64,000 bases of DNA, from contig NZ_CP097329.1 in the NCBI RefSeq assembly GCF_030323025.1, positions 341,001 to 405,000 on the forward strand. The letters run 5' to 3'. Every line of letters starts with the position of its first letter. The stretch's first letter is position 1. A program made the position numbers and the translations under genes. The notes beneath the pieces were generated by a model. It was given only the letters and a program-made list of their open reading frames with translations, had not been told where the DNA came from and did not search any database. Positions 1-64,000 of the stretch are shown piece by piece. The stretch is from Pseudanabaena mucicola str. Chao 1806 (GTDB taxonomy: Bacteria; Cyanobacteriota; Cyanobacteriia; Pseudanabaenales; Pseudanabaenaceae).

Positions 1-325
1 ATTTTTAAATATCCTTGCTTTAAGCCCTTCAAGTCGGCAACACTCATTTCAAATTGAGATATGCGTCCAAAAATTTCTTGACAGGTGGCAAATAATTCAT
101 GCCCAGCCTGAGTGAGAAATAGTCTTTTACCAACTTGCTCAAACAAAGGCATTCCAATCGCTTTTGTCAAATGCTTAATTTGCATAGAAACGGTTGGTTG
201 GGTGAGAAATAGCTCCTCAGCAGCACGGGTATAGCTACCATGTCGAGCCGCTACTTCAAAAACCTGTAACTGGTGCAGCGTAATGTGGTTTGCTAATTGA
301 GAATCTGATAAGCGGTAAGTCATTG
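1..325 (-). CDS. rbcR: LysR-family transcriptional regulator, RbcR/CbbR type (5' part only)
   Basis: The reading frame starts at the ATG complementary to 323-325 and runs off the left window edge, so only about 108 N-terminal residues are seen. They hold the LysR winged helix-turn-helix: a stretch reading HQLQVFEVAARHGSYTRAAE, then LTQPTVSMQIKHLTKAIG, then LFEQVGKRLFLTQAG. The opening MTYRLSDSQL and this helix sequence resemble the cyanobacterial RbcR/CbbR regulators of carbon-fixation and inorganic-carbon genes. The effector domain lies outside the window, so the subtype is an inference. The gene is divergent from psiE, with a 245-bp spacer that would carry both promoters. Confidence 0.8.
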
Positions 326-570
326 TAGGCAGCAAAATCATAGACTATATTCTATGATTTTAGCATCAATATATATTTTTATTCTATGTATTTGGTTTAT
401 ATAATAATTTAGATAAATGTGCAAAGTATCTTCTTCAAGAAGGTACAGCGGGTTACATAAATTTGATTACCTACCGAAGTTAGGTAATCAAACAATTACT
501 TCACCAGACTGGTAAACGCTATATAAAGCAAACGGGTAACTCTTAGTTAAAGGATTGAAAAAGGATCACA

Positions 571-1044
571 ATGAGATTTAGACAACTGATTACAAATTTA
601 TGGCGTTATCTCACGATCGCAGCAAGAGATGACAGCTTTTTGAAAGCTATTGGCAGTATCGAAAACATTGTTTCTAAGGTGTTAGCGATCGCTCTAGTAT
701 TTGTGATCTTCGTTGCTCTATTCGATCTACTTAAGCTTTTGACGATTGACTTATTTTTCACAAATCCCCAAGGAGCTTTTACTGCACCACTTCTGAAGAT
801 ATTTGGGATGTTTCTCAATGTCCTTATTGCTCTGGAACTAATGGAAAATGTCACAGCCTACCTCCGTCAGCATGTAGTTCAGCTAGAACTAGTCATCATT
901 ACAGCCCTAACTGCGGTTGCTCGTAAGATTGTAATCTTCGACACTAAGGCAGATGGCGATCTAACAGGTTTAGCAATTGCCGTTCTGTCCCTCTCAATTA
1001 GTTACTGGATCGTCCGCAGTCAAAATCAATCGCGTAAGCACTAA
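571..1044 (+). CDS. psiE: Phosphate-starvation-inducible PsiE family membrane protein
   Basis: A 157-residue protein with about four hydrophobic segments (near residues 35-55, 68-90, 100-115 and 128-148). The pattern, with a charged N-terminus, an ALFDLLKLL stretch in the first membrane segment and LELMENVTAYLRQHVV in the middle, matches the PsiE family. PsiE proteins are small inner-membrane proteins; their biochemical role is unknown, and the name comes from E. coli phosphate control. The start ATG follows a purine-rich AAAGGATCACA. The gene stands alone between the divergent LysR gene and an F1 repeat, so nothing in the context confirms phosphate regulation here. Confidence 0.8.
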   Translation: MRFRQLITNLWRYLTIAARDDSFLKAIGSIENIVSKVLAIALVFVIFVALFDLLKLLTIDLFFTNPQGAFTAPLLKIFGMFLNVLIALELMENVTAYLRQHVVQLELVIITALTAVARKIVIFDTKADGDLTGLAIAVLSLSISYWIVRSQNQSRKH

Positions 1045-1047
1045 TCC

Positions 1048-1194
1048 AACGTCAGTTCGGGTTAAGCTAGCAAATTTTTAAAGCCCAAAAGTAAAAGCCT
1101 TGCTTAGCAAGGCTTTTACTTTTGGGCTTTGAGAGAAGGTTTGCGTAGTAACTCCTCTCTCAAAGCCTGTTTCAAATTATCCCGAACTCAAGTT
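1048..1194. repeat. F1 palindromic MITE-like element, copy 1
   Basis: A 147-bp element with ends AACGTCAGTTCGGG / CCCGAACTCAAGTT, flanked on both sides by AATCC, a 5-bp candidate target duplication. Inside are two hairpins: a long near-perfect palindrome around GCCTTGC-loop-GCAAGGC and a weaker one around GGTTTGC. Other F1 copies lie at 14902, 16431 and 29401. Copies 1 and 2 are inverted relative to copies 3 and 4. No coding capacity. Confidence 0.85.
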
Positions 1195-1199
1195 AATCC

Positions 1200-1234
1200 A
1201 AGATAGTTACAAAGCTTTTCTTTGTAACTATCTT
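1200..1234 (+). terminator. Hairpin, likely terminator
   Basis: A 15-bp perfect stem (AAGATAGTTACAAAG / CTTTGTAACTATCTT) with a 5-nt loop, followed by GTGGTTTTTG. It lies downstream of psiE and the F1 repeat, and upstream of psbX. The T-tract is short, so it may serve only as a weak terminator. Confidence 0.5.
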
Positions 1235-1348
1235 GTGGTTTTTGATTTGTTATGTGGTTTGAGGACTTACGATCTCCTGATGCTGCCAGATGTTAAAATT
1301 ATGCTAAGTATTTAGTCTGCAATATAAAAAAATTACCTACGAAGCTAT

Positions 1349-1465
1349 ATGACACAATCATTAACAAACTTTCTCGGCAGCCTTGTCGCAGGTGCCATAG
1401 TTCTTGGACTCATCTTCGGAGCTTTGTACTTCGTTAGCCAAAAGGACAAAATTGTTCGTCGTTAA
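1349..1465 (+). CDS. psbX: Photosystem II reaction centre protein PsbX
   Basis: A 38-residue ORF: MTQSLTNFLGS, a single hydrophobic membrane span (LVAGAIVLGLIFGALYFV), then SQKDKIVRR. The N-terminal S-L-x-N-F and the C-terminal SQKDK-basic motif are the hallmarks of PsbX, a one-helix photosystem II subunit near the QB side and cytochrome b559, in the thylakoid membrane. Length matches the family (about 38-41 residues). The gene stands alone and is followed 11 nt later by a strong intrinsic terminator, so it is probably a monocistronic transcript. Confidence 0.93.
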   Translation: MTQSLTNFLGSLVAGAIVLGLIFGALYFVSQKDKIVRR

Positions 1466-1476
1466 TATAAGCTTAT

Positions 1477-1509
1477 AAAAAAGAGCCTCGCATTGCGAGG
1501 CTCTTTTTT
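1477..1509 (+). terminator. Intrinsic terminator of psbX
   Basis: A-run, GAGCCTCGC stem, ATT-type loop, GCGAGGCTC and a T6 tract. It is almost fully symmetrical, and lies 11 nt after the psbX stop. Confidence 0.9.
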
Positions 1510-1751
1510 GTGGCTTGTTTGACTCATGCGAGAGCGCTGTATTGCTATACTGAGTGATAAGTCTTGTCTATCTGAATATTGTTAGCATTTTGTTAAGTGA
1601 GTAACTCATTTACAAAGCGCTAAATTAATCACAGCAGAGTTTTATTTTTTCATTTTGCCCGTGTCAAAGTGAAAACAGCTATGCTTTAGTGGCAAAATAG
1701 CGACAAATTAATAGCATCAAAAATTCAAGTCTTTAGGAGAAATATAGAACC

Positions 1752-2489
1752 ATGATCAACATCGGTGGCAACCCGCTAATGATTCTTTTGGCAATCGTTG
1801 CCGCTTTAGGAGGTGTGGGTTTATATTTTGTGCGAAACTTTCGACCTGAATTAGCCCGCGACCACGATATATTCTTCTCCGCGATCGCCTTAGTCTATGG
1901 CATTATCCTGCTAGCCTTTAATTTTCGGATGGAAATTACCACCCAGCTAGCACAGGTACTAGTTGTCGGATTTGCAGGTTGGTTTGCAGTTGAGTCTTTA
2001 GTACTACGTCAAGCCCTTGCCAATCAAGCACGCAGAGCGCCATCAAGTCCATTAGTCGATGATGAAGAACCAATTGGTTCAGACTATCGTGTGGAAATTG
2101 ATCCCACTCGTGAAATTGCGCCACGCCCCACTCGTGATTCCGCCCGTCGGATGCGTGGCACAATTCCTAGTAGCGCCGAAGCCAGTGAGCTAAGAGGAGA
2201 TACTACCGATGAACGTCGGTCACGTCGCCCTAAGCGCAGCAATAGCAATAATGATTCGGTAATTGATATCGATGAAAACGATATTCGCCCTATCAGTCCT
2301 AAGCGTCGTCCACGTCCTACCAATGATAGTAGCAATGGCGATCGCCCTAGAAATCGCAATAGCGAATCCGATGGGTTTAGCAATGGTGAAGTATCTGGCA
2401 AGGACAATTTTGCTTCGGGAAGAAGAAGGAGACAATCAAATCGTCCACCATACCCAAACAATGAAATTTCTGAAACCGACGATTTTTAG
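1752..2489 (+). CDS. ycf66: Ycf66 family membrane protein
   Basis: A 245-residue protein. The N-terminal third has three hydrophobic segments (about residues 9-27, 40-57 and 64-84) with the RNFRPELARDHDIFFSA loop typical of Ycf66, a family of cyanobacteria and some plastids without known function. From about residue 95 the chain is hydrophilic, rich in Arg, Ser, Asn and Asp and low in complexity, probably a disordered cytoplasmic or stromal tail. The upstream AGGAGAAATATAGAACC gives a good ribosome-binding site. It is transcribed alone. The family call rests on the N-terminal part only. Confidence 0.88.
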   Translation: MINIGGNPLMILLAIVAALGGVGLYFVRNFRPELARDHDIFFSAIALVYGIILLAFNFRMEITTQLAQVLVVGFAGWFAVESLVLRQALANQARRAPSSPLVDDEEPIGSDYRVEIDPTREIAPRPTRDSARRMRGTIPSSAEASELRGDTTDERRSRRPKRSNSNNDSVIDIDENDIRPISPKRRPRPTNDSSNGDRPRNRNSESDGFSNGEVSGKDNFASGRRRRQSNRPPYPNNEISETDDF

Positions 2490-3016
2490 GTTTATTTGTT
2501 AAAGTTAATGCTAAAGTGCTTTTCCTATAGAGTTTCCCAGTCTAGTGAAGTACAAAGAATTGTTTCTCCGTCGAGGTGGGGAACAACCCCATACCTCTCC
2601 AGTTTGAAAAATGCTACAAGGTAACATCTTAAAATTATCGTTTTAATGTACGAAGCAAAATTTTCTGAATCATCTTCCTAGTGCAGCCGAGACTGAAAAA
2701 AACTACCAGCAAATAAATTTGAGGGTTTGCTAATCGATGCTACGATTAATCAGTCTTGAACGTTTCCCCCAGCAAAAAATCAATCTATAAAGGGAAGTAT
2801 AGGTCTTAGAGACTAGGACTCATACCTGTGGAGGGACAAACTAGTTATCTTATTGCAGATAATTAATAGTAAAGCCCTTTGAAACAGGAAATCTTTACCT
2901 TAATCAAGAAGGTTGGGGTAGTTTATGATATTTAGCCTAGGCAAAAGACAATTCCAAATGTCATCAAAGCCTTGCTATTTCATTTGATCAACCATTACTT
3001 GGGCTTTCGATCAACC
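2490..3016. other. Long spacer without a recognised gene
   Basis: No ORF with convincing coding character was found. The first 100 bp contain CCAGTCTAG...TTGTTTCTCCG...GGTGGGGAAC, which resembles the sequence at the right window edge (63950-64000) and may be a decayed repeat. The part from about 2790 to 2960 has several short inverted stretches, for example around AGGTCTTAGAGACTAGGACT, and could be a leader or small RNA upstream of the kinase. I recognise no known RNA family in it. Confidence 0.4.
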
Positions 3017-4645
3017 GTGAGTTATTGTGTTAATCCGAATTGTACTAATCCAAATAACGAACCACTTGCTGCTAATTGTGCTAGCTGTGGCTCAAGTTTG
3101 AAGCTGAAAAACCGTTATCGGCCAAGTCGTCCACTGGGAAAAGGTGGATTTGGAGCTACATTTCTTGCTGCCGACGAGGGACTACCGGGATTTCCATCTT
3201 GTGTCGTTAAGCAATTACGCCCAAATACCCAATCACCTAGTGTGATGAAAATGGCAAGGGAATTATTTGAACGTGAAGCTTTTACCCTGGGCAAGATTGG
3301 TAGTCACCCTCAGATTCCGCGTTTACTAGATTATTTTGAAGAGGACGGTAATTTTTACTTAGTCCAAGAGTTTATTGATGGAGAAACGTTAAAGCAAGAG
3401 TTTGTAAGACGTGGACCTTTCAGCGAAATTGAAATTCGTAAAATTTTGGTAGAAATCTTTCCTGCACTTGGTTTCATGCACCAAAATGGGGTAATTCATC
3501 GTGATATTAAGCCTGCGAATATCATGCGCCGTAGACAAGATGGGCAATTGGTGTTAATTGATTTTGGTGCGGTTTCTAGTCAGATTAATAAGCCTTCTGC
3601 CGATGATGATCCTAGTGGGCTCTTAACAAATTTTGCGATCGGTACACCTGGATTTGCGCCACCTGAACAGATGGCAATGCGTCCCGTATACTCCAGCGAT
3701 TTGTATGCCACAGCGATGAGTTGTCTATACTTGATGACAGGGCAATCACCTAAGGAATTACCCCATGATCCCTATACAGGAGAGATTAATTGGAAGGGAA
3801 ATGTCAAACTCAGCAACCGCATGATGTTTATCTTTGAGAAATTGCTTCAACAGTCCGTATCACAGCGTTTTCGTTCTGCAGAAGAAGCTTTAAAAGCTTT
3901 GGAATCTAGTGGTATATCTGAGGATCTCCCTAAAGCTGCTATTTTTCCTAAAATTAGTGGACAAGTAGCTTCAAATCATCCCTCGGTGACGATCAAAGAC
4001 ACGAATACTCAGCAATTAAACTCGCGTATTCAAGCACAAAAGTATAGCAATACCCAAGGTTGGGATAGTGGAATGTTGTCGGCAGGCAATACCCGTGCGG
4101 TTGCGACGAATCGGTTTGGAGGCGAACTTAAAGGTGGGCGCAAAGTTATCTTTGAGTACAGTCAAGGTAAACGAAATTTTGCTAATCAAGATTATTCTAA
4201 AGCTGCCTTTGGTAGCGCAACTCTTTCAGGAATTGTGATGAGTCGGTCAAAATTAGTTGAAGCGGATTTTTGCCATAGTGATTTAGTTGGTGCAAGTTTC
4301 CAAGGTGCAAATTTGTCTCAAGCAAAGTTAAATAGTGCCAATTTACGAGATGCAAAAATGCAGCGTGCGGTCTTAGTCAAGACCGATCTTGGAAGTGCTT
4401 CGATGGTATCCGCAGACTTGCGTGAGGCAAATCTCCAATCAGCATATATGAGTAAAGCAGATCTATCAGGTGCTAATTTAAGTGGGGCAAATTTAAAGGG
4501 AGCGTACTTGAGTCAGGCTAATCTCAATGGGACAAATCTATGTAATGCGGATTTGAAAGGAGCTAAGATTACTGATGAACAATTATCTCGAGCTAAAACC
4601 AACTGGGGTACAATTCGCCCCGATGGCAGTAAGCGGTTTTTATAA
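3017..4645 (+). CDS. Ser/Thr protein kinase with N-terminal Cys4 ribbon and C-terminal pentapeptide repeats
   Basis: I place the start at the GTG at 3017 (then SYCVNPNC), because related cyanobacterial kinases begin with this Cys motif; an in-frame extension to 2972 reads as non-family sequence. Order: a putative zinc ribbon with Cys4, 9, 21 and 24; a Hanks-type kinase domain from about residue 35 (GKGGFGATF loop, Lys65, catalytic HRDIKPANIM, DFGAV, and APPEQ in the activation segment); a linker; then about eleven A(D/N)LxxA-type pentapeptides folding as a right-handed beta-helix. All catalytic motifs are intact. The layout matches SpkB-type cyanobacterial kinases (oxidative stress in Synechocystis), but orthology is not shown. 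Confidence 0.9.
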   Translation: MSYCVNPNCTNPNNEPLAANCASCGSSLKLKNRYRPSRPLGKGGFGATFLAADEGLPGFPSCVVKQLRPNTQSPSVMKMARELFEREAFTLGKIGSHPQIPRLLDYFEEDGNFYLVQEFIDGETLKQEFVRRGPFSEIEIRKILVEIFPALGFMHQNGVIHRDIKPANIMRRRQDGQLVLIDFGAVSSQINKPSADDDPSGLLTNFAIGTPGFAPPEQMAMRPVYSSDLYATAMSCLYLMTGQSPKELPHDPYTGEINWKGNVKLSNRMMFIFEKLLQQSVSQRFRSAEEALKALESSGISEDLPKAAIFPKISGQVASNHPSVTIKDTNTQQLNSRIQAQKYSNTQGWDSGMLSAGNTRAVATNRFGGELKGGRKVIFEYSQGKRNFANQDYSKAAFGSATLSGIVMSRSKLVEADFCHSDLVGASFQGANLSQAKLNSANLRDAKMQRAVLVKTDLGSASMVSADLREANLQSAYMSKADLSGANLSGANLKGAYLSQANLNGTNLCNADLKGAKITDEQLSRAKTNWGTIRPDGSKRFL

Positions 4646-4730
4646 GTAGCTCGACATAATTAAAACTTTAAACCACGAAGCATGGGTCGCCTACTTCGTG
4701 ATTTAAAGTTATTTGAAAGTATAGCTACTT
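4644..4730. repeat. F3 palindromic element, copy a
   Basis: Ends AAGTAGCTCGACATAA / AGCTACTT surround a hairpin whose arms (ACTTTAAACCACGAAG / CTTCGTGATTTAAAGT, one mismatch) enclose a loop containing GGGTCGCC. The same loop with a different stem occurs in copy b at 7811. The first bases overlap the kinase stop codon, so the element may act as its terminator. Confidence 0.75.
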
Positions 4731-4774
4731 CATAACTAAAAGTTTTAACAGTAATGCTTTGTAGTACTTGCTAA

Positions 4775-4883
4775 TTACAGCGCTTTGCGCTTACTTAAAA
4801 CCCAGAAATATTTTTGAAAGTGGCGCGAATCTTGCCACTTTCAAAAATATTTCTGTACTACTCAAAGCCTCAATTGGCTGTAA
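4775..4883. repeat. F2 palindromic element, copy a
   Basis: Ends TTACAGCGCTTTGCGCTTA and TGAGGCTTTGAGTAGTACAG-like (inverse strand) frame a hairpin with 22-bp arms (CAGAAATATTTTTGAAAGTG...). Other F2 copies lie at 9552 (hairpin lost), 40550 (different stem), 56785 (inverse orientation) and 57699 (decayed). A short open frame across it is not a gene. Confidence 0.8.
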
Positions 4884-4981
4884 TCATAGGACTGAGAGGC
4901 AGCAATGTGAGACATCTCTCAATCCTAATAGGTTTGCTATAGAATTGGTGTTTAGTATATTTAGGTACTGGTATTAACTTT

Positions 4982-6340
4982 GTGAGACTTACAGATCATC
5001 AATTAGTTGCACTATTTACAGAGCTTTTGGGAGACGATCGCGTTCTTGCATTTGCAAGCCTCAATTCCCATTTGCATGATCGAATTGTGCAGAGTCTCAC
5101 ACCTGATAGTCTGCCCCCAGCTTGTGTCATTTATCCACAAACTATTGATGAGTTATCGAAGGTGATCGCTTTAGCCTATGTACAACGATTGCGAGTGCTA
5201 CCCTGCGGTAATGCAACTAAGCTAGATTGGGGCGGTTTGGTAAGTCGTGCGGATGTGTTAGTAAGTACATCGCGAATCAATCAGATCGTTGAACACTGTG
5301 TCGGGGATCTCACGGTGAAAGTACAGGCGGGCGTTAATTACCAAGATTTGCAAGCAGTCTTAGGGAAGGAGGGACAATTTTGGGCAATTGATCCTCCCTA
5401 TGGAGCAGATGCAACCATTGGTGGAATTTTAGCGACGGGTAGTGCGGGATCTTTGCGCCATCGTTATAATGGTGTGCGTGATATGTGCTTAGGAATTGAG
5501 TTTGTGCGTTCTGATGGGGAAGTAGTTAAGGCGGGTGGGCGCGTGGTAAAAAATGTCGCTGGCTATGACCTGATGAAACTATTAACAGGTTCCTATGGAA
5601 CTTTAGGCATTGTCTCCAGCATTACCTTTAGGCTCTATCCATTACCTGAATTTACGCAAATCGTAGTAGCTACTGGAGCAGCCGAAGCGATCGCTCAATT
5701 ACAACAAAAAATTAGTACATCGGTGTTGACTCCCACAGCATGCGATGTATTGTCAGCTTCAGTAATTGCCAAGTTAGACTTAGGTGAGAGTATTGGCTTA
5801 GCGGTGCAATTCTCTAGCCTCAAAATTAGTGTCCTCGAACAAGGAGATCGCCTTGCAGTCATTGCGAAGGAACTGAATTTAAAAGTACAGATTATCGATG
5901 CTGTGGCAGATTTTTGGCGATCGCTCGAAAATTTACTCTGGCAAAATGAATTGCGTCATGCATCTTCATCTACCAATCATCCTGTGGTCTGTAAATTGGG
6001 TATCTTGCCCTCAGCGACCGTTTCCATCATGCAGCAATGCCAACAAATTTTTAGTCAGCAATCTTATTTCCTCCAAATTCATGCTGGTAGTGGTTTAGGT
6101 GTTTTGCGAATAGAAAATGGAACTAGTCCTCAAATTGCTGAGCAGCTAGTACAGGTGAGAAGGATTGCTGAAGCCCAAAGCGGATTTCTCAGTCTTCTCG
6201 AAGCACCCCAAGAGTTGAAATTTAATCATCAAGTTTTAGGAAATGTTTGGGGATATACAGGTAATGCCCGTGATCTCATGGTCAAAATTCAACAACAGTT
6301 TGATCCGAGAGGTTTACTCAGTCCTGAGCGACTTGTTTAG
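4982..6340 (+). CDS. glcE: Glycolate dehydrogenase FAD-binding subunit GlcE
   Basis: A 452-residue FAD_binding_4 (VAO-type) flavoprotein starting at GTG 4982. The FAD domain includes VIYPQTIDELSKVI near residue 45, then GGILATGSAGSLRHRYNG and AGGRVVKNVAGYDLMKLLTG, the last being the GlcE signature. It is longer than E. coli GlcE (about 350 residues), with extra sequence in the C-terminal half. It should work with GlcD and GlcF to oxidise photorespiratory glycolate to glyoxylate. glcF follows 67 nt downstream; no glcD lies nearby, as is usual in cyanobacteria. The first bases follow an F2 repeat and no strong Shine-Dalgarno is seen. Confidence 0.82.
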   Translation: MRLTDHQLVALFTELLGDDRVLAFASLNSHLHDRIVQSLTPDSLPPACVIYPQTIDELSKVIALAYVQRLRVLPCGNATKLDWGGLVSRADVLVSTSRINQIVEHCVGDLTVKVQAGVNYQDLQAVLGKEGQFWAIDPPYGADATIGGILATGSAGSLRHRYNGVRDMCLGIEFVRSDGEVVKAGGRVVKNVAGYDLMKLLTGSYGTLGIVSSITFRLYPLPEFTQIVVATGAAEAIAQLQQKISTSVLTPTACDVLSASVIAKLDLGESIGLAVQFSSLKISVLEQGDRLAVIAKELNLKVQIIDAVADFWRSLENLLWQNELRHASSSTNHPVVCKLGILPSATVSIMQQCQQIFSQQSYFLQIHAGSGLGVLRIENGTSPQIAEQLVQVRRIAEAQSGFLSLLEAPQELKFNHQVLGNVWGYTGNARDLMVKIQQQFDPRGLLSPERLV

Positions 6341-6407
6341 TGCACATCTCAAAATCCTTTTGTCCATCTTCTAGAAATTTTCCATCAATCTTTTCATAAC
6401 TATCAAT

Positions 6408-7787
6408 ATGCAAGTTTCTGATCAGCCTAACTCTAATAACCTCTTGCCTAATTTGCTTACTTCTCTAAACCCAATAAGTTCAGAAACATTTGACAGCAAG
6501 AACCCTCCTAGCCCTGAACTAATTGATGCCTGTGTGCATTGCGGTTTCTGTCTATCCACTTGTCCCAGTTATCGCATTATCGGCAAAGAGACGGATTCAC
6601 CAAGGGGAAGAATCTACTTGATGGATGGAATTAATGAAGGTGATATTCCCTTATCTCCTGCGATCGCTCAGCATTTTGATACTTGTCTGGGTTGTCTCGC
6701 CTGTGTGACTACTTGCCCCTCTGGTGTGCAGTATGACCAGTTGATCGAGTCAACTCGCGCCCAAGTTGAACGCAACCATCCGCGATCATTACCTGAAAAA
6801 TTATTACGGAAGTTTATCTTCTCGACATTTCCATATCCCAATCGCCTCCGAGTCTTGCTTGCACCCCTATTGGCTTATCAAAAATTAGGGTTGCAAAAAC
6901 TATTACGATCGACAGGTTGGCTAGAAAAATTCCTGCCTCAACAGCTAAAGGCTATGGAGTCAGTGCTCCCAGACCTTACACCTGAATCCTTTAAAGATAA
7001 GCTACCAGAAGTGATTACAGCTAAGGGAGAGAAGCGTTATCGCGTTGGCATGATCCTAGGCTGTGTGCAACGGATATTTTTACCAGAGGTGAATAATGCG
7101 ACTGTGCGTGTATTAACGGCGAATGGTTGTGAAGTTGTCATTCCTAAATTGCAAGGCTGTTGTGGTGCTTTGACTCACCATCAAGGACAGGAAGCACAAA
7201 CACTTGAACTTGCTAAACAAACTATCGATACCTTTGCGAATCTCAATCTGGATGCAGTACTCATTAATGCTTCGGGCTGTGGTCATACGCTCAAGGAATA
7301 TGGACATATTCTCAAAGATGATCGCCAATATGCAGCAAAGGCAAAAGAGTTCTCTAGCAAAGTCAAAGATGTACAGGAATTCCTCGATCATGTGGGCTTA
7401 ACTGCTAAGTTGTCCCCATTGCAAGATCAACCTTTAGCGATCGCCTATCAAGATGCTTGTCATATGCTGCATGGACAAAAGATTAGTCTGGAACCTCGTC
7501 GCCTCTTGCGCCAAATTCCCAATGTTCAGTTAAGAGAGTCTATTGATGCTTCGCTCTGCTGTGGTAGTGCAGGAATTTATAATATTTTGCAGCCAGAGGT
7601 TGGGCATGAGTTGGGAGAAATGAAGGTGACAAATCTGACTGATACTGGCGCTGAGGTGATTGCATCGGCAAATGTGGGATGTATTACCCAAATTCGCAAG
7701 CATTTAAAGTTACAAAATAAAAATGTTCTCCTCATGCACCCAATGGAGATTTTAGACTACTCTATTCAAGGTAAACGTCTAAATTAA
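6408..7787 (+). CDS. glcF: Glycolate dehydrogenase iron-sulfur subunit GlcF
   Basis: A 459-residue protein with two N-terminal 4Fe-4S motifs (CVHCGFCLSTCPSY and CLGCLACVTTCPSG) and two C-terminal CCG cysteine-rich domains (LQGCCGALTHHQG near residue 248, LCCGSAGIYN near 386). This is the standard GlcF/CCG-family plan, carrying electrons from the flavin subunits towards the quinone pool. It lies directly after glcE on the same strand, so the two are probably co-transcribed as part of the photorespiratory glycolate pathway. Length agrees with cyanobacterial GlcF; the cysteine motifs are intact. Confidence 0.92.
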   Translation: MQVSDQPNSNNLLPNLLTSLNPISSETFDSKNPPSPELIDACVHCGFCLSTCPSYRIIGKETDSPRGRIYLMDGINEGDIPLSPAIAQHFDTCLGCLACVTTCPSGVQYDQLIESTRAQVERNHPRSLPEKLLRKFIFSTFPYPNRLRVLLAPLLAYQKLGLQKLLRSTGWLEKFLPQQLKAMESVLPDLTPESFKDKLPEVITAKGEKRYRVGMILGCVQRIFLPEVNNATVRVLTANGCEVVIPKLQGCCGALTHHQGQEAQTLELAKQTIDTFANLNLDAVLINASGCGHTLKEYGHILKDDRQYAAKAKEFSSKVKDVQEFLDHVGLTAKLSPLQDQPLAIAYQDACHMLHGQKISLEPRRLLRQIPNVQLRESIDASLCCGSAGIYNILQPEVGHELGEMKVTNLTDTGAEVIASANVGCITQIRKHLKLQNKNVLLMHPMEILDYSIQGKRLN

Positions 7788-7810
7788 GACATTTACCTTC
7801 TGTCTATTGC

Positions 7811-7882
7811 TAAGTAGCACAGCATAATTAAAACCCCAAACCAGAGAGTGGGTCGCCGACTCTCTGGTTTGGGGTTACTTAA
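7811..7882. repeat. F3 palindromic element, copy b
   Basis: TAAGTAGC...ACTTAA ends with a perfect 18-bp stem (ACCCCAAACCAGAGAGT and complement) and the loop GGGTCGCC shared with copy a. The stem sequence differs from copies a, c and d. It lies 23 nt after the glcF stop and may terminate that operon. Confidence 0.75.
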
Positions 7883-7914
7883 GTCTTTTTCCTATTAATA
7901 TCAGTTCGATAAAT

Positions 7915-8039
7915 TCATTTGCCATTAAGCATCTCAATCATTAAACGAATATTTTTAGATTGAATTTGGGCTGTAACAGATTGAACTTTAACTGATTCAG
8001 CCTGTGCTTTTGCTGTACTAGCATAGCGATCATATGAAA
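7915..8039 (-). pseudogene. Short C-terminal coding fossil
   Basis: The reverse strand reads about 40 codons ending ...ASTAKAQAESVKVQSVTAQ...RLMIEMLNGK-stop, a plausible coding sequence with no start, beginning within an A/T-rich stretch. It looks like the tail of a deleted gene, but the family is not recognised and chance cannot be excluded. Confidence 0.3.
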
Positions 8040-8144
8040 ATCACTAGGTCTTAACTGGGTATCCCTTTATTCTAGCTAAAGATGAAAAGTACGATCTATA
8101 GAGAGAGGTTATAGAGGGCTTGGGTAAGATTGAGTCAAAATAAA

Positions 8145-9335
8145 TTAACGAATGTACTCTTTTAAAACACTATTGCGGTTAGGATGGCGCAACTTTCGGA
8201 GAGCTTTCGCTTCGATTTGGCGGATACGTTCACGGGTAACGTTAAAGATTTGTCCAATTTCTTCAAGAGTCTTCATCCGACCATCGTCTAAGCCATAGCG
8301 CAGTCGTAAAACATCACGTTCTCTAGGGCTAAGGGTTCCCAATACGCTTTCAAGATCTTCGCGCAAGAGGCTCTTAGCAACTTGGTCGTCAGGAGTTTCA
8401 CCTTCAGACTCGATAAAGTCACCAAGACGAGAATCTTCTTCCTTACCGATGGGAGTTTCAAGGGAGATTGGCAACTGGGCAGACTTAGCGATAAAGCGGA
8501 GCTTTTCGATCGTCATCTCCATACGAGTAGCAATTTCTTCCTCGGTAGGCTTACGTCCCATCTCTTGAGAAAGTAACTTAGTTGTTTTCTTAATTCTCGA
8601 AATAGTCTCGTAAAGGTGGACGGGAAGACGAATAGTACGTGATTGATCGGCGATCGCACGGGTAATTGCCTGACGAATCCACCATGTCGCATAGGTCGAG
8701 AATTTGTAACCCTTTTCATGGTCAAACTTCTCGGCGGCCCGGATCAAACCTAAACTGCCCTCTTGGATCAAATCTTGGAAGGACAAGCCCCGATTCATAT
8801 ATTTTTTGGCGATCGATACCACTAGACGTAGGTTTGATTGCACCATTTTGTCTTTAGCGCGGCGACCAGAGTGGAGACGTTTGCGAAACTCACCAATGGG
8901 CATCCCCATCTTGACAGCCCAATCTGGCTCTCTGACATCATCTGGATGGCAATCTATTTCATTCGCAATCTCTTCACGCTTTAGCTCTAGCTCCAGCAGA
9001 TCGGCAATTTTACGTGCTAGCTCAATTTCTTCATCAGCCCTAAGCAGTCTAATACGACCAATCTCTTGCAAATAAAGACGAATTGAGTCTTCAGTAAAAT
9101 GCTTTTTCTTCGTTTGACTAGCTCGTTTTGTCTTTGTCCCCTTTAATTTACTAGCTTTATCGGGATCATCATCAAGGTCTGGATCTTCATCTGAATCATC
9201 AAGTAAGTCATCCTTGTCAAGATCAATATCATCATCTAAATCTTCAAGGTCTTCTTCAATTTCATCAAGATTTGCACCAAGTTTGCCAATAGGTAACTTG
9301 ATATCAATAGGTAGGTCGATGGCTGCTTTGCTCAT
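8145..9335 (-). CDS. sigA: Principal RNA polymerase sigma factor SigA (RpoD, group 1)
   Basis: A 396-residue sigma-70 factor. An acidic Asp/Glu-rich N-terminus (about residues 20-65) is followed by region 1.2 ([16 protein letters not shown]), region 2 ([19 protein letters not shown], then [18 protein letters not shown]), region 3 and region 4 ([16 protein letters not shown], then [19 protein letters not shown]). The C-terminal [11 protein letters not shown] tail is typical of the essential housekeeping group 1 factor in cyanobacteria rather than group 2. Group 1 against group 2 is my inference from the tail and the acidic region. It is transcribed alone, with a 520-bp upstream spacer. Confidence 0.9.
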
Positions 9336-9865
9336 GCCAGATTCCTCAGATCCATACTGTCTAAAACTTTTGTCTAGGGGGATTTACATCTAGATGATTG
9401 TAGCTTGACAAACACAAAAATAGTGGTTGAAGCTACTCAGAATGTTATCTGACTAGTGTAATTCCTACTTTTATATTTATAGTCTAACGATGCTTTGTTT
9501 ACTTTTGAAAAAATTTTAGTCATTAGCAAGTAAATTTATGATCATGGGGCTTTACAGCGCTTTGCGCTTATTCAAAAATATTTCTGTACTACTCAAAGCC
9601 TCAATAGGCTTTAATGCTAGACCCTATAGAATGTGAAGATCTTTGTAAGTAATGAGTCGACTTTTCAAAAACCTCTCTAGCTTTTAACTTAGCACAATGC
9701 ATAGCAGTCCAAAATCATTTGTAAATTTTTGGGTTTGAGGAAGCTCAAAGGAGCGCGCTACCTCAAACCATTTAGGATAGATATATGCAAAGCTACTTAT
9801 TTTCTATGAATAACCATTTTTGCGAAAAAACGGATACATTTATTAAGTATTATTAATTTTTGATT
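9336..9865. other. Spacer between sigA and the DUF2854 gene
   Basis: Apart from the F2 remnant at 9552-9614, no ORF or RNA gene was recognised. The 150 bp upstream of sigA should contain its promoter; the region is A/T-rich and I could not choose a single -10/-35 pair. Confidence 0.4.
9552..9614. repeat. F2 element, copy b (hairpin arm deleted)
   Basis: Starts TTACAGCGCTTTGCGCTTA as in copy a, jumps from there straight into CAAAAATATTTCTGTACTAC, and ends with the usual GCCTCAATAGGCT-TTAA. One arm and the loop of the central hairpin are missing, leaving both ends intact. Confidence 0.75.
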
Positions 9866-10432
9866 ATGCTTAAGTTTAATAAAATATCCCTTGCTTCAAT
9901 TGGATTGTTTGTCGGTGGTATGCTCTTTGTCGTTGGTTTTTGGGCTTATTCAAAGGGAAACTCAACTTTAAATCTCGTTGGGTTTTTCTATGGGTTCCCA
10001 ATTCTCTTAGGGGGATTTGCTTTTAAATCATCAGAGGTTGCACCAGTGCCTGTAATCGTGCCTGAATCTGAGGAGGTATTAGCGTTACGTAAGTTGCAAG
10101 AGACATCAACCCAGAAGCAATTACGCAAAGATGTCACTCGCTACCGTTATGGAATTAAGGCTCATTTAGATGAAGTTTTAGAAAAATTAGGAATGCGTCC
10201 GACCGATGAAGAGCGTCCCGTTTTAATCGGTATCTATGAGGAAATTTCTCAGGCTGAAGAAACTAAGGGTGCGTATAGTCTAGTTTTGCGGTTCCAATCA
10301 CCCTTAATGGGCTTTGATGTTTGGCAACAAAAACAAGATAAGTTAACACGATTTTTTGGTCCTGGAATAGTAGCCGTTGTCTCTGAACTCGCCAATAAGG
10401 AAGTGGATTTACGTTTAATTTCTCAGAATTAG
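9866..10432 (+). CDS. DUF2854 domain membrane protein
   Basis: About 188 residues from the ATG at 9866; a TTG two codons upstream is also possible but less likely. Two hydrophobic segments at the N-terminus (about residues 10-30 and 37-53) precede a soluble domain with a YRYGIKAHLDEVLEKLGM motif and a conserved C-terminal LRFQSPLMGFDVWQ stretch. This matches DUF2854, found in cyanobacteria and in plant plastid proteins, function unknown. It lies 49 nt upstream of the Sua5/YrdC gene on the same strand, so the two may share a transcript. Confidence 0.78.
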   Translation: MLKFNKISLASIGLFVGGMLFVVGFWAYSKGNSTLNLVGFFYGFPILLGGFAFKSSEVAPVPVIVPESEEVLALRKLQETSTQKQLRKDVTRYRYGIKAHLDEVLEKLGMRPTDEERPVLIGIYEEISQAEETKGAYSLVLRFQSPLMGFDVWQQKQDKLTRFFGPGIVAVVSELANKEVDLRLISQN

Positions 10433-10481
10433 CGATTAGCTTTTAGCGATTCAATTACCAATCATCAAAGCAACCAGACTA

Positions 10482-11060
10482 ATGAGTTTAGTATCTTTAG
10501 CCGCTTTAATCGCAGGTGTAAGATCAGGGCAATTGGTTAGCTTTCCAACTGACACTGTACCTGCTCTAGCCATACGACCCGATCGCAGTGCTGATATTTT
10601 TACCCTCAAAGAGCGATCGCCTGATAAGCCGTTAATTTTGATGGCATCGAGTTGGCAGGAATTTTTACCCTTTATTGATATTGGGCATCCTGCTTTAGAA
10701 ATTTGGCAACAATCTGCTGAGAAATATTTTCCAGGAGCCGTAACTCTGGTTTTGCCTGCTAGCGATCGCGGCGCGAAGTTAAATCAAGGTTTTACAACCC
10801 TTGGCATCAGAATTCCTGATAGTAAAGTTGCGATCGCGATTTTGCAGCAAACAGGAGCTTTGCTGACTACTAGTGCTAACAAGAGTAATCAGCCACCACT
10901 AAGGAAAATGCGAGATATATCTAACGCTTTCCCTAGGGTATTGACTTTAGGTGATGGGATCGATATTGATGAGCCACTAGGCAGTGGTTTGCCATCAACA
11001 GTTGTGGAATGGACAGCAGAAAATTGGTTAGTCCGTCGGCAAGGAGCAATCAAGTTTTAA
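10482..11060 (+). CDS. L-threonylcarbamoyladenylate synthase (Sua5/YrdC/YciO family)
   Basis: A 192-residue single-domain protein. The motifs VSFPTDTVPALAIRP near residue 20, KERSPDKPLILM near 43, FPGAVTLVLPA near 89, LGIRIPDSKVA near 110 and LTTSANKSNQPP near 128 are the YrdC fold signature, with the Lys/Arg cluster that binds ATP and bicarbonate-threonine. It would make the TC-AMP precursor for the t6A modification at tRNA position 37. It has no C-terminal Sua5 domain. It is followed at once by a terminator hairpin. Confidence 0.88.
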   Translation: MSLVSLAALIAGVRSGQLVSFPTDTVPALAIRPDRSADIFTLKERSPDKPLILMASSWQEFLPFIDIGHPALEIWQQSAEKYFPGAVTLVLPASDRGAKLNQGFTTLGIRIPDSKVAIAILQQTGALLTTSANKSNQPPLRKMRDISNAFPRVLTLGDGIDIDEPLGSGLPSTVVEWTAENWLVRRQGAIKF

Positions 11061-11087
11061 AAAGGTGACGCTTAGCGTCACCTTTTT
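11059..11087. terminator. Bidirectional terminator between convergent genes
   Basis: AAAAGGTGACGC-TTA-GCGTCACCTTTTT. It is symmetrical, overlaps the stop codons of both convergent neighbours, and can serve both strands. Confidence 0.88.
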
Positions 11088-12390
11088 AGGCTTGCCAATC
11101 ACGTGAGAACTTCTCTAACTGAGCAGAGGTCAATTCCTTTTCTAGCCATTGCAAAGCCGTAACTTGACTCGGAAATTGATGGCTGTTGTAGTCTTGGAAA
11201 ACATCTAGCAACGAAATTGCGATCGCGCTTTGCTCAGAAGCCGTTGACCAACGTTGAAAAAACTGCTGCAATGAGGATTCAGGAACAGATGCTTGGAGGT
11301 TGTCAAGAGCGGTTACTTGACTGGGAGTACGTTTATAAACTTTGACGGCATCAGTGAGATTAAGCAACTGCGGTGTAGTTGTGGTTGGAGTCGGTTGAGT
11401 TGGGATAAAGAGCGGATCTGTACCCACAGAGACATTGAGGTTTGCCCAATCTTGACGGAACTGATCTAGAGCTTGAGGTAGCAGTTGGTTATGTAACCAT
11501 TGCAACGCCAGATTTTGGTTCAGCATCTGACTACTGTTATAGGTACTGAGCGCTTCCTGTAATGATGGAGCTATATTTACCTGACCAGAAGCAACTTGCC
11601 AACGTTGCAGAAATTGCTGCAAGATTTCAGGGGAAATATTGTCTTGTAAGTTATTAATTGCCACGGTTTGATTGGGCAACTTAGCACGACTATAGATATT
11701 AGCCGCATCTACTAGACTTATCGCACTCGCAGATGGGATTGAGTTGACAGGAGTGGTGTCAGTGTTAGTCCCTGTGGTTGCAGGCACAAAGACTGAAGAT
11801 GGTGTTGTCGGTTTTGCGGCTGGGGGATTTGGTGATGGCGAGGGTGTAGGTGTTTGGGTTGCCACTGGTGGACGCACAATCAATACATCTGTTGGCGGCG
11901 TAGCTGGCGGCTGGGGAGTAACATCAGCGATCGCAGGTGCTTGTAATTTTTGCCATGTTTGCACACCTACCTTACCATCAACCGTTAAACCATTTGCTCG
12001 CTGAAAGGCGATGATCGCATCCCTTGTCCCAGCACCAAAATCACCATCAATGCGTCCTTGGTAATAGCCCTTTGTCTTGAGGAGTTGTTGCGCTTGAGCC
12101 ACAGATTGTCCCTGAGAGCCAAGCGATAGGGTTGGTAAGGTTTTGGACACGGAAGTAGTTGGCGGATTACTGGGGGATGAACTAGTTTCTTGCAGTTTTG
12201 CCCAACTAGCCTTGCCCACAATACCATCAGCAGTTAGCCCATTAGCTTTTTGGAATTTTAAAACAGCATTGGCAGTACCCACCCCAAAATCACCGTCAAT
12301 TTTACCAATATAAAATCCCTTAGCTTGGAGCAGTTGCTGCAATTCAACTACCGCGTTACCCTTGCTACCTTGTCTTAATGTTGCGTCCAT
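11086..12390 (-). CDS. Peptidoglycan-binding protein with two PG_binding_1 domains and a four-unit C-terminal repeat
   Basis: A 434-residue protein. Two PG_binding_1 domains occupy about residues 3-67 (GDFGVGTANAVLKFQKANGL) and 88-150 (GDFGAGTRDAIIAFQRANGL). A Pro/Thr/Ser linker (155-222) leads to two copies of a roughly 90-residue helical module (about 224-317 and 343-432), each made of two similar halves ending in L-x-x-F-x-x-x-W. I do not recognise the module. No signal peptide is evident from this start. It lies 41 nt downstream of a SPOR-like exported protein gene on the same strand, suggesting an envelope-related operon. Confidence 0.85.
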   Translation of the reverse strand: MDATLRQGSKGNAVVELQQLLQAKGFYIGKIDGDFGVGTANAVLKFQKANGLTADGIVGKASWAKLQETSSSPSNPPTTSVSKTLPTLSLGSQGQSVAQAQQLLKTKGYYQGRIDGDFGAGTRDAIIAFQRANGLTVDGKVGVQTWQKLQAPAIADVTPQPPATPPTDVLIVRPPVATQTPTPSPSPNPPAAKPTTPSSVFVPATTGTNTDTTPVNSIPSASAISLVDAANIYSRAKLPNQTVAINNLQDNISPEILQQFLQRWQVASGQVNIAPSLQEALSTYNSSQMLNQNLALQWLHNQLLPQALDQFRQDWANLNVSVGTDPLFIPTQPTPTTTTPQLLNLTDAVKVYKRTPSQVTALDNLQASVPESSLQQFFQRWSTASEQSAIAISLLDVFQDYNSHQFPSQVTALQWLEKELTSAQLEKFSRDWQA

Positions 12391-12431
12391 AATTAGCCTG
12401 ATTTTCTCAAATTAATAATTCGCGTTTGCTT

Positions 12432-13049
12432 TTAAAAATAAAGCACACGGGCATCTAGTCCCTGCGATCGCAAGAAATGTTTCAAGGATTCGGCCGCATC
12501 ACGATTGCTATACCCACCAGCATAAATGTAGTCACCTTGAACTGACTTGGAAACAAATGCTTGGGGAATTAATCTCTGTACCTGAGCTAAAGTGCTCAAC
12601 CCTCCTGAACTGATAGGAACTGCTGTCACATAGCGATACTTTGCCAAGTTATCTCCATTCGATAGATTTGTAGGAAGATAGGTTGGCAAGGTCACATAGG
12701 ATGAATTAGTTGTTGGAAGGGGTTGAACATTTAGGGCTGTTGTATAAGTTTGTTGAGCCGCGACACCACGCCTTTGTAGCTCTCTGGTAACATAATCGGC
12801 AGTGGGCGCATCAAAAGCACCTGCAATGATTACTGTCTGTCCATTGACTGAGGCAACTACAGGATTTGTGACTACTTGCCTTGCAATATTTAGGGTTACA
12901 GGATTATAGCCTGTGATGTAAACAAGATTATTTCTCAGTTGAGCATTAGCATTCGCGATCGCTAAGTTCCATAATCCTAAGCTAGCGAGCATGAACCCCA
13001 AAGCTTTCTGAGTCCAGTCGGGCATTTTCATCATTTTTAACCATTTCAC
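12432..13049 (-). CDS. Exported protein with two SPOR-like repeats
   Basis: A 205-residue protein with a basic N-terminus and a hydrophobic stretch (LGFMLASLGLWNLAIANANA, about residues 17-36) ending in a likely signal-peptidase site. Two parallel segments follow, each with an I-x-A-G-(A/G)-(F/Y) core: VIIAGAFDAPTADYVTRELQ near residue 73 and YIYAGGYSNRDAAESLKHFL near 176. This pattern resembles SPOR domains, which bind denuded septal glycan, but the match is weak and inferred. It is the first gene of a probable two-gene operon with the peptidoglycan-binding protein. Confidence 0.7.
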   Translation of the reverse strand: MKWLKMMKMPDWTQKALGFMLASLGLWNLAIANANAQLRNNLVYITGYNPVTLNIARQVVTNPVVASVNGQTVIIAGAFDAPTADYVTRELQRRGVAAQQTYTTALNVQPLPTTNSSYVTLPTYLPTNLSNGDNLAKYRYVTAVPISSGGLSTLAQVQRLIPQAFVSKSVQGDYIYAGGYSNRDAAESLKHFLRSQGLDARVLYF

Positions 13050-13154
13050 CCTAAAACAACTTAATTGTTCTGAAACCTAAATTAATTCTATAGCAATCCT
13101 TTGATAATTTTTTCGCCCAGTATTACGAGTTGTCGCAATTCGTACGACAACTCG

Positions 13155-13259
13155 TAAGTAGCCAGACATAAGTAAACTAAAAACCGAGAGTTTTGTTCCG
13201 CCCGCTTAGCGGGCGGAACAAAACTCTAGTTTGGGTTTTAATTAAGTTTAGTTACTTAA
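13155..13259. repeat. F3 palindromic element, copy c
   Basis: TAAGTAGCCAGACATAAGTA ... TTAGTTACTTAA ends with a perfect hairpin AGTTTTGTTCCGCCCGC-TTA-complement. Its closest relative is copy d at 34565, whose stem is one base pair shorter in both arms. It lies just downstream of the rimI stop codon. Confidence 0.82.
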
Positions 13260-13264
13260 TACCT

Positions 13265-13804
13265 TTACAAATTCCATCCCTTGACTAACAGGTTTAAGGA
13301 GATTGATTCATGCCAATGATCTAGCAAAATCCCAAATTCAGGCGTATGAATGCCCTTGCGCCATAACATGAGGGCATCTTCATTAGTAACCTCGTAGTAA
13401 TTAGGTCTTCTGCCAATTTCTTGAAATCCAAAACTCTGATATAGGGAGATTGCCACATGATTGGACTCGCGGACTTCGAGAGTTGCCCATTCCAAATGGC
13501 GATCGCGAGCTTTTTTGAGTAATCCCCAGACAATAGCCTTGCCCAGACCTTGACCTTGATATTCGGGACGTACTGCTAAAACAGTAATATGTGCTTCCTC
13601 CAGAATTGCCCAGAGACAGCCAAAACCAAGTAATTCATGATTTTCCGTAGTTAAACCTAATACACAACTACTAGGATTTTCGATTTCACGCTGATAAGCT
13701 TCTAAACTCCAAAAATCACCTAGGCACGCACAGTCAATAGCCTTTAACTGCGCTAAAAATTGTTGATCAATCTCACTTAGATAGATTCGGGTCGATAGAC
13801 TCAT
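13265..13804 (-). CDS. rimI: Ribosomal protein alanine N-acetyltransferase RimI
   Basis: A 179-residue GNAT acetyltransferase. The acetyl-CoA motif A appears as LAVRPEYQGQGLGKAIVWGL (Q-x-x-G-x-G), preceded by the beta-4 strand AHITVLAVRP and followed by LEVRESNHVAISLYQSFGF, which is the RimI-type motif B. The family acetylates the N-terminal alanine of ribosomal protein S18. Length is slightly above the usual 150-160 residues because of extra C-terminal sequence after the GNAT core. It is divergent from the TauE gene. RimI against another GNAT is inferred from the LYQSFGFQEIGRRPNYY ending of the core. Confidence 0.85.
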   Translation of the reverse strand: MSLSTRIYLSEIDQQFLAQLKAIDCACLGDFWSLEAYQREIENPSSCVLGLTTENHELLGFGCLWAILEEAHITVLAVRPEYQGQGLGKAIVWGLLKKARDRHLEWATLEVRESNHVAISLYQSFGFQEIGRRPNYYEVTNEDALMLWRKGIHTPEFGILLDHWHESISLNLLVKGWNL

Positions 13805-13884
13805 GTGCTGTAATTATCTAAACATTCATAGGATTTGCGGATCAAAATACCGTAACTAGCCTGATACCAACGGATTATCGATCA

Positions 13885-14799
13885 ATGTCAGAACTCACGC
13901 CAATTGTATATCTCAGTGTGGTTAGCTTTTTTGCTTGGATTGTTAGCACTTTGGCAGGTGGAGGCAGTCCATTCATTTTAATTCCCCTAGTTAACCTTCT
14001 CATGGGAGCTGCCGCCGTACCACCTGTAATCACGATCGGTATGTTTTTTGGTAATGCTCACCGAGTTTTACTGTTTTGGCGAGATATTGACTGGGTATTG
14101 ACTGCTTGGTATGCACCAGGGGCGATCGCAGGCGCAATTTTGGGAGCCTATACCTTTACCCAAATCCATCTCGACTGGTTGCAAATCGTGATTGCAGTTT
14201 TCCTAATTGTGAGTGCTGTTTTATTTGAACTAGAAAAAAGTCCCGAAAAAACTGTTGCGGAGGATCAGGTAAAACAAATCAAACTAGTCGATGATTCCAA
14301 GGAGTTAGAAGAGATTGAAGAACTCATCGAGATCAATCAGCTAGGTGAATTAAGTGAATTAAGCGCTCTAGAAAAATCAGATTTAATTCCTCAAGAAGTA
14401 AAGCCCAAATTTCAACTTCAGGCTTGGCATATTATGCCTGCGGGTTTTATGAAGGCTTATGTATCGGGTTTAGTTGGCACAACTGGTCCCGTCTTAAATC
14501 CCTTTTATCTGGGCTATGGCTTAGTCAAGGAGAAAATGCTTGCAACCAAAGCAACTCACATGACGATTATCCATGTCGTAAAAATCATCACCTACGGGGC
14601 ACTAGCAGCAATGTCTAAGGAGCAAATTGTCGCGGGATTAGCGATAGGTTTAGCCGCAGTACCTGCAAATTTAATTGGCAAATATCTCCTTAGTCGCATG
14701 AGTCCCCAACAGTTCCGTCAAGTAGTTCTTGCTTTTATGGCGATCGGGGGATCGTGGATGCTCTGGCAACAAAGAGGTTTGTTTTTAAATATCTTGTAG
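13885..14799 (+). CDS. Sulfite exporter TauE/SafE family permease
   Basis: A 304-residue membrane protein with two blocks of hydrophobic segments separated by an acidic cytoplasmic loop (about residues 115-180, rich in Glu, Leu and Asp). The first block has WIVSTLAGGGSPFILIPLVN, the second AYVSGLVGTTGPVLNPFYLG, the paired G-rich re-entrant motifs of the TauE/SafE (DUF81) family. Members export sulfite, sulfoacetate or other organic anions, or take up metals; the substrate cannot be told here. The acidic insert between the halves is longer than in many family members. Confidence 0.85.
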   Translation: MSELTPIVYLSVVSFFAWIVSTLAGGGSPFILIPLVNLLMGAAAVPPVITIGMFFGNAHRVLLFWRDIDWVLTAWYAPGAIAGAILGAYTFTQIHLDWLQIVIAVFLIVSAVLFELEKSPEKTVAEDQVKQIKLVDDSKELEEIEELIEINQLGELSELSALEKSDLIPQEVKPKFQLQAWHIMPAGFMKAYVSGLVGTTGPVLNPFYLGYGLVKEKMLATKATHMTIIHVVKIITYGALAAMSKEQIVAGLAIGLAAVPANLIGKYLLSRMSPQQFRQVVLAFMAIGGSWMLWQQRGLFLNIL

Positions 14800-14901
14800 C
14801 TAGAACTAAGTCTTGATTCGCTCGTCTATTCATCAAAAATAAGGCGATCGCCCCTCCATCCAAATCAACAAACATCAACAAACATATATAGGCTGTAGTT
14901 T

Positions 14902-15048
14902 AACGTCAGTTCGGGTTAGGCTGGCAAATCTTAAAAGCCCAAAAGTAAAAGCCTTGCTAGGCAAGGCTTTTACTTTTGAGCTTTGAGAGAGGGTTTGCGT
15001 AGCAAACCCTCTCTCAAAGCCTGTTTCAAATTATCCCGAACTCGCGTT
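14902..15048. repeat. F1 palindromic element, copy 2
   Basis: A 147-bp element, AACGTCAGTTCGGG ... CCCGAACTCGCGTT, same plus-strand orientation as copy 1. Both hairpins are nearly perfect. In the element orientation of copy 4 its GGGTTTGC hairpin carries loop TAC where copy 4 has GTA. No clear target duplication. Confidence 0.85.
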
Positions 15049-15085
15049 AACCTAAATTAAAAATTGAATTCACTAAAGATTTTTA

Positions 15086-15119
15086 AAAGCACAAAATGGC
15101 TTAGCCATTTTGTGCTTTT
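15086..15119 (-). terminator. Terminator of ychF
   Basis: AAAAGCACAAAATGGC-TTA-GCCATTTTGTGCTTTT. The 16-bp perfect stem ends 4 nt from the ychF stop codon, with A/T-rich ends on both sides. Confidence 0.8.
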
Positions 15120-15122
15120 GTC

Positions 15123-16217
15123 TTAAGCGCTGGTAAGAAATAAAATTACATCGCCTTCTTGAACAACATATTCCTTGCCTTCACTGCGTAGTAGTCCCTT
15201 GGCTCGCGCAGCACTCATTGATCCTGATTCCACAAGATCTCTAAAAGCGACGGTTTCGGCACGGATAAAGGCTTTCTCGAAGTCAGAATGAATTACACCT
15301 GCGGCTTGAGGAGCTTTCATGCCTGCATGAATTGTCCAAGCTCGAGCTTCTTTGGGACCAACGGTGAAATAGGTGCGTAAACCTAATAGATGGTAGGTGG
15401 CTCGGATTAAAGATTTTAAACCACCTTCTTGAACTCCAAGCGATTCTAGAAAATCTTGACGCTCTTCTTCAGGTAGTTCTAGCAATTCGGCTTCCACTTG
15501 GGCGGAGACAATGGTTACTTCTGCATTTTCGGCGCTAGCGATCGCTCTCACCTGATCGACAAAAGTATTACCTGTTGCAAGATCATCTTCAGATACATTG
15601 GCAGCATAAATGGTCGGCTTGAGCGTTAACAACTGCAAAACTGAAATCGCATTTTTTTCTTCATCAGTAAGATTAGCTAAACGCGCAGGTTTACCTGCAT
15701 CAAGGACTTCGCGAACCTTTTCTAAAGCTACCATTTCGACTTTGGCTTCCGAGTCATTGCTGCGGACTCCTTTACGAGTGCGCTCAATGCGTCGCTCAAC
15801 TTGGGCTAAATCAGACAATGCAAGTTCGAGGGTGATGATCTCGATATCACGGGCGGGATCGATTGATGCTTCCACATGGATGATGTCATCATTTTCAAAA
15901 CATCGCACCACGTGGACAATCGCATCACAAACTCGAATATTTCCTAAAAACTGATTGCCTAAACCTTCACCCTTACTAGCACCTCTGACCAGTCCTGCAA
16001 TATCAACGAATTCAACTCTGGTGGGGATGATTTGCGCGGACTTACCAACATCGGCGAGAATTTTGAGGCGATCATCAGGGACAGCCACCGAGCCAACGTT
16101 GGGCTCGATTGTGCAAAAGGGGAAATTAGCTGCTTCAGCTTTGGCGTTGGCAACTAGGGCATTAAATAAAGTAGACTTGCCCACATTGGGTAGTCCGACA
16201 ATCCCAGCTTTGAGCAT
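15123..16217 (-). CDS. ychF: Redox-regulated ATPase YchF
   Basis: A 364-residue Obg-family P-loop protein. Walker A is [15 protein letters not shown] (residues 8-22), switch [23 protein letters not shown], with NVSEDD in place of the GTPase NKxD motif, which accounts for the known ATP preference. A coiled-coil insert (about 130-190) is followed by the C-terminal TGS domain with [15 protein letters not shown] and [14 protein letters not shown]. It binds ribosomes and is linked to stress responses and translation accuracy. Length matches the family exactly (about 363). Single gene with its own terminator. Confidence 0.96.
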
Positions 16218-16430
16218 GGCTATCTAAACGAAAACTTTTTGATATTGTGCTTATAGATTTTGTCATAAAAGTCTCACTACATGAGACTTTTCGCAAAACA
16301 AACAGTAATTCTCAATTTTTTGTAGCGCGGCTTCGCCACATTACAAAAACTTCTAAAGCCCAATTTTGAGCGTCCAGTGTTCGGAGTTTTATTAGGGTTA
16401 TTGGTGGTGGATGGATTTCCTGAGTTGATT

Positions 16431-16680
16431 AACGCGAGTTCGGGATAATTTGAAACGGGCTAAGAGAGAGGGTTTGCTATGCAAACCCTCTCTCTTATAG
16501 CGGTTTTCATTTTGCCTACGGCAAAATGAAAACTCAAAACTCTTAATGGGACTGATTTTTTGTTTTCAAATGAGTGTGTACTCATTTGAAAACCGCTATA
16601 GCCCCAAAATAAAAGCCTCGCTAAGCAAGGCTTTTATTTTGGGGCTTTTAAAATTTGCCAGCTTAACTCGAACTGACGTT
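16431..16680. repeat. F1 element, copy 3, interrupted by an F4 element
   Basis: F1 ends AACGCGAGTTCGGG ... CTCGAACTGACGTT are 250 bp apart instead of 147 because a complete 105-bp F4 element sits between the two F1 hairpins. Removing F4 leaves 145 bp. The F1 part is in the same orientation as copy 4. The rest of the 16218-16862 spacer holds a small hairpin (AAAAGTCTCA...TGAGACTTTT, 16267-16291) and no gene. Confidence 0.85.
16496..16600. repeat. F4 double-hairpin element, copy a (nested in F1)
   Basis: A 105-bp element with ends TATAGCGGTTTTCA / TGAAAACCGCTATA and two perfect hairpins: TTTTCATTTTGCC-TAC-arm and TTTCAAATGAGT-GTGT-arm. It is identical to copy b at 61220-61324 apart from the two loops. 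TATA at both ends would fit insertion at a TA dinucleotide, as for IS630/Tc1-type elements (inference). Confidence 0.9.
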
Positions 16681-16862
16681 GATATGAATGTCTTGGTGAT
16701 CGCAAATATAAAATAACCGTAGCAAAATCTTGCCATTTTTTTGTTGTATAGCTAAACCAAGAAAACAAAGGCGCAGGAGAAAGTATTTTCATCTACTTTT
16801 AAGTTGGAATTGGGTAATATAAACACAGCAATGCTAGTTAGCAAGGCTTCCATTAGCAAAAT

Positions 16863-18557
16863 ATGTCTGCGATCGCCCAATTACCTCCCAAAAAACTACG
16901 CTGGCAGAGAATCAAAAGCTCCGCGCTTGCCCGCCAAAGGGAAGTATTTTTAGCCTCCTTTACATTCCTGTTTTTTTTGTGGTGGGATAAATTTTGGCAA
17001 ATTGACACATCGCGTACCCGCAGCAAACGCGCCGAATGGCTAGTACGTAACATGCTGGAACTAGGACCAACCTTTATTAAAATTGGTCAGTCCCTATCCA
17101 CACGTGTGGATATATTGCCTCCCGAATACATTAGTAACCTGTCGCAGCTACAGGACAAAGTGCCTGCCTTTAGTGCCAAGGAAGCTAGAGAGATTATTGA
17201 ACTTGAACTTGGCAAGTCTTTATATACGATCTATCGCGATTTTGATGAAGTGCCCCTAGCTGCGGCAAGCCTAGGTCAAGTACATCGGGCAACACTACAT
17301 ACTGGTGAAGATGTGGTGGTCAAAGTCCAACGCCCAGGGTTAAAAAAACTATTCGATCTGGATTTACTTGCTGTTGGTAAGTTACTGAAGGTGTTTCGGC
17401 GCTATTTACCTTGGTCACGCAAATATAATTTGGAGGGGATTTATGATGAGTTCTTTACAATTCTGTATCAAGAAATAGACTATGAGATTGAGGGGAACAA
17501 TGCTGATCGCTTTCGCAAAAACTTTGAAGGCTATCCAAGGATTGTGATCCCTAAAGTTTATTGGGAATATTCGACCTCGATGGTTTTGACTTTGGAATAT
17601 GTTCCTGGAATTAAAGTGGATGATCGTCAAGCGCTCGAAGCATGTGGTCTAAATCCTAAGGAAATTAATCAGTTGGGGATCTGTTGCTATCTCAAGCAAT
17701 TACTCCAAGATGGCTTTTTTCACGCCGATCCTCACCCTGGTAATTTAGCTGTTAGCCCCAGTGGTAGTTTGATTTTTTATGACTATGGGATGATGGCGGA
17801 AGTCAAGACTATGGCAAAGGATCAGATGGTCAGGACTTTTTTTGCTGTATTACGAAAGGATACTAATGAAGTGGTGGATACCCTGATGAGTATGGGGTTC
17901 ATTGAGCCGATCGCTGATATGAGTCCTGTGAAGCGGATGCTAAAGTTCATTTTAGATCGGTTTACGGAAAGACCTGTCAATATTTACGAATTTGAGCAAA
18001 TCAAAAGTGAAGTGGTTGCCATCTTTGAGAAGCAACCGTTTCGTTTACCACCACAGATGACCTATCTGCTCAAATCCCTAACAACATTGGATGGTATCGC
18101 CAGAATTCTCGATCCAGAATATAATTTTTCGACGGCGGCTCAGCCCTTTGTTAAAAGTATTGTGCTGACTAGAGGGCGGGGCAATACTTTAGGAGCCTTA
18201 GCTCAACAAGCCAAGGATTTTCTGGTTTATCAGTTGAATAAACCGAGTCGGATGGAAATCCTGCTAGAGCGTTTGGAAGAAAGAATTGAACGTGGCGAAC
18301 TAATGATTCAAGTCAAGTCTTCGGAAAGCGATCGCACACTTAAACGGATTAACATTGCAGTTAAAGCTCTAATTTATGCTTGTTTAACTGGTTTTTTATT
18401 GCTAGCTGGAGCCGTACTTCTAGTTGGAACAAATGGTACTTATACGAGTTGGGCGATCGCCACTTTTGCTGGTGCAGGTTTCACGAGCCTATCACTGATT
18501 CGCGCCCTAATTCAACTTTCAATTCGAGAAAAGATTGATAGTCTTGCCGAGCAATAG
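16863..18557 (+). CDS. ABC1/UbiB (AarF) family atypical kinase
   Basis: A 564-residue protein. The ABC1 signature KxGQ lies in LGPTFIKIGQSLSTR near residue 77, the Ala-rich loop in PLAAASLGQVHRA, the invariant Lys in VVVKVQRPG, the catalytic loop in DGFFHADPHPGNLAV and the DFG equivalent in YDYGMMAEV. Two hydrophobic segments near the C-terminus (about 498-520 and 525-545) anchor it in a membrane. In cyanobacteria and plastids these proteins act in quinone, tocopherol and plastoquinone homeostasis; which role applies is not visible. It is followed by a strong hairpin terminator. Confidence 0.92.
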   Translation: MSAIAQLPPKKLRWQRIKSSALARQREVFLASFTFLFFLWWDKFWQIDTSRTRSKRAEWLVRNMLELGPTFIKIGQSLSTRVDILPPEYISNLSQLQDKVPAFSAKEAREIIELELGKSLYTIYRDFDEVPLAAASLGQVHRATLHTGEDVVVKVQRPGLKKLFDLDLLAVGKLLKVFRRYLPWSRKYNLEGIYDEFFTILYQEIDYEIEGNNADRFRKNFEGYPRIVIPKVYWEYSTSMVLTLEYVPGIKVDDRQALEACGLNPKEINQLGICCYLKQLLQDGFFHADPHPGNLAVSPSGSLIFYDYGMMAEVKTMAKDQMVRTFFAVLRKDTNEVVDTLMSMGFIEPIADMSPVKRMLKFILDRFTERPVNIYEFEQIKSEVVAIFEKQPFRLPPQMTYLLKSLTTLDGIARILDPEYNFSTAAQPFVKSIVLTRGRGNTLGALAQQAKDFLVYQLNKPSRMEILLERLEERIERGELMIQVKSSESDRTLKRINIAVKALIYACLTGFLLLAGAVLLVGTNGTYTSWAIATFAGAGFTSLSLIRALIQLSIREKIDSLAEQ

Positions 18558-18564
18558 TTTCGCT

Positions 18565-18602
18565 CCAAAACCCATGAAAGCAATGCTTTCATGGGTTTTG
18601 GG
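18565..18602 (+). terminator. Terminator of the ABC1 kinase gene
   Basis: CCAAAACCCATGAAAGCA-A-TGCTTTCATGGGTTTTGG is a perfect long palindrome 8 nt after the stop codon, ending in TTTTGGGTTTC. Confidence 0.75.
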
Positions 18603-18649
18603 TTTCAAATCAGGACTTTGTGCTGTAATTGAGATATGATGAATAGCCT

Positions 18650-19954
18650 ATGACCATTGAACCTGAAGAGTTATTAGATCTAGCGCACAAATTGGGCTGT
18701 GAAGCGGCAGAAGTCTATGCCTCTCGCTCCATTTCCCGTCCCGTATTTTTTGAGGCTAATCGGCTCAAACAACTGGAAATCATTGACTCAGAGGGGTTAG
18801 GACTAAGAATCTGGAAGAATCGGCGCGTGGGTTTAGTCACTGCTTATGGTGAGGTAGAACCTAAGGACTTGGTGGAACAGGCGATCGCACTCAGTGCCTT
18901 AAATGAACCCGAAGAAATTTTGTTGCGTGACTCCACAATTGCTGACTATCTGCCAATCTATGGTCAAAAAGTTGGCGTTGAGCAAATGATCGATTGGGGA
19001 AAGATAGCGATCGCTGAAGTTCTAACCTATTACCCTGAAGCAATTTGTGGTGCGGATTGGGAATGTAGCGAAGAGTCGGTACGGATTATCAACAGCCAAG
19101 GGCTGGACTGTGGCTATAGGGATATCACCGTAGATGGCTCACTGAATGTAGAATTGACGCGCGGTGATGACTTTCTCAATGTTTGGTATGCTCAATCGGA
19201 ACGTGGCAACTTAAATCCTCAGGTGATCGTCCAAAAAGTACGGCAATCCCTTGACTGGGCTAAGAAAAATGCGAAAGCGCTATCGGGTAAATTTCCTGTG
19301 ATTTTTACAGGTAAGGCGGCAGATTTATTATGGGGCGTAGTGGCGATCGCCATGAGTGGCAGACAAGTTCAACAAAAAGCTACACCTTGGCTCGAAAAGG
19401 TGGGGCAACCAGTAATTTCTCCTATTTTCAGCATCAGTCAACATCCAAATTTTGGCGTTTATAGCGCTCCCTTTGATGATGAAGGTACCCCCACTCAAGA
19501 AATAACTTGGATTAATCGGGGTATTTTGCAAGGATTCTATGGCGATCTGCGGACTTGTAAAGAGTTAGGTATTGCGTCAACGGGTAACGGGTTTCGTGGT
19601 GATTTAGGCAATTATCCTAGTCCAGGCTTATTCAATTTGGCGATCTCTGCTAGTGAAACTATACAGGGCGATGTTTTAGAACTTGCTGCTACCTTAAAAG
19701 ACGGGTTAATCGTCGATCAAGTTCTCGGTGATGATACAGATTTATCAGGAGATTTCTCGATCAATGTGGATTTAGGATATCGCGTCAAAAATGGCAAGAT
19801 CATTGGGCGAGTTAAGGACACCATGCTGTCAGGAAATGTCTACACCGTTCTCAATCAGGTGACGGCAGTAGCTAGCGATCGCGATTGGTATGGTTCTCTC
19901 TATGCTCCCGCGATGCTCGTCGAGGGTATATCTATCACAAGCCGTGATTCCTAA
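18650..19954 (+). CDS. TldD/PmbA family protein, PmbA (TldE)-like subunit
   Basis: A 434-residue protein. The N-terminal domain begins LLDLAHKLGCEAAEVYASRS and the C-terminal domain has DEGTPTQEITWINRGILQGF and the conserved GDFSINVDLGYRVKNGKIIG ending. No HExxxH zinc motif is present, which separates TldE/PmbA from the catalytic TldD subunit. TldD-TldE heterodimers are proteases that process unfolded peptides, antitoxins and modified peptides. No tldD lies next to it in this window, so the partner must be elsewhere. Monocistronic by context. Confidence 0.87.
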   Translation: MTIEPEELLDLAHKLGCEAAEVYASRSISRPVFFEANRLKQLEIIDSEGLGLRIWKNRRVGLVTAYGEVEPKDLVEQAIALSALNEPEEILLRDSTIADYLPIYGQKVGVEQMIDWGKIAIAEVLTYYPEAICGADWECSEESVRIINSQGLDCGYRDITVDGSLNVELTRGDDFLNVWYAQSERGNLNPQVIVQKVRQSLDWAKKNAKALSGKFPVIFTGKAADLLWGVVAIAMSGRQVQQKATPWLEKVGQPVISPIFSISQHPNFGVYSAPFDDEGTPTQEITWINRGILQGFYGDLRTCKELGIASTGNGFRGDLGNYPSPGLFNLAISASETIQGDVLELAATLKDGLIVDQVLGDDTDLSGDFSINVDLGYRVKNGKIIGRVKDTMLSGNVYTVLNQVTAVASDRDWYGSLYAPAMLVEGISITSRDS

Positions 19955-20007
19955 CTAACGTGAGTTAGATAGGACTATTTGCACGGTTCAAAGCTTCTCG
20001 TCAAGTA

Positions 20008-20052
20008 GCAGAGAATGGGAAAAGTTGCAAAGCAATTTTTCCCATTCTCTGC
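20008..20052. terminator. Long perfect hairpin after the TldE gene
   Basis: GCAGAGAATGGGAAAA-GTTGC-AAA-complement with one imperfection. It resembles terminator/repeat hairpins elsewhere in the window but lacks a T-tract. It lies 54 nt after the gene. Confidence 0.5.
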
Positions 20053-20154
20053 CTTCGTTGAACTGACTGAAGTTTAGACTAAAAAAGAAAAAAGCAGAGC
20101 AAAAGAGATACAAACTGCCTAAAGTAGATGAAAAGTAAAGAGATATCTACAGCC

Positions 20155-20434
20155 ATGATTATTGATAAACTACAGGACTTTCGTCAACAGGCATATAGAT
20201 TTTTAGGAAACGGACAGGATGCAATATTTGACCTGATGGATGCAGTATTAACCAGTCCAAGTGTGAAAATCATTTGTGGAATGATCATTGTCAGCAGTGT
20301 ATCGGCGGAAATGGTCAAGCTTGCATGAATCACTAAAAGACAGTTGTCCCAACCGAGAAAAACTCAGACGGTTATGTGTGGAACAAATACCCAAAGACAT
20401 CCGCCCCTTACTAGCAGGAGCCCATACAGGATGA
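20155..20434 (+). pseudogene. IS701-type transposase N-terminal fossil
   Basis: From ATG 20155 the frame reads MIIDKLQDFRQQAYRFLGNG and DAIFDLMDAVLTSPSVK. Near 20268 the frame shifts; an internal stop follows; then SLSAVYRRKWSSLHESLKDS and PNREKLRRLCVEQIPKDIRP continue to a stop at 20432-20434. This is the beginning of a cyanobacterial IS701/IS4-type transposase, cut off before the first catalytic Asp region. It has no inverted repeats in place and is inactive. Confidence 0.7.
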
Positions 20435-20501
20435 GGAAGTAAGTATAAATCGATGTATTTCAGAGATCGTATAAAATGGGAAGACTGAATTAGATTTTTT
20501 C

Positions 20502-21689
20502 ATGACACGAATTTGTATTCTTGGTGGTGGTTTTGGCGGTTTGTATACTGCGCTTAATTTAGCACGGCTACCTTGGGCAGTCATGCCTGAAATTATCCTG
20601 ATTGACAAAAGTGATCGCTTCTTATTTACACCATTTCTCTACGAGTTAGTCACAGGCGAAATGCAAGAATGGGAAATTGCGCCCACATTTATGGAATTAC
20701 TTGCTGATACAGGGATTCAGTTTATTCAAGGTCTGGTAACTAATATTAATCTTGATGCAAAGCAAGTAGAAGTTAATATTGGTCAGCCGAGTATCTTGAC
20801 CTATGATCGTCTAGTTTTAGCTCTCGGTGGCGAAACGCCGATGCATTATGTTGCAGGAGCTTCAGAATATGCTATACCCTTTCGGAGTCTCACTGATTTT
20901 TATCGACTTAATAGCAAACTGGAATTGTTAGAAGTTTCCAATCGTGACAAGATTCGCGTATGTATCGCAGGTGCTGGTAGTAGTGGAGTTGAGCTTGCTT
21001 GCAAAATTGCTGATCGCCTTCAAGAGCGTGGTCGAGTCCGCCTTGTTGATCGCCATAACAAAATTTTAATTAACTCCACAGAGGCAAATCGTGTGATCGC
21101 TGAGCTTGCCCTATCCCAGCGTGGAGTCTGGACAGATCTAAATACAAGTGTTTCCCAAGTAACCGAAGACGAAGTAACTCTCGACTATGCCGATGGCAGT
21201 GATACCTTACCCGTTGACATCGTGCTTTGGACAGTGGGAAGTAGTTTTTCGAGAGTAATTCAAAATTTACCAGTTAGTCACAATCGTCAAGGCGCTATCA
21301 CTACTGAGCCAACTTTACAGGTAAGGGGATACAACGATGTTTTTGTGATCGGTGATCTAGCAGGCATAGAGGCAAATGGTGAGCCTTTACCCGCTACGGC
21401 ACAGGTTGCTTTCCAGCAGTCACAATATTGTGCATGGAATATCTGGGCAAGCCTCAACCAAAAATCCCTCGTCAACTTTAACTATATTCCCCTCGGTGAA
21501 TTTATCAGTTTAGGTATTGATGGAGCTACTGCTTCTATTTTCGGTAAATTTAGCATTGATGGATTTCCCGCCAGCGCCATACGAAGATTAGCCTATTTAC
21601 TGAGAATGCCTACCCTCCAACATCAATGGAAGATTGGCTCTCATTGGCTCACTAAACCCTTAATTGAAATTTTTAGAAAATCCGTCTAA
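20502..21689 (+). CDS. NAD(P)/FAD-dependent oxidoreductase, type II NADH dehydrogenase-like
   Basis: A 395-residue flavoprotein with an N-terminal FAD motif GGGFGGLYTALNLARL (residues 7-22), a second dinucleotide motif CIAGAGSSGVELACKIADRL near residue 155, and the late FAD motif YNDVFVIGDLAGIEANGEPL near 280. The ending lacks a clear membrane helix. The sequence resembles the NdbB/NDC1 group (in Synechocystis and plastids linked to vitamin K1 and plastoquinone metabolism) more than classical respiratory NDH-2, but this is from memory of the family and not tested. Single gene downstream of the IS701 fossil. Confidence 0.8.
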   Translation: MTRICILGGGFGGLYTALNLARLPWAVMPEIILIDKSDRFLFTPFLYELVTGEMQEWEIAPTFMELLADTGIQFIQGLVTNINLDAKQVEVNIGQPSILTYDRLVLALGGETPMHYVAGASEYAIPFRSLTDFYRLNSKLELLEVSNRDKIRVCIAGAGSSGVELACKIADRLQERGRVRLVDRHNKILINSTEANRVIAELALSQRGVWTDLNTSVSQVTEDEVTLDYADGSDTLPVDIVLWTVGSSFSRVIQNLPVSHNRQGAITTEPTLQVRGYNDVFVIGDLAGIEANGEPLPATAQVAFQQSQYCAWNIWASLNQKSLVNFNYIPLGEFISLGIDGATASIFGKFSIDGFPASAIRRLAYLLRMPTLQHQWKIGSHWLTKPLIEIFRKSV

Positions 21690-21994
21690 GATATCTCTTT
21701 CTTTAAGATTTAGAGGTAGAAGCATCTTTTTCAAAGGTTGGTGCATTAGCAACATCAGTTAAGCTAGTTGCTGACTTAGCGATCCCTGCATCTAAATTGA
21801 TCTCTAAAATTCCGCAAGATTATTCTTATCCAATTTAATATTTAGCGATCGCTTCTCAAAAAAATTTTGGACTGCTATATGATGAGACTCTATTAAAAAT
21901 TACTGTTCAAAGCGTCTCAAGAAATTGCTAGAGTGCAATGATAGAGAAAATCTGTTAGTTAACTAAATTTAATTTGGTCTGATACATAAAAATT
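21690..21994. other. Spacer with a possible short coding fossil on the minus strand
   Basis: Reverse-strand codons at about 21709-21820 read INLDAGIAKSATSLTDVANA and then a short Ser/Lys-rich tail before a stop. It has no start and is preceded by a stop, so at most it is a gene tail. Nothing else was recognised. Confidence 0.25.
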
Positions 21995-22516
21995 ATGGAT
22001 AGTACATTAGCGATCACATATCTTGGCGCGTTAGTCCTGCTCTTAGCAGGGGTTAGCTGGTTAGTTATCCGCCAGATTTTAAAAGCTCGTAGTTTAGAAA
22101 ATGTGATTTCTGAATTGCAACCTAAGCTTCAAAAGGAAAAGGGGACTCCTGAAGACTATTACCAACTCGGTAGCGTCTATTTACGCAAAAAGCTCTATGC
22201 TCAAGCTATTGCTTTGTTTAATAAGGCAATCAAAGAAGGCGGTGAAAATCTCCCTGAAGTATACAATGCTCTAGGATTTGCCTATTTTTCTCAAGATCAG
22301 TACGATCTAGCAATCAAAAACTACAAAGAGGCGATCTCTTTACAGGCTGGCTATGTCACTGCAATCAATAATCTTGGTTATGCCTATGAAAAGAAAAAGT
22401 TGTTACCACAAGCGATCGAAATGTATGAGCAGGTGCTTGTTTTAGACGAAAAAAATGAAACAGCTAAGCGTCGTCTGACTTCTTTGCGTAAACAATTTGT
22501 ACCTACTGCATCCTAA
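21995..22516 (+). CDS. Membrane-anchored tetratricopeptide repeat protein
   Basis: A 173-residue protein with an N-terminal hydrophobic anchor (YLGALVLLLAGVSWLVIRQI, about residues 9-28) and about three TPR units (from residue 53, YYQLGSVYLRKKLYAQAIAL; from 87, VYNALGFAYFSQDQYDLAIK; from 121, AINNLGYAYEKKKLLPQAIE). The A/L/G/Y consensus positions are kept. TPR arrays are protein-binding platforms; in cyanobacteria, small anchored examples assist photosystem assembly, but no partner is evident here. Confidence 0.83.
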   Translation: MDSTLAITYLGALVLLLAGVSWLVIRQILKARSLENVISELQPKLQKEKGTPEDYYQLGSVYLRKKLYAQAIALFNKAIKEGGENLPEVYNALGFAYFSQDQYDLAIKNYKEAISLQAGYVTAINNLGYAYEKKKLLPQAIEMYEQVLVLDEKNETAKRRLTSLRKQFVPTAS

Positions 22517-22537
22517 AAAACTAGGTGGTACTAAATT

Positions 22538-22598
22538 GGTAGGGATGGGCGGCGCGAAGCGCCGCCCATCCCTACCACAATAAATACTTTCCTTTTTA
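22538..22598. repeat. F6 hairpin repeat, copy a
   Basis: GGTAGGGATGGGCGGCGC-GAA-complement hairpin followed by CCACAATAAATACTTTC. The same tail follows a different hairpin at 32660. The stem is G/C-rich and perfect, 22 nt after the TPR gene, and may also terminate transcription. Confidence 0.7.
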
Positions 22599-22683
22599 GG
22601 ACTATCAAAAATTAAAGGCGGCGCTAATATCTACCTCTAATTTTTTAGGATAGTTAAAAACTTTGCATTACAAGACTTTTTGT

Positions 22684-23814
22684 TTATATTTTGGACTCGA
22701 TCAGTCCGCCTCCGAGCAGCAGGTCATTTCGATAAAACACAGCCGCTTGTCCAGGGGTAATACTAAATTGAGGTTCATCAAAGACGATGCGGGCTTGATC
22801 GCCTGATAGCGGAATTACTGTAGCACTCGCAGGAACGGTACGATAACGAACTTGCACCTCTGCATGAAAGGGGACATCAGTGGGAGCCATCGATACCCAA
22901 TTCAATTGATTGATCGTGCATTCATTATCATGGGCTTCTGAGCGATCACCCACAATCACTTCATTTTTAATCGGGTCGAGAGCAATCACGTAGAGAGGAT
23001 TAGCGGCAGCAACACCTAAACCTTTGCGTTGACCTATGGTGTAGTGGTATGTGCCATCATGCTCACCTAATACATTGCCATTGGTATCAACAATTTTGCC
23101 TTGGATAGGTGTGAGATACTTATCCAGAAAAGCTTTCATAGAGCCATTAGCTTCCACAAGGCAGAGATCCATACTTTCGGGCTTTTGGGCAGTGGCTAAG
23201 CCAAATTCGGCGGCGATTTTGCGCGTTTCTACTTTTGTGGTATCACCTAGCGGAAAAACACAGCAGCTTAATTCTTCCTGTCCGACCTCATAGAGAAAAT
23301 AGGACTGATCCTTAGTATCATCATCAGCCCGACGCAACTCATAGCGACCTGATTCAGCATTGAAATTGATCTTGGCATAATGTCCAGTAGCAATTTTATT
23401 GATGCCTAATTTTTCACGCGCATAGTTCATTATGGGAGTAAATTTTACAGCTTTGTTGCAGCGCGAACAGGGCAGAGGGGTGTAGCCTGCCGCATAGCCG
23501 GTAACGAGATAATTGATGATATTTTCTTCAAAGACATCACGGCTATCGACAATTTCGTGATGAATGCCTAGTTCTTCACATAGACGCGCTGCATCGACCA
23601 TTCCTTCAGAACAGCATTGCCCTTTGCCACGCATTAACCACAGCGTCAAGCCTGTGACATCATATCCTGCACGATGTAATATGGCGGCGGCAACAGAACT
23701 ATCTACACCGCCTGATAGACCGACAACTACCTTTTCTCTAATTTGAGCTTGAGTTTGTTGGGTAATTTGCTCTGTGGCTGAGGTTATGTTTGACATTTGC
23801 TGCGATCGAACCAT
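22684..23814 (-). CDS. mnmA: tRNA-specific 2-thiouridylase MnmA
   Basis: A 376-residue protein from ATG 23814 (a second ATG six codons in is also possible). The PP-loop is GLSGGVDSS (residues 32-40). The catalytic cysteine pair is C116 in [13 protein letters not shown] and C218 in [10 protein letters not shown], both present. The C-terminal half has the [15 protein letters not shown]-like region. MnmA thiolates U34 of tRNA-Lys, -Glu and -Gln. Length agrees with the family (about 360-375). Single gene, followed upstream by a transposase graveyard. Confidence 0.96.
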
Positions 23815-23837
23815 TCAACCTCAATTGTAATACTAAG

Positions 23838-24135
23838 GACTTAGTACAGGACAAAAAGTTGCAAAAGTAGGAAAGTATCGCCTTGATGGTAGTCAAAGTG
23901 ATCTAAATACCCGAACCGTGGGTAATCAGCATCGACTGCATAGACTGGAAATTTGGAAAGACAATATTTAATGTGCTGACCTTGGCAGTAGTGCATCACG
24001 GTATCGCCTTTCCCTTAGTCTGGATAATGCTCGACAAAAAAGGTAACTCGAACACCCGTGAACGTTGTGCATTGCGGAATCGATTTCTGGAAATATTTGC
24101 AGACCGTCAAATTGGCTTCATGAACTAGTTACCGT
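23838..24135 (+). pseudogene. IS4-family transposase fragment
   Basis: Begins with TTAGTACAGGACAAAAA, matching the end of the MITE at 47097. In one frame, from about 23939, it reads DWKFGKTIFNVLTLAVVHHG, then IAFPLVWIMLDKKGNSNT and RERCALRNRFLEIFADR, ending at a stop near 24125. This is the segment around the first catalytic Asp of IS4-type DDE transposases. Both the N-terminal and the C-terminal thirds are missing. Confidence 0.75.
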
Positions 24136-24149
24136 GACTAATGACACTT

Positions 24150-24506
24150 ATATTAATGCTTATTAATGCTCAATCCGTATGTGACTTACTTTATAAACTT
24201 GTGGCTCTGGGTCTGAATATCCTCATTACTCCGATCTTGGATAATGCTCGTTACTAAAAGTTTGCTTTAGTTTTTGAGTTATCCAAGTCTTTAAACATCG
24301 AGCTTCTCTATTTGACTACTTATTCTCCAAACTTAAACTTGATTGAGCGTCTTTGGGAATTTGTGAAAAAGCAATGTCTCTACTCAGTTTATTATCCTGA
24401 TTTTGATTCTTTCAAATTTGCTATTGCTTCTTGTCTTGAGAATTCTTACACTACTCATAAAGCATCTTTGGGTTCTTTATTAACCTTGCGCTTTCAGTCT
24501 CTTTAA
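24150..24506 (+). pseudogene. IS630-family transposase C-terminal fragment
   Basis: One frame reads LLYKLVALGLNILITPILDN, a stop, then LVFELSKSLNIELLYLTTYS, PNLNLIERLWEFVKKQC and a tail ending LLTLRFQSL-stop. The LDNA and NLIERLW motifs carry the last two acidic residues of the IS630/Tc1 DDE/DDD catalytic site. The N-terminal half is absent and there is an in-frame stop after ILDNARY, so it is dead. It abuts the IS4 fragment. Confidence 0.8.
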
Positions 24507-24574
24507 AACGTTAAGTCTAATTCCTATTGTATAGCACGGTACTTCAAAAAACGAATACACATCAATCCCACTTA

Positions 24575-24620
24575 AATACCAAAGCTAAAAATGGCTACTC
24601 CACTTTTAGCTTTGGTATTT
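24575..24620. terminator. Hairpin downstream of the universal stress gene
   Basis: AAATACCAAAGCTAAAA / TTTTAGCTTTGGTATTT arms of about 17 bp around ATGGCTACTCCAC. It is A/T-rich at both ends and could end transcripts from either side. Confidence 0.55.
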
Positions 24621-24750
24621 AACCATTGCTATCTTTGTTTTAACATTACAAAGATGCTGACACGCTTTCGTACTTTGATCTTTCGTGGTTTGTTCTTAAA
24701 CTTTCCAATACCACTAGAAACCTAGGGAGAATGGAAGGGGATAGACAGGA

Positions 24751-25584
24751 TTATTCAATTGTGCGAGTTAGTAGTACAGGCACTGAGGCATTGACTCGCA
24801 CATAATCTGATACGGAACTACCCAACAATCGATCAAGGTCAGGTAAACTGCGGGCGATTGAAGGACGGCGATCAGGAGAACCAACTAATAAGAGACTCGC
24901 ATTTGCCTCATCAGCAAGTCTACAAATCTCTTTACCGACATTACCAGAACCGACAAAAGATCGGGTAGGAATATTTAAACGCTTGAGTTTTGCAGTAGTT
25001 TCTAATAGAACTGGGTCAGTGTTAATCGTATTATCATCCTTGCGCTTGACAACTCGTGCTAATAGAATTTCCACATCTTTCGCACCACTAACTAGTTTAA
25101 TAGCAAGATCAAGGCTGTAGTTAGAAGCAGCTGAGCCATCAACGGAAACCATAATGCTACGGATGGTTTTAATATATACATCATCCTTAATGAGCAGCAT
25201 TGGGACATCAGACAATTGGAAAACATATTGGCTGACGGAGTTAGCCAATATTGCCTGTAAACGTCCCATGCCCCGCGATCCCATGATCAGCAGATTAGCT
25301 TTGAGCTCTTCGGCAACTTTACAAACAACATCCTTGGGTTCACCATCTTTGAGAATGGAGATAGTGCTATTACCCAAAGACAGACGCAAGCTTTTAATTT
25401 CTCTTTCAATAATTTTTTGCCCTGCAAGACGATATTCAGTAATACCCTCGGAGTTAGTAGCGTTAGGAATAACGTGCAGTACATTAATTTGCGAACTTTG
25501 AATACTAGGTAAGGCTAGTAGCATATTCAGCATTTCGCGCGATCTCCCTGAACCATCAACAGCCAATAAAATTTGTTGAAACAT
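24751..25584 (-). CDS. Tandem universal stress protein (two UspA domains)
   Basis: A 277-residue protein made of two UspA domains (about residues 1-137 and 140-276). The first has QILLAVDGSGRSREML and the ATP-binding MGSRGMGRLQAILANSVSQY pattern (G-2x-G-9x-G-S/N). The second starts SIMVSVDGSAASNYSLDLAI and has VGSPDRR with a longer insert before LGSSVSDYV. Both nucleotide sites look usable. Such proteins bind ATP and respond to stress; the specific stimulus is unknown. Single gene between repeats. Confidence 0.9.
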   Translation of the reverse strand: MFQQILLAVDGSGRSREMLNMLLALPSIQSSQINVLHVIPNATNSEGITEYRLAGQKIIEREIKSLRLSLGNSTISILKDGEPKDVVCKVAEELKANLLIMGSRGMGRLQAILANSVSQYVFQLSDVPMLLIKDDVYIKTIRSIMVSVDGSAASNYSLDLAIKLVSGAKDVEILLARVVKRKDDNTINTDPVLLETTAKLKRLNIPTRSFVGSGNVGKEICRLADEANASLLLVGSPDRRPSIARSLPDLDRLLGSSVSDYVRVNASVPVLLTRTIE

Positions 25585-25760
25585 AGTTGTCGAACCTTAG
25601 TTATTTGTTATCTGATTACAAGCAGCGTTAGCGTTACTCGTCATCTATAAAAATTTGATATATCTTGAGTAAAGCTCAATTACAGGGCGATCACTGCAAA
25701 ACGTTGAGATTCTTAAAAATTATTTGGTGCTATGACTACCCGATCCTAGTAAGGGGTTTA

Positions 25761-25792
25761 AGTTTTCATTTTACCTACGGCAAAATGAAAAC
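25761..25792. repeat. F4-related half element
   Basis: AGTTTTCATTTTACC-TAC-GGCAAAATGAAAACT equals the first hairpin of F4 with one mismatch; the second hairpin and both TATAGCGG ends are absent. The surrounding 25585-25886 spacer has no gene. Confidence 0.65.
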
Positions 25793-25886
25793 TGCAATAG
25801 TGCATGCCTCTTAACTAAGAACCCATTTAAATGAAGTTCTAGGTTGGGCAGTAATTCTGAAATGGATTCTTAACTAAATATAACTA

Positions 25887-25979
25887 TAGGACTTACGCAA
25901 ACCAAACGAATTTATTACGCATTGGGTAAATGTGGTGCGGGCTTCGCTTGCACCACATTTACCCAATGCGTAATTCCTA
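25887..25979. repeat. F5 palindromic element, copy a
   Basis: 93 bp, ends TAGGACTTACGCA / TGCGTAATTCCTA, with a long hairpin (ATTGGGTAAATGTGGTGC and complement, loop around TTC). It has the same length as copies b (28045) and c (40857), and lies 3 nt from the pyrG stop. Confidence 0.85.
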
Positions 25980-25981
25980 AA

Positions 25982-28044
<2,063 letters not shown>

Positions 28045-28137
28045 TAGGACTTACGCAACCCGAAGGAATTTATTACGCATCGGTTAGATGTTGTGCGGGC
28101 TTCGCCCGCACAACATCTAACCGATGCGTAAGTCCTA
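28045..28137. repeat. F5 palindromic element, copy b
   Basis: 93 bp, ends TAGGACTTACGCA / TGCGTAAGTCCTA. The hairpin stem ATCGGTTAGATGTTGTGC differs from copy a at four positions, each matched by the complementary change in the other arm. The loop is TTC, as in copy a. Confidence 0.88.
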
Positions 28138-28173
28138 ACAAGCTTTGAGAACAAAGTTTAATTCTGGCTGACT

Positions 28174-29191
28174 GAGAGTGTAAATTAAAGTGTGTAAAGT
28201 CTGGGATATATATAGAGAGATGATCAAGACACACAATTACCAACAATAAAACCGATGAATATCCGCAAAGAATTGCTAGACGAATTGCTGCAAGAATGTA
28301 AAACACCACCCGACCTAATCGGAGAAGGAGGAATTCTGAAACAACTAACCACCGCATTAGTGGAACGAGCATTAGAAGCAGAATTATCAACGCATCTAGG
28401 GTACAAGAAGCACGAATCCAGACCAGAAACAGTCGCAACGGTTATAGCCAGAAAAAAGTCCAAGGCGACTTTGGCATAGCCGAAATTGCAGTACCACGCG
28501 ATCGCCAAGGCGAGTTTGAACCACAGATGGTGAAGAAAGGGCAAAGCCGCTTGTCAGGACTAGATGAAAAGATTGTTGCCCTGTATGCGCGAGGTATGAG
28601 TGTCAGGGATATCCAAGGACAGTTGCAAGAAATGTATGGTGTCGAGGTATCACCAGCCCTCATTTCCAATGTTACCGATGCCGTAATTGATGAGGTGAAA
28701 CAATGGCAAAACCGTCCCCTTGATGCGGTTTATCCGATTGTATTTCTGGACTGTCTAGTCATCAAAGTGCGAGACAATGGCAGGGTGATTAACAAGTCCC
28801 TGTACTTTGCCTTGGCGGTGAATATGGACGGATACAAGGAATTATTGGGTATGTGGATTTCACCGAATGAGGGTGCAAAATTCTGGTTATCGGTACTCAC
28901 CGAAATTCGTAACCGTGGGGTCAAAGATATTTTGATTGCTTGCGTTGACGGTTTGACTGGTTTTCCCAATGCTATCGAAACGGTATTTCCTAAAACGCAG
29001 GTGCAGTTGTGCATTGTCCACATGGTCAGAAACTCGGTTGCTTTTGTACCTTGGCAACAGCGTAAGCAGGTTTGTGCCGACCTCAAGGCGATTTATGCGG
29101 CGACGACGGAATCGGAGGCGGAGTTTAACCTTGAACTCTTTGCTGAAAAATGGGACAAACTATATCCCTCGATCTCCAAATCTTGGCGCAG
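28174..29191 (+). mobile_element. IS256-family element, left part (right end lost)
   Basis: The left inverted repeat GAGAGTGTAAATTAAAGTG and the following TGTAAAGTCT match, in inverse orientation, the right repeat at 35967-35996. The element is cut at 29191, where sequence identical to the copy at 34938 stops and an unrelated ISKra4-like start begins. Confidence 0.82.
28255..29191 (+). pseudogene. IS256-family (mutator type) transposase, frameshifted and 3'-truncated
   Basis: Starts MNIRKELLDELLQE and [14 protein letters not shown] in one frame. Near 28435 a small deletion shifts the frame to [20 protein letters not shown] and onward. The core then runs intact through [19 protein letters not shown] and [19 protein letters not shown] (the first two catalytic Asp regions) to [11 protein letters not shown], where it ends. 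The catalytic Glu region ([12 protein letters not shown] in the other copy) is missing, so it cannot be active. Confidence 0.88.
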
Positions 29192-29255
29192 GAGACAATA
29201 TTGCGGCAATTCCTTGGCGGTATTCTTCTATCTTTTGTTGGTCTTCGGGTGTCAT
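29192..29255 (-). pseudogene. ISKra4-type transposase, first ~21 codons only
   Basis: The reverse strand from ATG 29255 reads [20 protein letters not shown], resembling the start of ISKra4-like transposases, and ends where the IS256 fragment begins. The stretch 29256-29400 would be its upstream end. It suggests an insertion followed by deletion. Confidence 0.5.
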
Positions 29256-29400
29256 TTGCTTCAGGACGGAATTTTGCTTCTATTATCTCATCCCTACAAT
29301 CCTAAGCATTTGTACTCAACACCAAGCTGAGATGCTCCCTTTTACTCAGCCTTTCTTAATTTTTCGGACTCAACTCCAGAGATGTGGGCGCACCTAAGCA

Positions 29401-29547
29401 AATGTGAGTTCGGGATAATTTGAAACAGTCTTTGAGGGAGGGTTTGCGTAGCAAACCCTCCCTCAAAGACCAAAAGTAAAAGCCTTGCTTAGCAAGGCTT
29501 TTACTTTTGGTCTTTTAAAACTTGCCAACTTAACCCGAACTCACGTT
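29401..29547. repeat. F1 palindromic element, copy 4
   Basis: 147 bp, ends AATGTGAGTTCGGG / CCCGAACTCACGTT, flanked on both sides by AAGCA, a perfect 5-bp candidate target duplication. Hairpin loops are GTA (29448-29450) and TTA, inverted relative to copies 2 and 1 respectively when all copies are put in one orientation. Confidence 0.9.
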
Positions 29548-29603
29548 AAGCAAATACAGGCTCAGATTTTTGCACTTGAGTATATTTGCCATTAACAAAA
29601 AAC

Positions 29604-29634
29604 AAAAAGGAGACACTTAGTGTCTCCTTTTTTC
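29604..29634 (-). terminator. Terminator of tRNA-Asp
   Basis: AAAAAGGAGACAC-TTA-GTGTCTCCTTTTTT. It lies 15 nt past the tRNA 3' end on the tRNA strand and carries a T-tract in that direction. Confidence 0.85.
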
Positions 29635-29648
29635 CGTTCTTTGTAGAA

Positions 29649-29722
29649 CGGGTCCGACGGGGCTCGAACCCGCAACTTCCGCCGTGACAGGGCGGTGCTC
29701 TAACCAATTGAACTACGAACCC
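29649..29722 (-). tRNA. trnD: tRNA-Asp (anticodon GTC)
   Basis: A 74-nt cloverleaf on the minus strand. Acceptor GGGTTCG pairs with CGGACCC (one G-U). D-arm TAGTTCAATTGGTTAGAGCA, anticodon loop CTGTCAC with GTC, T-arm GCGGGTTCGAGCCCCGT. CCA is not encoded. Confidence 0.95.
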
Positions 29723-30121
29723 AGAATTTTGCTTAAAATTGCATTTATTTAGAAATACGCCTAAGAATTACTTACAACTTGCTTTTTAAGCTCGTTTTTT
29801 GCGTTTCTTTATTCAAGCGGTCTTTATTATGTAGATTTCAAAAGCGTTTGTCAATACTTTTGAGTATATTTTTTCAAAATCTTTATTCCATAATTCTTTA
29901 ATACTCTTTAATACAATGGATTTAAAGGTTTTAAAAATATGAAGCTAAGAAGTCATCACCTATGCCTTGATAGATTGACACTTTATTAGGACTGATCGCC
30001 ACAAAATATCCTAAAAAGGCTGAAAAAGCCATTGAAATTCCTCCAGTCCATGATATTCTTTCAGCCATTATTTGCCAGCTATATTCTGTCCATTAGGATT
30101 TGATTAGGTTAAAAGACTTAT

Positions 30122-30775
30122 ATGAACTGCTTTAAGAGTGCTAAAACTAAGGGTGAGGTAACAGCGATCGCGACAACACTTTTGGCACAGATATTCAGTA
30201 TTGCGATGCCAACAACATGGCAATCGATACCATCAGCGCTCGCTTTACCAGGACAAAGACCTGATCAAGTCATTGATTGGATTAGAAATAACCCCGCCCT
30301 GCGTCCAGAGTCAGGCGAGCGTCTCCTTGTGCGTAAAAGTGATACTCCATCAAGGCGCTTTCAATTTCAAGCCAGTGTAGTACTACCTGGGATTGCGGCA
30401 ATTAAGGCAAATGATGCGAATCTAATTAGAAGTGAGCAGATTCACTTTTTTGACATTATTAACGGGGTGACGAGATCGCGTTTAGAAGAGTCGCTACGCT
30501 CGATATATGGTCCCGAAATTATGCGCGACTATGCCACTGCCAAGAGGGTTTATGCCTATCCTACGGCAGTAATGGTAAAGCGATCGCAAAGTAAGAATGC
30601 CTCGTCGATTCTATGGGCATTGCAGGGGGAATTACGTCAAGGTAAAAAATATGGCTATTGGGTAGAGTTGCTACAAAATGGCAAAGGTAGCGCTAATTCT
30701 GGGCAAATCACTGTATTTGAACTAGAGAGTTTACCTAAACTAGAAGATGAACTCATCAATCGTAATAACCCATAA
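30122..30775 (+). CDS. Conserved exported protein of unknown function
   Basis: A 217-residue protein with a basic N-terminus and a hydrophobic, Ala-rich segment up to about residue 42 (SIPSALALPG), a plausible signal peptide with an ALA-type cleavage site. The mature part is mixed alpha/beta in composition, with WIRNNPALRPESGERLLVRK and a conserved-looking YGPEIMRDYATAKRVYAYPT. No catalytic motif, Cys pair or repeat is evident. It stands alone between tRNA-Asp and the convergent ccsA gene. I do not recognise the family. Confidence 0.7.
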   Translation: MNCFKSAKTKGEVTAIATTLLAQIFSIAMPTTWQSIPSALALPGQRPDQVIDWIRNNPALRPESGERLLVRKSDTPSRRFQFQASVVLPGIAAIKANDANLIRSEQIHFFDIINGVTRSRLEESLRSIYGPEIMRDYATAKRVYAYPTAVMVKRSQSKNASSILWALQGELRQGKKYGYWVELLQNGKGSANSGQITVFELESLPKLEDELINRNNP

Positions 30776-30799
30776 AAAAAGCCTCACATAGTGAGGCTT
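30774..30799 (-). terminator. Terminator between the exported protein and ccsA
   Basis: AAGCCTCAC-ATA-GTGAGGCTT with a T7 tract on the minus strand, which suits ccsA. The plus-strand side lacks Ts. Confidence 0.7.
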
Positions 30800-30839
30800 G
30801 TCACCCAAAAAAGAGTCAACGCGAAGCGCAACCACTTTT

Positions 30840-31886
30840 TTAAAGGAACCATCCATAGCTGTGTAAGCCTTTACCGAGTAAATTTACGCCGAGATAACAA
30901 GTCCAGACAACTAATAAGCCGACACTCGCTAAAATCGCAGGCTTGCGTCCTTGCCATCCCTTAGTAATGCGTGTGTGTAGATAGGCGGCAAATACTAGCC
31001 ATGTAATCAAAGACCAAGTTTCTTTAGGATCCCAACTCCAATAAGAACCCCATGCCTCGTTTGCCCATACGCCACCAGCGATGATGCCAATGGTCAGCAA
31101 TGGGAAACCTAGTCCGATCGCTCGATAACTGAGATTATCTAAAGTTTCCCCTAAGGTGAGGCGACGCAGGGATAGGGGTTTTTTAGTTTGAGTGGAATTT
31201 TCAGCTACTAACGCAACGGTAGTTGTAGATGAGAGATTGGCTGAATTTAAAACATTACCCATTCCTTCAACTGCAAAAGCAGCAAAGGTTTCGGGATTAG
31301 ATGCTCTAGCTTCAGCAACACTACGCAGGTTTGTGCCTAGAGAATTGCCTTGTAAAATGACATCTTGACCACGGGTGACGATCAAAAAGGCGATCGCTAA
31401 AATGCTGCCTGTCATCAAAGCTGCATAACTGAGTAACATAACTGTAACGTGCATCATTAACCAATTGGACTTTAATGCAGGTACAAGTGGCTCAGATAAT
31501 TGCATTCCAGAGGGTAAAGCTAAAGCGGCAAAAGCAGTAATCCCCATTGCCATGGGTGAAGTAAATGCGCCGATTAAACGCTTGGCGGTATCATTAGCGC
31601 TCTTATTACCGATGCGATCGACGACAATATGCATGGTAGTAATGCCCCATGCCAAGAAAAACAGCGATTCATAAAGATTGCTCAGTGGGAAATAGCCTGC
31701 ATCAATCCAACGCGCTCCCAGTAATGCAGCAATACAGAGATTAGCGATCGCCATGCCTGCATTACCTAGTGATCGTAAATAGGGCAAATTGGGAAATGCG
31801 ATATGTACCCAAAAAATGAGCATAGTTGTAAAGAGGATAGCAAATGATGTGTTATCCAATAAATTCTGAAGCGCGACGAGTTGCAT
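30840..31886 (-). CDS. ccsA: Cytochrome c biogenesis protein CcsA (system II; also named CcsB)
   Basis: A 348-residue membrane protein with about eight hydrophobic segments. The heme-handling WWD motif is [19 protein letters not shown] near residue 280, and a conserved His precedes it ([17 protein letters not shown]). With Ccs1 it delivers and attaches heme to apocytochromes on the p-side of the thylakoid membrane (cytochromes f, c6, c550). A loop of about 70 residues (175-245) between segments is Ala/Ser/Thr-rich. The ccs1 partner is not in the window. Confidence 0.93.
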
Positions 31887-32024
31887 TCAGGCAATTCTCC
31901 AGCAATTTTTAGAAGGTTTTTTGATTTGATCTTTAAAAGTGCATTTTCGATGCTTTTTTATTGTAAGCATTGTAAGCGATGTTGATCAGCCTTACCATTT
32001 ATCGGATCACGCCTAGATTTGCCC

Positions 32025-32657
32025 ATGACCTTACATTATCTCGCATTGCCTGCAACTTTACCAAATCCCAATGCCCAAGGTGCGATCGTTGCCTTGCATG
32101 GATGGGGTGCAAACTGTGATGATTTAATTTCCCTTGCACCACTAGTGGGACTGCCAAATTATCAATGGATTTGTCCTGAAGCTCCTTTTAATCACCCAAT
32201 GCCCAATGGCAAAATGTGGTATGACCTCCAAAGTCTTGACACTGAGGGATTAGCCAAAAGCTGCGAATTACTCAGTCAATTTCTGGAAAATTTACCAAGT
32301 CTTACGGGTATTCCTCTCGAAAAAACATTCCTGTTAGGTTTCTCACAGGGTGGAGCGATGACCCTAGATGTCGGTTTGGGTTTTCCCATGGCAGGATTAA
32401 TTGCTCTGAGTGGTTATTTACATATTGCGGAGGAAGAATTGCATGATCTCGCAGATATAGTATTTCCGCCAATTTTAATTACCCATGGTACACAAGATCC
32501 CGTGGTTCCTATTGGTGCAGCCCGTAGCGCCCGTCAATTGCTAGAGAGTTTGGGGGCAACCGTGGAATATGCCGAGTATGAAATGTTCCATGAAATTCGT
32601 CCTGAAACCTGCGATCGCGTTCATGAATTTATACTGGCTCATCAAGTGTCTAGATAG
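32025..32657 (+). CDS. Alpha/beta hydrolase, carboxylesterase/phospholipase family
   Basis: About 210 residues from ATG 32025; the upstream TTG at 32019 would add two residues. The oxyanion region is LHGWGANCDDLISLA. The nucleophile is Ser107 in LLGFSQGGAMTLDVG, with Asp158 in THGTQDPVVP and His189 in YEMFHEIRPET completing the triad. This is the Abhydrolase_2 family of small cytosolic acyl-thioesterases and esterases with broad acyl substrates. The physiological substrate is unknown. Single gene followed by an F6 hairpin. Confidence 0.88.
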   Translation: MTLHYLALPATLPNPNAQGAIVALHGWGANCDDLISLAPLVGLPNYQWICPEAPFNHPMPNGKMWYDLQSLDTEGLAKSCELLSQFLENLPSLTGIPLEKTFLLGFSQGGAMTLDVGLGFPMAGLIALSGYLHIAEEELHDLADIVFPPILITHGTQDPVVPIGAARSARQLLESLGATVEYAEYEMFHEIRPETCDRVHEFILAHQVSR

Positions 32658-32659
32658 AT

Positions 32660-32717
32660 AAAAATGGACGGCGCGAAGTGCCGTCCATTTTTACCACAAT
32701 AAATCCTTTCAATTTTT
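32660..32717. repeat. F6 hairpin repeat, copy b
   Basis: AAAAATGGACGGCGC-GAA-GTGCCGTCCATTTTT (one G-U) followed by TACCACAATAAATCCTTTC. It shares the tail with copy a while the outer stem differs. Probably also the esterase terminator. Confidence 0.7.
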
Positions 32718-32825
32718 GTCACTTTTTGTTTTTATTTGCTTTAACGGCTAGTCAATTTTTGATGTGACAGTGTATTGTTAAGATCGAAATAATCACTTAT
32801 ATAAACTATATTTAGGAGATATTGT

Positions 32826-32978
32826 ATGCATCTTGCAGATCTTCATATTTTCACAACACTGGCAACTGCTCAAATTCCCGATCCTATTTCGGATTTTCAG
32901 ATTTTCTCTGCACTAGTAATTGCCCTTTTTCCCGCAGTCCTAGCAACTTTATTAGGCTCTGCTCTTGCTGAATCCTAG
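32826..32978 (+). CDS. psaM: Photosystem I subunit PsaM with an N-terminal extension
   Basis: A 50-residue ORF preceded by TTAGGAGATATTGT, a strong ribosome-binding site. The last 30 residues, from ISDFQIFSALVIALFPAVLA to the end, align with PsaM (Asp-x-Gln, A-L-V-I-A-L, P-A-V-L-A, then L-x-x-x-L), the 31-residue one-helix subunit at the PSI trimer interface. The first 20 residues (MHLADLHIFTTLATAQIPDP) are not part of known PsaM, and no ATG lies at the conventional start. Either the subunit is extended or it is processed. It is transcribed alone. Confidence 0.72.
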   Translation: MHLADLHIFTTLATAQIPDPISDFQIFSALVIALFPAVLATLLGSALAES

Positions 32979-33126
32979 TCCTCATTTATTTGTTCATAAA
33001 CGGGAATGTTTATTTAGGGCGATCATCATCCTATAAAAACATTCCCAAACATTCTCTAAATATCTCTAAGTATTCTTTCTTTAGGCATTCTATTTATTTA
33101 CTTTTTTAAGACTATAGAGGTGGCAA

Positions 33127-33717
33127 ATGGTTGCCAAGCGAAACCTGTCCCCACGTATTCCTCCATCAACAGCAAAACCAGCCCTACGCCGATCACTAGA
33201 TCAGAGCGGACAAAATGAAGTGGTGAGCATTCATTCGCGCAATAAATCTTCTGTAGTAAGTAATAAATTATCTGTAATGCCGATGGTTGCAAATCCTGAT
33301 TTGAATATGGCTAATAGCCATAGTGAGGCAGTCGCTCATACGGTTCAAAGAAAAAGAGAGCAATATTGTCGTGCGAAAGCTACCGAATCCATCATTGTAA
33401 TTATCGTGAATGTAGCTTTGTCTCTTGCCGCAATCGCCGCCATAATGAGACTATTACCCTATCAGTCATCCCAAAAGGATCGCCTCGAAGAAATTACAAC
33501 AGAGGTAAGTTCTGCTGAGCAGCGCGTAAATACATTGCGTGAACAATTACCGCAAACTTTAAATTCAGGTCAGTCAAGGGAAATGTTACTGCGAAAGCAA
33601 GGTTTGATTAAGAGCAATCAAATGACCATTAAGTTGCTTGATCCCACCGAAATAGCTTCACCCAATAACGATGGTTTCATGCCGACCACAACTACAGCCC
33701 AAAGAACTAAGCAATAA
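33127..33717 (+). CDS. Single-pass membrane protein with coiled coil, function unknown
   Basis: A 196-residue protein. A basic, Ser/Pro-rich N-terminal region (1-85) is followed by one hydrophobic segment (IIVIIVNVALSLAAIAAIMR, about residues 88-107), a heptad-rich stretch (about 113-140, DRLEEITTEVSSAEQRVNTL) and a low-complexity tail. The layout resembles small cyanobacterial scaffold or septum-associated proteins, but no family is recognised. The GTGGCAAATGG start context is ordinary. It shares a bidirectional terminator with the convergent glycosyltransferase gene. Confidence 0.65.
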   Translation: MVAKRNLSPRIPPSTAKPALRRSLDQSGQNEVVSIHSRNKSSVVSNKLSVMPMVANPDLNMANSHSEAVAHTVQRKREQYCRAKATESIIVIIVNVALSLAAIAAIMRLLPYQSSQKDRLEEITTEVSSAEQRVNTLREQLPQTLNSGQSREMLLRKQGLIKSNQMTIKLLDPTEIASPNNDGFMPTTTTAQRTKQ

Positions 33718-33752
33718 AGAAAGAGAACGCAAAGCGTTCTCTTTCTTTATTG
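33718..33752. terminator. Bidirectional terminator
   Basis: AAAGAAAGAGAACGC-AAA-GCGTTCTCTTTCTTT, a perfect 15-bp stem between the convergent stops. A-run and T-run serve both strands. Confidence 0.85.
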
Positions 33753-34505
33753 CTCTAACTCGATGAGGCGAATGGCTAATAAAATCTCTGCAAGTGTTCT
33801 TTGCCAAGCGTAATACCAACCTGCCCAGCCATCCAAAATTCCACCTTTCAGGATTAAGCAATAGAACAAAATCACAATTGGGGCAATTACTTTTTGTTTG
33901 CGAAGGCGATCGCCAAAACTCAATTCTTTTATTGGTGTTGTCATTAATTTTTTTGCCTCAAGCAATAAATAATGATCTTGGGATTGCAACCACCGACTTA
34001 AGGATTTGCGATCATCATGATAGATATATCCAGCTAAATATCCATAATCTCCTACAACCTTAACCCGATGGGCATGACCATCTTCAATATAATGAGCTTT
34101 ATCCTTGCGGTATAGAACTTTGCGAGGAGGAAGTAGAGTCCCGCGTAGAGGTTTCCCAAATATATAATATTTAAAGTTGGCAAAATAGGCATCTTTGGAT
34201 AAATAATCTGGTAAAGAATGGAGTTCAGCAATTAATTCTTTGCTCAAAGTATAGTCAGCATCTAATGAGAGCACCCATTCCGTTGTAATTTGCTCTAACC
34301 CATAATTACATTGTCCTGCAAAATGATCGAAACTACGTTGATAGGTCTCTACTTGTGGATAGCTCGCTAAAATTTCTAGAGTTTGATTATCACTAAAACT
34401 ATCAATGACAACTATTCTTTTTGCCCAAGTTAAGCATTCTAATGTCCTGCTAATATTGGGAGCCTCGTTATAAGTAAGAATTAGCGGTGTAATTTGCTCG
34501 ATCAT
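33747..34505 (-). CDS. Family 2 glycosyltransferase
   Basis: About 252 residues from the ATG at 34505 (MIEQITPLILTYNEAPNISR). A longer frame to 34580 starts inside an F3 repeat and is rejected. GT-A motifs: LTYNEAPNISRTLECL at the nucleotide-binding start, IVVIDSFSDNQTLEI, and the DxD-type LSLDADYTL near residue 90. The C-terminal part, after GDRLRKQKVIAP, has a hydrophobic stretch (IVILFYCLILKGGILDGWAG). Similar proteins act in lipopolysaccharide or exopolysaccharide assembly (WaaE/KdtX-like), which is an inference. No neighbouring sugar genes. Confidence 0.85.
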   Translation of the reverse strand: MIEQITPLILTYNEAPNISRTLECLTWAKRIVVIDSFSDNQTLEILASYPQVETYQRSFDHFAGQCNYGLEQITTEWVLSLDADYTLSKELIAELHSLPDYLSKDAYFANFKYYIFGKPLRGTLLPPRKVLYRKDKAHYIEDGHAHRVKVVGDYGYLAGYIYHDDRKSLSRWLQSQDHYLLLEAKKLMTTPIKELSFGDRLRKQKVIAPIVILFYCLILKGGILDGWAGWYYAWQRTLAEILLAIRLIELEQ

Positions 34506-34564
34506 TTTAATCAATATCCGATAAATTTGCAGCAACCAGCATAGATGATTGACTGACAAAAGTA

Positions 34565-34670
34565 GTAAGTAGCTAGACATAAGTAAACTAAAAACCGAAA
34601 AGTTTGTTCCGCCCGCTACGCGGGCGGAACAAACTCTGGTTTTAGGTTTTAATTAAGTCGAGCTACTTAA
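34565..34670. repeat. F3 palindromic element, copy d
   Basis: TAAGTAGCTAGACATAAGTA ... AGTCGAGCTACTTAA. Hairpin AGTTTGTTCCGCCCGC-TAC-complement, one T shorter in the left arm and one A shorter in the right arm than copy c. Confidence 0.85.
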
Positions 34671-34757
34671 GAGAAGTAGCGAGAAAGTATATAGAAACTG
34701 AATTTGAGTAAAAAAGAGGCGTATGCTGTTTTTTGAAGAAAAAGGAGCATAGGACAA

Positions 34758-34937
34758 ATGACCCAAAACGCCTCACGTATCTATAATGAACTAACAAAAT
34801 TCGGGAGTCAATACAGTGACTGGTCAGATGTGCGCCATTTAGGAGTAATGGTATGGATGATGGTAGGAATGATCGCCACAGGGAGTGTAAATTTAACAAA
34901 ATGGCTAAGCCACATCAACACCAAAGCATTAATCGCC
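34758..34937 (+). pseudogene. IS4-like transposase N-terminal fragment
   Basis: MTQNASRIYNELTKFGSQYS, then DWSDVRHLGVMVWMMVGMIA and [16 protein letters not shown], the typical start of a cyanobacterial IS4-type transposase. At about 34937 it is joined to the middle of an IS256 transposase in a different frame, so the apparent 76-residue ORF is a chance fusion. Confidence 0.75.
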
Positions 34938-35961
34938 TCGCAACGGCTATATCCAGAAAAAGCTCCAAGGCGACTTTTGTGTAGCTGAAATTGCAGTCCC
35001 CCGAGATCGCCAAGGCGAGTTTGAACCACAGATGGTAAAGAAAGGGCAAAGCCGCTTGTCAGGACTAGACGAAAAGATCATCGCCCTGTATGCGCGAGGT
35101 ATGAGTGTCAGGGATATCCAAGGACAGTTGCAAGAAATGTATGGTGTCGAGGTATCACCGACCCTGATTTCCAATGTCACTGATGAAGTGATCGATGAGG
35201 TGAAACAATGGCAAAACCGTCCCCTTGATGCGGTTTATCCAATTGTATTTCTGGACTGTCTAGTCATCAAAGTGCGAGACAATGGCAGGGTGATTAACAA
35301 GTCCCTGTACTTTGCCTTGGCGGTGAATATGGACGGATACAAGGAATTATTGGGTATGTGGATTTCACCGAATGAGGGTGCAAAATTCTGGTTATCGGTA
35401 CTCACCGAAATTCGTAACCGTGGGGTCAAAGATATTTTGATTGCTTGCGTTGACGGTTTGACTGGTTTTCCCAATGCTATCGAAACGGTATTTCCTAAAA
35501 CGCAGGTGCAGTTGTGCATTGTCCACATGGTCAGAAACTCGGTTGCTTTTGTCCCTTGGCAACAGCGTAAGCAGGTTTGTGCCGACCTCAAGGCGATTTA
35601 TGCGGCGACGACGGAATCGGAGGCGGAGTTTAACCTTGAACTCTTTGCTGAAAAATGGGACAAACTATATCCCTCGATCTCCAAATCTTGGCGCAGTCAT
35701 TGGGCGAACATTATCCCCTTCTTTGCGTTTCCTCTTGAGATTCGCAAAGCAATTTATACGACTAATGCGATTGAGTCGATGAATAGCAGTTTGCGGAAGG
35801 TGATTAAGTCTCAGCAGATTTTTCCGACCGATGAGGCTGCTTTCAAGCTAGTTTACTTGGCTATACGGAATATTTCTAAGAAATGGACTATGCCCATTCG
35901 CGATTGGAAACCTGCTCTCAATCGCTTTGCGATCCTCTTCGAGGATCGTCTCCATCTCTAG
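34938..35961 (+). pseudogene. IS256-family transposase, 5'-truncated
   Basis: In frame from about 34945 ([20 protein letters not shown]) to the natural stop at 35961; an internal ATG at 35032 gives a 309-residue open frame. Catalytic regions [10 protein letters not shown] and [11 protein letters not shown] (Asp, Asp) and [15 protein letters not shown] (Glu) are all present. The first ~60 residues, including MNIRKELLDELL of the other copy, are lost, and so is the left inverted repeat. It could still make a truncated protein but cannot mobilise itself as a unit. Confidence 0.87.
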
Positions 35962-35998
35962 CTTCTAGACTTTACACACTTTGCTTGACAGTCTCTAT
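34938..35998 (+). mobile_element. IS256-family element, right part (left end lost)
   Basis: Extends from the CGCAACGG junction to the right inverted repeat at 35967-35996, which mirrors the left repeat at 28174. Its right end sits inside an IS1-family transposase gene, whose last codons it removes. Sequence shared with the 28174 copy is nearly identical from about 28520 onward. Confidence 0.85.
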
Positions 35999-36537
35999 AG
36001 TCCGATCGCCATAGCTGGAGTCTTGTTCTTCCCTAAGCCCACATGGGGTCTCACCCAGTTGTGAACTAATCGTTGTACCGTAACTGCTCGTTGCAATCCT
36101 TCGGTATTCTTCGCATACAGGTTTTGTCTACGACGATAAGCGCTACATCTCCTTCTCAAAGCACTGTTGTTTGCTTCATTGTGATTGGCATGAACGTCAC
36201 TCTTGTCACTAATAGCCGTATAGGGATGCTCAGGTTTGAGCCATTCGACCCGACGATTACCCTGTGAACCTTTGATTTTGATGGCAACTTCCAAGCCATG
36301 TCGCCATACCTTCCGATGTCCATACTCACGACTTACTTCGGTGGATTTGAGGTACACAGTTGCCATTTGCCATAGTTGTTGGGCATATCTCCTTTCGCCA
36401 TCGGTAAACCATCGGATATATTGACTCATTTTTGCCCATTGCCATGCTGTTTTTGTGTCTTCAGCAAATAGTTCAGTATCTTTGAGTCCTACCCTTGCTT
36501 CAATCCAATAGCGACTCCTGCGTTCGATGAATGTCAC
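35995..36537 (-). pseudogene. IS1-family transposase, catalytic part (InsB-like)
   Basis: A 180-residue frame, MTFIERRSRYWIEARVG with the DDE core (IRWFTDGERRYAQQLWQ; DVHANHNEANNSALRRR) and ending TPAMAIGL-stop. The stop codon TAG is contributed by the IS256 terminal repeat, so the natural C-terminal ~20 residues are gone. It overlaps the upstream frame by 4 nt (ATGA) and would be expressed as a frameshift fusion. Confidence 0.82.
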
Positions 36538-36985
36538 TGTCCATCCTTTTGACTCTGAGGGGGGGGAAGATTCTCGCCTACGCGAGTGTAAACCTCATCT
36601 CCCTCGACTGTTATATTCCCTCCTGCTGGCGCATCTGGACTCCATTGCTGTGAATGGGTTGCCACTTTTTGCTCCCATCTCATTATGCTTGTATGAGATT
36701 TTTCTAGTACTCTCCCACTCGCTCTGATTCCCATCCCCTCACTTCTCATTTTCAGTCCAAACGAAACTATACTTGCTGGCGTTCTCATCCTTGACATTGG
36801 CGTTCCTGTCCTTTCACTAAATCTCTTGCCGCATCCTTTACACAAATAGTTCTGGATAGCTTTGCCATCTTGGTGGTGATGTTTGCCATTTTTGATGATC
36901 TTTTCGCTCTGGCAGTGGGGGCATTTCATTGCTTTCTCCTTGTTTCTGCCTCTATTTTCTCATATCACTAATTTACTGACCAGTG
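35998..36985 (-). mobile_element. IS1-family element, 3' end truncated by IS256
   Basis: Two overlapping reading frames of an IS1 transposase plus about 55 bp upstream. The right boundary is placed near 36985 (GGCACTGGTCAGTAAATT on the minus strand) because an older gene is cut there; the left boundary is the IS256 right end. The missing left end prevents an inverted-repeat check. Confidence 0.65.
36534..36929 (-). CDS. IS1-family transposase, zinc-ribbon and HTH part (InsA-like)
   Basis: A 131-residue frame with a CPHCQSEKIIKNGK...CKGCGKRF zinc ribbon, then a helix-turn-helix (ASIVSFGLKMRSEGMGIRAS; VLEKSHTSIMRWEQKV) and the start of the DDE domain (GNITVEGDEVYTRVGENLPP). The frame leaves the domain at a run of eight C (minus strand, near 36559-36566). 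A -1 shift there would restore ...SESKGWTVTFIERR in the next frame. Confidence 0.82.
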   Translation of the reverse strand: MKCPHCQSEKIIKNGKHHHQDGKAIQNYLCKGCGKRFSERTGTPMSRMRTPASIVSFGLKMRSEGMGIRASGRVLEKSHTSIMRWEQKVATHSQQWSPDAPAGGNITVEGDEVYTRVGENLPPPQSQKDGQ

Positions 36986-37130
36986 CCATATTTTGCAATA
37001 TCTCTTTTTCCGAGTTCACTGGAATAAACCAATCATAATAATTACGCAACAAAACATCAGGCATATCACAAATGAAATCCAGAGCTTCTTGCAGAGATAT
37101 TTTTTTAGGAATAGCAGGATAAATCAGCAT
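36960..37130 (-). pseudogene. Start of an unknown gene, cut by IS1
   Basis: From ATG 37130 the frame reads MLIYPAIPKKISLQEALDFI, then DMPDVLLRNYYDWFIPVNS and EKEILQN. From about 36985 it continues into IS1 sequence and stops at 36960. It lies 12 nt downstream of the integrase stop on the same strand, so it was probably cargo of the integrated element. Family not recognised. Confidence 0.5.
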
Positions 37131-37142
37131 AACCAACCCTAT

Positions 37143-38318
37143 TTATAATTCTGGTACAGCAAGGCTACGCAAATGAGCAGCATAGTGACGGTAAATAATC
37201 TCTGGAGAGTTGCCAACCCACTTAGCTATATCTTTAACTTCGATATGAGCATCAAGGCACAACGTAATAAATGAGTGTCGAGTTTGATATGGCTTGCGAT
37301 ACGCAAGCCCACAACTTTCTAAAACTTTGCGCCATGCCACATTTGCAAAATTATTAACCCGAATAAATCCACCTTCTTTCGCAGAGAAAACAAAGTCATT
37401 CGGTTTTGCCCCTTCAGGCTTGTGTGTAATCAAAATTTCTCGCAGTTGATTGTTAATTGGGAAGTCGCGCTTTTCTTGTGTCTTTAAGCCATCCTTGATA
37501 GTAGGTTGATAGCCTTCACCAAAAACAACAGCCTGTCTAAACTTAACTACACTATTATCAAAATCAATGTGTTTCCATTGCAGTCCGATCGCCTCACTAG
37601 GTCTGCAACCTGTAAAAAAGCAAAACTGGACATAACTGGTGTAATAGCGATAGTGAGGATGCTTTGCAAAAGCCTCAATGATTAGATCTCTTTCCTCTCT
37701 ATTAAATGGAGAGATCTCGTTATCTTCACCACGTTGATTTTTGGGCAACTTGATTTCAGATGCCATATCAAAAAATGGGTTTTCAGTGATTAGTCCTGAT
37801 TTCATGCCCCATTTACAGCAAGCATTAAGTTGTACGATCAATCGTTTAGCAGCATTAGGAGGCTTATTAGCAACGATCCAATCCCGAATAATTACAGAGT
37901 CTTTTAAATTTTGTGATGGCAAAAGCGCGATCGCACGGGTAAATCCTGCGTATTGATTACCAATAGTGCTAGGAGAGGCGATCGGCTTCTTGAACTCCAT
38001 ATATTTGTCCCATAGTTCACCAAGATTTAGAGCAGTTTGACTATCCTTGATAGTCACAGGCTTTAAATGGGTGGGGCGGTATTTGTCTAGTGTGTAGTCA
38101 AATCTCTCAAGAACAATATCAAACTCGATCTCTTGAGCCTTAGCCTCTGCAATTTTACGATTAATCTTAGTATCGACAAGTCCAAGAGCTAAGTATTTTT
38201 GCTTGCCTTCAAATACCTGTCTTGGCAATCTCAGCCTTAGTCGTTCCCGAAATGACTCAACACTAACCGTACCCCAGCTTTGACGATTTTTAGATGTGTC
38301 CACAATCTTGACTATCAA
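37143..38318 (-). CDS. Phage-type tyrosine recombinase (integrase)
   Basis: A 391-residue protein. An N-terminal arm-type DNA-binding region (about 1-70, RLRLRLPRQVFEGKQKYLAL) is followed by a core-binding region with LGELWDKYMEFKKPIASPST and a catalytic domain. Catalytic residues: Arg in FFTGCRPSEAIGLQW, His-x-x-x in YQTRHSFITLCLD, and the Tyr nucleophile in EIIYRHYAAHLRSL. It starts 135 nt from the 3' end of a CAU tRNA and points away from it, the normal layout for an integrase that entered at the tRNA 3' end. It looks intact. Confidence 0.93.
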   Translation of the reverse strand: MIVKIVDTSKNRQSWGTVSVESFRERLRLRLPRQVFEGKQKYLALGLVDTKINRKIAEAKAQEIEFDIVLERFDYTLDKYRPTHLKPVTIKDSQTALNLGELWDKYMEFKKPIASPSTIGNQYAGFTRAIALLPSQNLKDSVIIRDWIVANKPPNAAKRLIVQLNACCKWGMKSGLITENPFFDMASEIKLPKNQRGEDNEISPFNREERDLIIEAFAKHPHYRYYTSYVQFCFFTGCRPSEAIGLQWKHIDFDNSVVKFRQAVVFGEGYQPTIKDGLKTQEKRDFPINNQLREILITHKPEGAKPNDFVFSAKEGGFIRVNNFANVAWRKVLESCGLAYRKPYQTRHSFITLCLDAHIEVKDIAKWVGNSPEIIYRHYAAHLRSLAVPEL

Positions 38319-38452
38319 CTCGTTTGCTTATGAATATCATAGCAAATCTGATAGTCATTTGATAGTCAAAAACAAGCTAAATATGTCCAAAATCGTCTAA
38401 CCGTGTAAGTGTTTACACGATGCAAGTTAGTTGTGGTGGCTTGTACGCCTTA

Positions 38453-38524
38453 TCCAAGGTGTCGGAATCGAACCGACATATCAACGATTATGAGTCGTTT
38501 GCTTTACCAGTCAGCCAACCTTGG
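38453..38524 (-). tRNA. tRNA with anticodon CAT (Met, or Ile2)
   Basis: A 72-nt cloverleaf: acceptor CCAAGGT/ACCTTGG, D-arm GCTGACTGGTAAAGC, anticodon stem AACGA/TCGTT with loop CTCATAA, T-arm GTCGGTTCGATTCCGAC, discriminator A. CAT may be elongator Met or lysidine-modified Ile; the C1-G72 pair is unusual for elongator tRNA-Met and excludes the C-A mismatch of an initiator. CCA is not encoded. It is the likely integration target of the neighbouring integrase. Confidence 0.85.
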
Positions 38525-38615
38525 GAATATTGTGATTAACACCGTAAGTATTATATGCTATCAGCAAGCTACCTTGTAGGTTGCCCAAGGGAAATTTTAG
38601 CTAAACAAGTTTGTG

Positions 38616-39362
38616 ATGGCAACGACTCACCCCGAAAAGCCAGAAAATAGTCTCCGTAAGAGAAAAAAATCACCTAATAAATTTAGGTTCAGTTATAGTC
38701 TCCTACTACTATTAGCGATGGTAATTGTAGGTTCTGTGGCTGGAATTGTCGCTTATAGATTTGGTAAGCAAGCCCTAGAGGGAGTTAATCCATCGCCTGC
38801 GGGAATTAAACTACCAAAGATTAGCCCATCTCCATCTGCTAAACCTAAGGATGCCCCTAAATCTTCAACTTCTGGTCAAGATGGTAAAGTTTCATTTTTA
38901 TTAGACGAGTCTGAAGTGGTCGCAGACATGAAAGCCCGATTTCAACAGGATCTAGGTGGATTAAGACGACCTAATTATATGGCAACGGCAAATATTAGCG
39001 ATCGCAAAAAGATCTATACCAGAGTTGAACGAGCCTATAACTCAATCCGTGAGCCATTAGCCATCTCTGCCAATGCTGATGACCGAATTGCAAAGAGAAT
39101 TGCTGCATTGCGCCAAAATATTTATAGTCGTAGTCGTACTTACGAAAATAATTTTGAGCTAAATCCCCTGATACCCAATCAGGTAAGTACTGGGTCTATA
39201 TTATCGACATCTGTGGACATAGTGCCAATTCGCAGCCGATGGGAAGATCGCGATACAGCTTTAGTGAACTCCCCAAAAATTAGTGACGTAGATATCTTGA
39301 CCAAACCCACCAGCAGTTTTTTGATTACCGATCAGCAATCCTCTCGTACTGAGCGACCTTAA
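38616..39362 (+). CDS. Single-pass membrane protein of unknown function
   Basis: About 248 residues from ATG 38616 (a GTG one codon earlier is possible). A basic N-terminus is followed by a hydrophobic segment (YSLLLLLAMVIVGSVAGIVA, about residues 27-46), a Pro/Ser/Lys linker, and a soluble part with SEVVADMKARFQQDLGGLRR and ISDRKKIYTRVERAYNSIRE. No catalytic motif seen. Probably an inner-membrane protein with an outside domain. Family not recognised. Followed by a terminator shared with the convergent leuB. Confidence 0.65.
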   Translation: MATTHPEKPENSLRKRKKSPNKFRFSYSLLLLLAMVIVGSVAGIVAYRFGKQALEGVNPSPAGIKLPKISPSPSAKPKDAPKSSTSGQDGKVSFLLDESEVVADMKARFQQDLGGLRRPNYMATANISDRKKIYTRVERAYNSIREPLAISANADDRIAKRIAALRQNIYSRSRTYENNFELNPLIPNQVSTGSILSTSVDIVPIRSRWEDRDTALVNSPKISDVDILTKPTSSFLITDQQSSRTERP

Positions 39363-39397
39363 ACAGAGGCGATGCTTACCGCCTCTGTTGTTTTTTT
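39361..39397 (+). terminator. Terminator after the membrane protein
   Basis: AACAGAGGCG-ATGCTTAC-CGCCTCTGTT followed by GTTTTTTTAT. Confidence 0.8.
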
Positions 39398-40478
39398 ATA
39401 TTGCGGCGAGGAGAGCTTCTCCCATGGCGACACATCCTAGTTTTTCGCAACCATCTGCCATGATGTCCCCTGTACGTTTGCCTGAATCAAGAACTTTATT
39501 GACTGCGGTCTCGATCGCATTGGCTGCTACCCCTTCATTAAAGGCATAACGCAACATCATCGCTGCACTCAAAACCTGAGCTAATGGGTTAGCTAAATCT
39601 TTACCTGCAATGTCAGGAGCCGAGCCATGCACAGGTTCAAATACCCCTGGTTTACCTGCGATACCAAGGCTTGCTGATGGCAACATGCCAATACTACCCG
39701 TGAGCATTGCTGCGGCATCGGAGAGAATATCGCCAAAGAGGTTACTGGTAAGAATTACGTCAAATTGCTTAGGATTGCGGATAATCTGCATCGTAGCATT
39801 GTCCACATACATATGTGATAGCTTCACATCAGGATAGTCGGCAGAAATTGCTGTTACACGCTCGCGCCATAGCTGCGACACATCTAAAACATTGGACTTA
39901 TCAACGGAAACCACCGAGCCGCGACGTTTTTGGGCGGATTCAAAACCAACTCTAGCAATGCGATCAATTTCTGGCTCGGTATACACCATTGTATTAAAGC
40001 CGCGACGAACACCATTTTCATCGGCAACAATTCCCTTAGGTTTACCAAAATAGATCCCGCCCGTGAGTTCGCGCACTACTAAAATATCTACGCCTTCGAC
40101 AACTTCGCGTTTTAAGGTGGAGGCATCAATTAATTGGGGCAAAATCTGGGCAGGACGTAAATTTGCAAATAGTTCCATCCCACCACGTAATCCTAATAAT
40201 GCTTGTTCTGGTCGTAAATGTGATGGCATGGAGTCCCACTTGTCGCCCCCCACAGCCGCCAATAAAACCGCATCACTATTTTTACATAATTGCAAAGTTT
40301 CATCGGGTAGGGGATGTCCCGTTGCATCGATCGCTGCTCCACCGATTAAAGCTGTCTCAAAGGCAAAGGTGAGATCAAATTTAGGTGCGATCGCCTGAAG
40401 TACCGCTACCGCCACTTTCATAATTTCAGGACCGATGCCATCACCAGGGAGGAGCGTAATTTTATAGTTTTTAGACAT
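39396..40478 (-). CDS. leuB: 3-isopropylmalate dehydrogenase LeuB
   Basis: About 360 residues from the ATG at 40478 ([20 protein letters not shown]). A frame extension to 40601 runs into an F2 repeat and is rejected. Motifs: [20 protein letters not shown] near residue 70, LRELTG-type [50 protein letters not shown], and the NAD-binding [18 protein letters not shown]. It oxidatively decarboxylates 3-isopropylmalate in leucine synthesis. Length matches the family. Single gene; no other leu genes nearby, as usual in cyanobacteria. Confidence 0.96.
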
Positions 40479-40549
40479 TACAAGGTTAAATTTAAAATTG
40501 AATACAAAGACAGATTTTCTAACATAGCATTTTGAGTTTCTGATCACCA

Positions 40550-40653
40550 TACAGCCAAATGAGGCTTTAAGTAGTACAGAAGATTTTTGCAAGAGTCGCA
40601 AAGAGACTCTTGCAAAAATCTTCTAGGTTTTAAGTCCGCACAAAGCGCTGTAA
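40550..40653. repeat. F2 element, copy c, with a different stem
   Basis: The ends (TACAGCCAAATGAGGCTTTA ... GCACAAAGCGCTGTAA) match F2, inverse orientation to copy a, but the 20-bp perfect stem is AGAAGATTTTTGCAAGAGTC and complement, quite unlike the AATATTTTTGAAAGTGGC stem of copies a and d. Confidence 0.8.
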
Positions 40654-40761
40654 AGTGGCGACAGTCAGGAGGGCAAGCACATAAAAAAGGTAATAAAATT
40701 AGTAGAGAATAAATTAGTTGTACTGACTATCTGGTAATAGTCGATCATGATTTATTAGATC

Positions 40762-40787
40762 TTTCATTTTGACGTAGACAAAATGAA
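40762..40787. repeat. F4-related hairpin
   Basis: TTCATTTTG-ACGTAGA-CAAAATGAA, a decayed first hairpin of F4, followed by CCAAAACCTTGAGTAGGA. No second hairpin. Confidence 0.45.
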
Positions 40788-40856
40788 AAACCAAAACCTT
40801 GAGTAGGATTTCTATATGTCTGACAGATTGCTTTGCTTATCCTATCGTTAATATTT

Positions 40857-40949
40857 TAGGAATTACGCATTGGGTAGATGTGATGCGGGCTTTGCCCGCA
40901 TCACATCTACCTCAAGCCCAATAAATTCGTTCATTTTGCGTAAGTCCTA
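40857..40949. repeat. F5 palindromic element, copy c (inverse orientation)
   Basis: 93 bp, TAGGAATTACGCA ... TGCGTAAGTCCTA. The stem GTAGATGTGATGCGGGC and complement carries its own compensated substitution; put in the orientation of copies a and b, the loop is AAA. Confidence 0.85.
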
Positions 40950-40999
40950 TATTTAATAGTTTTTGGCAATCGTTGATAGTTAAGAAAATTAAAGAAGTT

Positions 41000-41722
41000 A
41001 TGACATGGCTCAGATCAATTGGCAGCAGTTTCAAAATTGAGCGTTTCACCAATATTGCTAAAGACTCTCTTTGGCAAGCAAATTGTCCATTATGCAATCG
41101 TCCTGCTGATTGCATTTTATGCAAAGACTGTGATCGCCAAATCACGGCTTATCAATCACCAGAATTTTTACAGAAAGATAATCCTATTGCTCCAGAGATT
41201 CCACTTTATAGTTGGGGAATTTATGATGGTGCATTGAAACGAGCGATCGCTACGTGCAAATATGACAACCATCCTGAAATTATGGAAGCAATTGGCGAAA
41301 AGATGGCGAATACTTGGCAGCGATCGTCAATTACAAAAGGAATTGTGCAAAGGTACAAATGCATATCAGTAGTGCCAATTCCCCTCCATGTCAATAAATT
41401 AAAATCTAGGGGATTTAACCAAGCAGAAGTTTTAGCGAAGCAATTTTGTGACTTGACTCAAATTCCCTGTAAGCCCCAAATACTCCAACGGATTAAAGAT
41501 ACCAAAGCGCAGATGCAAACGAAAAGCGTTACAGAACGGGAAGAAAATCTATCGCAAGCTTTTACAGCTCCATTGATCAAAACAAACTATCGAGATGTCA
41601 TTTTATGTGATGACATTTATACAACTGGCGCAACGATCCGCGAAGCGATCGCTACTCTTCGTCCTCGAGATATTAATGTACGTGCCGTAGTAGTTATGGC
41701 ACGCCCACAGTTCCAAAGGTAA
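41000..41722 (+). CDS. comF: ComF family phosphoribosyltransferase-like protein
   Basis: About 240 residues from ATG 41000 (a TTG at 40973 would extend it by nine). An N-terminal zinc ribbon (CPLCNRPADCILCKDC) is followed by a type I PRTase fold with SVVPIPLHVNKLKSRGFNQA near residue 125 and the PRPP loop VILCDDIYTTGATIREAIAT near 200. In naturally competent bacteria ComF helps single-stranded DNA entry or processing after uptake; cyanobacterial members are widespread and needed for competence in some species. Single gene. Confidence 0.88.
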   Translation: MTWLRSIGSSFKIERFTNIAKDSLWQANCPLCNRPADCILCKDCDRQITAYQSPEFLQKDNPIAPEIPLYSWGIYDGALKRAIATCKYDNHPEIMEAIGEKMANTWQRSSITKGIVQRYKCISVVPIPLHVNKLKSRGFNQAEVLAKQFCDLTQIPCKPQILQRIKDTKAQMQTKSVTEREENLSQAFTAPLIKTNYRDVILCDDIYTTGATIREAIATLRPRDINVRAVVVMARPQFQR

Positions 41723-41748
41723 AAAATATACTGAGATTTTTTCCTTCT

Positions 41749-42072
41749 CTAATGTTGATTCTCTAGTTCTGCCTTCATTCTTTCTAAGGTCAGATTCATT
41801 TGATCGAACATCTGCTGAGGAGTGATTCCAAAATTACCTAATTGACTTTGCAACTGCTTCAGAGTCATTTGTGCCATAAAGTCATCAGACAATTCAAATC
41901 GCTTCATAAAAATTTTATAGCGATCCATCATCTCTTCCATCTTTTCAATGAAAAGAATTTTACCTTCGCGATCGAACTTGCCATAACTACTGCCAAGCTG
42001 AGTCAAGGCTTGATAATCTTGAAAGAGATTACGAGCTTCATGTTGAACAATCTCTGAATCAAAAAAAGACAT
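41749..42072 (-). CDS. DUF1825 family protein
   Basis: 107 residues from the ATG at 42072 (MSFFDSEIVQHEARNLFQDY). A longer frame to 42159 lacks family resemblance. Helical throughout, with GKFDREGKILFIEKMEEMMD and MTLKQLQSQLGNFGITPQQM as the best-conserved-looking parts. DUF1825 is a small soluble family limited to cyanobacteria and plastids, with no known function. Convergent with comF, 26 nt apart. Confidence 0.85.
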   Translation of the reverse strand: MSFFDSEIVQHEARNLFQDYQALTQLGSSYGKFDREGKILFIEKMEEMMDRYKIFMKRFELSDDFMAQMTLKQLQSQLGNFGITPQQMFDQMNLTLERMKAELENQH

Positions 42073-42198
42073 GATTAGTGCTCTCGTTAACTTATACCTA
42101 TAAATTAATTTTACAAGCTGACTCAACTTTACAGAAATTAACCAAAGTGGGGATATCACCCCCTTACCTCAAAATCACACAAAGCAGGATTTTGGATT

Positions 42199-42453
42199 TT
42201 AGGTCATGATTGGTACGGCGCGATCACGTTTGCGGGGTAAGTATCTGACCGAAACACGCTTCAGACCAATTTTGCTCTCAAGCTCATGGATATAGTCCAC
42301 TGCTTCACCCTCATGCTCGCGATTGTCGAGAGTTTCCAATAAGGTGAGGATTTCTGTATCTAAACCTGGTTCACCTATAAATAAGTGCATTAAAGTTTCG
42401 CAGTTGTCATCGTCTGGGTAGATAGGAATGTAGTAGATATAAGGGATGTCCAT
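42199..42453 (-). CDS. Small conserved-looking acidic protein
   Basis: 84 residues: MDIPYIYYIPIYPDDDNCET ... HELESKIGLKRVSVRYLPRK. No membrane segment, no Cys pair. It has its own spacer on either side and codon use like its neighbours, which supports it being a gene. Function and family unknown. The 42073-42198 spacer and the 273-bp region upstream show nothing else. Confidence 0.65.
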   Translation of the reverse strand: MDIPYIYYIPIYPDDDNCETLMHLFIGEPGLDTEILTLLETLDNREHEGEAVDYIHELESKIGLKRVSVRYLPRKRDRAVPIMT

Positions 42454-42727
42454 AAGCTCCGTCAGCTATATTTTGCAGTTCTAATTTGGGGTTGATGATC
42501 TACAGCACATTTGTTCAGCAAATCATCACTTCTTTAGGATTACCAACTTTTGTAAATACTAGATCGGAGATTAGCTAGTTAGTAGAACTGCAATAAAGAT
42601 ATAACATTCCTACAAAGCGTTAACTAGGAAACTACAATATAAATAATAAACATCAAAATAAGCTTAGGCGATCGCCTTATGCTTTTAACGTGCTACTGCA
42701 CGAATCAAAAGTGCGATTTATTTAATC

Positions 42728-43900
42728 ATGCTCAACCCAGACCCAAATTCGATTCAACTTACCCAAGATGACTACGAGCGCTATTCACGTCACCTGATCT
42801 TGCCTGAAGTTGGGGTAGAAGGACAAAAACGACTCAAGGCTGCCAACGTACTATGTATTGGTACGGGTGGATTGGGTTCCCCCTTGTTGTTATATCTCGC
42901 TGCTGCTGGGATTGGACGCATCGGCATCGTGGACTTCGATGTGGTAGATACATCTAACCTGCAACGTCAAATTATTCACAGCACTAGTACCGTTGGCAAA
43001 CCAAAGATCGAGTCAGCGAAAGCGCGAATCTTGGAGATCAATCCCTACTGCCAAATTGATCTGTACAACACACATCTATCTTCAGCTAACGCACTGGAGA
43101 TTATGGCTCCCTACGACATTGTGGTTGATGGTACGGATAACTTCCCCACACGCTATCTCGTCAATGATGCCTGTGTATTGCTCAATAAGCCTAACGTTTA
43201 CGGCTCAATTTTTCGATTTGAAGGTCAGGCGACGGTCTTCAATTATGAAGGTGGACCCAACTATCGCGATCTCTATCCAGAGCCACCACCACCTGGGCTA
43301 GTACCTTCCTGTGCTGAGGGTGGCGTTTTGGGAATTTTGCCTGGGATCATTGGTGTCATCCAAGCGACGGAAACTGTCAAAATTATTCTCGGACAAGGTA
43401 ATACCCTCAGTGGACGTTTATTGCTTTATGATGCTTTAAAGATGTCTTTCCGCGAACTCAAGCTACGTCCTAACCCAGTACGTCCTATTATTGAGAAATT
43501 GATCGATTATCAACAGTTCTGTGGTATTCCTCAGCAAAACGAAAGTGAGAAGGAAGCACAAAAGGCGATCGCCGAAATTAACGTCAAAGAGCTTAAAGAG
43601 ATCATTGATGCTGGTACGTCGGATTACGTGATTATCGATGTGCGTAACCCTAATGAATGGGAAATTGGCAGAATCCCCAATACTGTACTAGTACCTTTGC
43701 CAGAAATCGAAAATGGTAATGGTGTGCAGAAGGTCAAATCTTTGCTCAATGGGCATAAATTAATCGCGCATTGCAAAATGGGTGGGCGATCAATGAAAGC
43801 TCTTGGCATTCTCAAGCAAGCTGGCATTGATGGGATCAATGTACAGGGCGGTATTAACGCATGGAGCGATCAAATCGATCCTTCTGTTCCCAAATACTAA
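42728..43900 (+). CDS. moeB: Molybdopterin-synthase adenylyltransferase MoeB with C-terminal rhodanese domain
   Basis: A 390-residue protein. The E1-like domain begins DDYERYSRHLILPEVGVEGQ and holds the ATP-binding CIGTGGLGSPLLLYLAAAG near residue 44, the catalytic Asp in VVDGTDNFPTRYLVNDAC and the PSCAEGGVLGILPG loop. A rhodanese domain (about 290-388) carries the active Cys in LIAHCKMGGRSMKAL. Such fusions adenylate the C-terminus of a small sulfur carrier (MoaD/ThiS/Urm1-like) and pass sulfur to it. I see no CxxC pair for the structural zinc of E. coli MoeB. Single gene. Confidence 0.9.
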   Translation: MLNPDPNSIQLTQDDYERYSRHLILPEVGVEGQKRLKAANVLCIGTGGLGSPLLLYLAAAGIGRIGIVDFDVVDTSNLQRQIIHSTSTVGKPKIESAKARILEINPYCQIDLYNTHLSSANALEIMAPYDIVVDGTDNFPTRYLVNDACVLLNKPNVYGSIFRFEGQATVFNYEGGPNYRDLYPEPPPPGLVPSCAEGGVLGILPGIIGVIQATETVKIILGQGNTLSGRLLLYDALKMSFRELKLRPNPVRPIIEKLIDYQQFCGIPQQNESEKEAQKAIAEINVKELKEIIDAGTSDYVIIDVRNPNEWEIGRIPNTVLVPLPEIENGNGVQKVKSLLNGHKLIAHCKMGGRSMKALGILKQAGIDGINVQGGINAWSDQIDPSVPKY

Positions 43901-43946
43901 AAACTCATTTCTTCTGCTATAGCAATGTAAGTTTTGCTTAGGACAT

Positions 43947-44001
43947 AAAACCCAAATAAGTGAAGGCGGCACTTCGTGCCGCCTTCACTTATTTGAGTTT
44001 T
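43947..44001. terminator. Hairpin after moeB
   Basis: AAAACCCAAATAAGTGAAGG...-TTC-...CCTTCACTTATTTGAGTTTT, a long stem with one mismatch. F6-like core (GGCGGCAC-TTC-GTGCCGCC). Confidence 0.7.
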
Positions 44002-44050
44002 AAACAGATAAAAAAAGAGGTTGCTTAGCAACCTCTTTTTTTATCTGTTT
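44002..44050. terminator. Perfect palindromic terminator of the LivM gene
   Basis: A 23-bp perfect stem around AAAGAGGTTGC-TTA-GCAACCTCTTT, with A7/T7 tracts, overlapping the last codons of the livM-like gene. It may also stop readthrough from moeB. Confidence 0.85.
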
Positions 44051-44937
44051 AGCGTTAATTCATCTTTATTACCTAAGATTCCCTGTGGTCGCCAGAGCAT
44101 CAGGATAATTAGGGTCAAGCCAATCAAAATCAACTGAATTGCCTCAAATCTACCGCCATCAGCACGTATCTGTTCAGGAAGAAATCGAGGGACAGCATTG
44201 TAAAACTGAAAAATGACTGCACCGAGGATTACGCCAAGGTTATTGCCAGCACCGCCAATGGTCACGATTGTCCATGCTTGGAATGTAATTAGGGGAATAA
44301 AGTTATCGGGGTAGACCGTAGTTAACTGCCAAGCGTAGAATGCTCCTGCCATACCACCGATCGCACCACCGATCGCAAATGCTTGTAGCTTATACCAGAA
44401 AACATTTTTGCCTAGAGCCTTAACTACTTCCTCGTCTTCTCGGATTGCTTTGAGGACTCTTCCCCAAGGCGATCGCACAAGCCATTCCAAACGCCAATAA
44501 ACGATCACCACGACAATAATTAATAGAGCAGCCAGAATAAATGAATAGTTCTGACGAGCCGCAATATTGACAAATGGAAGAGGAAAGTCCTGTACGCCAC
44601 CTGTACCTTTTGTTAGCCATTCTTCATTATTGACAAATAGGCGCACCATTTCCGATACACCAATTGTGACGATACCCAGATAGTCTTCACGCAGTTTCAG
44701 GGCTGTACTGCCAATGATGATACCGAGTAAACCTGCGATCGCGGCGGCAATCAAAAAGGCAAGAAACCAAGGTACACCATTGAGACTAAGTAACACGGTG
44801 GTATATGCGCCAACGGTCATAAAGGCAACATGACCAAAATTTACTAATCCTGCGAAACCCCATTGCAGATTTAGTCCAAGACTAAACAGGGCAAAGATTG
44901 CTGCATTGATAACAAGTGTAGTGATGTATTCGAGCAT
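44041..44937 (-). CDS. Branched-chain amino acid ABC transporter permease, LivM family
   Basis: A 298-residue membrane protein with about eight hydrophobic segments. NAAIFALFSLGLNLQWGFAG at the start, FGHVAFMTVGAYTTVLLSLN, then the LKLREDYLGIVTIGVSEMVR motif near residue 80 and the EAA-like WGRVLKAIREDEEVVKALGK near 177 define LivM/BraE permeases. It resembles NatD of the cyanobacterial N-I neutral amino acid transporter, whose genes are scattered in cyanobacteria; no binding protein, LivH or ATPase is adjacent here. Its stop codon lies in the terminator hairpin. Confidence 0.9.
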   Translation of the reverse strand: MLEYITTLVINAAIFALFSLGLNLQWGFAGLVNFGHVAFMTVGAYTTVLLSLNGVPWFLAFLIAAAIAGLLGIIIGSTALKLREDYLGIVTIGVSEMVRLFVNNEEWLTKGTGGVQDFPLPFVNIAARQNYSFILAALLIIVVVIVYWRLEWLVRSPWGRVLKAIREDEEVVKALGKNVFWYKLQAFAIGGAIGGMAGAFYAWQLTTVYPDNFIPLITFQAWTIVTIGGAGNNLGVILGAVIFQFYNAVPRFLPEQIRADGGRFEAIQLILIGLTLIILMLWRPQGILGNKDELTLNR

Positions 44938-45048
44938 GAATTATTCGGTAACAAGGTGCTAAGCAATCTCTTTACTTTTATAAGCTGACTATAAATTCGA
45001 CTGTGCTAGAGATTATAGTAAATTTAGACTAGTACGCTTTAAAACACC

Positions 45049-47064
45049 ATGCGTCTATGTATTAATCCTAATTGTCCAATCCCTGACCATCCTGACAATG
45101 ACAATTATCAAACTTGTCAAGGATGTGGTTCAGAATTGTTAATCGATAGTTGCTATACGGTAACTAAATTATTGAGCGACTCTGGGGGCTTTGGAGTCGT
45201 CTATGAAGCTGAGAATCCCGCAGGACAACCTAAAATCCTGAAAGTCCTAAAACAGGACTTGAATGAAGATAGCAAGGCAGTCTCACTGTTCCAACAGGAG
45301 GCTTTGGTGCTAGGACAGATTGAACATGCGGGGATTCCTAAGATCGAGTCCTATGTGCATCACACGCTTGAAAACGGTATAACTTTGCATGGGATCATCA
45401 TGCAAAAAATTGAGGGGGTAAATCTCGAACAATGGATCAATCAACGGAATGGTCAACCGATCGCCCAAAAAAGAGCGATCGTCTGGCTCAAGCAATTGGT
45501 CGAAATTCTGGCATTAGTCCATAGCAAAGGCTATTTCCATCGCGATATCAAACCCGCAAATGTGATGCTATCCCCATCGGGTCAGCTAGTCCTGATTGAC
45601 TTTGGCACAGCCCGTGAAGCAACACATACCTATCTTGCCAAAATTGGGGGGATTCAAGGAGTTACTAGTATCTGCTCAGTGGGCTATACATCTCCTGAAC
45701 AGGAAAAGGGCTTTGCCGTGCCACAGTCCGATTTCTACTCCCTCGGCTGCACGATGATTCATCTAGTGACGGGCAAGTATCCCCTTGATACCTACAATCC
45801 CGATCGCGATGTCTTTGAGTGGCGAGCCTCAGCTCCTGAAATTTCCGAAGAATTTGCCGATCTCATTGATGTGCTGATTGCACGTAAGCCCAGCGATCGC
45901 CCCATGAACTGTGAATCAATCTTAAAGATTCTCAAAGAGATAGAACATCTGGACAAACTCGCTCCAAATGCTAAGACTAGCGCTAAACGCAAGTCCATTA
46001 AAAAAGCAATCAAAGAATCTACCCGTAAACCAACTTCGCCAATTTTGTTGGTGGTATCCGTTGTGGTAGCAGCAACCGTTGGCTTAGGGATTGGGACAGC
46101 GATTAAGGTGTCAGCACTGGGTAGTTTTGAGGAGATTAATTTCCAACTTCCTACTTTGCAGAAAAAACGCTTGACACCGATTCGATTTCTGCAAGGACAT
46201 TTAGATAGTATTCAAAATATCGCTCTGAGTCCTGATGGTAAAACTATTGCCAGTGCTAGTGATGATGGCACGGTAAAGTTTTGGGAATTAGAAGGAGGTA
46301 CTAATGCAACTATTGAAATTAAAGATCAAGGCGGATGGGTTCGCGCTGTTACATTTCTCTCTGATCGACAGATCATCACCGCAGGTCAGGATAAAAATAT
46401 AAAAATTATTGATATAGCATCAGGCAAGGTTGTTAAGACCTTGAGTGGTCATACCAATCTTGTTAATAATTTGGCGATCGCACCTGCTAGTGACCTCTTA
46501 GTTAGTGGCAGTTATGACAATACGGTAAATGTTTGGCAACTTTCGACGGGTAAATTACTGCGATCGCTCAAAGGTCACACTGACAAAATTTGGGGAATTG
46601 CGATTTCACCTGATGGTAAGCAAATAGTGAGTGCTAGTCGAGATAAGACCTTAAAGATTTGGGATACCAAAACGGGAGAACCTGTAAAAACTCTTTCAGG
46701 GCATTTGGCAGGGGTGACCTGTGTATTAATTACACCTGACGGTAAGCATATTATCAGTGGTAGTAGTGATAAATCGATTCGAGTTTGGGATATCGCTACA
46801 GGAAATCAGTTGTTTATGCTCACTGGGCATAAGGAAGTCATTGGAGCGATCGCAATTACTAGTGATGGTAATTATTTGATCAGTGGAGGCAAAGACAATC
46901 CTGATTCGATTCACCTATGGAATCTCAAAACTAAGTCTCTGATTTGGGATTTGATTGGTCACACCGATCTGGTGACATCTCTAGTCATTACTCCAGACAA
47001 TCAGAAACTAATTAGTAGTAGTCAAGATAAAAGTATTAATATTTGGGAACTACCTAAACCTTAG
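45049..47064 (+). CDS. Ser/Thr protein kinase with Cys4 ribbon, membrane segment and WD40 propeller
   Basis: A 671-residue protein. An N-terminal Cys4 ribbon (C4, C9, C23, C26, sharing CxNPNC with the kinase at 3017). Kinase domain from about residue 38 (SDSGGFGVVYEAEN, YFHRDIKPANVMLSPSG, IDFGTARE, GYTSPEQ). One membrane segment (SPILLVVSVVVAATVGLGIG, about 323-343). Then about seven WD40 blades (from about 378), most ending in W-D or W-E after a D-x-(S/T)-(I/V)-x-(V/I)-W run. All catalytic motifs are intact. The propeller lies outside the membrane if the kinase is cytoplasmic, suggesting a receptor-like sensor (inference). Confidence 0.92.
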   Translation: MRLCINPNCPIPDHPDNDNYQTCQGCGSELLIDSCYTVTKLLSDSGGFGVVYEAENPAGQPKILKVLKQDLNEDSKAVSLFQQEALVLGQIEHAGIPKIESYVHHTLENGITLHGIIMQKIEGVNLEQWINQRNGQPIAQKRAIVWLKQLVEILALVHSKGYFHRDIKPANVMLSPSGQLVLIDFGTAREATHTYLAKIGGIQGVTSICSVGYTSPEQEKGFAVPQSDFYSLGCTMIHLVTGKYPLDTYNPDRDVFEWRASAPEISEEFADLIDVLIARKPSDRPMNCESILKILKEIEHLDKLAPNAKTSAKRKSIKKAIKESTRKPTSPILLVVSVVVAATVGLGIGTAIKVSALGSFEEINFQLPTLQKKRLTPIRFLQGHLDSIQNIALSPDGKTIASASDDGTVKFWELEGGTNATIEIKDQGGWVRAVTFLSDRQIITAGQDKNIKIIDIASGKVVKTLSGHTNLVNNLAIAPASDLLVSGSYDNTVNVWQLSTGKLLRSLKGHTDKIWGIAISPDGKQIVSASRDKTLKIWDTKTGEPVKTLSGHLAGVTCVLITPDGKHIISGSSDKSIRVWDIATGNQLFMLTGHKEVIGAIAITSDGNYLISGGKDNPDSIHLWNLKTKSLIWDLIGHTDLVTSLVITPDNQKLISSSQDKSINIWELPKP

Positions 47065-47077
47065 TTTTAACTTTAAT

Positions 47078-47366
47078 TAGGACTTATGCAATATCCCTAA
47101 GTACAGGACAAAAAACTTGAAACGCGCTCCCAGCAAGGATTTGACTTAATAAGTCCAAAAGCTTTGCCTAGTAACGGTTTCAGGGTGTTTTGGCGTTCTA
47201 TTTTTAAATTTTTGTCCTGTACTTAGGCAATATCCATGTAATAAATTACGGGATGAAAACTTAAACCCTTTAAAACGGTTTGATTACAGACGTTATTGAG
47301 TCCGCTTTAGCTGACTTTAGCTTTGAGTCAAGAACTTGAGTTCTTGGTTATTTTTCGTAAGTCCTA
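47078..47366. repeat. F5-type element, copy d, interrupted by a 130-bp MITE
   Basis: Outer ends TAGGACTTATGCA and CGTAAGTCCTA match F5. The central part is expanded by a second element at 47097-47226 and by about 130 bp of unassigned sequence with TTGAGTCAAGAACTTGAGTTC palindromic traces. No coding sequence. Confidence 0.65.
47097..47226. mobile_element. 130-bp MITE with 9-bp target duplication
   Basis: Perfect inverted ends CTAAGTACAGGACAAAAA / TTTTTGTCCTGTACTTAG, flanked on both sides by GCAATATCC (47088-47096 and 47227-47235). The end sequence also starts the IS4-family fragment at 23838, and a 9-bp duplication is known for part of the IS4 family, so an IS4-type transposase probably moved it. 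It carries no gene. Confidence 0.88.
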
Positions 47367-47446
47367 TTTATAACTGTTTTAAATAACTTTTAGAAGAACT
47401 TCGACTTCGCTCAGCCCTCGGTGTAAGCTAGCTGAGCAAAAAAGTA

Positions 47447-48787
47447 TTAAACGATCAAAAATCTGAGCACGACATAGATTGTTGCAGCAACCAATTGCAA
47501 AACCATGACAGGAATGCCATAGCGCAAAAACACTTTAAAGGAAATGCGTTTGCCATGTTGTTCGGCAATTCCCGCCGCAACAATATTGGACGAAGCACCA
47601 ACTAAAGTACCATTGCCTCCCAAAGTTGCGCCGTACATCATGGCATAGAAAAGTGGTAATACCGCATTAGGAAATTGTCCTGTGAAATCGGTTGCAAGTA
47701 CTTCAGGGCTAGCTAAACCAACATTAACAACATATTGTTTGAGCAATGGAACCATCGCTACTACAAGGGGGATATTTGGAACTACACTAGAAATTAATCC
47801 TACAAAAAAGATTAAAGAGATAGAACCAAGGGCAATATTTTTCCCTAATACGATTGCTAAAACTCCAGACATACTAGCAATTACACCTGTTTTCTCTAAG
47901 CTGCCAATCAGCACAAAAATGCACATAAAGAAAATCAAGGTACTCCAATCAACATCCTGCAAAATCTGTTTTACATTATCTATCTTGCTATGGTGGGCTA
48001 GCATAAGAGCGAGCGTTGCTCCCAGCAATGCAACGGTTGCAGGTGATACGGGTACTGGCAAAGTTTCGCCAATCACAAAAAATGTCAGCACAAAAGTCGT
48101 GATAATTGCGCCAACAATCAGAGTGCGGGGATGATTAATCTTGGGATGAGGAAGACGTTCAAGATTTGCTAACTTCTTATTCCAGATTTTGCGAAATAGG
48201 AAAGGCAAAATTGCCACAATCACACCAACAGCGATCGCTCCCCCAAGACTTAGTTTCATGAGATAGTCTACAAAACTCATATTGATGGCATCACCAACAA
48301 TGTAAGTAGCGGGATCGCCAACTATGGTAAGCAAACCTGAGCTATTCGCCACAAATACCATCAAAATCAACAGTGGTACAAAATCTACGCCGATTTCCTG
48401 TGCCATTGGTGGAATTAATGGTGCAAGTAGCATGACCGTGGTGGCATTAGGTAAAACGGCACAGATCGGTGTGGTAATTGCAACTATTCCTAATAGCAAT
48501 CGATCGCCTCTTCCCTTGGCAAGAATTACCATCTGGGTAGCGAGATACTCGAAGACCCTCGTCGGTTCAAAGGCTCGTACCATCACCATTACCCCGAAGA
48601 AAAGCCCCAATGTGCCATGACTTTTGCCAATATAGCTAATTGCCTCAGGCATAGTTATGATGTTAGTGACAATCAGGATCAACGCACCAAGAAAAGCCGC
48701 AACTACAAAATGTATCCATTCTGTAATCAATAAAAATATGACACCAACGAAGGTCGCTAGGGATACGATCGCTTGCCAAGTTAACAT
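47447..48787 (-). CDS. ArsB/NhaD (SLC13-like) family ion transporter
   Basis: A 446-residue membrane protein with about eleven hydrophobic segments. Repeated half-motifs are recognisable: AVLPNATTVMLLAPLIPPMA (near residue 113) and SVVPNIPLVVAMVPLLKQYV (near 340), followed by the G-rich ATLGGNGTLVGASSNIVAAG. This inverted-repeat plan is shared by arsenite pumps (ArsB), Na+/H+ antiporters (NhaD) and the plant P protein. The substrate is not determinable; no arsenic genes adjoin. 16 nt separate it from the ABC exporter upstream on the same strand, so they may be co-transcribed. Confidence 0.87.
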   Translation of the reverse strand: MLTWQAIVSLATFVGVIFLLITEWIHFVVAAFLGALILIVTNIITMPEAISYIGKSHGTLGLFFGVMVMVRAFEPTRVFEYLATQMVILAKGRGDRLLLGIVAITTPICAVLPNATTVMLLAPLIPPMAQEIGVDFVPLLILMVFVANSSGLLTIVGDPATYIVGDAINMSFVDYLMKLSLGGAIAVGVIVAILPFLFRKIWNKKLANLERLPHPKINHPRTLIVGAIITTFVLTFFVIGETLPVPVSPATVALLGATLALMLAHHSKIDNVKQILQDVDWSTLIFFMCIFVLIGSLEKTGVIASMSGVLAIVLGKNIALGSISLIFFVGLISSVVPNIPLVVAMVPLLKQYVVNVGLASPEVLATDFTGQFPNAVLPLFYAMMYGATLGGNGTLVGASSNIVAAGIAEQHGKRISFKVFLRYGIPVMVLQLVAATIYVVLRFLIV

Positions 48788-48803
48788 TTATCCTAAATCT
48801 CTA

Positions 48804-50558
48804 TTAACGAAGGGAGACTTCAAGTTTATGTTGATTCCAAAGTTTTTGATAGAGGTGTGAGGAAGCAAGTAATTCAGCATGATTGCCTACTTGGACGATT
48901 TGACCTGCATCCATTAAAATGATTCGATCGCAAGTTGATGCAGCCGATAGATTATGTGTAATAAAGAGAACTGTTTTGTGTCGGGGCAAATTACTTAAAA
49001 TTCCTGTAGCTGTTTGATTGTCAACACTGGAAAGAGCATCATCGAGTACCAAAATTGGCGTATCCACTAGCAAGGCTCTAGCTAGAGCAGTGCGCTGTCT
49101 TTGACCACCAGATAGGGTAATACCGCGTTCACCGACAAGCGTATCGTATTGCTTAGGGAACTTTAAAATCTCCTGTTCAATACGGGCTTGATTAGCAAAG
49201 TTCTCCACTTCATGATCGTAGGCTTGAGGTTTACCATAACGGATGTTGTCGCGCATGGTGGCGCTGAACAGGAAACTGTCTTGCGGTACAAAGGAAATGA
49301 TCGATCGCAGGGCTTCAATCCGCATTTTGGTTATATCGACACCATCGATAAAAATTTGATCCGATGGAACTTCCACTAAACGCATCAAGGCACTGGCTAA
49401 TGTCGATTTTCCAGAACCCACCGTTCCTAAAATTGCAACGGTTTCACCTTGATGAATCGTAAAGCTAACATGATTCAGGGCAGGCTGATTAGCTTTAGGA
49501 TAGGTAAAACATAGATTCCTTACTTCAATTTTTCCTATAATTTGCTCTTTACTTAAGGCGATCGCATCGGGTGGATCAATGATTGCAGGCGGGATATCGA
49601 GAATACCTTGAATACGATTAATGCTCACGATTCCTCGTTGATAAGTCACCATCACAAAGCCCAAAATTGCTGTTGGGAAGATTAATCGTTCTACATAAAT
49701 TATTAATGTTAGTAAATCACCAATTTTAAAAGTAGTATTAGCAGGATTAGCGAGCTTTTCGCCGCCAAACCAAATCAACACTAAAAAACTGATACTGGCG
49801 ATGCCACCGAGTAATGGAAATAAAATATTACGACTTCGCGCCATGCGTAAGTTGGCTTTGAGCAAGCGGTCATTCAGCTTACCAAAGGCATCCCGTTCAT
49901 TCTGTTCCTGTGCATAGGTTTTGATTAGTGCCATACCGTTGAGATCTTCTTGGAGCAATGAACTGACCTTCGATAACTCTTCCTGCACATCTAACTGCTC
50001 ATCGCGTAGCTGACCACTAAAGCGCTGTACGATCGCTAACATAATTGGATAAACCGAAATTGATAGCAAAGTTAGTAAAGGATCAATTGCCACCATTGCA
50101 GGCAGGGTCAGACCATAGACAAACACAGAGTTGATAATACTCAGTAATGCAAATCCCGTCAGACGACGAATATTTTCGACATCACTAGTGACAATACTGA
50201 TCGTTTCCCCTGCGGAATTATTGGCAAAGTAGCTTGGGGGTAGCTTGAGTAAATGCTGGAAAATTTGCTGCTTGAGACTAAACTCAATTTTGCGACCAAT
50301 ACCAAAGATCCAGATTCGGGAGACCATGCGGATAATCCACATCAATGATGATAACCCTGCAATCAGCCAGACGTAGTTAATTAGGTGATGAAAATCACCA
50401 GCTTTAATCTTGCTAAGATCGTCAACTGCACCCCTTATTAGCGAAGGAATATATGTACCCAGAACATTTGCCAGTAGTAGGGCAACTGTGCCAATAGCTA
50501 AGTCACTCCAGTAAGGACGGAGATAGTTTTGAAGGTTTTGAAATTGCGATCGCGCCAT
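48804..50558 (-). CDS. ABC transporter, fused permease and ATPase (exporter type)
   Basis: A 584-residue half-exporter. Six membrane segments in residues 1-315 (type IV ABC exporter fold), then the ATPase: Walker A LGTVGSGKSTLASALMR near residue 372, Q-loop SFVPQDSFLFSATMRDNIRY, signature LSGGQRQRTALARALL, Walker B ILVLDDALSSVDNQT and switch His in FITHNLSAAS. All catalytic motifs intact. Homologues are multidrug or lipid exporters that work as homo- or heterodimers (BmrA/MsbA/YheI-like); the substrate is unknown. First gene of a possible pair with the ArsB/NhaD-type transporter. Confidence 0.93.
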   Translation of the reverse strand: MARSQFQNLQNYLRPYWSDLAIGTVALLLANVLGTYIPSLIRGAVDDLSKIKAGDFHHLINYVWLIAGLSSLMWIIRMVSRIWIFGIGRKIEFSLKQQIFQHLLKLPPSYFANNSAGETISIVTSDVENIRRLTGFALLSIINSVFVYGLTLPAMVAIDPLLTLLSISVYPIMLAIVQRFSGQLRDEQLDVQEELSKVSSLLQEDLNGMALIKTYAQEQNERDAFGKLNDRLLKANLRMARSRNILFPLLGGIASISFLVLIWFGGEKLANPANTTFKIGDLLTLIIYVERLIFPTAILGFVMVTYQRGIVSINRIQGILDIPPAIIDPPDAIALSKEQIIGKIEVRNLCFTYPKANQPALNHVSFTIHQGETVAILGTVGSGKSTLASALMRLVEVPSDQIFIDGVDITKMRIEALRSIISFVPQDSFLFSATMRDNIRYGKPQAYDHEVENFANQARIEQEILKFPKQYDTLVGERGITLSGGQRQRTALARALLVDTPILVLDDALSSVDNQTATGILSNLPRHKTVLFITHNLSAASTCDRIILMDAGQIVQVGNHAELLASSHLYQKLWNQHKLEVSLR

Positions 50559-50725
50559 AATATATCCATACTACTTTATTTTGGCAAAAGCCTTGCTAGC
50601 AAGCATTTGAGACAAATATGGGCGACACTTAGCGTCGCCCATGTTCAAAATACTGATAGCCCTAATTCAAGGTAGCATTTTTAAGCAAGGAGTTTGTCCA
50701 CCGAAAGCAGGCAAACACCTTGCGA

Positions 50726-51091
50726 TTAAGCATCGATGAATAGGTCTTCACCTTCCTGGGTGACAGCAAAGTTGGCGATATCAGTGGAAACTTTGCCCAT
50801 CGAAACAATCTTCTTGGCAAAATCAGGTAAGGGAATACCAACAACAGAATCTACCCACTCGACATTTTTACCAGTGCAGATCTCGAACTTAGAGCCATGA
50901 AAAGGACAAGTAATGACACCATTTTCAAATTTACCCTTGGCTAAAGGTAGTCCAAAGTGAGGACATTTGTTGGCGATCGCGCAATGTTTGTCACCAACTT
51001 TTGCCACGATCACTGATTGACCATTAGCACTAGTTTTTAATACCTTGTCAGCACTGACATCTTTAGTGCTAGCAATTTTTACTTTAGCCAT
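50726..51091 (-). CDS. Rieske 2Fe-2S ferredoxin-like protein
   Basis: A 121-residue soluble protein with a complete Rieske site: Cys43-Pro-His45 (NKCPHFGLPLAKG) and Cys62-Pro-Phe-His65 (TCPFHGSKFEICTG). No membrane anchor, so it is not the cytochrome b6f Rieske protein; it looks like a free Rieske ferredoxin of the NirD/BphF kind, usually an electron donor to an oxygenase. No oxygenase gene adjoins. The C-terminal tail from FAKKIVSMGKVSTDIA onward is longer than in minimal Rieske ferredoxins. Confidence 0.9.
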   Translation of the reverse strand: MAKVKIASTKDVSADKVLKTSANGQSVIVAKVGDKHCAIANKCPHFGLPLAKGKFENGVITCPFHGSKFEICTGKNVEWVDSVVGIPLPDFAKKIVSMGKVSTDIANFAVTQEGEDLFIDA

Positions 51092-51203
51092 GACTAGATA
51101 CTCCTGAGTATGAAAGATTTGTAAAGTTTTTTAAAATAACGCTCAAACAGATCATACAGGATTGAATGTTTTGAGTTGGAGTTACAACCTACACCTTTAG
51201 ATA

Positions 51204-51250
51204 CAAATAAAAAAAGCTAGGGGGCAAAGCCCCCTAGCTTTTTTTATTTG
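51204..51250 (-). terminator. Terminator of glyA
   Basis: CAAATAAAAAAAGCTAGGGG...-AAA-...CCCCTAGCTTTTTTTATTTG, a 22-bp perfect stem 4 nt past the glyA stop. Confidence 0.92.
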
Positions 51251-51253
51251 ACT

Positions 51254-52552
51254 TTAAACTGCTAGGGCAGGTTCTTTAGCAGCAATTGTGGGGTAATCCA
51301 ATTCAGGATAGAGAGGGAAACGATCGCATAGTGCTTGTACTCTCGCGATGCAATCCGATTGGACAGCATCACTTTCAGGATTGAGTAAGCGATCGGCGAT
51401 AATATTGGCAATTTCGCGGAAGTCAGCCTCCTTGAGACCACGAGAGGTCATCGCAGGCGAGCCAAGACGCAAACCACTAGTAACAAAAGGTGATTCGGGA
51501 TCAAACGGAACTGTGTTTTTATTAGCAGTGATATTGATACCGCTTACTAATAGGTCAGCTACCTTACCAGTCATGCCAATTGAACGGAGATCGACTAACA
51601 GCAAGTGGTTGTCAGTGCCATTAGAAACTAGTTTCAAACCACGTTCTTGTAATTGAGCAGCAAGGGCTTGGGAGTTAGCAATTACTTGTCCGCAGTAAGT
51701 TTTGAACTCAGGACGCAATGCTTCACCAAAGGCAACCGCTTTTGCGGCAATCACATGTTCGAGGGGACCACCTTGTGATCCAGGGAAAACTGACTTATCA
51801 AACTTTTTGCCGAGAGCAGCATCGCGAGTCATGATCAATCCGCCACGAGGACCGCGCAAAGTTTTGTGGGTAGTAGTAGTGACGACATCACAGTAGGGGA
51901 TGGGGTTAGGGTGATGACCAGAAGCAACCAGCCCTGCAATATGGGCAATATCTGCCATAAGGTATGCACCGACTTCATCAGCGATCGCTCTAAATTTCGC
52001 AAAATCAATAATCCGAGGATAGGCGGAATAACCACAGATGATTAATTTGGGTTTGTGTTGCAATGCCAAATCTCGAATCAAATCAAAATCTAGCTGCTCA
52101 GTTTCTTTATTTAAGCCGTAATGGACTTTGTTAAACCACAACCCTGAGACGTTCACAGGTGAGCCATGAGTTAAATGTCCACCATGGGACAAGTCCATCC
52201 CCAAAAAGGTATCCCCTGGTTTGAGTAGGGTAAGAAATACAGCAAAGTTAGCCTGTGCGCCAGAGTGGGGCTGAACGTTTGCGTGGGCAGCGTCAAATAA
52301 TTCTTTAATACGATCGATTGCGATCGACTCGATCTCATCGACAAATTCACAACCACCGTAATATCGTTTGGAGGGCAAACCTTCGGCATACTTATTGGTC
52401 AAAACTGATCCCTGCGCCGCCATCACTGCAAGGGAGGTAAAATTTTCACTAGCAATGAGTTCGATATTATTGCGCTGTCTCTCGATTTCTTTACCGATAA
52501 AGCTTGCGACAAGAGGATCGGATTCGGCAAGGAGGGAAAACAAATTGGTCAT
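51254..52552 (-). CDS. glyA: Serine hydroxymethyltransferase GlyA
   Basis: About 432 residues from the ATG at 52552 ([20 protein letters not shown]). The frame extends 23 codons further upstream but the extension is not family-like. PLP site: [18 protein letters not shown] with the Schiff-base Lys; also [20 protein letters not shown] near the N-terminus, [20 protein letters not shown] and [13 protein letters not shown]. It interconverts serine and glycine with tetrahydrofolate, linking to photorespiration together with the glycolate genes. Length matches the family (about 427). Confidence 0.96.
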
Positions 52553-52703
52553 TTCTTCTGAGCTTCTGTGCTGTTTGTCTGAATGATTCGGTCTAAGGCG
52601 ATGATGGGCTAGCATTAACAAAAATACCCAATTACACCCAGTTTATTTATGCTAACACGCGCAGATCTCAAGCGTGAACTGTCACATAAGATGCTAAGTA
52701 ATG

Positions 52704-52745
52704 CACAAAATATAAAGCACCCGATCAGGTGCTTTATATTTTGTG
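52704..52745 (-). terminator. Terminator of accC
   Basis: CACAAAATATAAAGCACC-CGATCA-GGTGCTTTATATTTTGTG, an 18-bp perfect stem 7 nt past the accC stop. Confidence 0.88.
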
Positions 52746-52752
52746 TTCTTAT

Positions 52753-54117
52753 TTATTTTTGCTCTTCGAGTCTAGCTTGTAGCAATGGGACATAGTTGGT
52801 GTAAACATGCCCCTGACCAAATTCTTCGTCATCTAATACCTTTTGATGGAAAGGGATCGTGGTCGGCACACCCGTAATTGCACATTCACGCAAAGCACGC
52901 TTCATCCGTAAAATCGCCGCAGGGCGATCGCTACCCCAGACAATTAACTTTGCAATTAGCGAATCATAATATGGTGGAATCACATAATCAGTGTAAACAT
53001 GGGAATCCATGCGGACACCCGGTCCTCCTGGGGGTAAATATCCACTAATGCGCCCAGGGTTGGGACGGAAGTTATGATCGGGGTCTTCAGCATTGATTCG
53101 ACATTCGATCGCATGACCGCGGATCTCTATATCCTTTTGATGGAATCGCAGCTTGTCGCCTTGGGCAACCCGCAACTGTTCGGCAATCAAGTCAATACCT
53201 GTAATCATCTCCGTCACAGGATGCTCAACTTGAATCCGAGTATTCATCTCCATGAAATAAAACTTGCCATATTTATCTAGCAAAAACTCAACCGTACCCA
53301 CACCCACGTAATTAATTGCTTTGGCAGCCTTTACCGCCGCATCGCCCATTTTTTCGCGTAACTTTGGATTGACAGCACTACTAGGCGCTTCCTCTAATAA
53401 CTTTTGGTGACGACGCTGGATCGAGCAGTCCCTCTCACCCAAATGCACCACGTTTCCATGCATATCAGCCAAGATTTGGATCTCAATATGGCGAGGATCT
53501 TCGATCACTTTTTCGATATATACACCACCATTACCAAAAGCCGCCTCCGCTTCACCTTGAGCAGCCCTTAGTAAACGTAGTAAATCATCAGGATTGTGAA
53601 CCAGACGCATACCACGACCGCCACCACCTGCCGTAGCTTTGATCATCACAGGAAAACCGATATCATGGGCAATTTTTTCGGCTTGCTCCTCTGACTCAAT
53701 TAAACCTTCACTCCCTGGAATAGTTGGCACACCAGCCTTCTGCATTGTCTTTTTGGCAGTAGACTTGTCACCCATTGAGCGAATCGAGTTGGGGCTGGGA
53801 CCAACAAACAATAAGTTGTGATCGGCACAGATTTCTGCAAATCGAGCATTTTCTGACAAGAATCCATAGCCAGGATGAATGGCTGTAGCATTGTGTGTCA
53901 AGGCTGCCGAAATGATATTCGGGATATTAAGATAGCTTTTGCTGCTTGGAGAATCGCCAATGCAGACCGCTTCGTGGGCTAGCTGTACATGCAACGAATT
54001 GCGATCAACATCGGAATAAACAGCAACGGTGGGAATTCCTAGCTCTTCGCAAGTCCGAATAATTCGGAGAGCAATTTCACCTCGATTGGCAATCAGTAGT
54101 TTGGCGATTGGAGCCAT
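52753..54117 (-). CDS. accC: Acetyl-CoA carboxylase, biotin carboxylase subunit AccC
   Basis: A 454-residue ATP-grasp enzyme. N-terminal [20 protein letters not shown], the Gly-rich lid [20 protein letters not shown] near residue 159, the catalytic [17 protein letters not shown] and [38 protein letters not shown] and the C-terminal [13 protein letters not shown]. It carboxylates the biotin of AccB with bicarbonate and ATP, the first step of fatty-acid synthesis. Length typical (about 449). accB is not adjacent. Confidence 0.97.
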
Positions 54118-54474
54118 GTTTCAGTTTCTTAATGAACAGTTGTTGATAATTGGTGCTTGGTAATCGGTATTTGGTAATAATTGGCTCTGATTTGGTGCAC
54201 TTCAAATCCCGATTATGCTTTGTCTCATTGATTGTCGCTGTTGTTAGTAGTCGATGAATCAAGGCTTTTGAATTTTAACTTTTTTTGGACTGCTTATTTC
54301 AGGAGAATATCCAATGAAGTTGTAAAGGATCTTATGGATATACGCAAAATCACCGATAGTGCTAATCAAAATTTTGACTCTCTCAGATTTGATGAAGTGG
54401 TGCATCGCATCTAAGAGAGCCATTGTTTATTAGTAAGTAATTGCATCTAAATCAAAACTTCCCCATGTTGTAAC
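54118..54474. other. Spacer upstream of accC
   Basis: No convincing gene. Tandem-like variants TTGGTGCTTGGTAATCGG-TATTTGGTAATAATTGG occur near 54148-54182. The accC promoter should be here. A 60-codon plus-strand frame (54232-54414) has no start context or recognisable motif. Confidence 0.35.
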
Positions 54475-54741
54475 TTAAATGTGAAAAACAGCAACATCTC
54501 TAGTTCGAGAGGTCTTAGCTTGTCTTTGGGGTAGAGGTGTTAGGCGTGTAGCAATTGGCTTAAGTACCTCTGGACGTGATGGTAAACCAGGGGCATAGGA
54601 CTCAAGTACATGACCACTGCGAGTGCACATTATTAATAAATAGTCACAATCATCACATTGGGTTTTCACTTGGGTAAGGTATGGGAGATGGTGACGCTCA
54701 GCGATCGAACCACAATTGGGGCAGCGAATAGATTCAATCAT
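54475..54741 (-). CDS. Small zinc-ribbon protein of unknown function
   Basis: 88 residues. The N-terminal half is a Cys4 ribbon: Cys7-Pro-Asn-Cys10 and Cys29-Asp-Asp-Cys32 within MIESIRCPNCGSIAERHHLP and TQCDDCDYLLIMC. The C-terminal half is Pro/Arg-rich (PLPQRQAKTSRTRDVAVF). The start follows CTCCAAGGAGC, a strong ribosome-binding site. Similar short proteins are common in cyanobacteria and have sometimes been mislabelled as PriA; I assign no function. Single gene. Confidence 0.72.
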   Translation of the reverse strand: MIESIRCPNCGSIAERHHLPYLTQVKTQCDDCDYLLIMCTRSGHVLESYAPGLPSRPEVLKPIATRLTPLPQRQAKTSRTRDVAVFHI

Positions 54742-55422
54742 TTTGAGTAGCTCCTTGGAGGTAATAGTAGTTTAAATTCTTGTTTATTAAAAAAATATAA
54801 ACACTTTTAAGGCTTGGGGAATGAGCCTAATAGCCCTATATCATCTTGTTAACTTATTTAGCGATTGACAGGGAACCACTACTTTAACAATTTGATTTTT
54901 AGAGAAACTAGAAAGTTAATGAGATGGGTTGCAGATTTCAATAAAAGACAAATTTGCTAAAAGTTTGGTTTATTGGAGAATTTATTTTCAGATAATTATG
55001 TCATCGAATAATTTTTGAAATTAGAATAAACCATGTGATGATTATAAGCACAAAAAACGGGGATCATTACTATATAGGCGATCCCCGCTTTCAAAAGATA
55101 TAGTAATCAAACTCTGAATCTTGCCTAGTAGCAAGGGATCAGTCGATGTTTAAAAAATGGTTAAGTATCAATTTCCCCATAAAATCATTATAAATCTTTA
55201 CAGGTCTGCCGTCTCTATCCGAAATATCAATATTCTTAAAAGCTTATTGATTTTCTTAAACATTTCTTTACAATTGGTTGGTGATTAATACATTAATAGG
55301 AAATAATTCGCGTATTGGAGCCTAATTATACCTAGGTATAATGTAAAATTGTATATCACAAGTATGAATATTAGGCTCGCTAATTAATCTACTTAATAAA
55401 ATTTGTGTGTTGTTATGTGCAT
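54742..55422. other. Long A/T-rich spacer without a gene
   Basis: About 680 bp with no plausible ORF or tRNA. A hairpin at about 55060-55092 (CGGGGATC...GATCCCCG, 8-bp perfect stem) is followed on the minus strand by TTTTTT and may end a transcript coming from hemH, 330 nt away. The rest is below the usual G+C of the window and may be a decayed gene or the site of a deletion. Confidence 0.45.
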
Positions 55423-56574
55423 TTATTGTAAAATTTGACCACGTCCTAGCCATAGCTCTAGTAGCAGGATGAGAAAGCCAATCATCGCTAAGCGCCCATT
55501 CCATACTTCAGCAGAAGGGGTCATGCCCCATTCCCAACGCTCTTGAGGATATAGTTTGGTGTTTTTTTGAGGTTGAATGGTTGCGGAGAATGGTATCTGG
55601 CGATCGCTTAAAGCTTTAATCACCACATCGGCTAAGGCTTGGATAAATGTGGGGTCAGTATCAGGCGCAGGTACACGCGCAAAGGTCTCAATGCCTGCTT
55701 GTTCAGCGATTTCACGATATTCCATATCGATTTCTTCGAGGGTTTCGATATGCTCTGATACAAAACTGATTGGTACTACTACTAGCTCTTTAATACCCTG
55801 TGTAGCCAATTCTTCGATCGCAACATCAGTGTAGGGCTGCAACCATTCAACGGGACCGACACGACTTTGGTATGCCAATTTGTAAGGATTTGGTCGATTT
55901 AGCTTTTGCATAATTAGCGCTGCACAAGCCTCTATTTCTTTTTGGTAAGGATCACCTGCTTCTTCGATATAACTAACTGGCACACCATGAGCACTAAAAA
56001 AGACATAGGCTTGGCTAGGATCTTTGACCTGATCGAGTTTGGTGGCGATCAAGTTTGCCATTGCCTGCAAATAGGCTGAATTTTCATACCAAGAGGGAAT
56101 AACAGTATATTTGATTTTTTGCAATTCGGGATCGTTTTTCCAGATGCGATCAAGTAAGCGAAAGCTGGAACCTGTGGTACTAATCGAAAACTGTGGGTAT
56201 AGCGGCAAGATTACTAATTCTTCGATTTTGTCGCGTTTAATTTGGGCGATCGCCTCCTCTGTAAATGGATGCCAATAACGCATTCCCACATAAACTTGAA
56301 CATCAAGCCCATCTTGAACAAGCTGCAATCGCAGAGCTTGCGCTTGTTCCTCCGTAATGCGGCGTAAAGGAGAGCCACCACCAATTTTTTTATAGTTTTG
56401 CTGAGATTGCTTGGCGCGTAGGTTAGAAATGAGCCATGCTAAAGGAGCTTGCAGTAATGGCGATGGCAAGCGAATAATTTCTGGGTCAGAAAATAAGTTA
56501 TACAAAAATGGACGGACATCCTCTAATTTGTCTGGTCCGCCGAGGTTCAGCAGTAAAACTCCTAATCGCCCCAT
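55423..56574 (-). CDS. hemH: Ferrochelatase with C-terminal chlorophyll a/b-binding (HLIP-like) segment
   Basis: A 383-residue protein. The ferrochelatase core (about 1-320) opens [20 protein letters not shown] and has [20 protein letters not shown], the metal-site His in [20 protein letters not shown], and [21 protein letters not shown] linker is followed by one membrane helix with the CAB/HLIP motif, [20 protein letters not shown]. This fusion is known in cyanobacteria and plastids, inserts Fe into protoporphyrin IX at the thylakoid, and the tail takes part in dimerisation and tetrapyrrole-flux control. Monocistronic. Confidence 0.96.
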
Positions 56575-56784
56575 ATCAATCGCTATATCCTTTTGTACAA
56601 TTTTATATACTGTGAGTTGTCTTTATGAGACCTTGATAAAAAGCGCTAAAAAACTTTGATCAACAGTCTTAATTTTTGGCTAGAAAGATTCAGTAGTGCG
56701 GGACGGCATACTAAATCTTTCTAGCACTTAAAACAATACATTTATTTGGGAGGCTAAAAACTAAATTATTGCTGCTAATGAGCA

Positions 56785-56890
56785 TTACAGCCTATTGATG
56801 CTTTGATTAGTACAGAAATATTTTTGAAAATGGCGCGCAACGCCACTTTCAAAAATATTTCTGGGTTTTAAGTAAGCGTAAAGAGCTGTA
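56785..56890. repeat. F2 palindromic element, copy d
   Basis: Inverse orientation to copy a; TTACAGCC...TAGTACAGAAATATTTTTG ... CTGGGTTTTAAGTAAGCG-TAAAGAGCTGTA. The hairpin arms have a single mismatch. It lies in a 500-bp spacer (56575-57074) with no gene. Confidence 0.8.
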
Positions 56891-57074
56891 TGACAATTAG
56901 TCTAACTAGTTACAGCCAATAATACTAACTTGATTTTTTCAGGTTTTGTCTTTACCAATCTTTTACTAAATTCTACGATTCCTTTTGCTTTAAGCCACAA
57001 TCAATTTAGGACAGCACTATAGAACCCATTTGGTATCTTAGGAAAGGAAGAAAAAAGAGAACCTGTCCACCAGC

Positions 57075-57359
57075 GTGGACAAAACAGCAAATATTAGATG
57101 GAGTAGAGAAACCATGAAGGCATTGCTCGAGCAGGGGAGAGCACAAGCCGAAAAAAAGCCAAAGTGGACAACCTTAATCATCGTCGATTCACACGCAACC
57201 AAAAACACTTGTAATGCAAGCGCTGATTCCAAAGGTTTCTACTACTACAGAGCTAGGGATGGCATCAAGAAAAATCTTGGTGTGGATTCTCTCGGTTTGT
57301 CATTCTTCACCCATTGCACCAAGACAAGTCTGCCCGATGATAAAGCTTTGATTGAATAG
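57075..57359 (+). pseudogene. IS5-family transposase internal fragment
   Basis: A 94-codon open frame: KALLEQGRAQAEKKPKWTTL, then IIVDSHATKNTCNASADSKG (the first catalytic Asp region of IS5-type DDE transposases) and LGLSFFTHCTKTSLPDDKAL, then a stop. The full protein would need about 100 residues before and after. No terminal repeats recognised nearby. Confidence 0.75.
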
Positions 57360-57406
57360 ACATAACGCAAATTAGCATCACATCGTAATTTGCTAATCAC
57401 ATCCAG

Positions 57407-57808
57407 ATGCAAATCCATGAACCCATTGACTCACTTGATTTTGCTGTAGAAGACATCAACGACTACATAACGGGCAGATTTCGGCAGATAAGAAGGATAT
57501 GTGGCATGTGGCTTGGAGACGCTCCAAATAAGCTGTCAAGCTGTCTAGACGATAAACTTCAGGAACATTTCGTTAATTACGAGGCAATTGAGTTAAGCCC
57601 AGATTCTTGTTGCAAAGTATTTTTGAAGGGACTAGATTTTCCTATCTCTTTTACCAAGCAAGTTTTTAGAAACAAAAATCAGTCTACTGGAATCTTGTAT
57701 TTACAGCGCTTTGCGCTCAAAATCAAACCAAGATATTTTTCTAAAAAGCTTGTAAAGCAATCCTTTCAGGAAATATCTTGTGGTTCGTTTGATCGAAAAC
57801 TGCTGTAG
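57407..57808 (+). CDS. Unknown ORF whose 3' end lies in a decayed F2 repeat
   Basis: A 133-codon frame opening MQIHEPIDSLDFAVEDINDY. From about 57699 the DNA is F2-like (TTACAGCGCTTTGCGCT), so at least the last 35 codons come from a repeat and the natural C-terminus is missing. It lies between two transposase fossils. The protein is not recognised, and it may not be expressed. Confidence 0.35.
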   Translation: MQIHEPIDSLDFAVEDINDYITGRFRQIRRICGMWLGDAPNKLSSCLDDKLQEHFVNYEAIELSPDSCCKVFLKGLDFPISFTKQVFRNKNQSTGILYLQRFALKIKPRYFSKKLVKQSFQEISCGSFDRKLL

Positions 57809-57809
57809 C
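57699..57809. repeat. F2 element, copy e (decayed)
   Basis: TATTTACAGCGCTTTGCGCT start, arms around AATCAAACCAAGATATTTT and AAATATCTTG...GTTTGAT that are only partly complementary, and an end ACTGCTGTA. Unlike other copies the stem has decayed. Confidence 0.5.
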
Positions 57810-57825
57810 TTGAAGTAATCTCGAC

Positions 57826-58101
57826 TTAAGCGCCGCTGACATCAACACAATCTATCAAAAACGATGGCAATTTGAAGAATTTCACAAGTCTTTGAAATCT
57901 AATCTTGTTATTGCTAAATCCCAAACTGGGATTGCTCATATTCACAAAAAACACATCTTTGCTTGCTTTTTTGCTTTTGTTAAGTGAGAGCGCATTCGGA
58001 TCAAAACCAAACTCAACCATTTTGCTCTTAAGTCTAAACATTACTTCAAGGCTATTAGGGCTAGTTTCTCTCTTCTCCAAAAACTATCTATTCCTTCCAC
58101 G
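57826..58101 (+). pseudogene. IS4-type transposase C-terminal fragment
   Basis: One frame reads AADINTIYQKRWQFEEFHKS, LKSNLVIAKSQTGIAHIHKK and then, after an in-frame stop, RIRIKTKLNHFALKSKHYFK with a stop near 58101. The YQKRWQFEEFHKSLK stretch is the Y-(2)-R-(3)-E-(6)-K signature around the catalytic Glu of IS4-family transposases. It lacks the upstream domain and has a nonsense codon. Confidence 0.75.
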
Positions 58102-58179
58102 TAACATCAGTTATAAATGAGATCGCCACAATCAAAAAGTTCAATCAAACCTTAACTCAACATAATTCATACAAATACC

Positions 58180-61100
58180 ATGCGTCCAATTGAGCTAATT
58201 GTCGAAGGATTTACTAGTTTCCGTACTCGTCAAGTACTAGATTTTACAAGCCTTGACTTGTTTGCAATAACGGGCGCAACAGGTGCAGGCAAAACTTCGC
58301 TACTGGATGCGATTACCTTTGCGCTGTATGACAAGGTGGCAAATAAGCCCAATTCATCCAAAGAGTTAGTCAGCCAAGGAGCGACCCAGTTAAAAGTAGA
58401 ATTTCGTTTCGAGATGCGCCAAATAGAATATCGGGTATTACGAACTTGGCGTAATCGTGGCAAAACCGATGAGAAGAAATTTCTGTTTGATCAATTAATT
58501 GATGGGGAATGGGAAAGATGCGATCGCGCTCAAAAAGTAGAAGAAATCGTTGGCATGGATTTCGAGACTTTTACCCGTGTGATCATTTTGCCGCAGGGAC
58601 AGTTTGATGAATTTCTTAAAGGTGAGGCTGCGAAACGGCGTGAGATTTTGCGACAGTTAGCTGGCTTTCAAATCTTTGAGCAGATGCGTAAAGAGGCAAG
58701 CGATCGCACTAGTCGTTTTAAAGCCGAGCGTGAGGGTTTAGATAAAGTCCTTGAAGGGATGCAAGCACCAACTCAGGAGGAAGTAGAATCTCAACAATTA
58801 GAATTAGAGAATCTGGAAATTTTAATCCCTGACTTGGAACTGGAAGCAAAACAAAGTCAGAAAATCTTAGAAGCTGAAGAAAGACTCTTTGCTCAAATCC
58901 AGCAATATCGACAGCTTTCTCTAAAATTAGTGCAATTACAACAGGATGCATCGCAAATCAAAGTTTTAGAAAATCAATTGCGAAATGCTCAATTAGCAAA
59001 TTCAATTATGGGAACTTGGACAGTTCTCCAGACTGTGCGTAAGCGTGTGGAACATGCGATTGTTGATCTTTCAAACGCTAAGAAACAGTTAGAAATTTCG
59101 AGGCTGGATCTCGATCAGCAGCAACAAGCCTATGAAAAATCACGCATAGAACAAAGCACTGTCCAAAGTCAGATCGAGTCTCAAGAGCGCAATCTTGCTC
59201 TGGCGGAATCTTTGCATACACAGCAACAACAATCTCAAGCTGAGTTAAAGCGTGCAGAGCAAAATTTGCAAGAGCGATCGCAGGTTCTCCAAAAGGCACA
59301 TCAGGCTGTAACTCATGCCGAGTCAGACTTGCAAACCATTAGGCAAAATCTAGAAAACCTTGAAACTGCTCTTAAAAATTCGCAATACGATCCCGCTAGA
59401 CTCGAACAATTGCGTCAAGTTGCTGAACCGCTTACGCAGTGGCAAATTCTGAATGAGAACCTCACTAAGCAGCAACAAAAATCAACCCAGTTCCAAACAG
59501 AAATCCAGAAATTCACGCAGCAACTTGAAAAAGTACAACAGGCGATCGCTAAGGCTGAAAGTGATTTCCAAATTGCGAGTAATGCGCTCAAGGAAGCAGA
59601 ATCTTCTAATCTGCAAGCCCTGCAAACTAGTCACGCTAACGCTTTACGTACTGAATTGCATGATGGTGACAATTGTCCCGTTTGTAATCATCTCTATAGT
59701 TTAGAGGGATTGCCTGAACTTCCAGAATTAGAATTAATTGATACGACAAGATTGATAAAACAGAGAGAAATCACTGAGCGTCAGTTAGCGAAATTATTAC
59801 AGGACAAGGCAAAAATTGAGGCTAGTCTCGAAGCTTCGCAGCAACAATTACAGAGTCAAACTCAGGAAATTGATGATTTAGAATCACAACTTGCAAAACT
59901 GCAAAAACAAATCGATCAAGTTCTTAAGTCTGATTGGCAAATGGTCGATATTCTTCGCGATCGCCAAGTACTTGAAGATCAAGAATCGGCTTATCTCAAG
60001 CTAAGTGGCGAACAACAGGAAATCGCTATCTCTTTGCAAAACAATGAAAATAGACTTAAAGCTAGTCAAGACAACCTGCAATTAGCCCAAATAGAATTTG
60101 ATAAATCATCACAGGAAAAAGTCCTCAGAGAGTCACAGCTACAGGCAATTTCGCAACATTTGCTTGAGACTACCAATGGCAATAGTTATGAATCCTTGCG
60201 CCAAAGTATTTTGCAGGCAAAGCAGGAACTTAGCGATCGCCTCAAAGCCATCGAAACCAAATATCAACAAGCCCGCGAAATATTTGCTAAACGAGAGGAA
60301 TCAGCAACTAAGGCTCAAGAAAATCATGATTTTGCTACTTTTGAGCAATCTAAACAGGAATCTAATTGGCAACAAGAACTTAATTCTATTAACTTTACCG
60401 AGCTAGAGTTTCTCGCCGCCCAAACTACGCGATCGCAAATGGACGCATGGCAACAACAAATTGAGAACTATCAGCGTCAAGAGCAGGATCTAACTACACG
60501 CCTCCAAATGTTTGCGGAGTCAATTGACGAGCGAACCACCGATGAACTGGCGATCGCCAAATTGCGTGAGAAATCCCAACAAGCCGCAGAATCGTTACAG
60601 TTAGCCAGCGAAAATCGCGCATCCATCAAAGCATGGCTAGAGCAAGCCCACCAAAAACGCCAAGAATCGCAGGAACTTGAAGCGCGTAAACTTACTCTAC
60701 AGGCGCAAGAGCAAACCTATCACACCCTCGCCCAAGATCTGCAATCCAATCGCTTTCAGGAATATATTCTCGACAGTCTGCAACAGGAACTCGTGAACCG
60801 TGCCTCAGTTCTCTTGCAACAACTTTCAGAAGATCGCTATATCCTCCAAATCGAAAATGGTGATTATTGGGTAGCAGACAATTGGAATGGTGGCGAAAAG
60901 CGTCGTGTCCGCACCCTCTCTGGTGGTGAGACCTTTGCGGCTTCCCTCTCAATGGCACTGGCGCTATCAGAAAAATTATCGATGGGTATCGAACTGGGTA
61001 GCCTTTTCCTTGATGAAGGTTTCGGCACACTCGACAGTGAAACCCTTGAAAGCGTTACCCAAATCCTCGAATCTCTACGCCAACAGGATCGCTTAATCGG

Positions 61101-61194
61101 TGTGATCACTCATATCCAATCCTTAGCCGAGCGATTGCCCACCCAAATTCACGTTCGCAAATCCATTAACGGTTCAGAACTAATCAAAATATAA
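58180..61194 (+). CDS. sbcC: Exonuclease SbcCD, ATPase subunit SbcC
   Basis: A 1004-residue SMC/Rad50-type protein. Walker A is TGATGAGKTS (residues 31-40); then two long Gln/Glu/Lys-rich coiled coils meet at a zinc hook with Cys499-Pro-Val-Cys502; the C-terminal half has the signature LSGGETFAASLSMALALSEK (about 913) and Walker B SLFLDEGFGTLDSETLES. With SbcD it cuts hairpins and DNA ends and removes long palindromes. sbcD is not adjacent. The 3' end is followed 25 nt later by a perfect double-hairpin F4 element. Single gene. Confidence 0.93.
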   Translation: MRPIELIVEGFTSFRTRQVLDFTSLDLFAITGATGAGKTSLLDAITFALYDKVANKPNSSKELVSQGATQLKVEFRFEMRQIEYRVLRTWRNRGKTDEKKFLFDQLIDGEWERCDRAQKVEEIVGMDFETFTRVIILPQGQFDEFLKGEAAKRREILRQLAGFQIFEQMRKEASDRTSRFKAEREGLDKVLEGMQAPTQEEVESQQLELENLEILIPDLELEAKQSQKILEAEERLFAQIQQYRQLSLKLVQLQQDASQIKVLENQLRNAQLANSIMGTWTVLQTVRKRVEHAIVDLSNAKKQLEISRLDLDQQQQAYEKSRIEQSTVQSQIESQERNLALAESLHTQQQQSQAELKRAEQNLQERSQVLQKAHQAVTHAESDLQTIRQNLENLETALKNSQYDPARLEQLRQVAEPLTQWQILNENLTKQQQKSTQFQTEIQKFTQQLEKVQQAIAKAESDFQIASNALKEAESSNLQALQTSHANALRTELHDGDNCPVCNHLYSLEGLPELPELELIDTTRLIKQREITERQLAKLLQDKAKIEASLEASQQQLQSQTQEIDDLESQLAKLQKQIDQVLKSDWQMVDILRDRQVLEDQESAYLKLSGEQQEIAISLQNNENRLKASQDNLQLAQIEFDKSSQEKVLRESQLQAISQHLLETTNGNSYESLRQSILQAKQELSDRLKAIETKYQQAREIFAKREESATKAQENHDFATFEQSKQESNWQQELNSINFTELEFLAAQTTRSQMDAWQQQIENYQRQEQDLTTRLQMFAESIDERTTDELAIAKLREKSQQAAESLQLASENRASIKAWLEQAHQKRQESQELEARKLTLQAQEQTYHTLAQDLQSNRFQEYILDSLQQELVNRASVLLQQLSEDRYILQIENGDYWVADNWNGGEKRRVRTLSGGETFAASLSMALALSEKLSMGIELGSLFLDEGFGTLDSETLESVTQILESLRQQDRLIGVITHIQSLAERLPTQIHVRKSINGSELIKI

Positions 61195-61219
61195 AGTCGT
61201 CAAAAGCTTTCACAATCCG

Positions 61220-61324
61220 TATAGCGGTTTTCATTTTGCCGTAGGCAAAATGAAAACTCAAAACTCTTAATGGGACTGATTTTTTGTTTTCAAATGAGTA
61301 CACACTCATTTGAAAACCGCTATA
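61220..61324. repeat. F4 double-hairpin element, copy b
   Basis: 105 bp, TATAGCGGTTTTCA ... TGAAAACCGCTATA. The two loops are GTA (61241-61243) and ACAC (61300-61303), exactly the reverse complements of the TAC and GTGT loops of copy a. Every other base is identical. Confidence 0.92.
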
Positions 61325-61430
61325 GCTTAGAATTTGTAGTTTTTATCCGAATTATTAAGTATTATGGTATATTCAAAAAATAATTTAATTTGACTCTATT
61401 TATCTCCAAATAATTACAAATAATCAATTT

Positions 61431-62693
61431 ATGGCACACATTGGCATTATTTGCGTACCAGCAACGGGACATCTTAATACAATATTGCCCCTTGGGTGTG
61501 AACTTAAAAAGAGAGGGCATCAAGTAACTCTAATTGGTTTATTAGATGCCAAAGAAAAAACTGAAGTTGCAGGTTTGAATTTTAAACCATTTGCAGAGAC
61601 ATTACGCCCCCTTGGTTTTACTCCTTCAATCTTAGTTAGGATGGGTGAGTTAAGTGGTTCAGATGCCTTTCGTTACTCTATTCAGTTATTTACAGAAAGC
61701 GCAAAAATCATGATGGAAGATGGACTGACCGCAGTTCGCGAAGCTCAAGTTGACTTACTGTTAATTGATCAGGCTTCCTTTGGCGCTTCTAGTGTTGCCG
61801 AATACCTTGGTATCCCTTTTATTAGTTTTACTAGTGCGATTGTGCTAAACCGTGATAATTCTGTGCCTCCCTTTAATTTTGGCTGGAACTATTCACCTAG
61901 TTACTTTGCAAAGTTGAGAAATCAACTAGGCTATAAGTTACTTGATCGTTTAATCAAACCGATTTCAGATACAGTTACTCAATATAGACGATCGCTAAAC
62001 TTAGCACCTTTTAACCATCCTAATGATGCATATTCTCCCATAGCACAGATTTGTCGCCAGCCCAAAGAATTTGAATTTCCACGTCAGAATCTACCGCCTC
62101 ATTTCCATTTTACAGGTCCTTTACATAGTTTAGAGAGCCGATCTGTCATCAATTTTCCCTATGATAAATTGAATGGAAAGCCATTAATTTACGCATCAAT
62201 GGGAACGATCCAAAATCGATTGCTAGAGGTATTTCATCAAATTGCCGAAGCCTGTCAAGATTTAGATGCTCAATTGGTAATTTCCTTAGGAGGCTCAGCT
62301 GATCCCGAAAACCTCCCCCCATTTACGGGTAATCCAATTGTAGTTAAATACGCACCACAATTGGAACTCTTGCAGAAGGCTCAACTGACTATCACCCATG
62401 CAGGGCTAAATACAACATTAGAGTCTTTGAGCTATGGAGTACCGATGGTTGCTATTCCGATCACTAATGACCAACCAGGAGTAGCTGCACGTATTGCTTG
62501 GACGGAGACTGGTGTAGTCATTCCTGTAAAAAAGTTGACGGTTGCGAAACTACAAAAGGCAGTGCAAACAGTGTTGAAGGAACCGAAATATCGAGATAAT
62601 GCACGCAAAATGCAGTTAGCCATCCAAAAATCTGGTGGTGTTAAGTTGGCAGCAGATATTGTCGAAGAGGCGATCGCTAAAGTTATTTGTTAA
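61431..62693 (+). CDS. MGT/UGT-type glycosyltransferase (GT1)
   Basis: A 420-residue GT-B fold enzyme. N-terminal half: IGIICVPATGHLNTILPLGC with the conserved GH, and DLLLIDQASFGASSVAEYLG. C-terminal half: KPLIYASMGTIQNRLLEVFH, then PIVVKYAPQLELLQKAQLTI and the nucleotide-sugar-binding THAGLNTTLESLSYGVPMVA (HAG-N-T...GVP-x-x) and TNDQPGVAARI. In cyanobacteria relatives glycosylate carotenoids, sterols or other lipids (CrtX-like); the acceptor is not evident. Single gene. Confidence 0.87.
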   Translation: MAHIGIICVPATGHLNTILPLGCELKKRGHQVTLIGLLDAKEKTEVAGLNFKPFAETLRPLGFTPSILVRMGELSGSDAFRYSIQLFTESAKIMMEDGLTAVREAQVDLLLIDQASFGASSVAEYLGIPFISFTSAIVLNRDNSVPPFNFGWNYSPSYFAKLRNQLGYKLLDRLIKPISDTVTQYRRSLNLAPFNHPNDAYSPIAQICRQPKEFEFPRQNLPPHFHFTGPLHSLESRSVINFPYDKLNGKPLIYASMGTIQNRLLEVFHQIAEACQDLDAQLVISLGGSADPENLPPFTGNPIVVKYAPQLELLQKAQLTITHAGLNTTLESLSYGVPMVAIPITNDQPGVAARIAWTETGVVIPVKKLTVAKLQKAVQTVLKEPKYRDNARKMQLAIQKSGGVKLAADIVEEAIAKVIC

Positions 62694-62836
62694 AATTTTA
62701 TGTTTTAAATCAATGTAAAACTAGGCATTAATGCTAAATAGCGCCAATTCAAGGATGAAATGCAACGCCTAGAGATCTTTGCATAAAGGGAGTCATAAGG
62801 ATATTTTGAAATGAATCACAATAATAGGATATCCCC

Positions 62837-63168
62837 ATGAGCTTTAAGCATCTTAGCACAACAGAAAGAAGCGAACTGTATAAACTGCGGGTGACAGACA
62901 AATTATCGATGTCAGAAATCGGTCGCCGCTTGAATCGAAACAAAAGTACGATTTCAAGGGAGTTATCGCATAACTCCGATGAGAGACAGTGTGTCTATTT
63001 GCCCGACACGACGAAGGTGAAGATGAAAGCTCGGCGCGAAAAAGCCAAGGTAAAAATTCCAGAACGTTAGTGCAACGACGATCACCGAAGTAAAGCAGCG
63101 ATTAGAGCAGCATCACAGTCCAGAATAGCAGGACGGATGAAACTGGAAGGAGTGGGTAAAATCAGTTA
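62837..63168 (+). pseudogene. IS30-family transposase N-terminal fragment, frameshifted
   Basis: MSFKHLSTTERSELYKLRVT and MSEIGRRLNRNKSTISREL, the N-terminal HTH of IS30 transposases, to a stop at 63070. In another frame it continues ATTITEVKQRLEQHHSPE, then QIAGRMKLEGVGKIS, ending at about 63168. The DDE domain is absent. Confidence 0.8.
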
Positions 63169-63190
63169 ATAATTTGTACTTAAAAAGTTT

Positions 63191-63922
63191 ATGTCAACAT
63201 CTGTGCGAACCCGTCAACATCATTTAATTCAAAAGTTGGCAAATTGTATTGAAGAAACATGGCAAACCCATTTAGATCTAGAGCCATATCTCATACCTAA
63301 AGATTTAGGCTACATCGAAGGGCAGCTAGAGGGAGAGAAGTTAATCATTGAAAATCTTTGCTACCAAACTAAGCAATTTCGCAAATTACATCTTGAACTC
63401 GCTCAAGTGGGGAATGGTTTGGATATTTTGCATTGCGTTATGTTTCCCAACCCTGAGTATGCTTTGCCAATCTTTGGGGCAGATATTGTCGGCGGACGTG
63501 GGGGAATGATTAGTGCAGCGATCGCGGATCTGTCACCTAGCAATCGCGAAAAATCTTTACCGACTAAATATCAAGAGCAACTAGCCAATTTAAAAAATAT
63601 CGAGTTTTCACAGCCCCGTGCATTACCTGAATGGGCAGATATTTTTTCGGAATTTTGTTTATTTATTCGCCCTGATGGAGTTGAAGAGGAACAGGCTTTT
63701 TTGCAAAGGGTACAAGAATTTTTGACGATTCATTGCCAAATTGCTACTACTTTAGAGGCGCTAACTTCTGATGTGGATGTTGCCAGTGCGATCGCAGGTC
63801 AGCAATATTACTGCACCAAACAACAACAAAATGATAAAACCCGTCGAGTCCTTGAAAAGTCCTTTGGTGAAGAATGGGCAGAACGTTATATGACTGCCAT
63901 GTTATTTGACTCCATCACCTAA
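63191..63922 (+). CDS. pcyA: Phycocyanobilin:ferredoxin oxidoreductase PcyA
   Basis: A 243-residue bilin reductase of the HY2 family. [20 protein letters not shown] contains the His (active site) and the conserved hydrophobic strand; [20 protein letters not shown] carries the Asp used for proton transfer; [20 protein letters not shown] and [20 protein letters not shown] complete the fold. It reduces biliverdin by four electrons from ferredoxin to phycocyanobilin, the chromophore of phycobilisomes and phytochromes. Length matches the family (about 245). Single gene after the IS30 fossil. Confidence 0.96.
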
Positions 63923-64000
63923 TTACTTAAATAAAGAACTTTACTGCTATAGCATTTACCAGTCTAGCGAGCTTTGTTTCCCCGCCTATGACGGGGAAAC
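63923..64000. other. Right edge, possible repeat start
   Basis: GCTATAGCATTTACCAGTCT and GTTTCCCCGCCTATGACGGGG resemble the 2528-2592 sequence. It forms a CCCCG...CGGGG hairpin. Cut by the window edge. Confidence 0.35.

Follow-up and report, generated by a model that had tools for sequence, protein, structure and literature searches.

Strong hairpins in the genome of the source strain are probably two-state elements whose tips are inverted in place by template switching, with the repeated element F4 as a bystander. Comparison with a second genome of the same species places the inversions at the same genomic site and finds them in F4 and in unrelated hairpins alike. They depend on stem length, with a threshold near 10-12 bp and more frequent flipping of longer stems, and neither repeats nor F4 are required.

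Two F4 copies in the window differ by inversion of both loops

The window is the whole 64,000-base stretch that was analysed, positions 341001-405000 of the single-contig genome of the source strain (G000; 4,530,340 bases). The original prediction was that two copies of F4 in the window differ only by inversion of both hairpin loops, and pairwise comparison bears this out. The copies at 16496-16600 and 61220-61324 mismatch at 7/105 positions, namely positions 22-24 (TAC in the 16496 copy, GTA in the 61220 copy) and 81-84 (GTGT and ACAC, respectively). Each differing loop block is the exact reverse complement of its counterpart, while the spacer between the hairpins keeps its orientation. The flanks of the two copies are unlike, save for GC as the next two right-hand bases, and the copies are therefore two separate insertions. 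Chance substitution was rejected as the cause of the loop differences, since an exact 3-base mirror change by substitution alone has a probability of ~5e-9 per hairpin at the observed divergence. The features of the window are listed below, with their state in the comparison genome G058, a same-species Pseudanabaena metagenome-assembled genome (MAG) in 160 contigs.

13187-13227, no strand: hairpin unrelated to F4, stem 19, loop TTA (TAA in G058), flipped in place
14940-14978, no strand: hairpin unrelated to F4, stem 18, loop TAG (CTA in G058), flipped in place
16461-16497, no strand: hairpin adjoining F4 copy 1 on the left, stem 17, loop TAT (ATA in G058, with one more substitution)
16496-16600, plus strand: F4 copy 1, a 105-bp MITE including TA at each end, loops TAC/GTGT, identical loops in the G058 orthologue L129
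16498-16598, no strand: F4 element proper (TAGCGG...CCGCTA), one TA per side counted as target duplication, boundary placed by analogy with empty sites at two other F4 insertions
16503-16533, no strand: hairpin 1 of copy 1, stem 14 bp, loop TAC at 16517-16519, unflipped relative to G058
16534-16561, plus strand: spacer of copy 1, 28 bases between the hairpins, one orientation, the query that finds 62 copies
16562-16593, no strand: hairpin 2 of copy 1, stem 14 bp, loop GTGT at 16576-16579, unflipped relative to G058
61220-61324, plus strand: F4 copy 2, loops GTA/ACAC, from pairwise comparison with copy 1
61227-61257, no strand: hairpin 1 of copy 2, loop GTA, with TAC at the orthologous G058 site (L040/L149), flipped in place
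61286-61317, no strand: hairpin 2 of copy 2, loop ACAC in both genomes by orthologue comparison

Across the window, 4/25 aligned hairpins with a stem of at least 10 were flipped relative to G058, and another 12 were unaligned. Immediately to the right of the 61220 copy (window 61339-61346), G058 carries ~135 additional bases (C123:28998-29133).

Two mutually inverted loop states dominate across F4 copies

The F4 spacer, allowing up to 3 mismatches, occurs 62 times in G000, and tabulation of all of these copies, as had been proposed from the window alone, shows that two mutually inverted states dominate, with pure two-state combinations in 56/62. The loop 1/loop 2 states were TAC/ACAC in 22 copies, GTA/ACAC in 18, TAC/GTGT in 10 and GTA/GTGT in 6; the remaining six comprised TAC/ACAT, AAC/ATGC, GTT/GAGT and TAA/ACAC once each, together with two truncated copies containing loop 1 only. 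Random loop sequences, the pattern that was named in advance as refuting, were not seen among the 62 G000 copies, where rare point-mutant loops do exist. The spacer likewise occurs 62 times in G058, two of these (L168 and L185) being contig ends that match one G000 site; the states, in the same order, numbered 20, 16, 16 and 4, with three further combinations found in one copy each and another three copies in which only loop 1 was present. Among 23 G000 copies that are identical outside both loops, 22 were distributed over the four combinations (9, 6, 4 and 3) and one was TAC/ACAT. The state of loop 1 was not significantly associated with that of loop 2 (Fisher p 0.77 in G000 and 0.09 in G058), and the hairpins of an element flip more or less independently of each other.

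A search of 58 genomes detected F4 in G000, in 24/24 other members of the genus, in 1/10 members of other genera of the family and in 0/23 more distant genomes. Taking only the best match per genome, congeners show the loop-1 pair TAC/GTA and also TGC/GCA, and loop 2 is more varied. An F4-like match was also found on a plasmid of Pseudanabaena sp. ABRG5-3 (NZ_AP017563.1, 98486-98590).

Hairpins are inverted in place at orthologous F4 sites

Copies at separate sites cannot alone show recurrent flipping, whereas flips at orthologous sites can. F4 copies of G000 and G058 were paired by their flanks, giving 57 rows for 56 G000 loci (L027 was counted once), with no accepted G058 partner for 6/62 G000 copies. 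The paired flanks were 99.5% alike, with a divergence of 0.50% across 31,421 aligned bases. Hairpin 1 was flipped in place at 21/56 sites and unchanged at 35; 19 of the flips were exact, so that two reverse-complement states exist at one locus within the species, and 2 carried a further change. For hairpin 2, there were 4 flips and 49 unchanged loci among 53 that could be scored. Of the two copies in the window, the one at 61220 has a flipped hairpin 1 (GTA in G000, TAC in G058), while the one at 16496 is identical in both genomes. These in-place flips support the earlier claim of a hairpin-flipping process, and its recurrence is evident from the presence of all four combinations among otherwise identical copies in addition to independent flips at many sites in the two genomes.

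Although both stems are 14 bp, the flip rates of hairpins 1 and 2 show a fivefold contrast (Fisher p 2e-4), with 16 loci flipped in hairpin 1 only versus 2 in hairpin 2 only (p 0.0013). Relative to substitutions per site, this corresponds to ~139 flips per hairpin for hairpin 1 and ~16 for hairpin 2. The description of the process as active holds on the scale of strain divergence, hairpin 1 having flipped ~0.7 times per copy during 0.5% divergence; at ordinary bacterial mutation rates this would be far too slow to produce mixed reads in one culture. A search for mixed loops in the reads of a single culture would therefore probably be negative, and such a result would not refute flipping. One G058 contig (C135) joins F4 orthologues (L155 and L156) whose G000 counterparts, at 4257 kb and 2021 kb, are separated by ~2.2 Mb, reflecting either a rearrangement or a chimeric contig.

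Flipping depends on stem and loop geometry

The survey beyond F4 covered 590,706 bases of G000 and the matching G058 contigs, of which 520,168 bases were aligned at a divergence of 0.577%. All hairpins with a perfect stem and a 3-10 base loop were scored, with unaligned hairpins and perfect palindromes dropped. Flips per hairpins scored were as follows.

Stem 6: 1/750; 7: 0/189; 8: 0/53; 9: 0/24; 10-11: 1/21
Stem 12-13: 3/17; 14: 4/30; 15-16: 9/28; 17-18: 10/22
Stem 19-20: 8/23; 21-24: 8/26; 25 or more: 4/14
Pooled, stem 6-9: 1/1016; at least 10: 47/181; at least 12: 46/160
Pooled, stem 12-16: 16/75; at least 17: 30/85
Loop length (stem at least 12), 3: 34/90; 4: 0/16; 5: 4/12; 6: 1/5
Loop length (stem at least 12), 7: 6/15; 8: 0/5; 9: 1/15; 10: 0/2

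The step between stems of 6-9 and stems of at least 10 agrees with a requirement for arms longer than ~9 bp, and the sole flip at stem 6 was an exact 5-base inversion. At stems of at least 12, 37 of the flips were exact and 9 of the 46 were approximate, the latter class (FLIP+) being assigned by majority rule where the sequence resembled the mirror image more closely than the unflipped form. A process specific to F4 was rejected, as unrelated and single-copy hairpins flip too. For stems of at least 15, a fit with saturation at one half put the flip rate per hairpin at 111 times (CI 67-206) the substitution rate per site. Models were compared by AIC, with values of 244 for a constant rate, 202 for stem length, 192 for stem and loop length, and 191 for predicted DNA stability and loop length; the fit could not tell apart the effects of stem length, predicted DNA stability and G+C next to the loop, which correlate with one another. 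None of the 16 hairpins with a 4-base loop was flipped, 14 of these being hairpin 2 of F4, and the poor flipping of this loop class is not predicted from stem length alone.

A scan for inversions that made no use of hairpins recovered 75 inversion-compatible mismatch clusters, with a flanking stem of 0-2 in 50, 4-6 in 3 and at least 10 in 22; it leaves out clusters with alignment gaps and so undercounts relative to the hairpin survey (22 vs 47). Inverted-repeat arms thus flank the inverted segments, with 22 inversions at stems of at least 10 and nearly none at stems of 3-9. Perfect hairpins with a stem of at least 12 are dense in G000, numbering 185 in the 590,706 bases, whereas 175 kb of E. 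coli K-12, counted identically, contained 4. Two flipped hairpins (G000 4057954 and 4055338) have an outer stem pair changed on both sides with pairing kept.

Mechanism of tip inversion

Template switching between the arms is the most likely mechanism. A nascent strand would copy the first arm and then re-pair with the corresponding arm on the other parental strand or on a sister strand; the loop would be copied from that strand, with a return after the second arm, amounting to a two-hop intermolecular template switch. The tip inverted in this way would comprise the loop plus whatever part of the inner stem pairs imperfectly; since the outer arms are reverse complements of one another, they would look unchanged. 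F4, a 105-bp MITE with two 14-bp-stem hairpins and ~62 copies, would be a bystander that displays the inversion. Support for template switching comes from the sufficiency of arms far below 20 bp, as in the spacer inversions of yeast.

The principal alternative, a possible though clearly less probable one, is a crossover between the two arms of one molecule, either by cutting and rejoining of an extruded cruciform or by short-homology recombination. Its product would be identical, mirror-image mismatches included, and it would fit a flip rate that climbs with stem length or predicted stability. It would also fit the scarcity of arm homogenisation, the usual companion of template switching, which was not prominent here (25 one-sided and 3 two-sided stem-pair changes). 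Against a crossover, stems of 10-14 bp flip, and this length is short for RecA-type recombination, while cruciform cutting as usually described leads to hairpin-capped breaks and not to inversions.

The comparison rests on assemblies, one of them a MAG, which is the largest doubt concerning the flips: a hairpin reads alike on both strands, loop orientation in a MAG may be ambiguous, and a de Bruijn graph needs words longer than the stem to fix the orientation of a loop. An assembly or sequencing artefact is nonetheless improbable. Its effect would be confined to stems with a length of at least about k-1, yet 17/96 hairpins with stems of 10-16 are flipped, and there is no jump in the flipped fraction at the longest stems (4/14 at 25 or more). 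The fivefold difference between the two 14-bp-stem hairpins of F4 (21/56 versus 4/53) is unexpected from an assembler, and all four loop combinations occur inside the single-contig assembly G000 alone.

We also considered that no inversion occurs in place and that pre-existing loop states are spread by transposition or gene conversion, given that F4 is mobile and that near-identical donor copies of each state exist. As the main cause, this is contradicted by flips at the same insertion site, by flips in single-copy hairpins and by a mismatch carried along with the loop, making it very unlikely. Hairpins whose arms are unique in the 590,706 bases flipped at least as often as those with repeated arms (16/40 versus 30/114, p 0.11), and two of the 16 flipped unique-arm hairpins that were checked have no second copy anywhere in the genome, so that flipping does not require a donor at another site. 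At one locus (L088/L189), a private stem mismatch was inverted as a mirror image together with the loop, from GCCGTAGAC to GTCTACGGC, and at G000 1614817 and 902520 an inner-stem mismatch was likewise carried as an exact mirror image in the flip. Transposition or conversion may contribute a minor share of the F4 loop states. A dedicated site-specific invertase acting on hairpin tips would suit the pace at stems of at least 15, and is the least credible reading, because flipped hairpins share no sequence, have loops of 3, 5, 6, 7 and 9 bases, and contain no shared recombination site of the kind found in phase-variation invertase systems.

Comparison with E. coli and with known inversions

In E. 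coli K-12 versus HS (127,085 aligned bases, 0.53% divergence), 0/12 hairpins with a stem of at least 10 were flipped, only 2 of these having a stem of at least 12. Species-wide, three E. coli hairpins (stems 16, 11 and 10) were unflipped in at least 5310/5375, 4369/4759 and 5065/5375 matched genomes, figures that derive from identity bands and leave room for a flipped loop in at most 65, 390 and 310 genomes, respectively; a fourth was unreadable from identity bands owing to flanks that are too variable. This set consists of few hairpins, one with a 4-base loop, that are maybe under selection. It hints that the pace of flipping in the present genome is special compared with E. coli and not universal, unless selection holds those terminators. 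Between G000 and a single-contig congener (G002), 13,703 bases were aligned and one hairpin with a stem of at least 10 was scored, as an indel, which is too little to corroborate the flips independently of the MAG.

The kind of change is already known from plastids, yeast and rRNA loops, and its pace and breadth look to be the new part. Plastid minute inversions, at trnH-psbA and other loci, are alike in that arms flank a two-state reverse-complement loop, within species and with homoplasy; in the portion of the report available, form A is represented by 19 sequences and form B by 16, with arms of at least 18 bp (PMC2903610). The plastid loops described there are 25-27 bp at particular loci (PMC2903610), whereas those reported here are mostly 3-9 bases and are spread along a bacterial chromosome as well as within a multicopy element. 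Spacer inversions in Saccharomyces cerevisiae, according to the excerpt available, occur only with arms longer than 9 bp and are explained by intermolecular template switching; they too are reversible and alter only the loop between perfect arms, with ten events in coding sequences (PMC8604942) compared with 47/181 hairpins with a stem of at least 10 between two genomes here. The accessible part of a study of rRNA hairpins describes 69 loop-only inversions consistent with template switching, bacterial examples included (PMC8794818); these are mostly 4-base, partly self-complementary and under RNA selection, in contrast to the strongly non-palindromic DNA loops here. A genome-wide rate of hairpin-tip inversion in a bacterium was not found in the literature searched, whose coverage leaves out most subscription journals.

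Tentatively, this lineage may be unusually permissive for tip inversion, such that strong hairpins accumulate and their tips serve as fast, reversible two-state markers. Possible causes would be, for instance, a hairpin-cutting nuclease that is lacking or restrained, or a replication habit common to plastids; the available text of a survey of cyanobacterial repair genes contains no mention of SbcC/SbcD (PMC5101192). If this is true, the flip rate would be set by stem and loop geometry, and one mutational habit would be common to cyanobacteria and plastids. Scattered reports of loop inversion become a measurable rate in this genome, where 62 nearly identical F4 copies act as two-hairpin reporters beside hundreds of further hairpins; the stem threshold is clear, and hairpins 1 and 2 supply an internal contrast at equal stem length. 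Among free-living organisms the system offers a parallel to the minute inversions of plastids, one whose mechanism could be examined genetically. Strain comparisons blind to flips would count each one as 2-7 clustered substitutions.

F4 is a MITE with IS630-type ends

F4 is a MITE that duplicates a TA target and has ends of the IS630 type. One G000 copy (L038) is absent from G058 and one G058 copy (L159) is absent from G000, and each of the two empty sites, one per strain, has a 2-base overlap in place of the two TAs that border the inserted element, indicating a TA-duplicating mobile element that has been active since the strains split. Empty sites were not found for G000 copy L001, which has no orthologous flank in G058, only repeats, or for G058 copy L153, whose left flank was not found in G000. 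The terminal inverted repeats are TATAGCGGTTTTC at both F4 ends, and ATAGCGGTTTTC occurs exactly 126 times in the genome. The locus at G000 997498-998577 has the ends of F4 and is identical to it over the left 79 bases; between the ends lie matches to the IS630 transposase profile, and the transposase looks interrupted; another IS630-type locus begins with TATAGCGGTTTTCAAATGAG, the outer arm of F4 hairpin 2. On account of these shared ends and the left 79 bases, F4 looks like both ends of an IS630-type transposon joined by internal deletion. IS630-Tc1-mariner MITEs resemble F4 in having terminal inverted repeats, TA duplication, no genes and ends in common with IS630-type transposase loci; F4 differs from them in its two internal hairpins, whose flipping is independent of transposition. 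REP/REPIN sequences mobilised by RAYT have, in the portion of the source available, a GTAG or CGTC tag beside the hairpin (PMC3733652), and inspection of F4 detected neither tag, its hairpins being preceded by TATAGCG or the spacer.

Several related sequences were noted. An IS630-profile fragment with one stop (L326) lies at 24162-24440 of the window, with an F4-like hairpin end bearing one arm mismatch 1.3 kb beyond it (25762-25793). An F4 copy in L092 (G000 2662000-2667000) is seemingly split by a 1.3-kb insertion with a 403-aa transposase-like ORF, which we take to be IS256-like. Finally, pairs of F4 terminal repeats ~43-44 bases apart, at G000 1724531-1724574, 2031577-2031619, 2252319-2252362 and 2333354-2333396, look like single-hairpin mini-elements.
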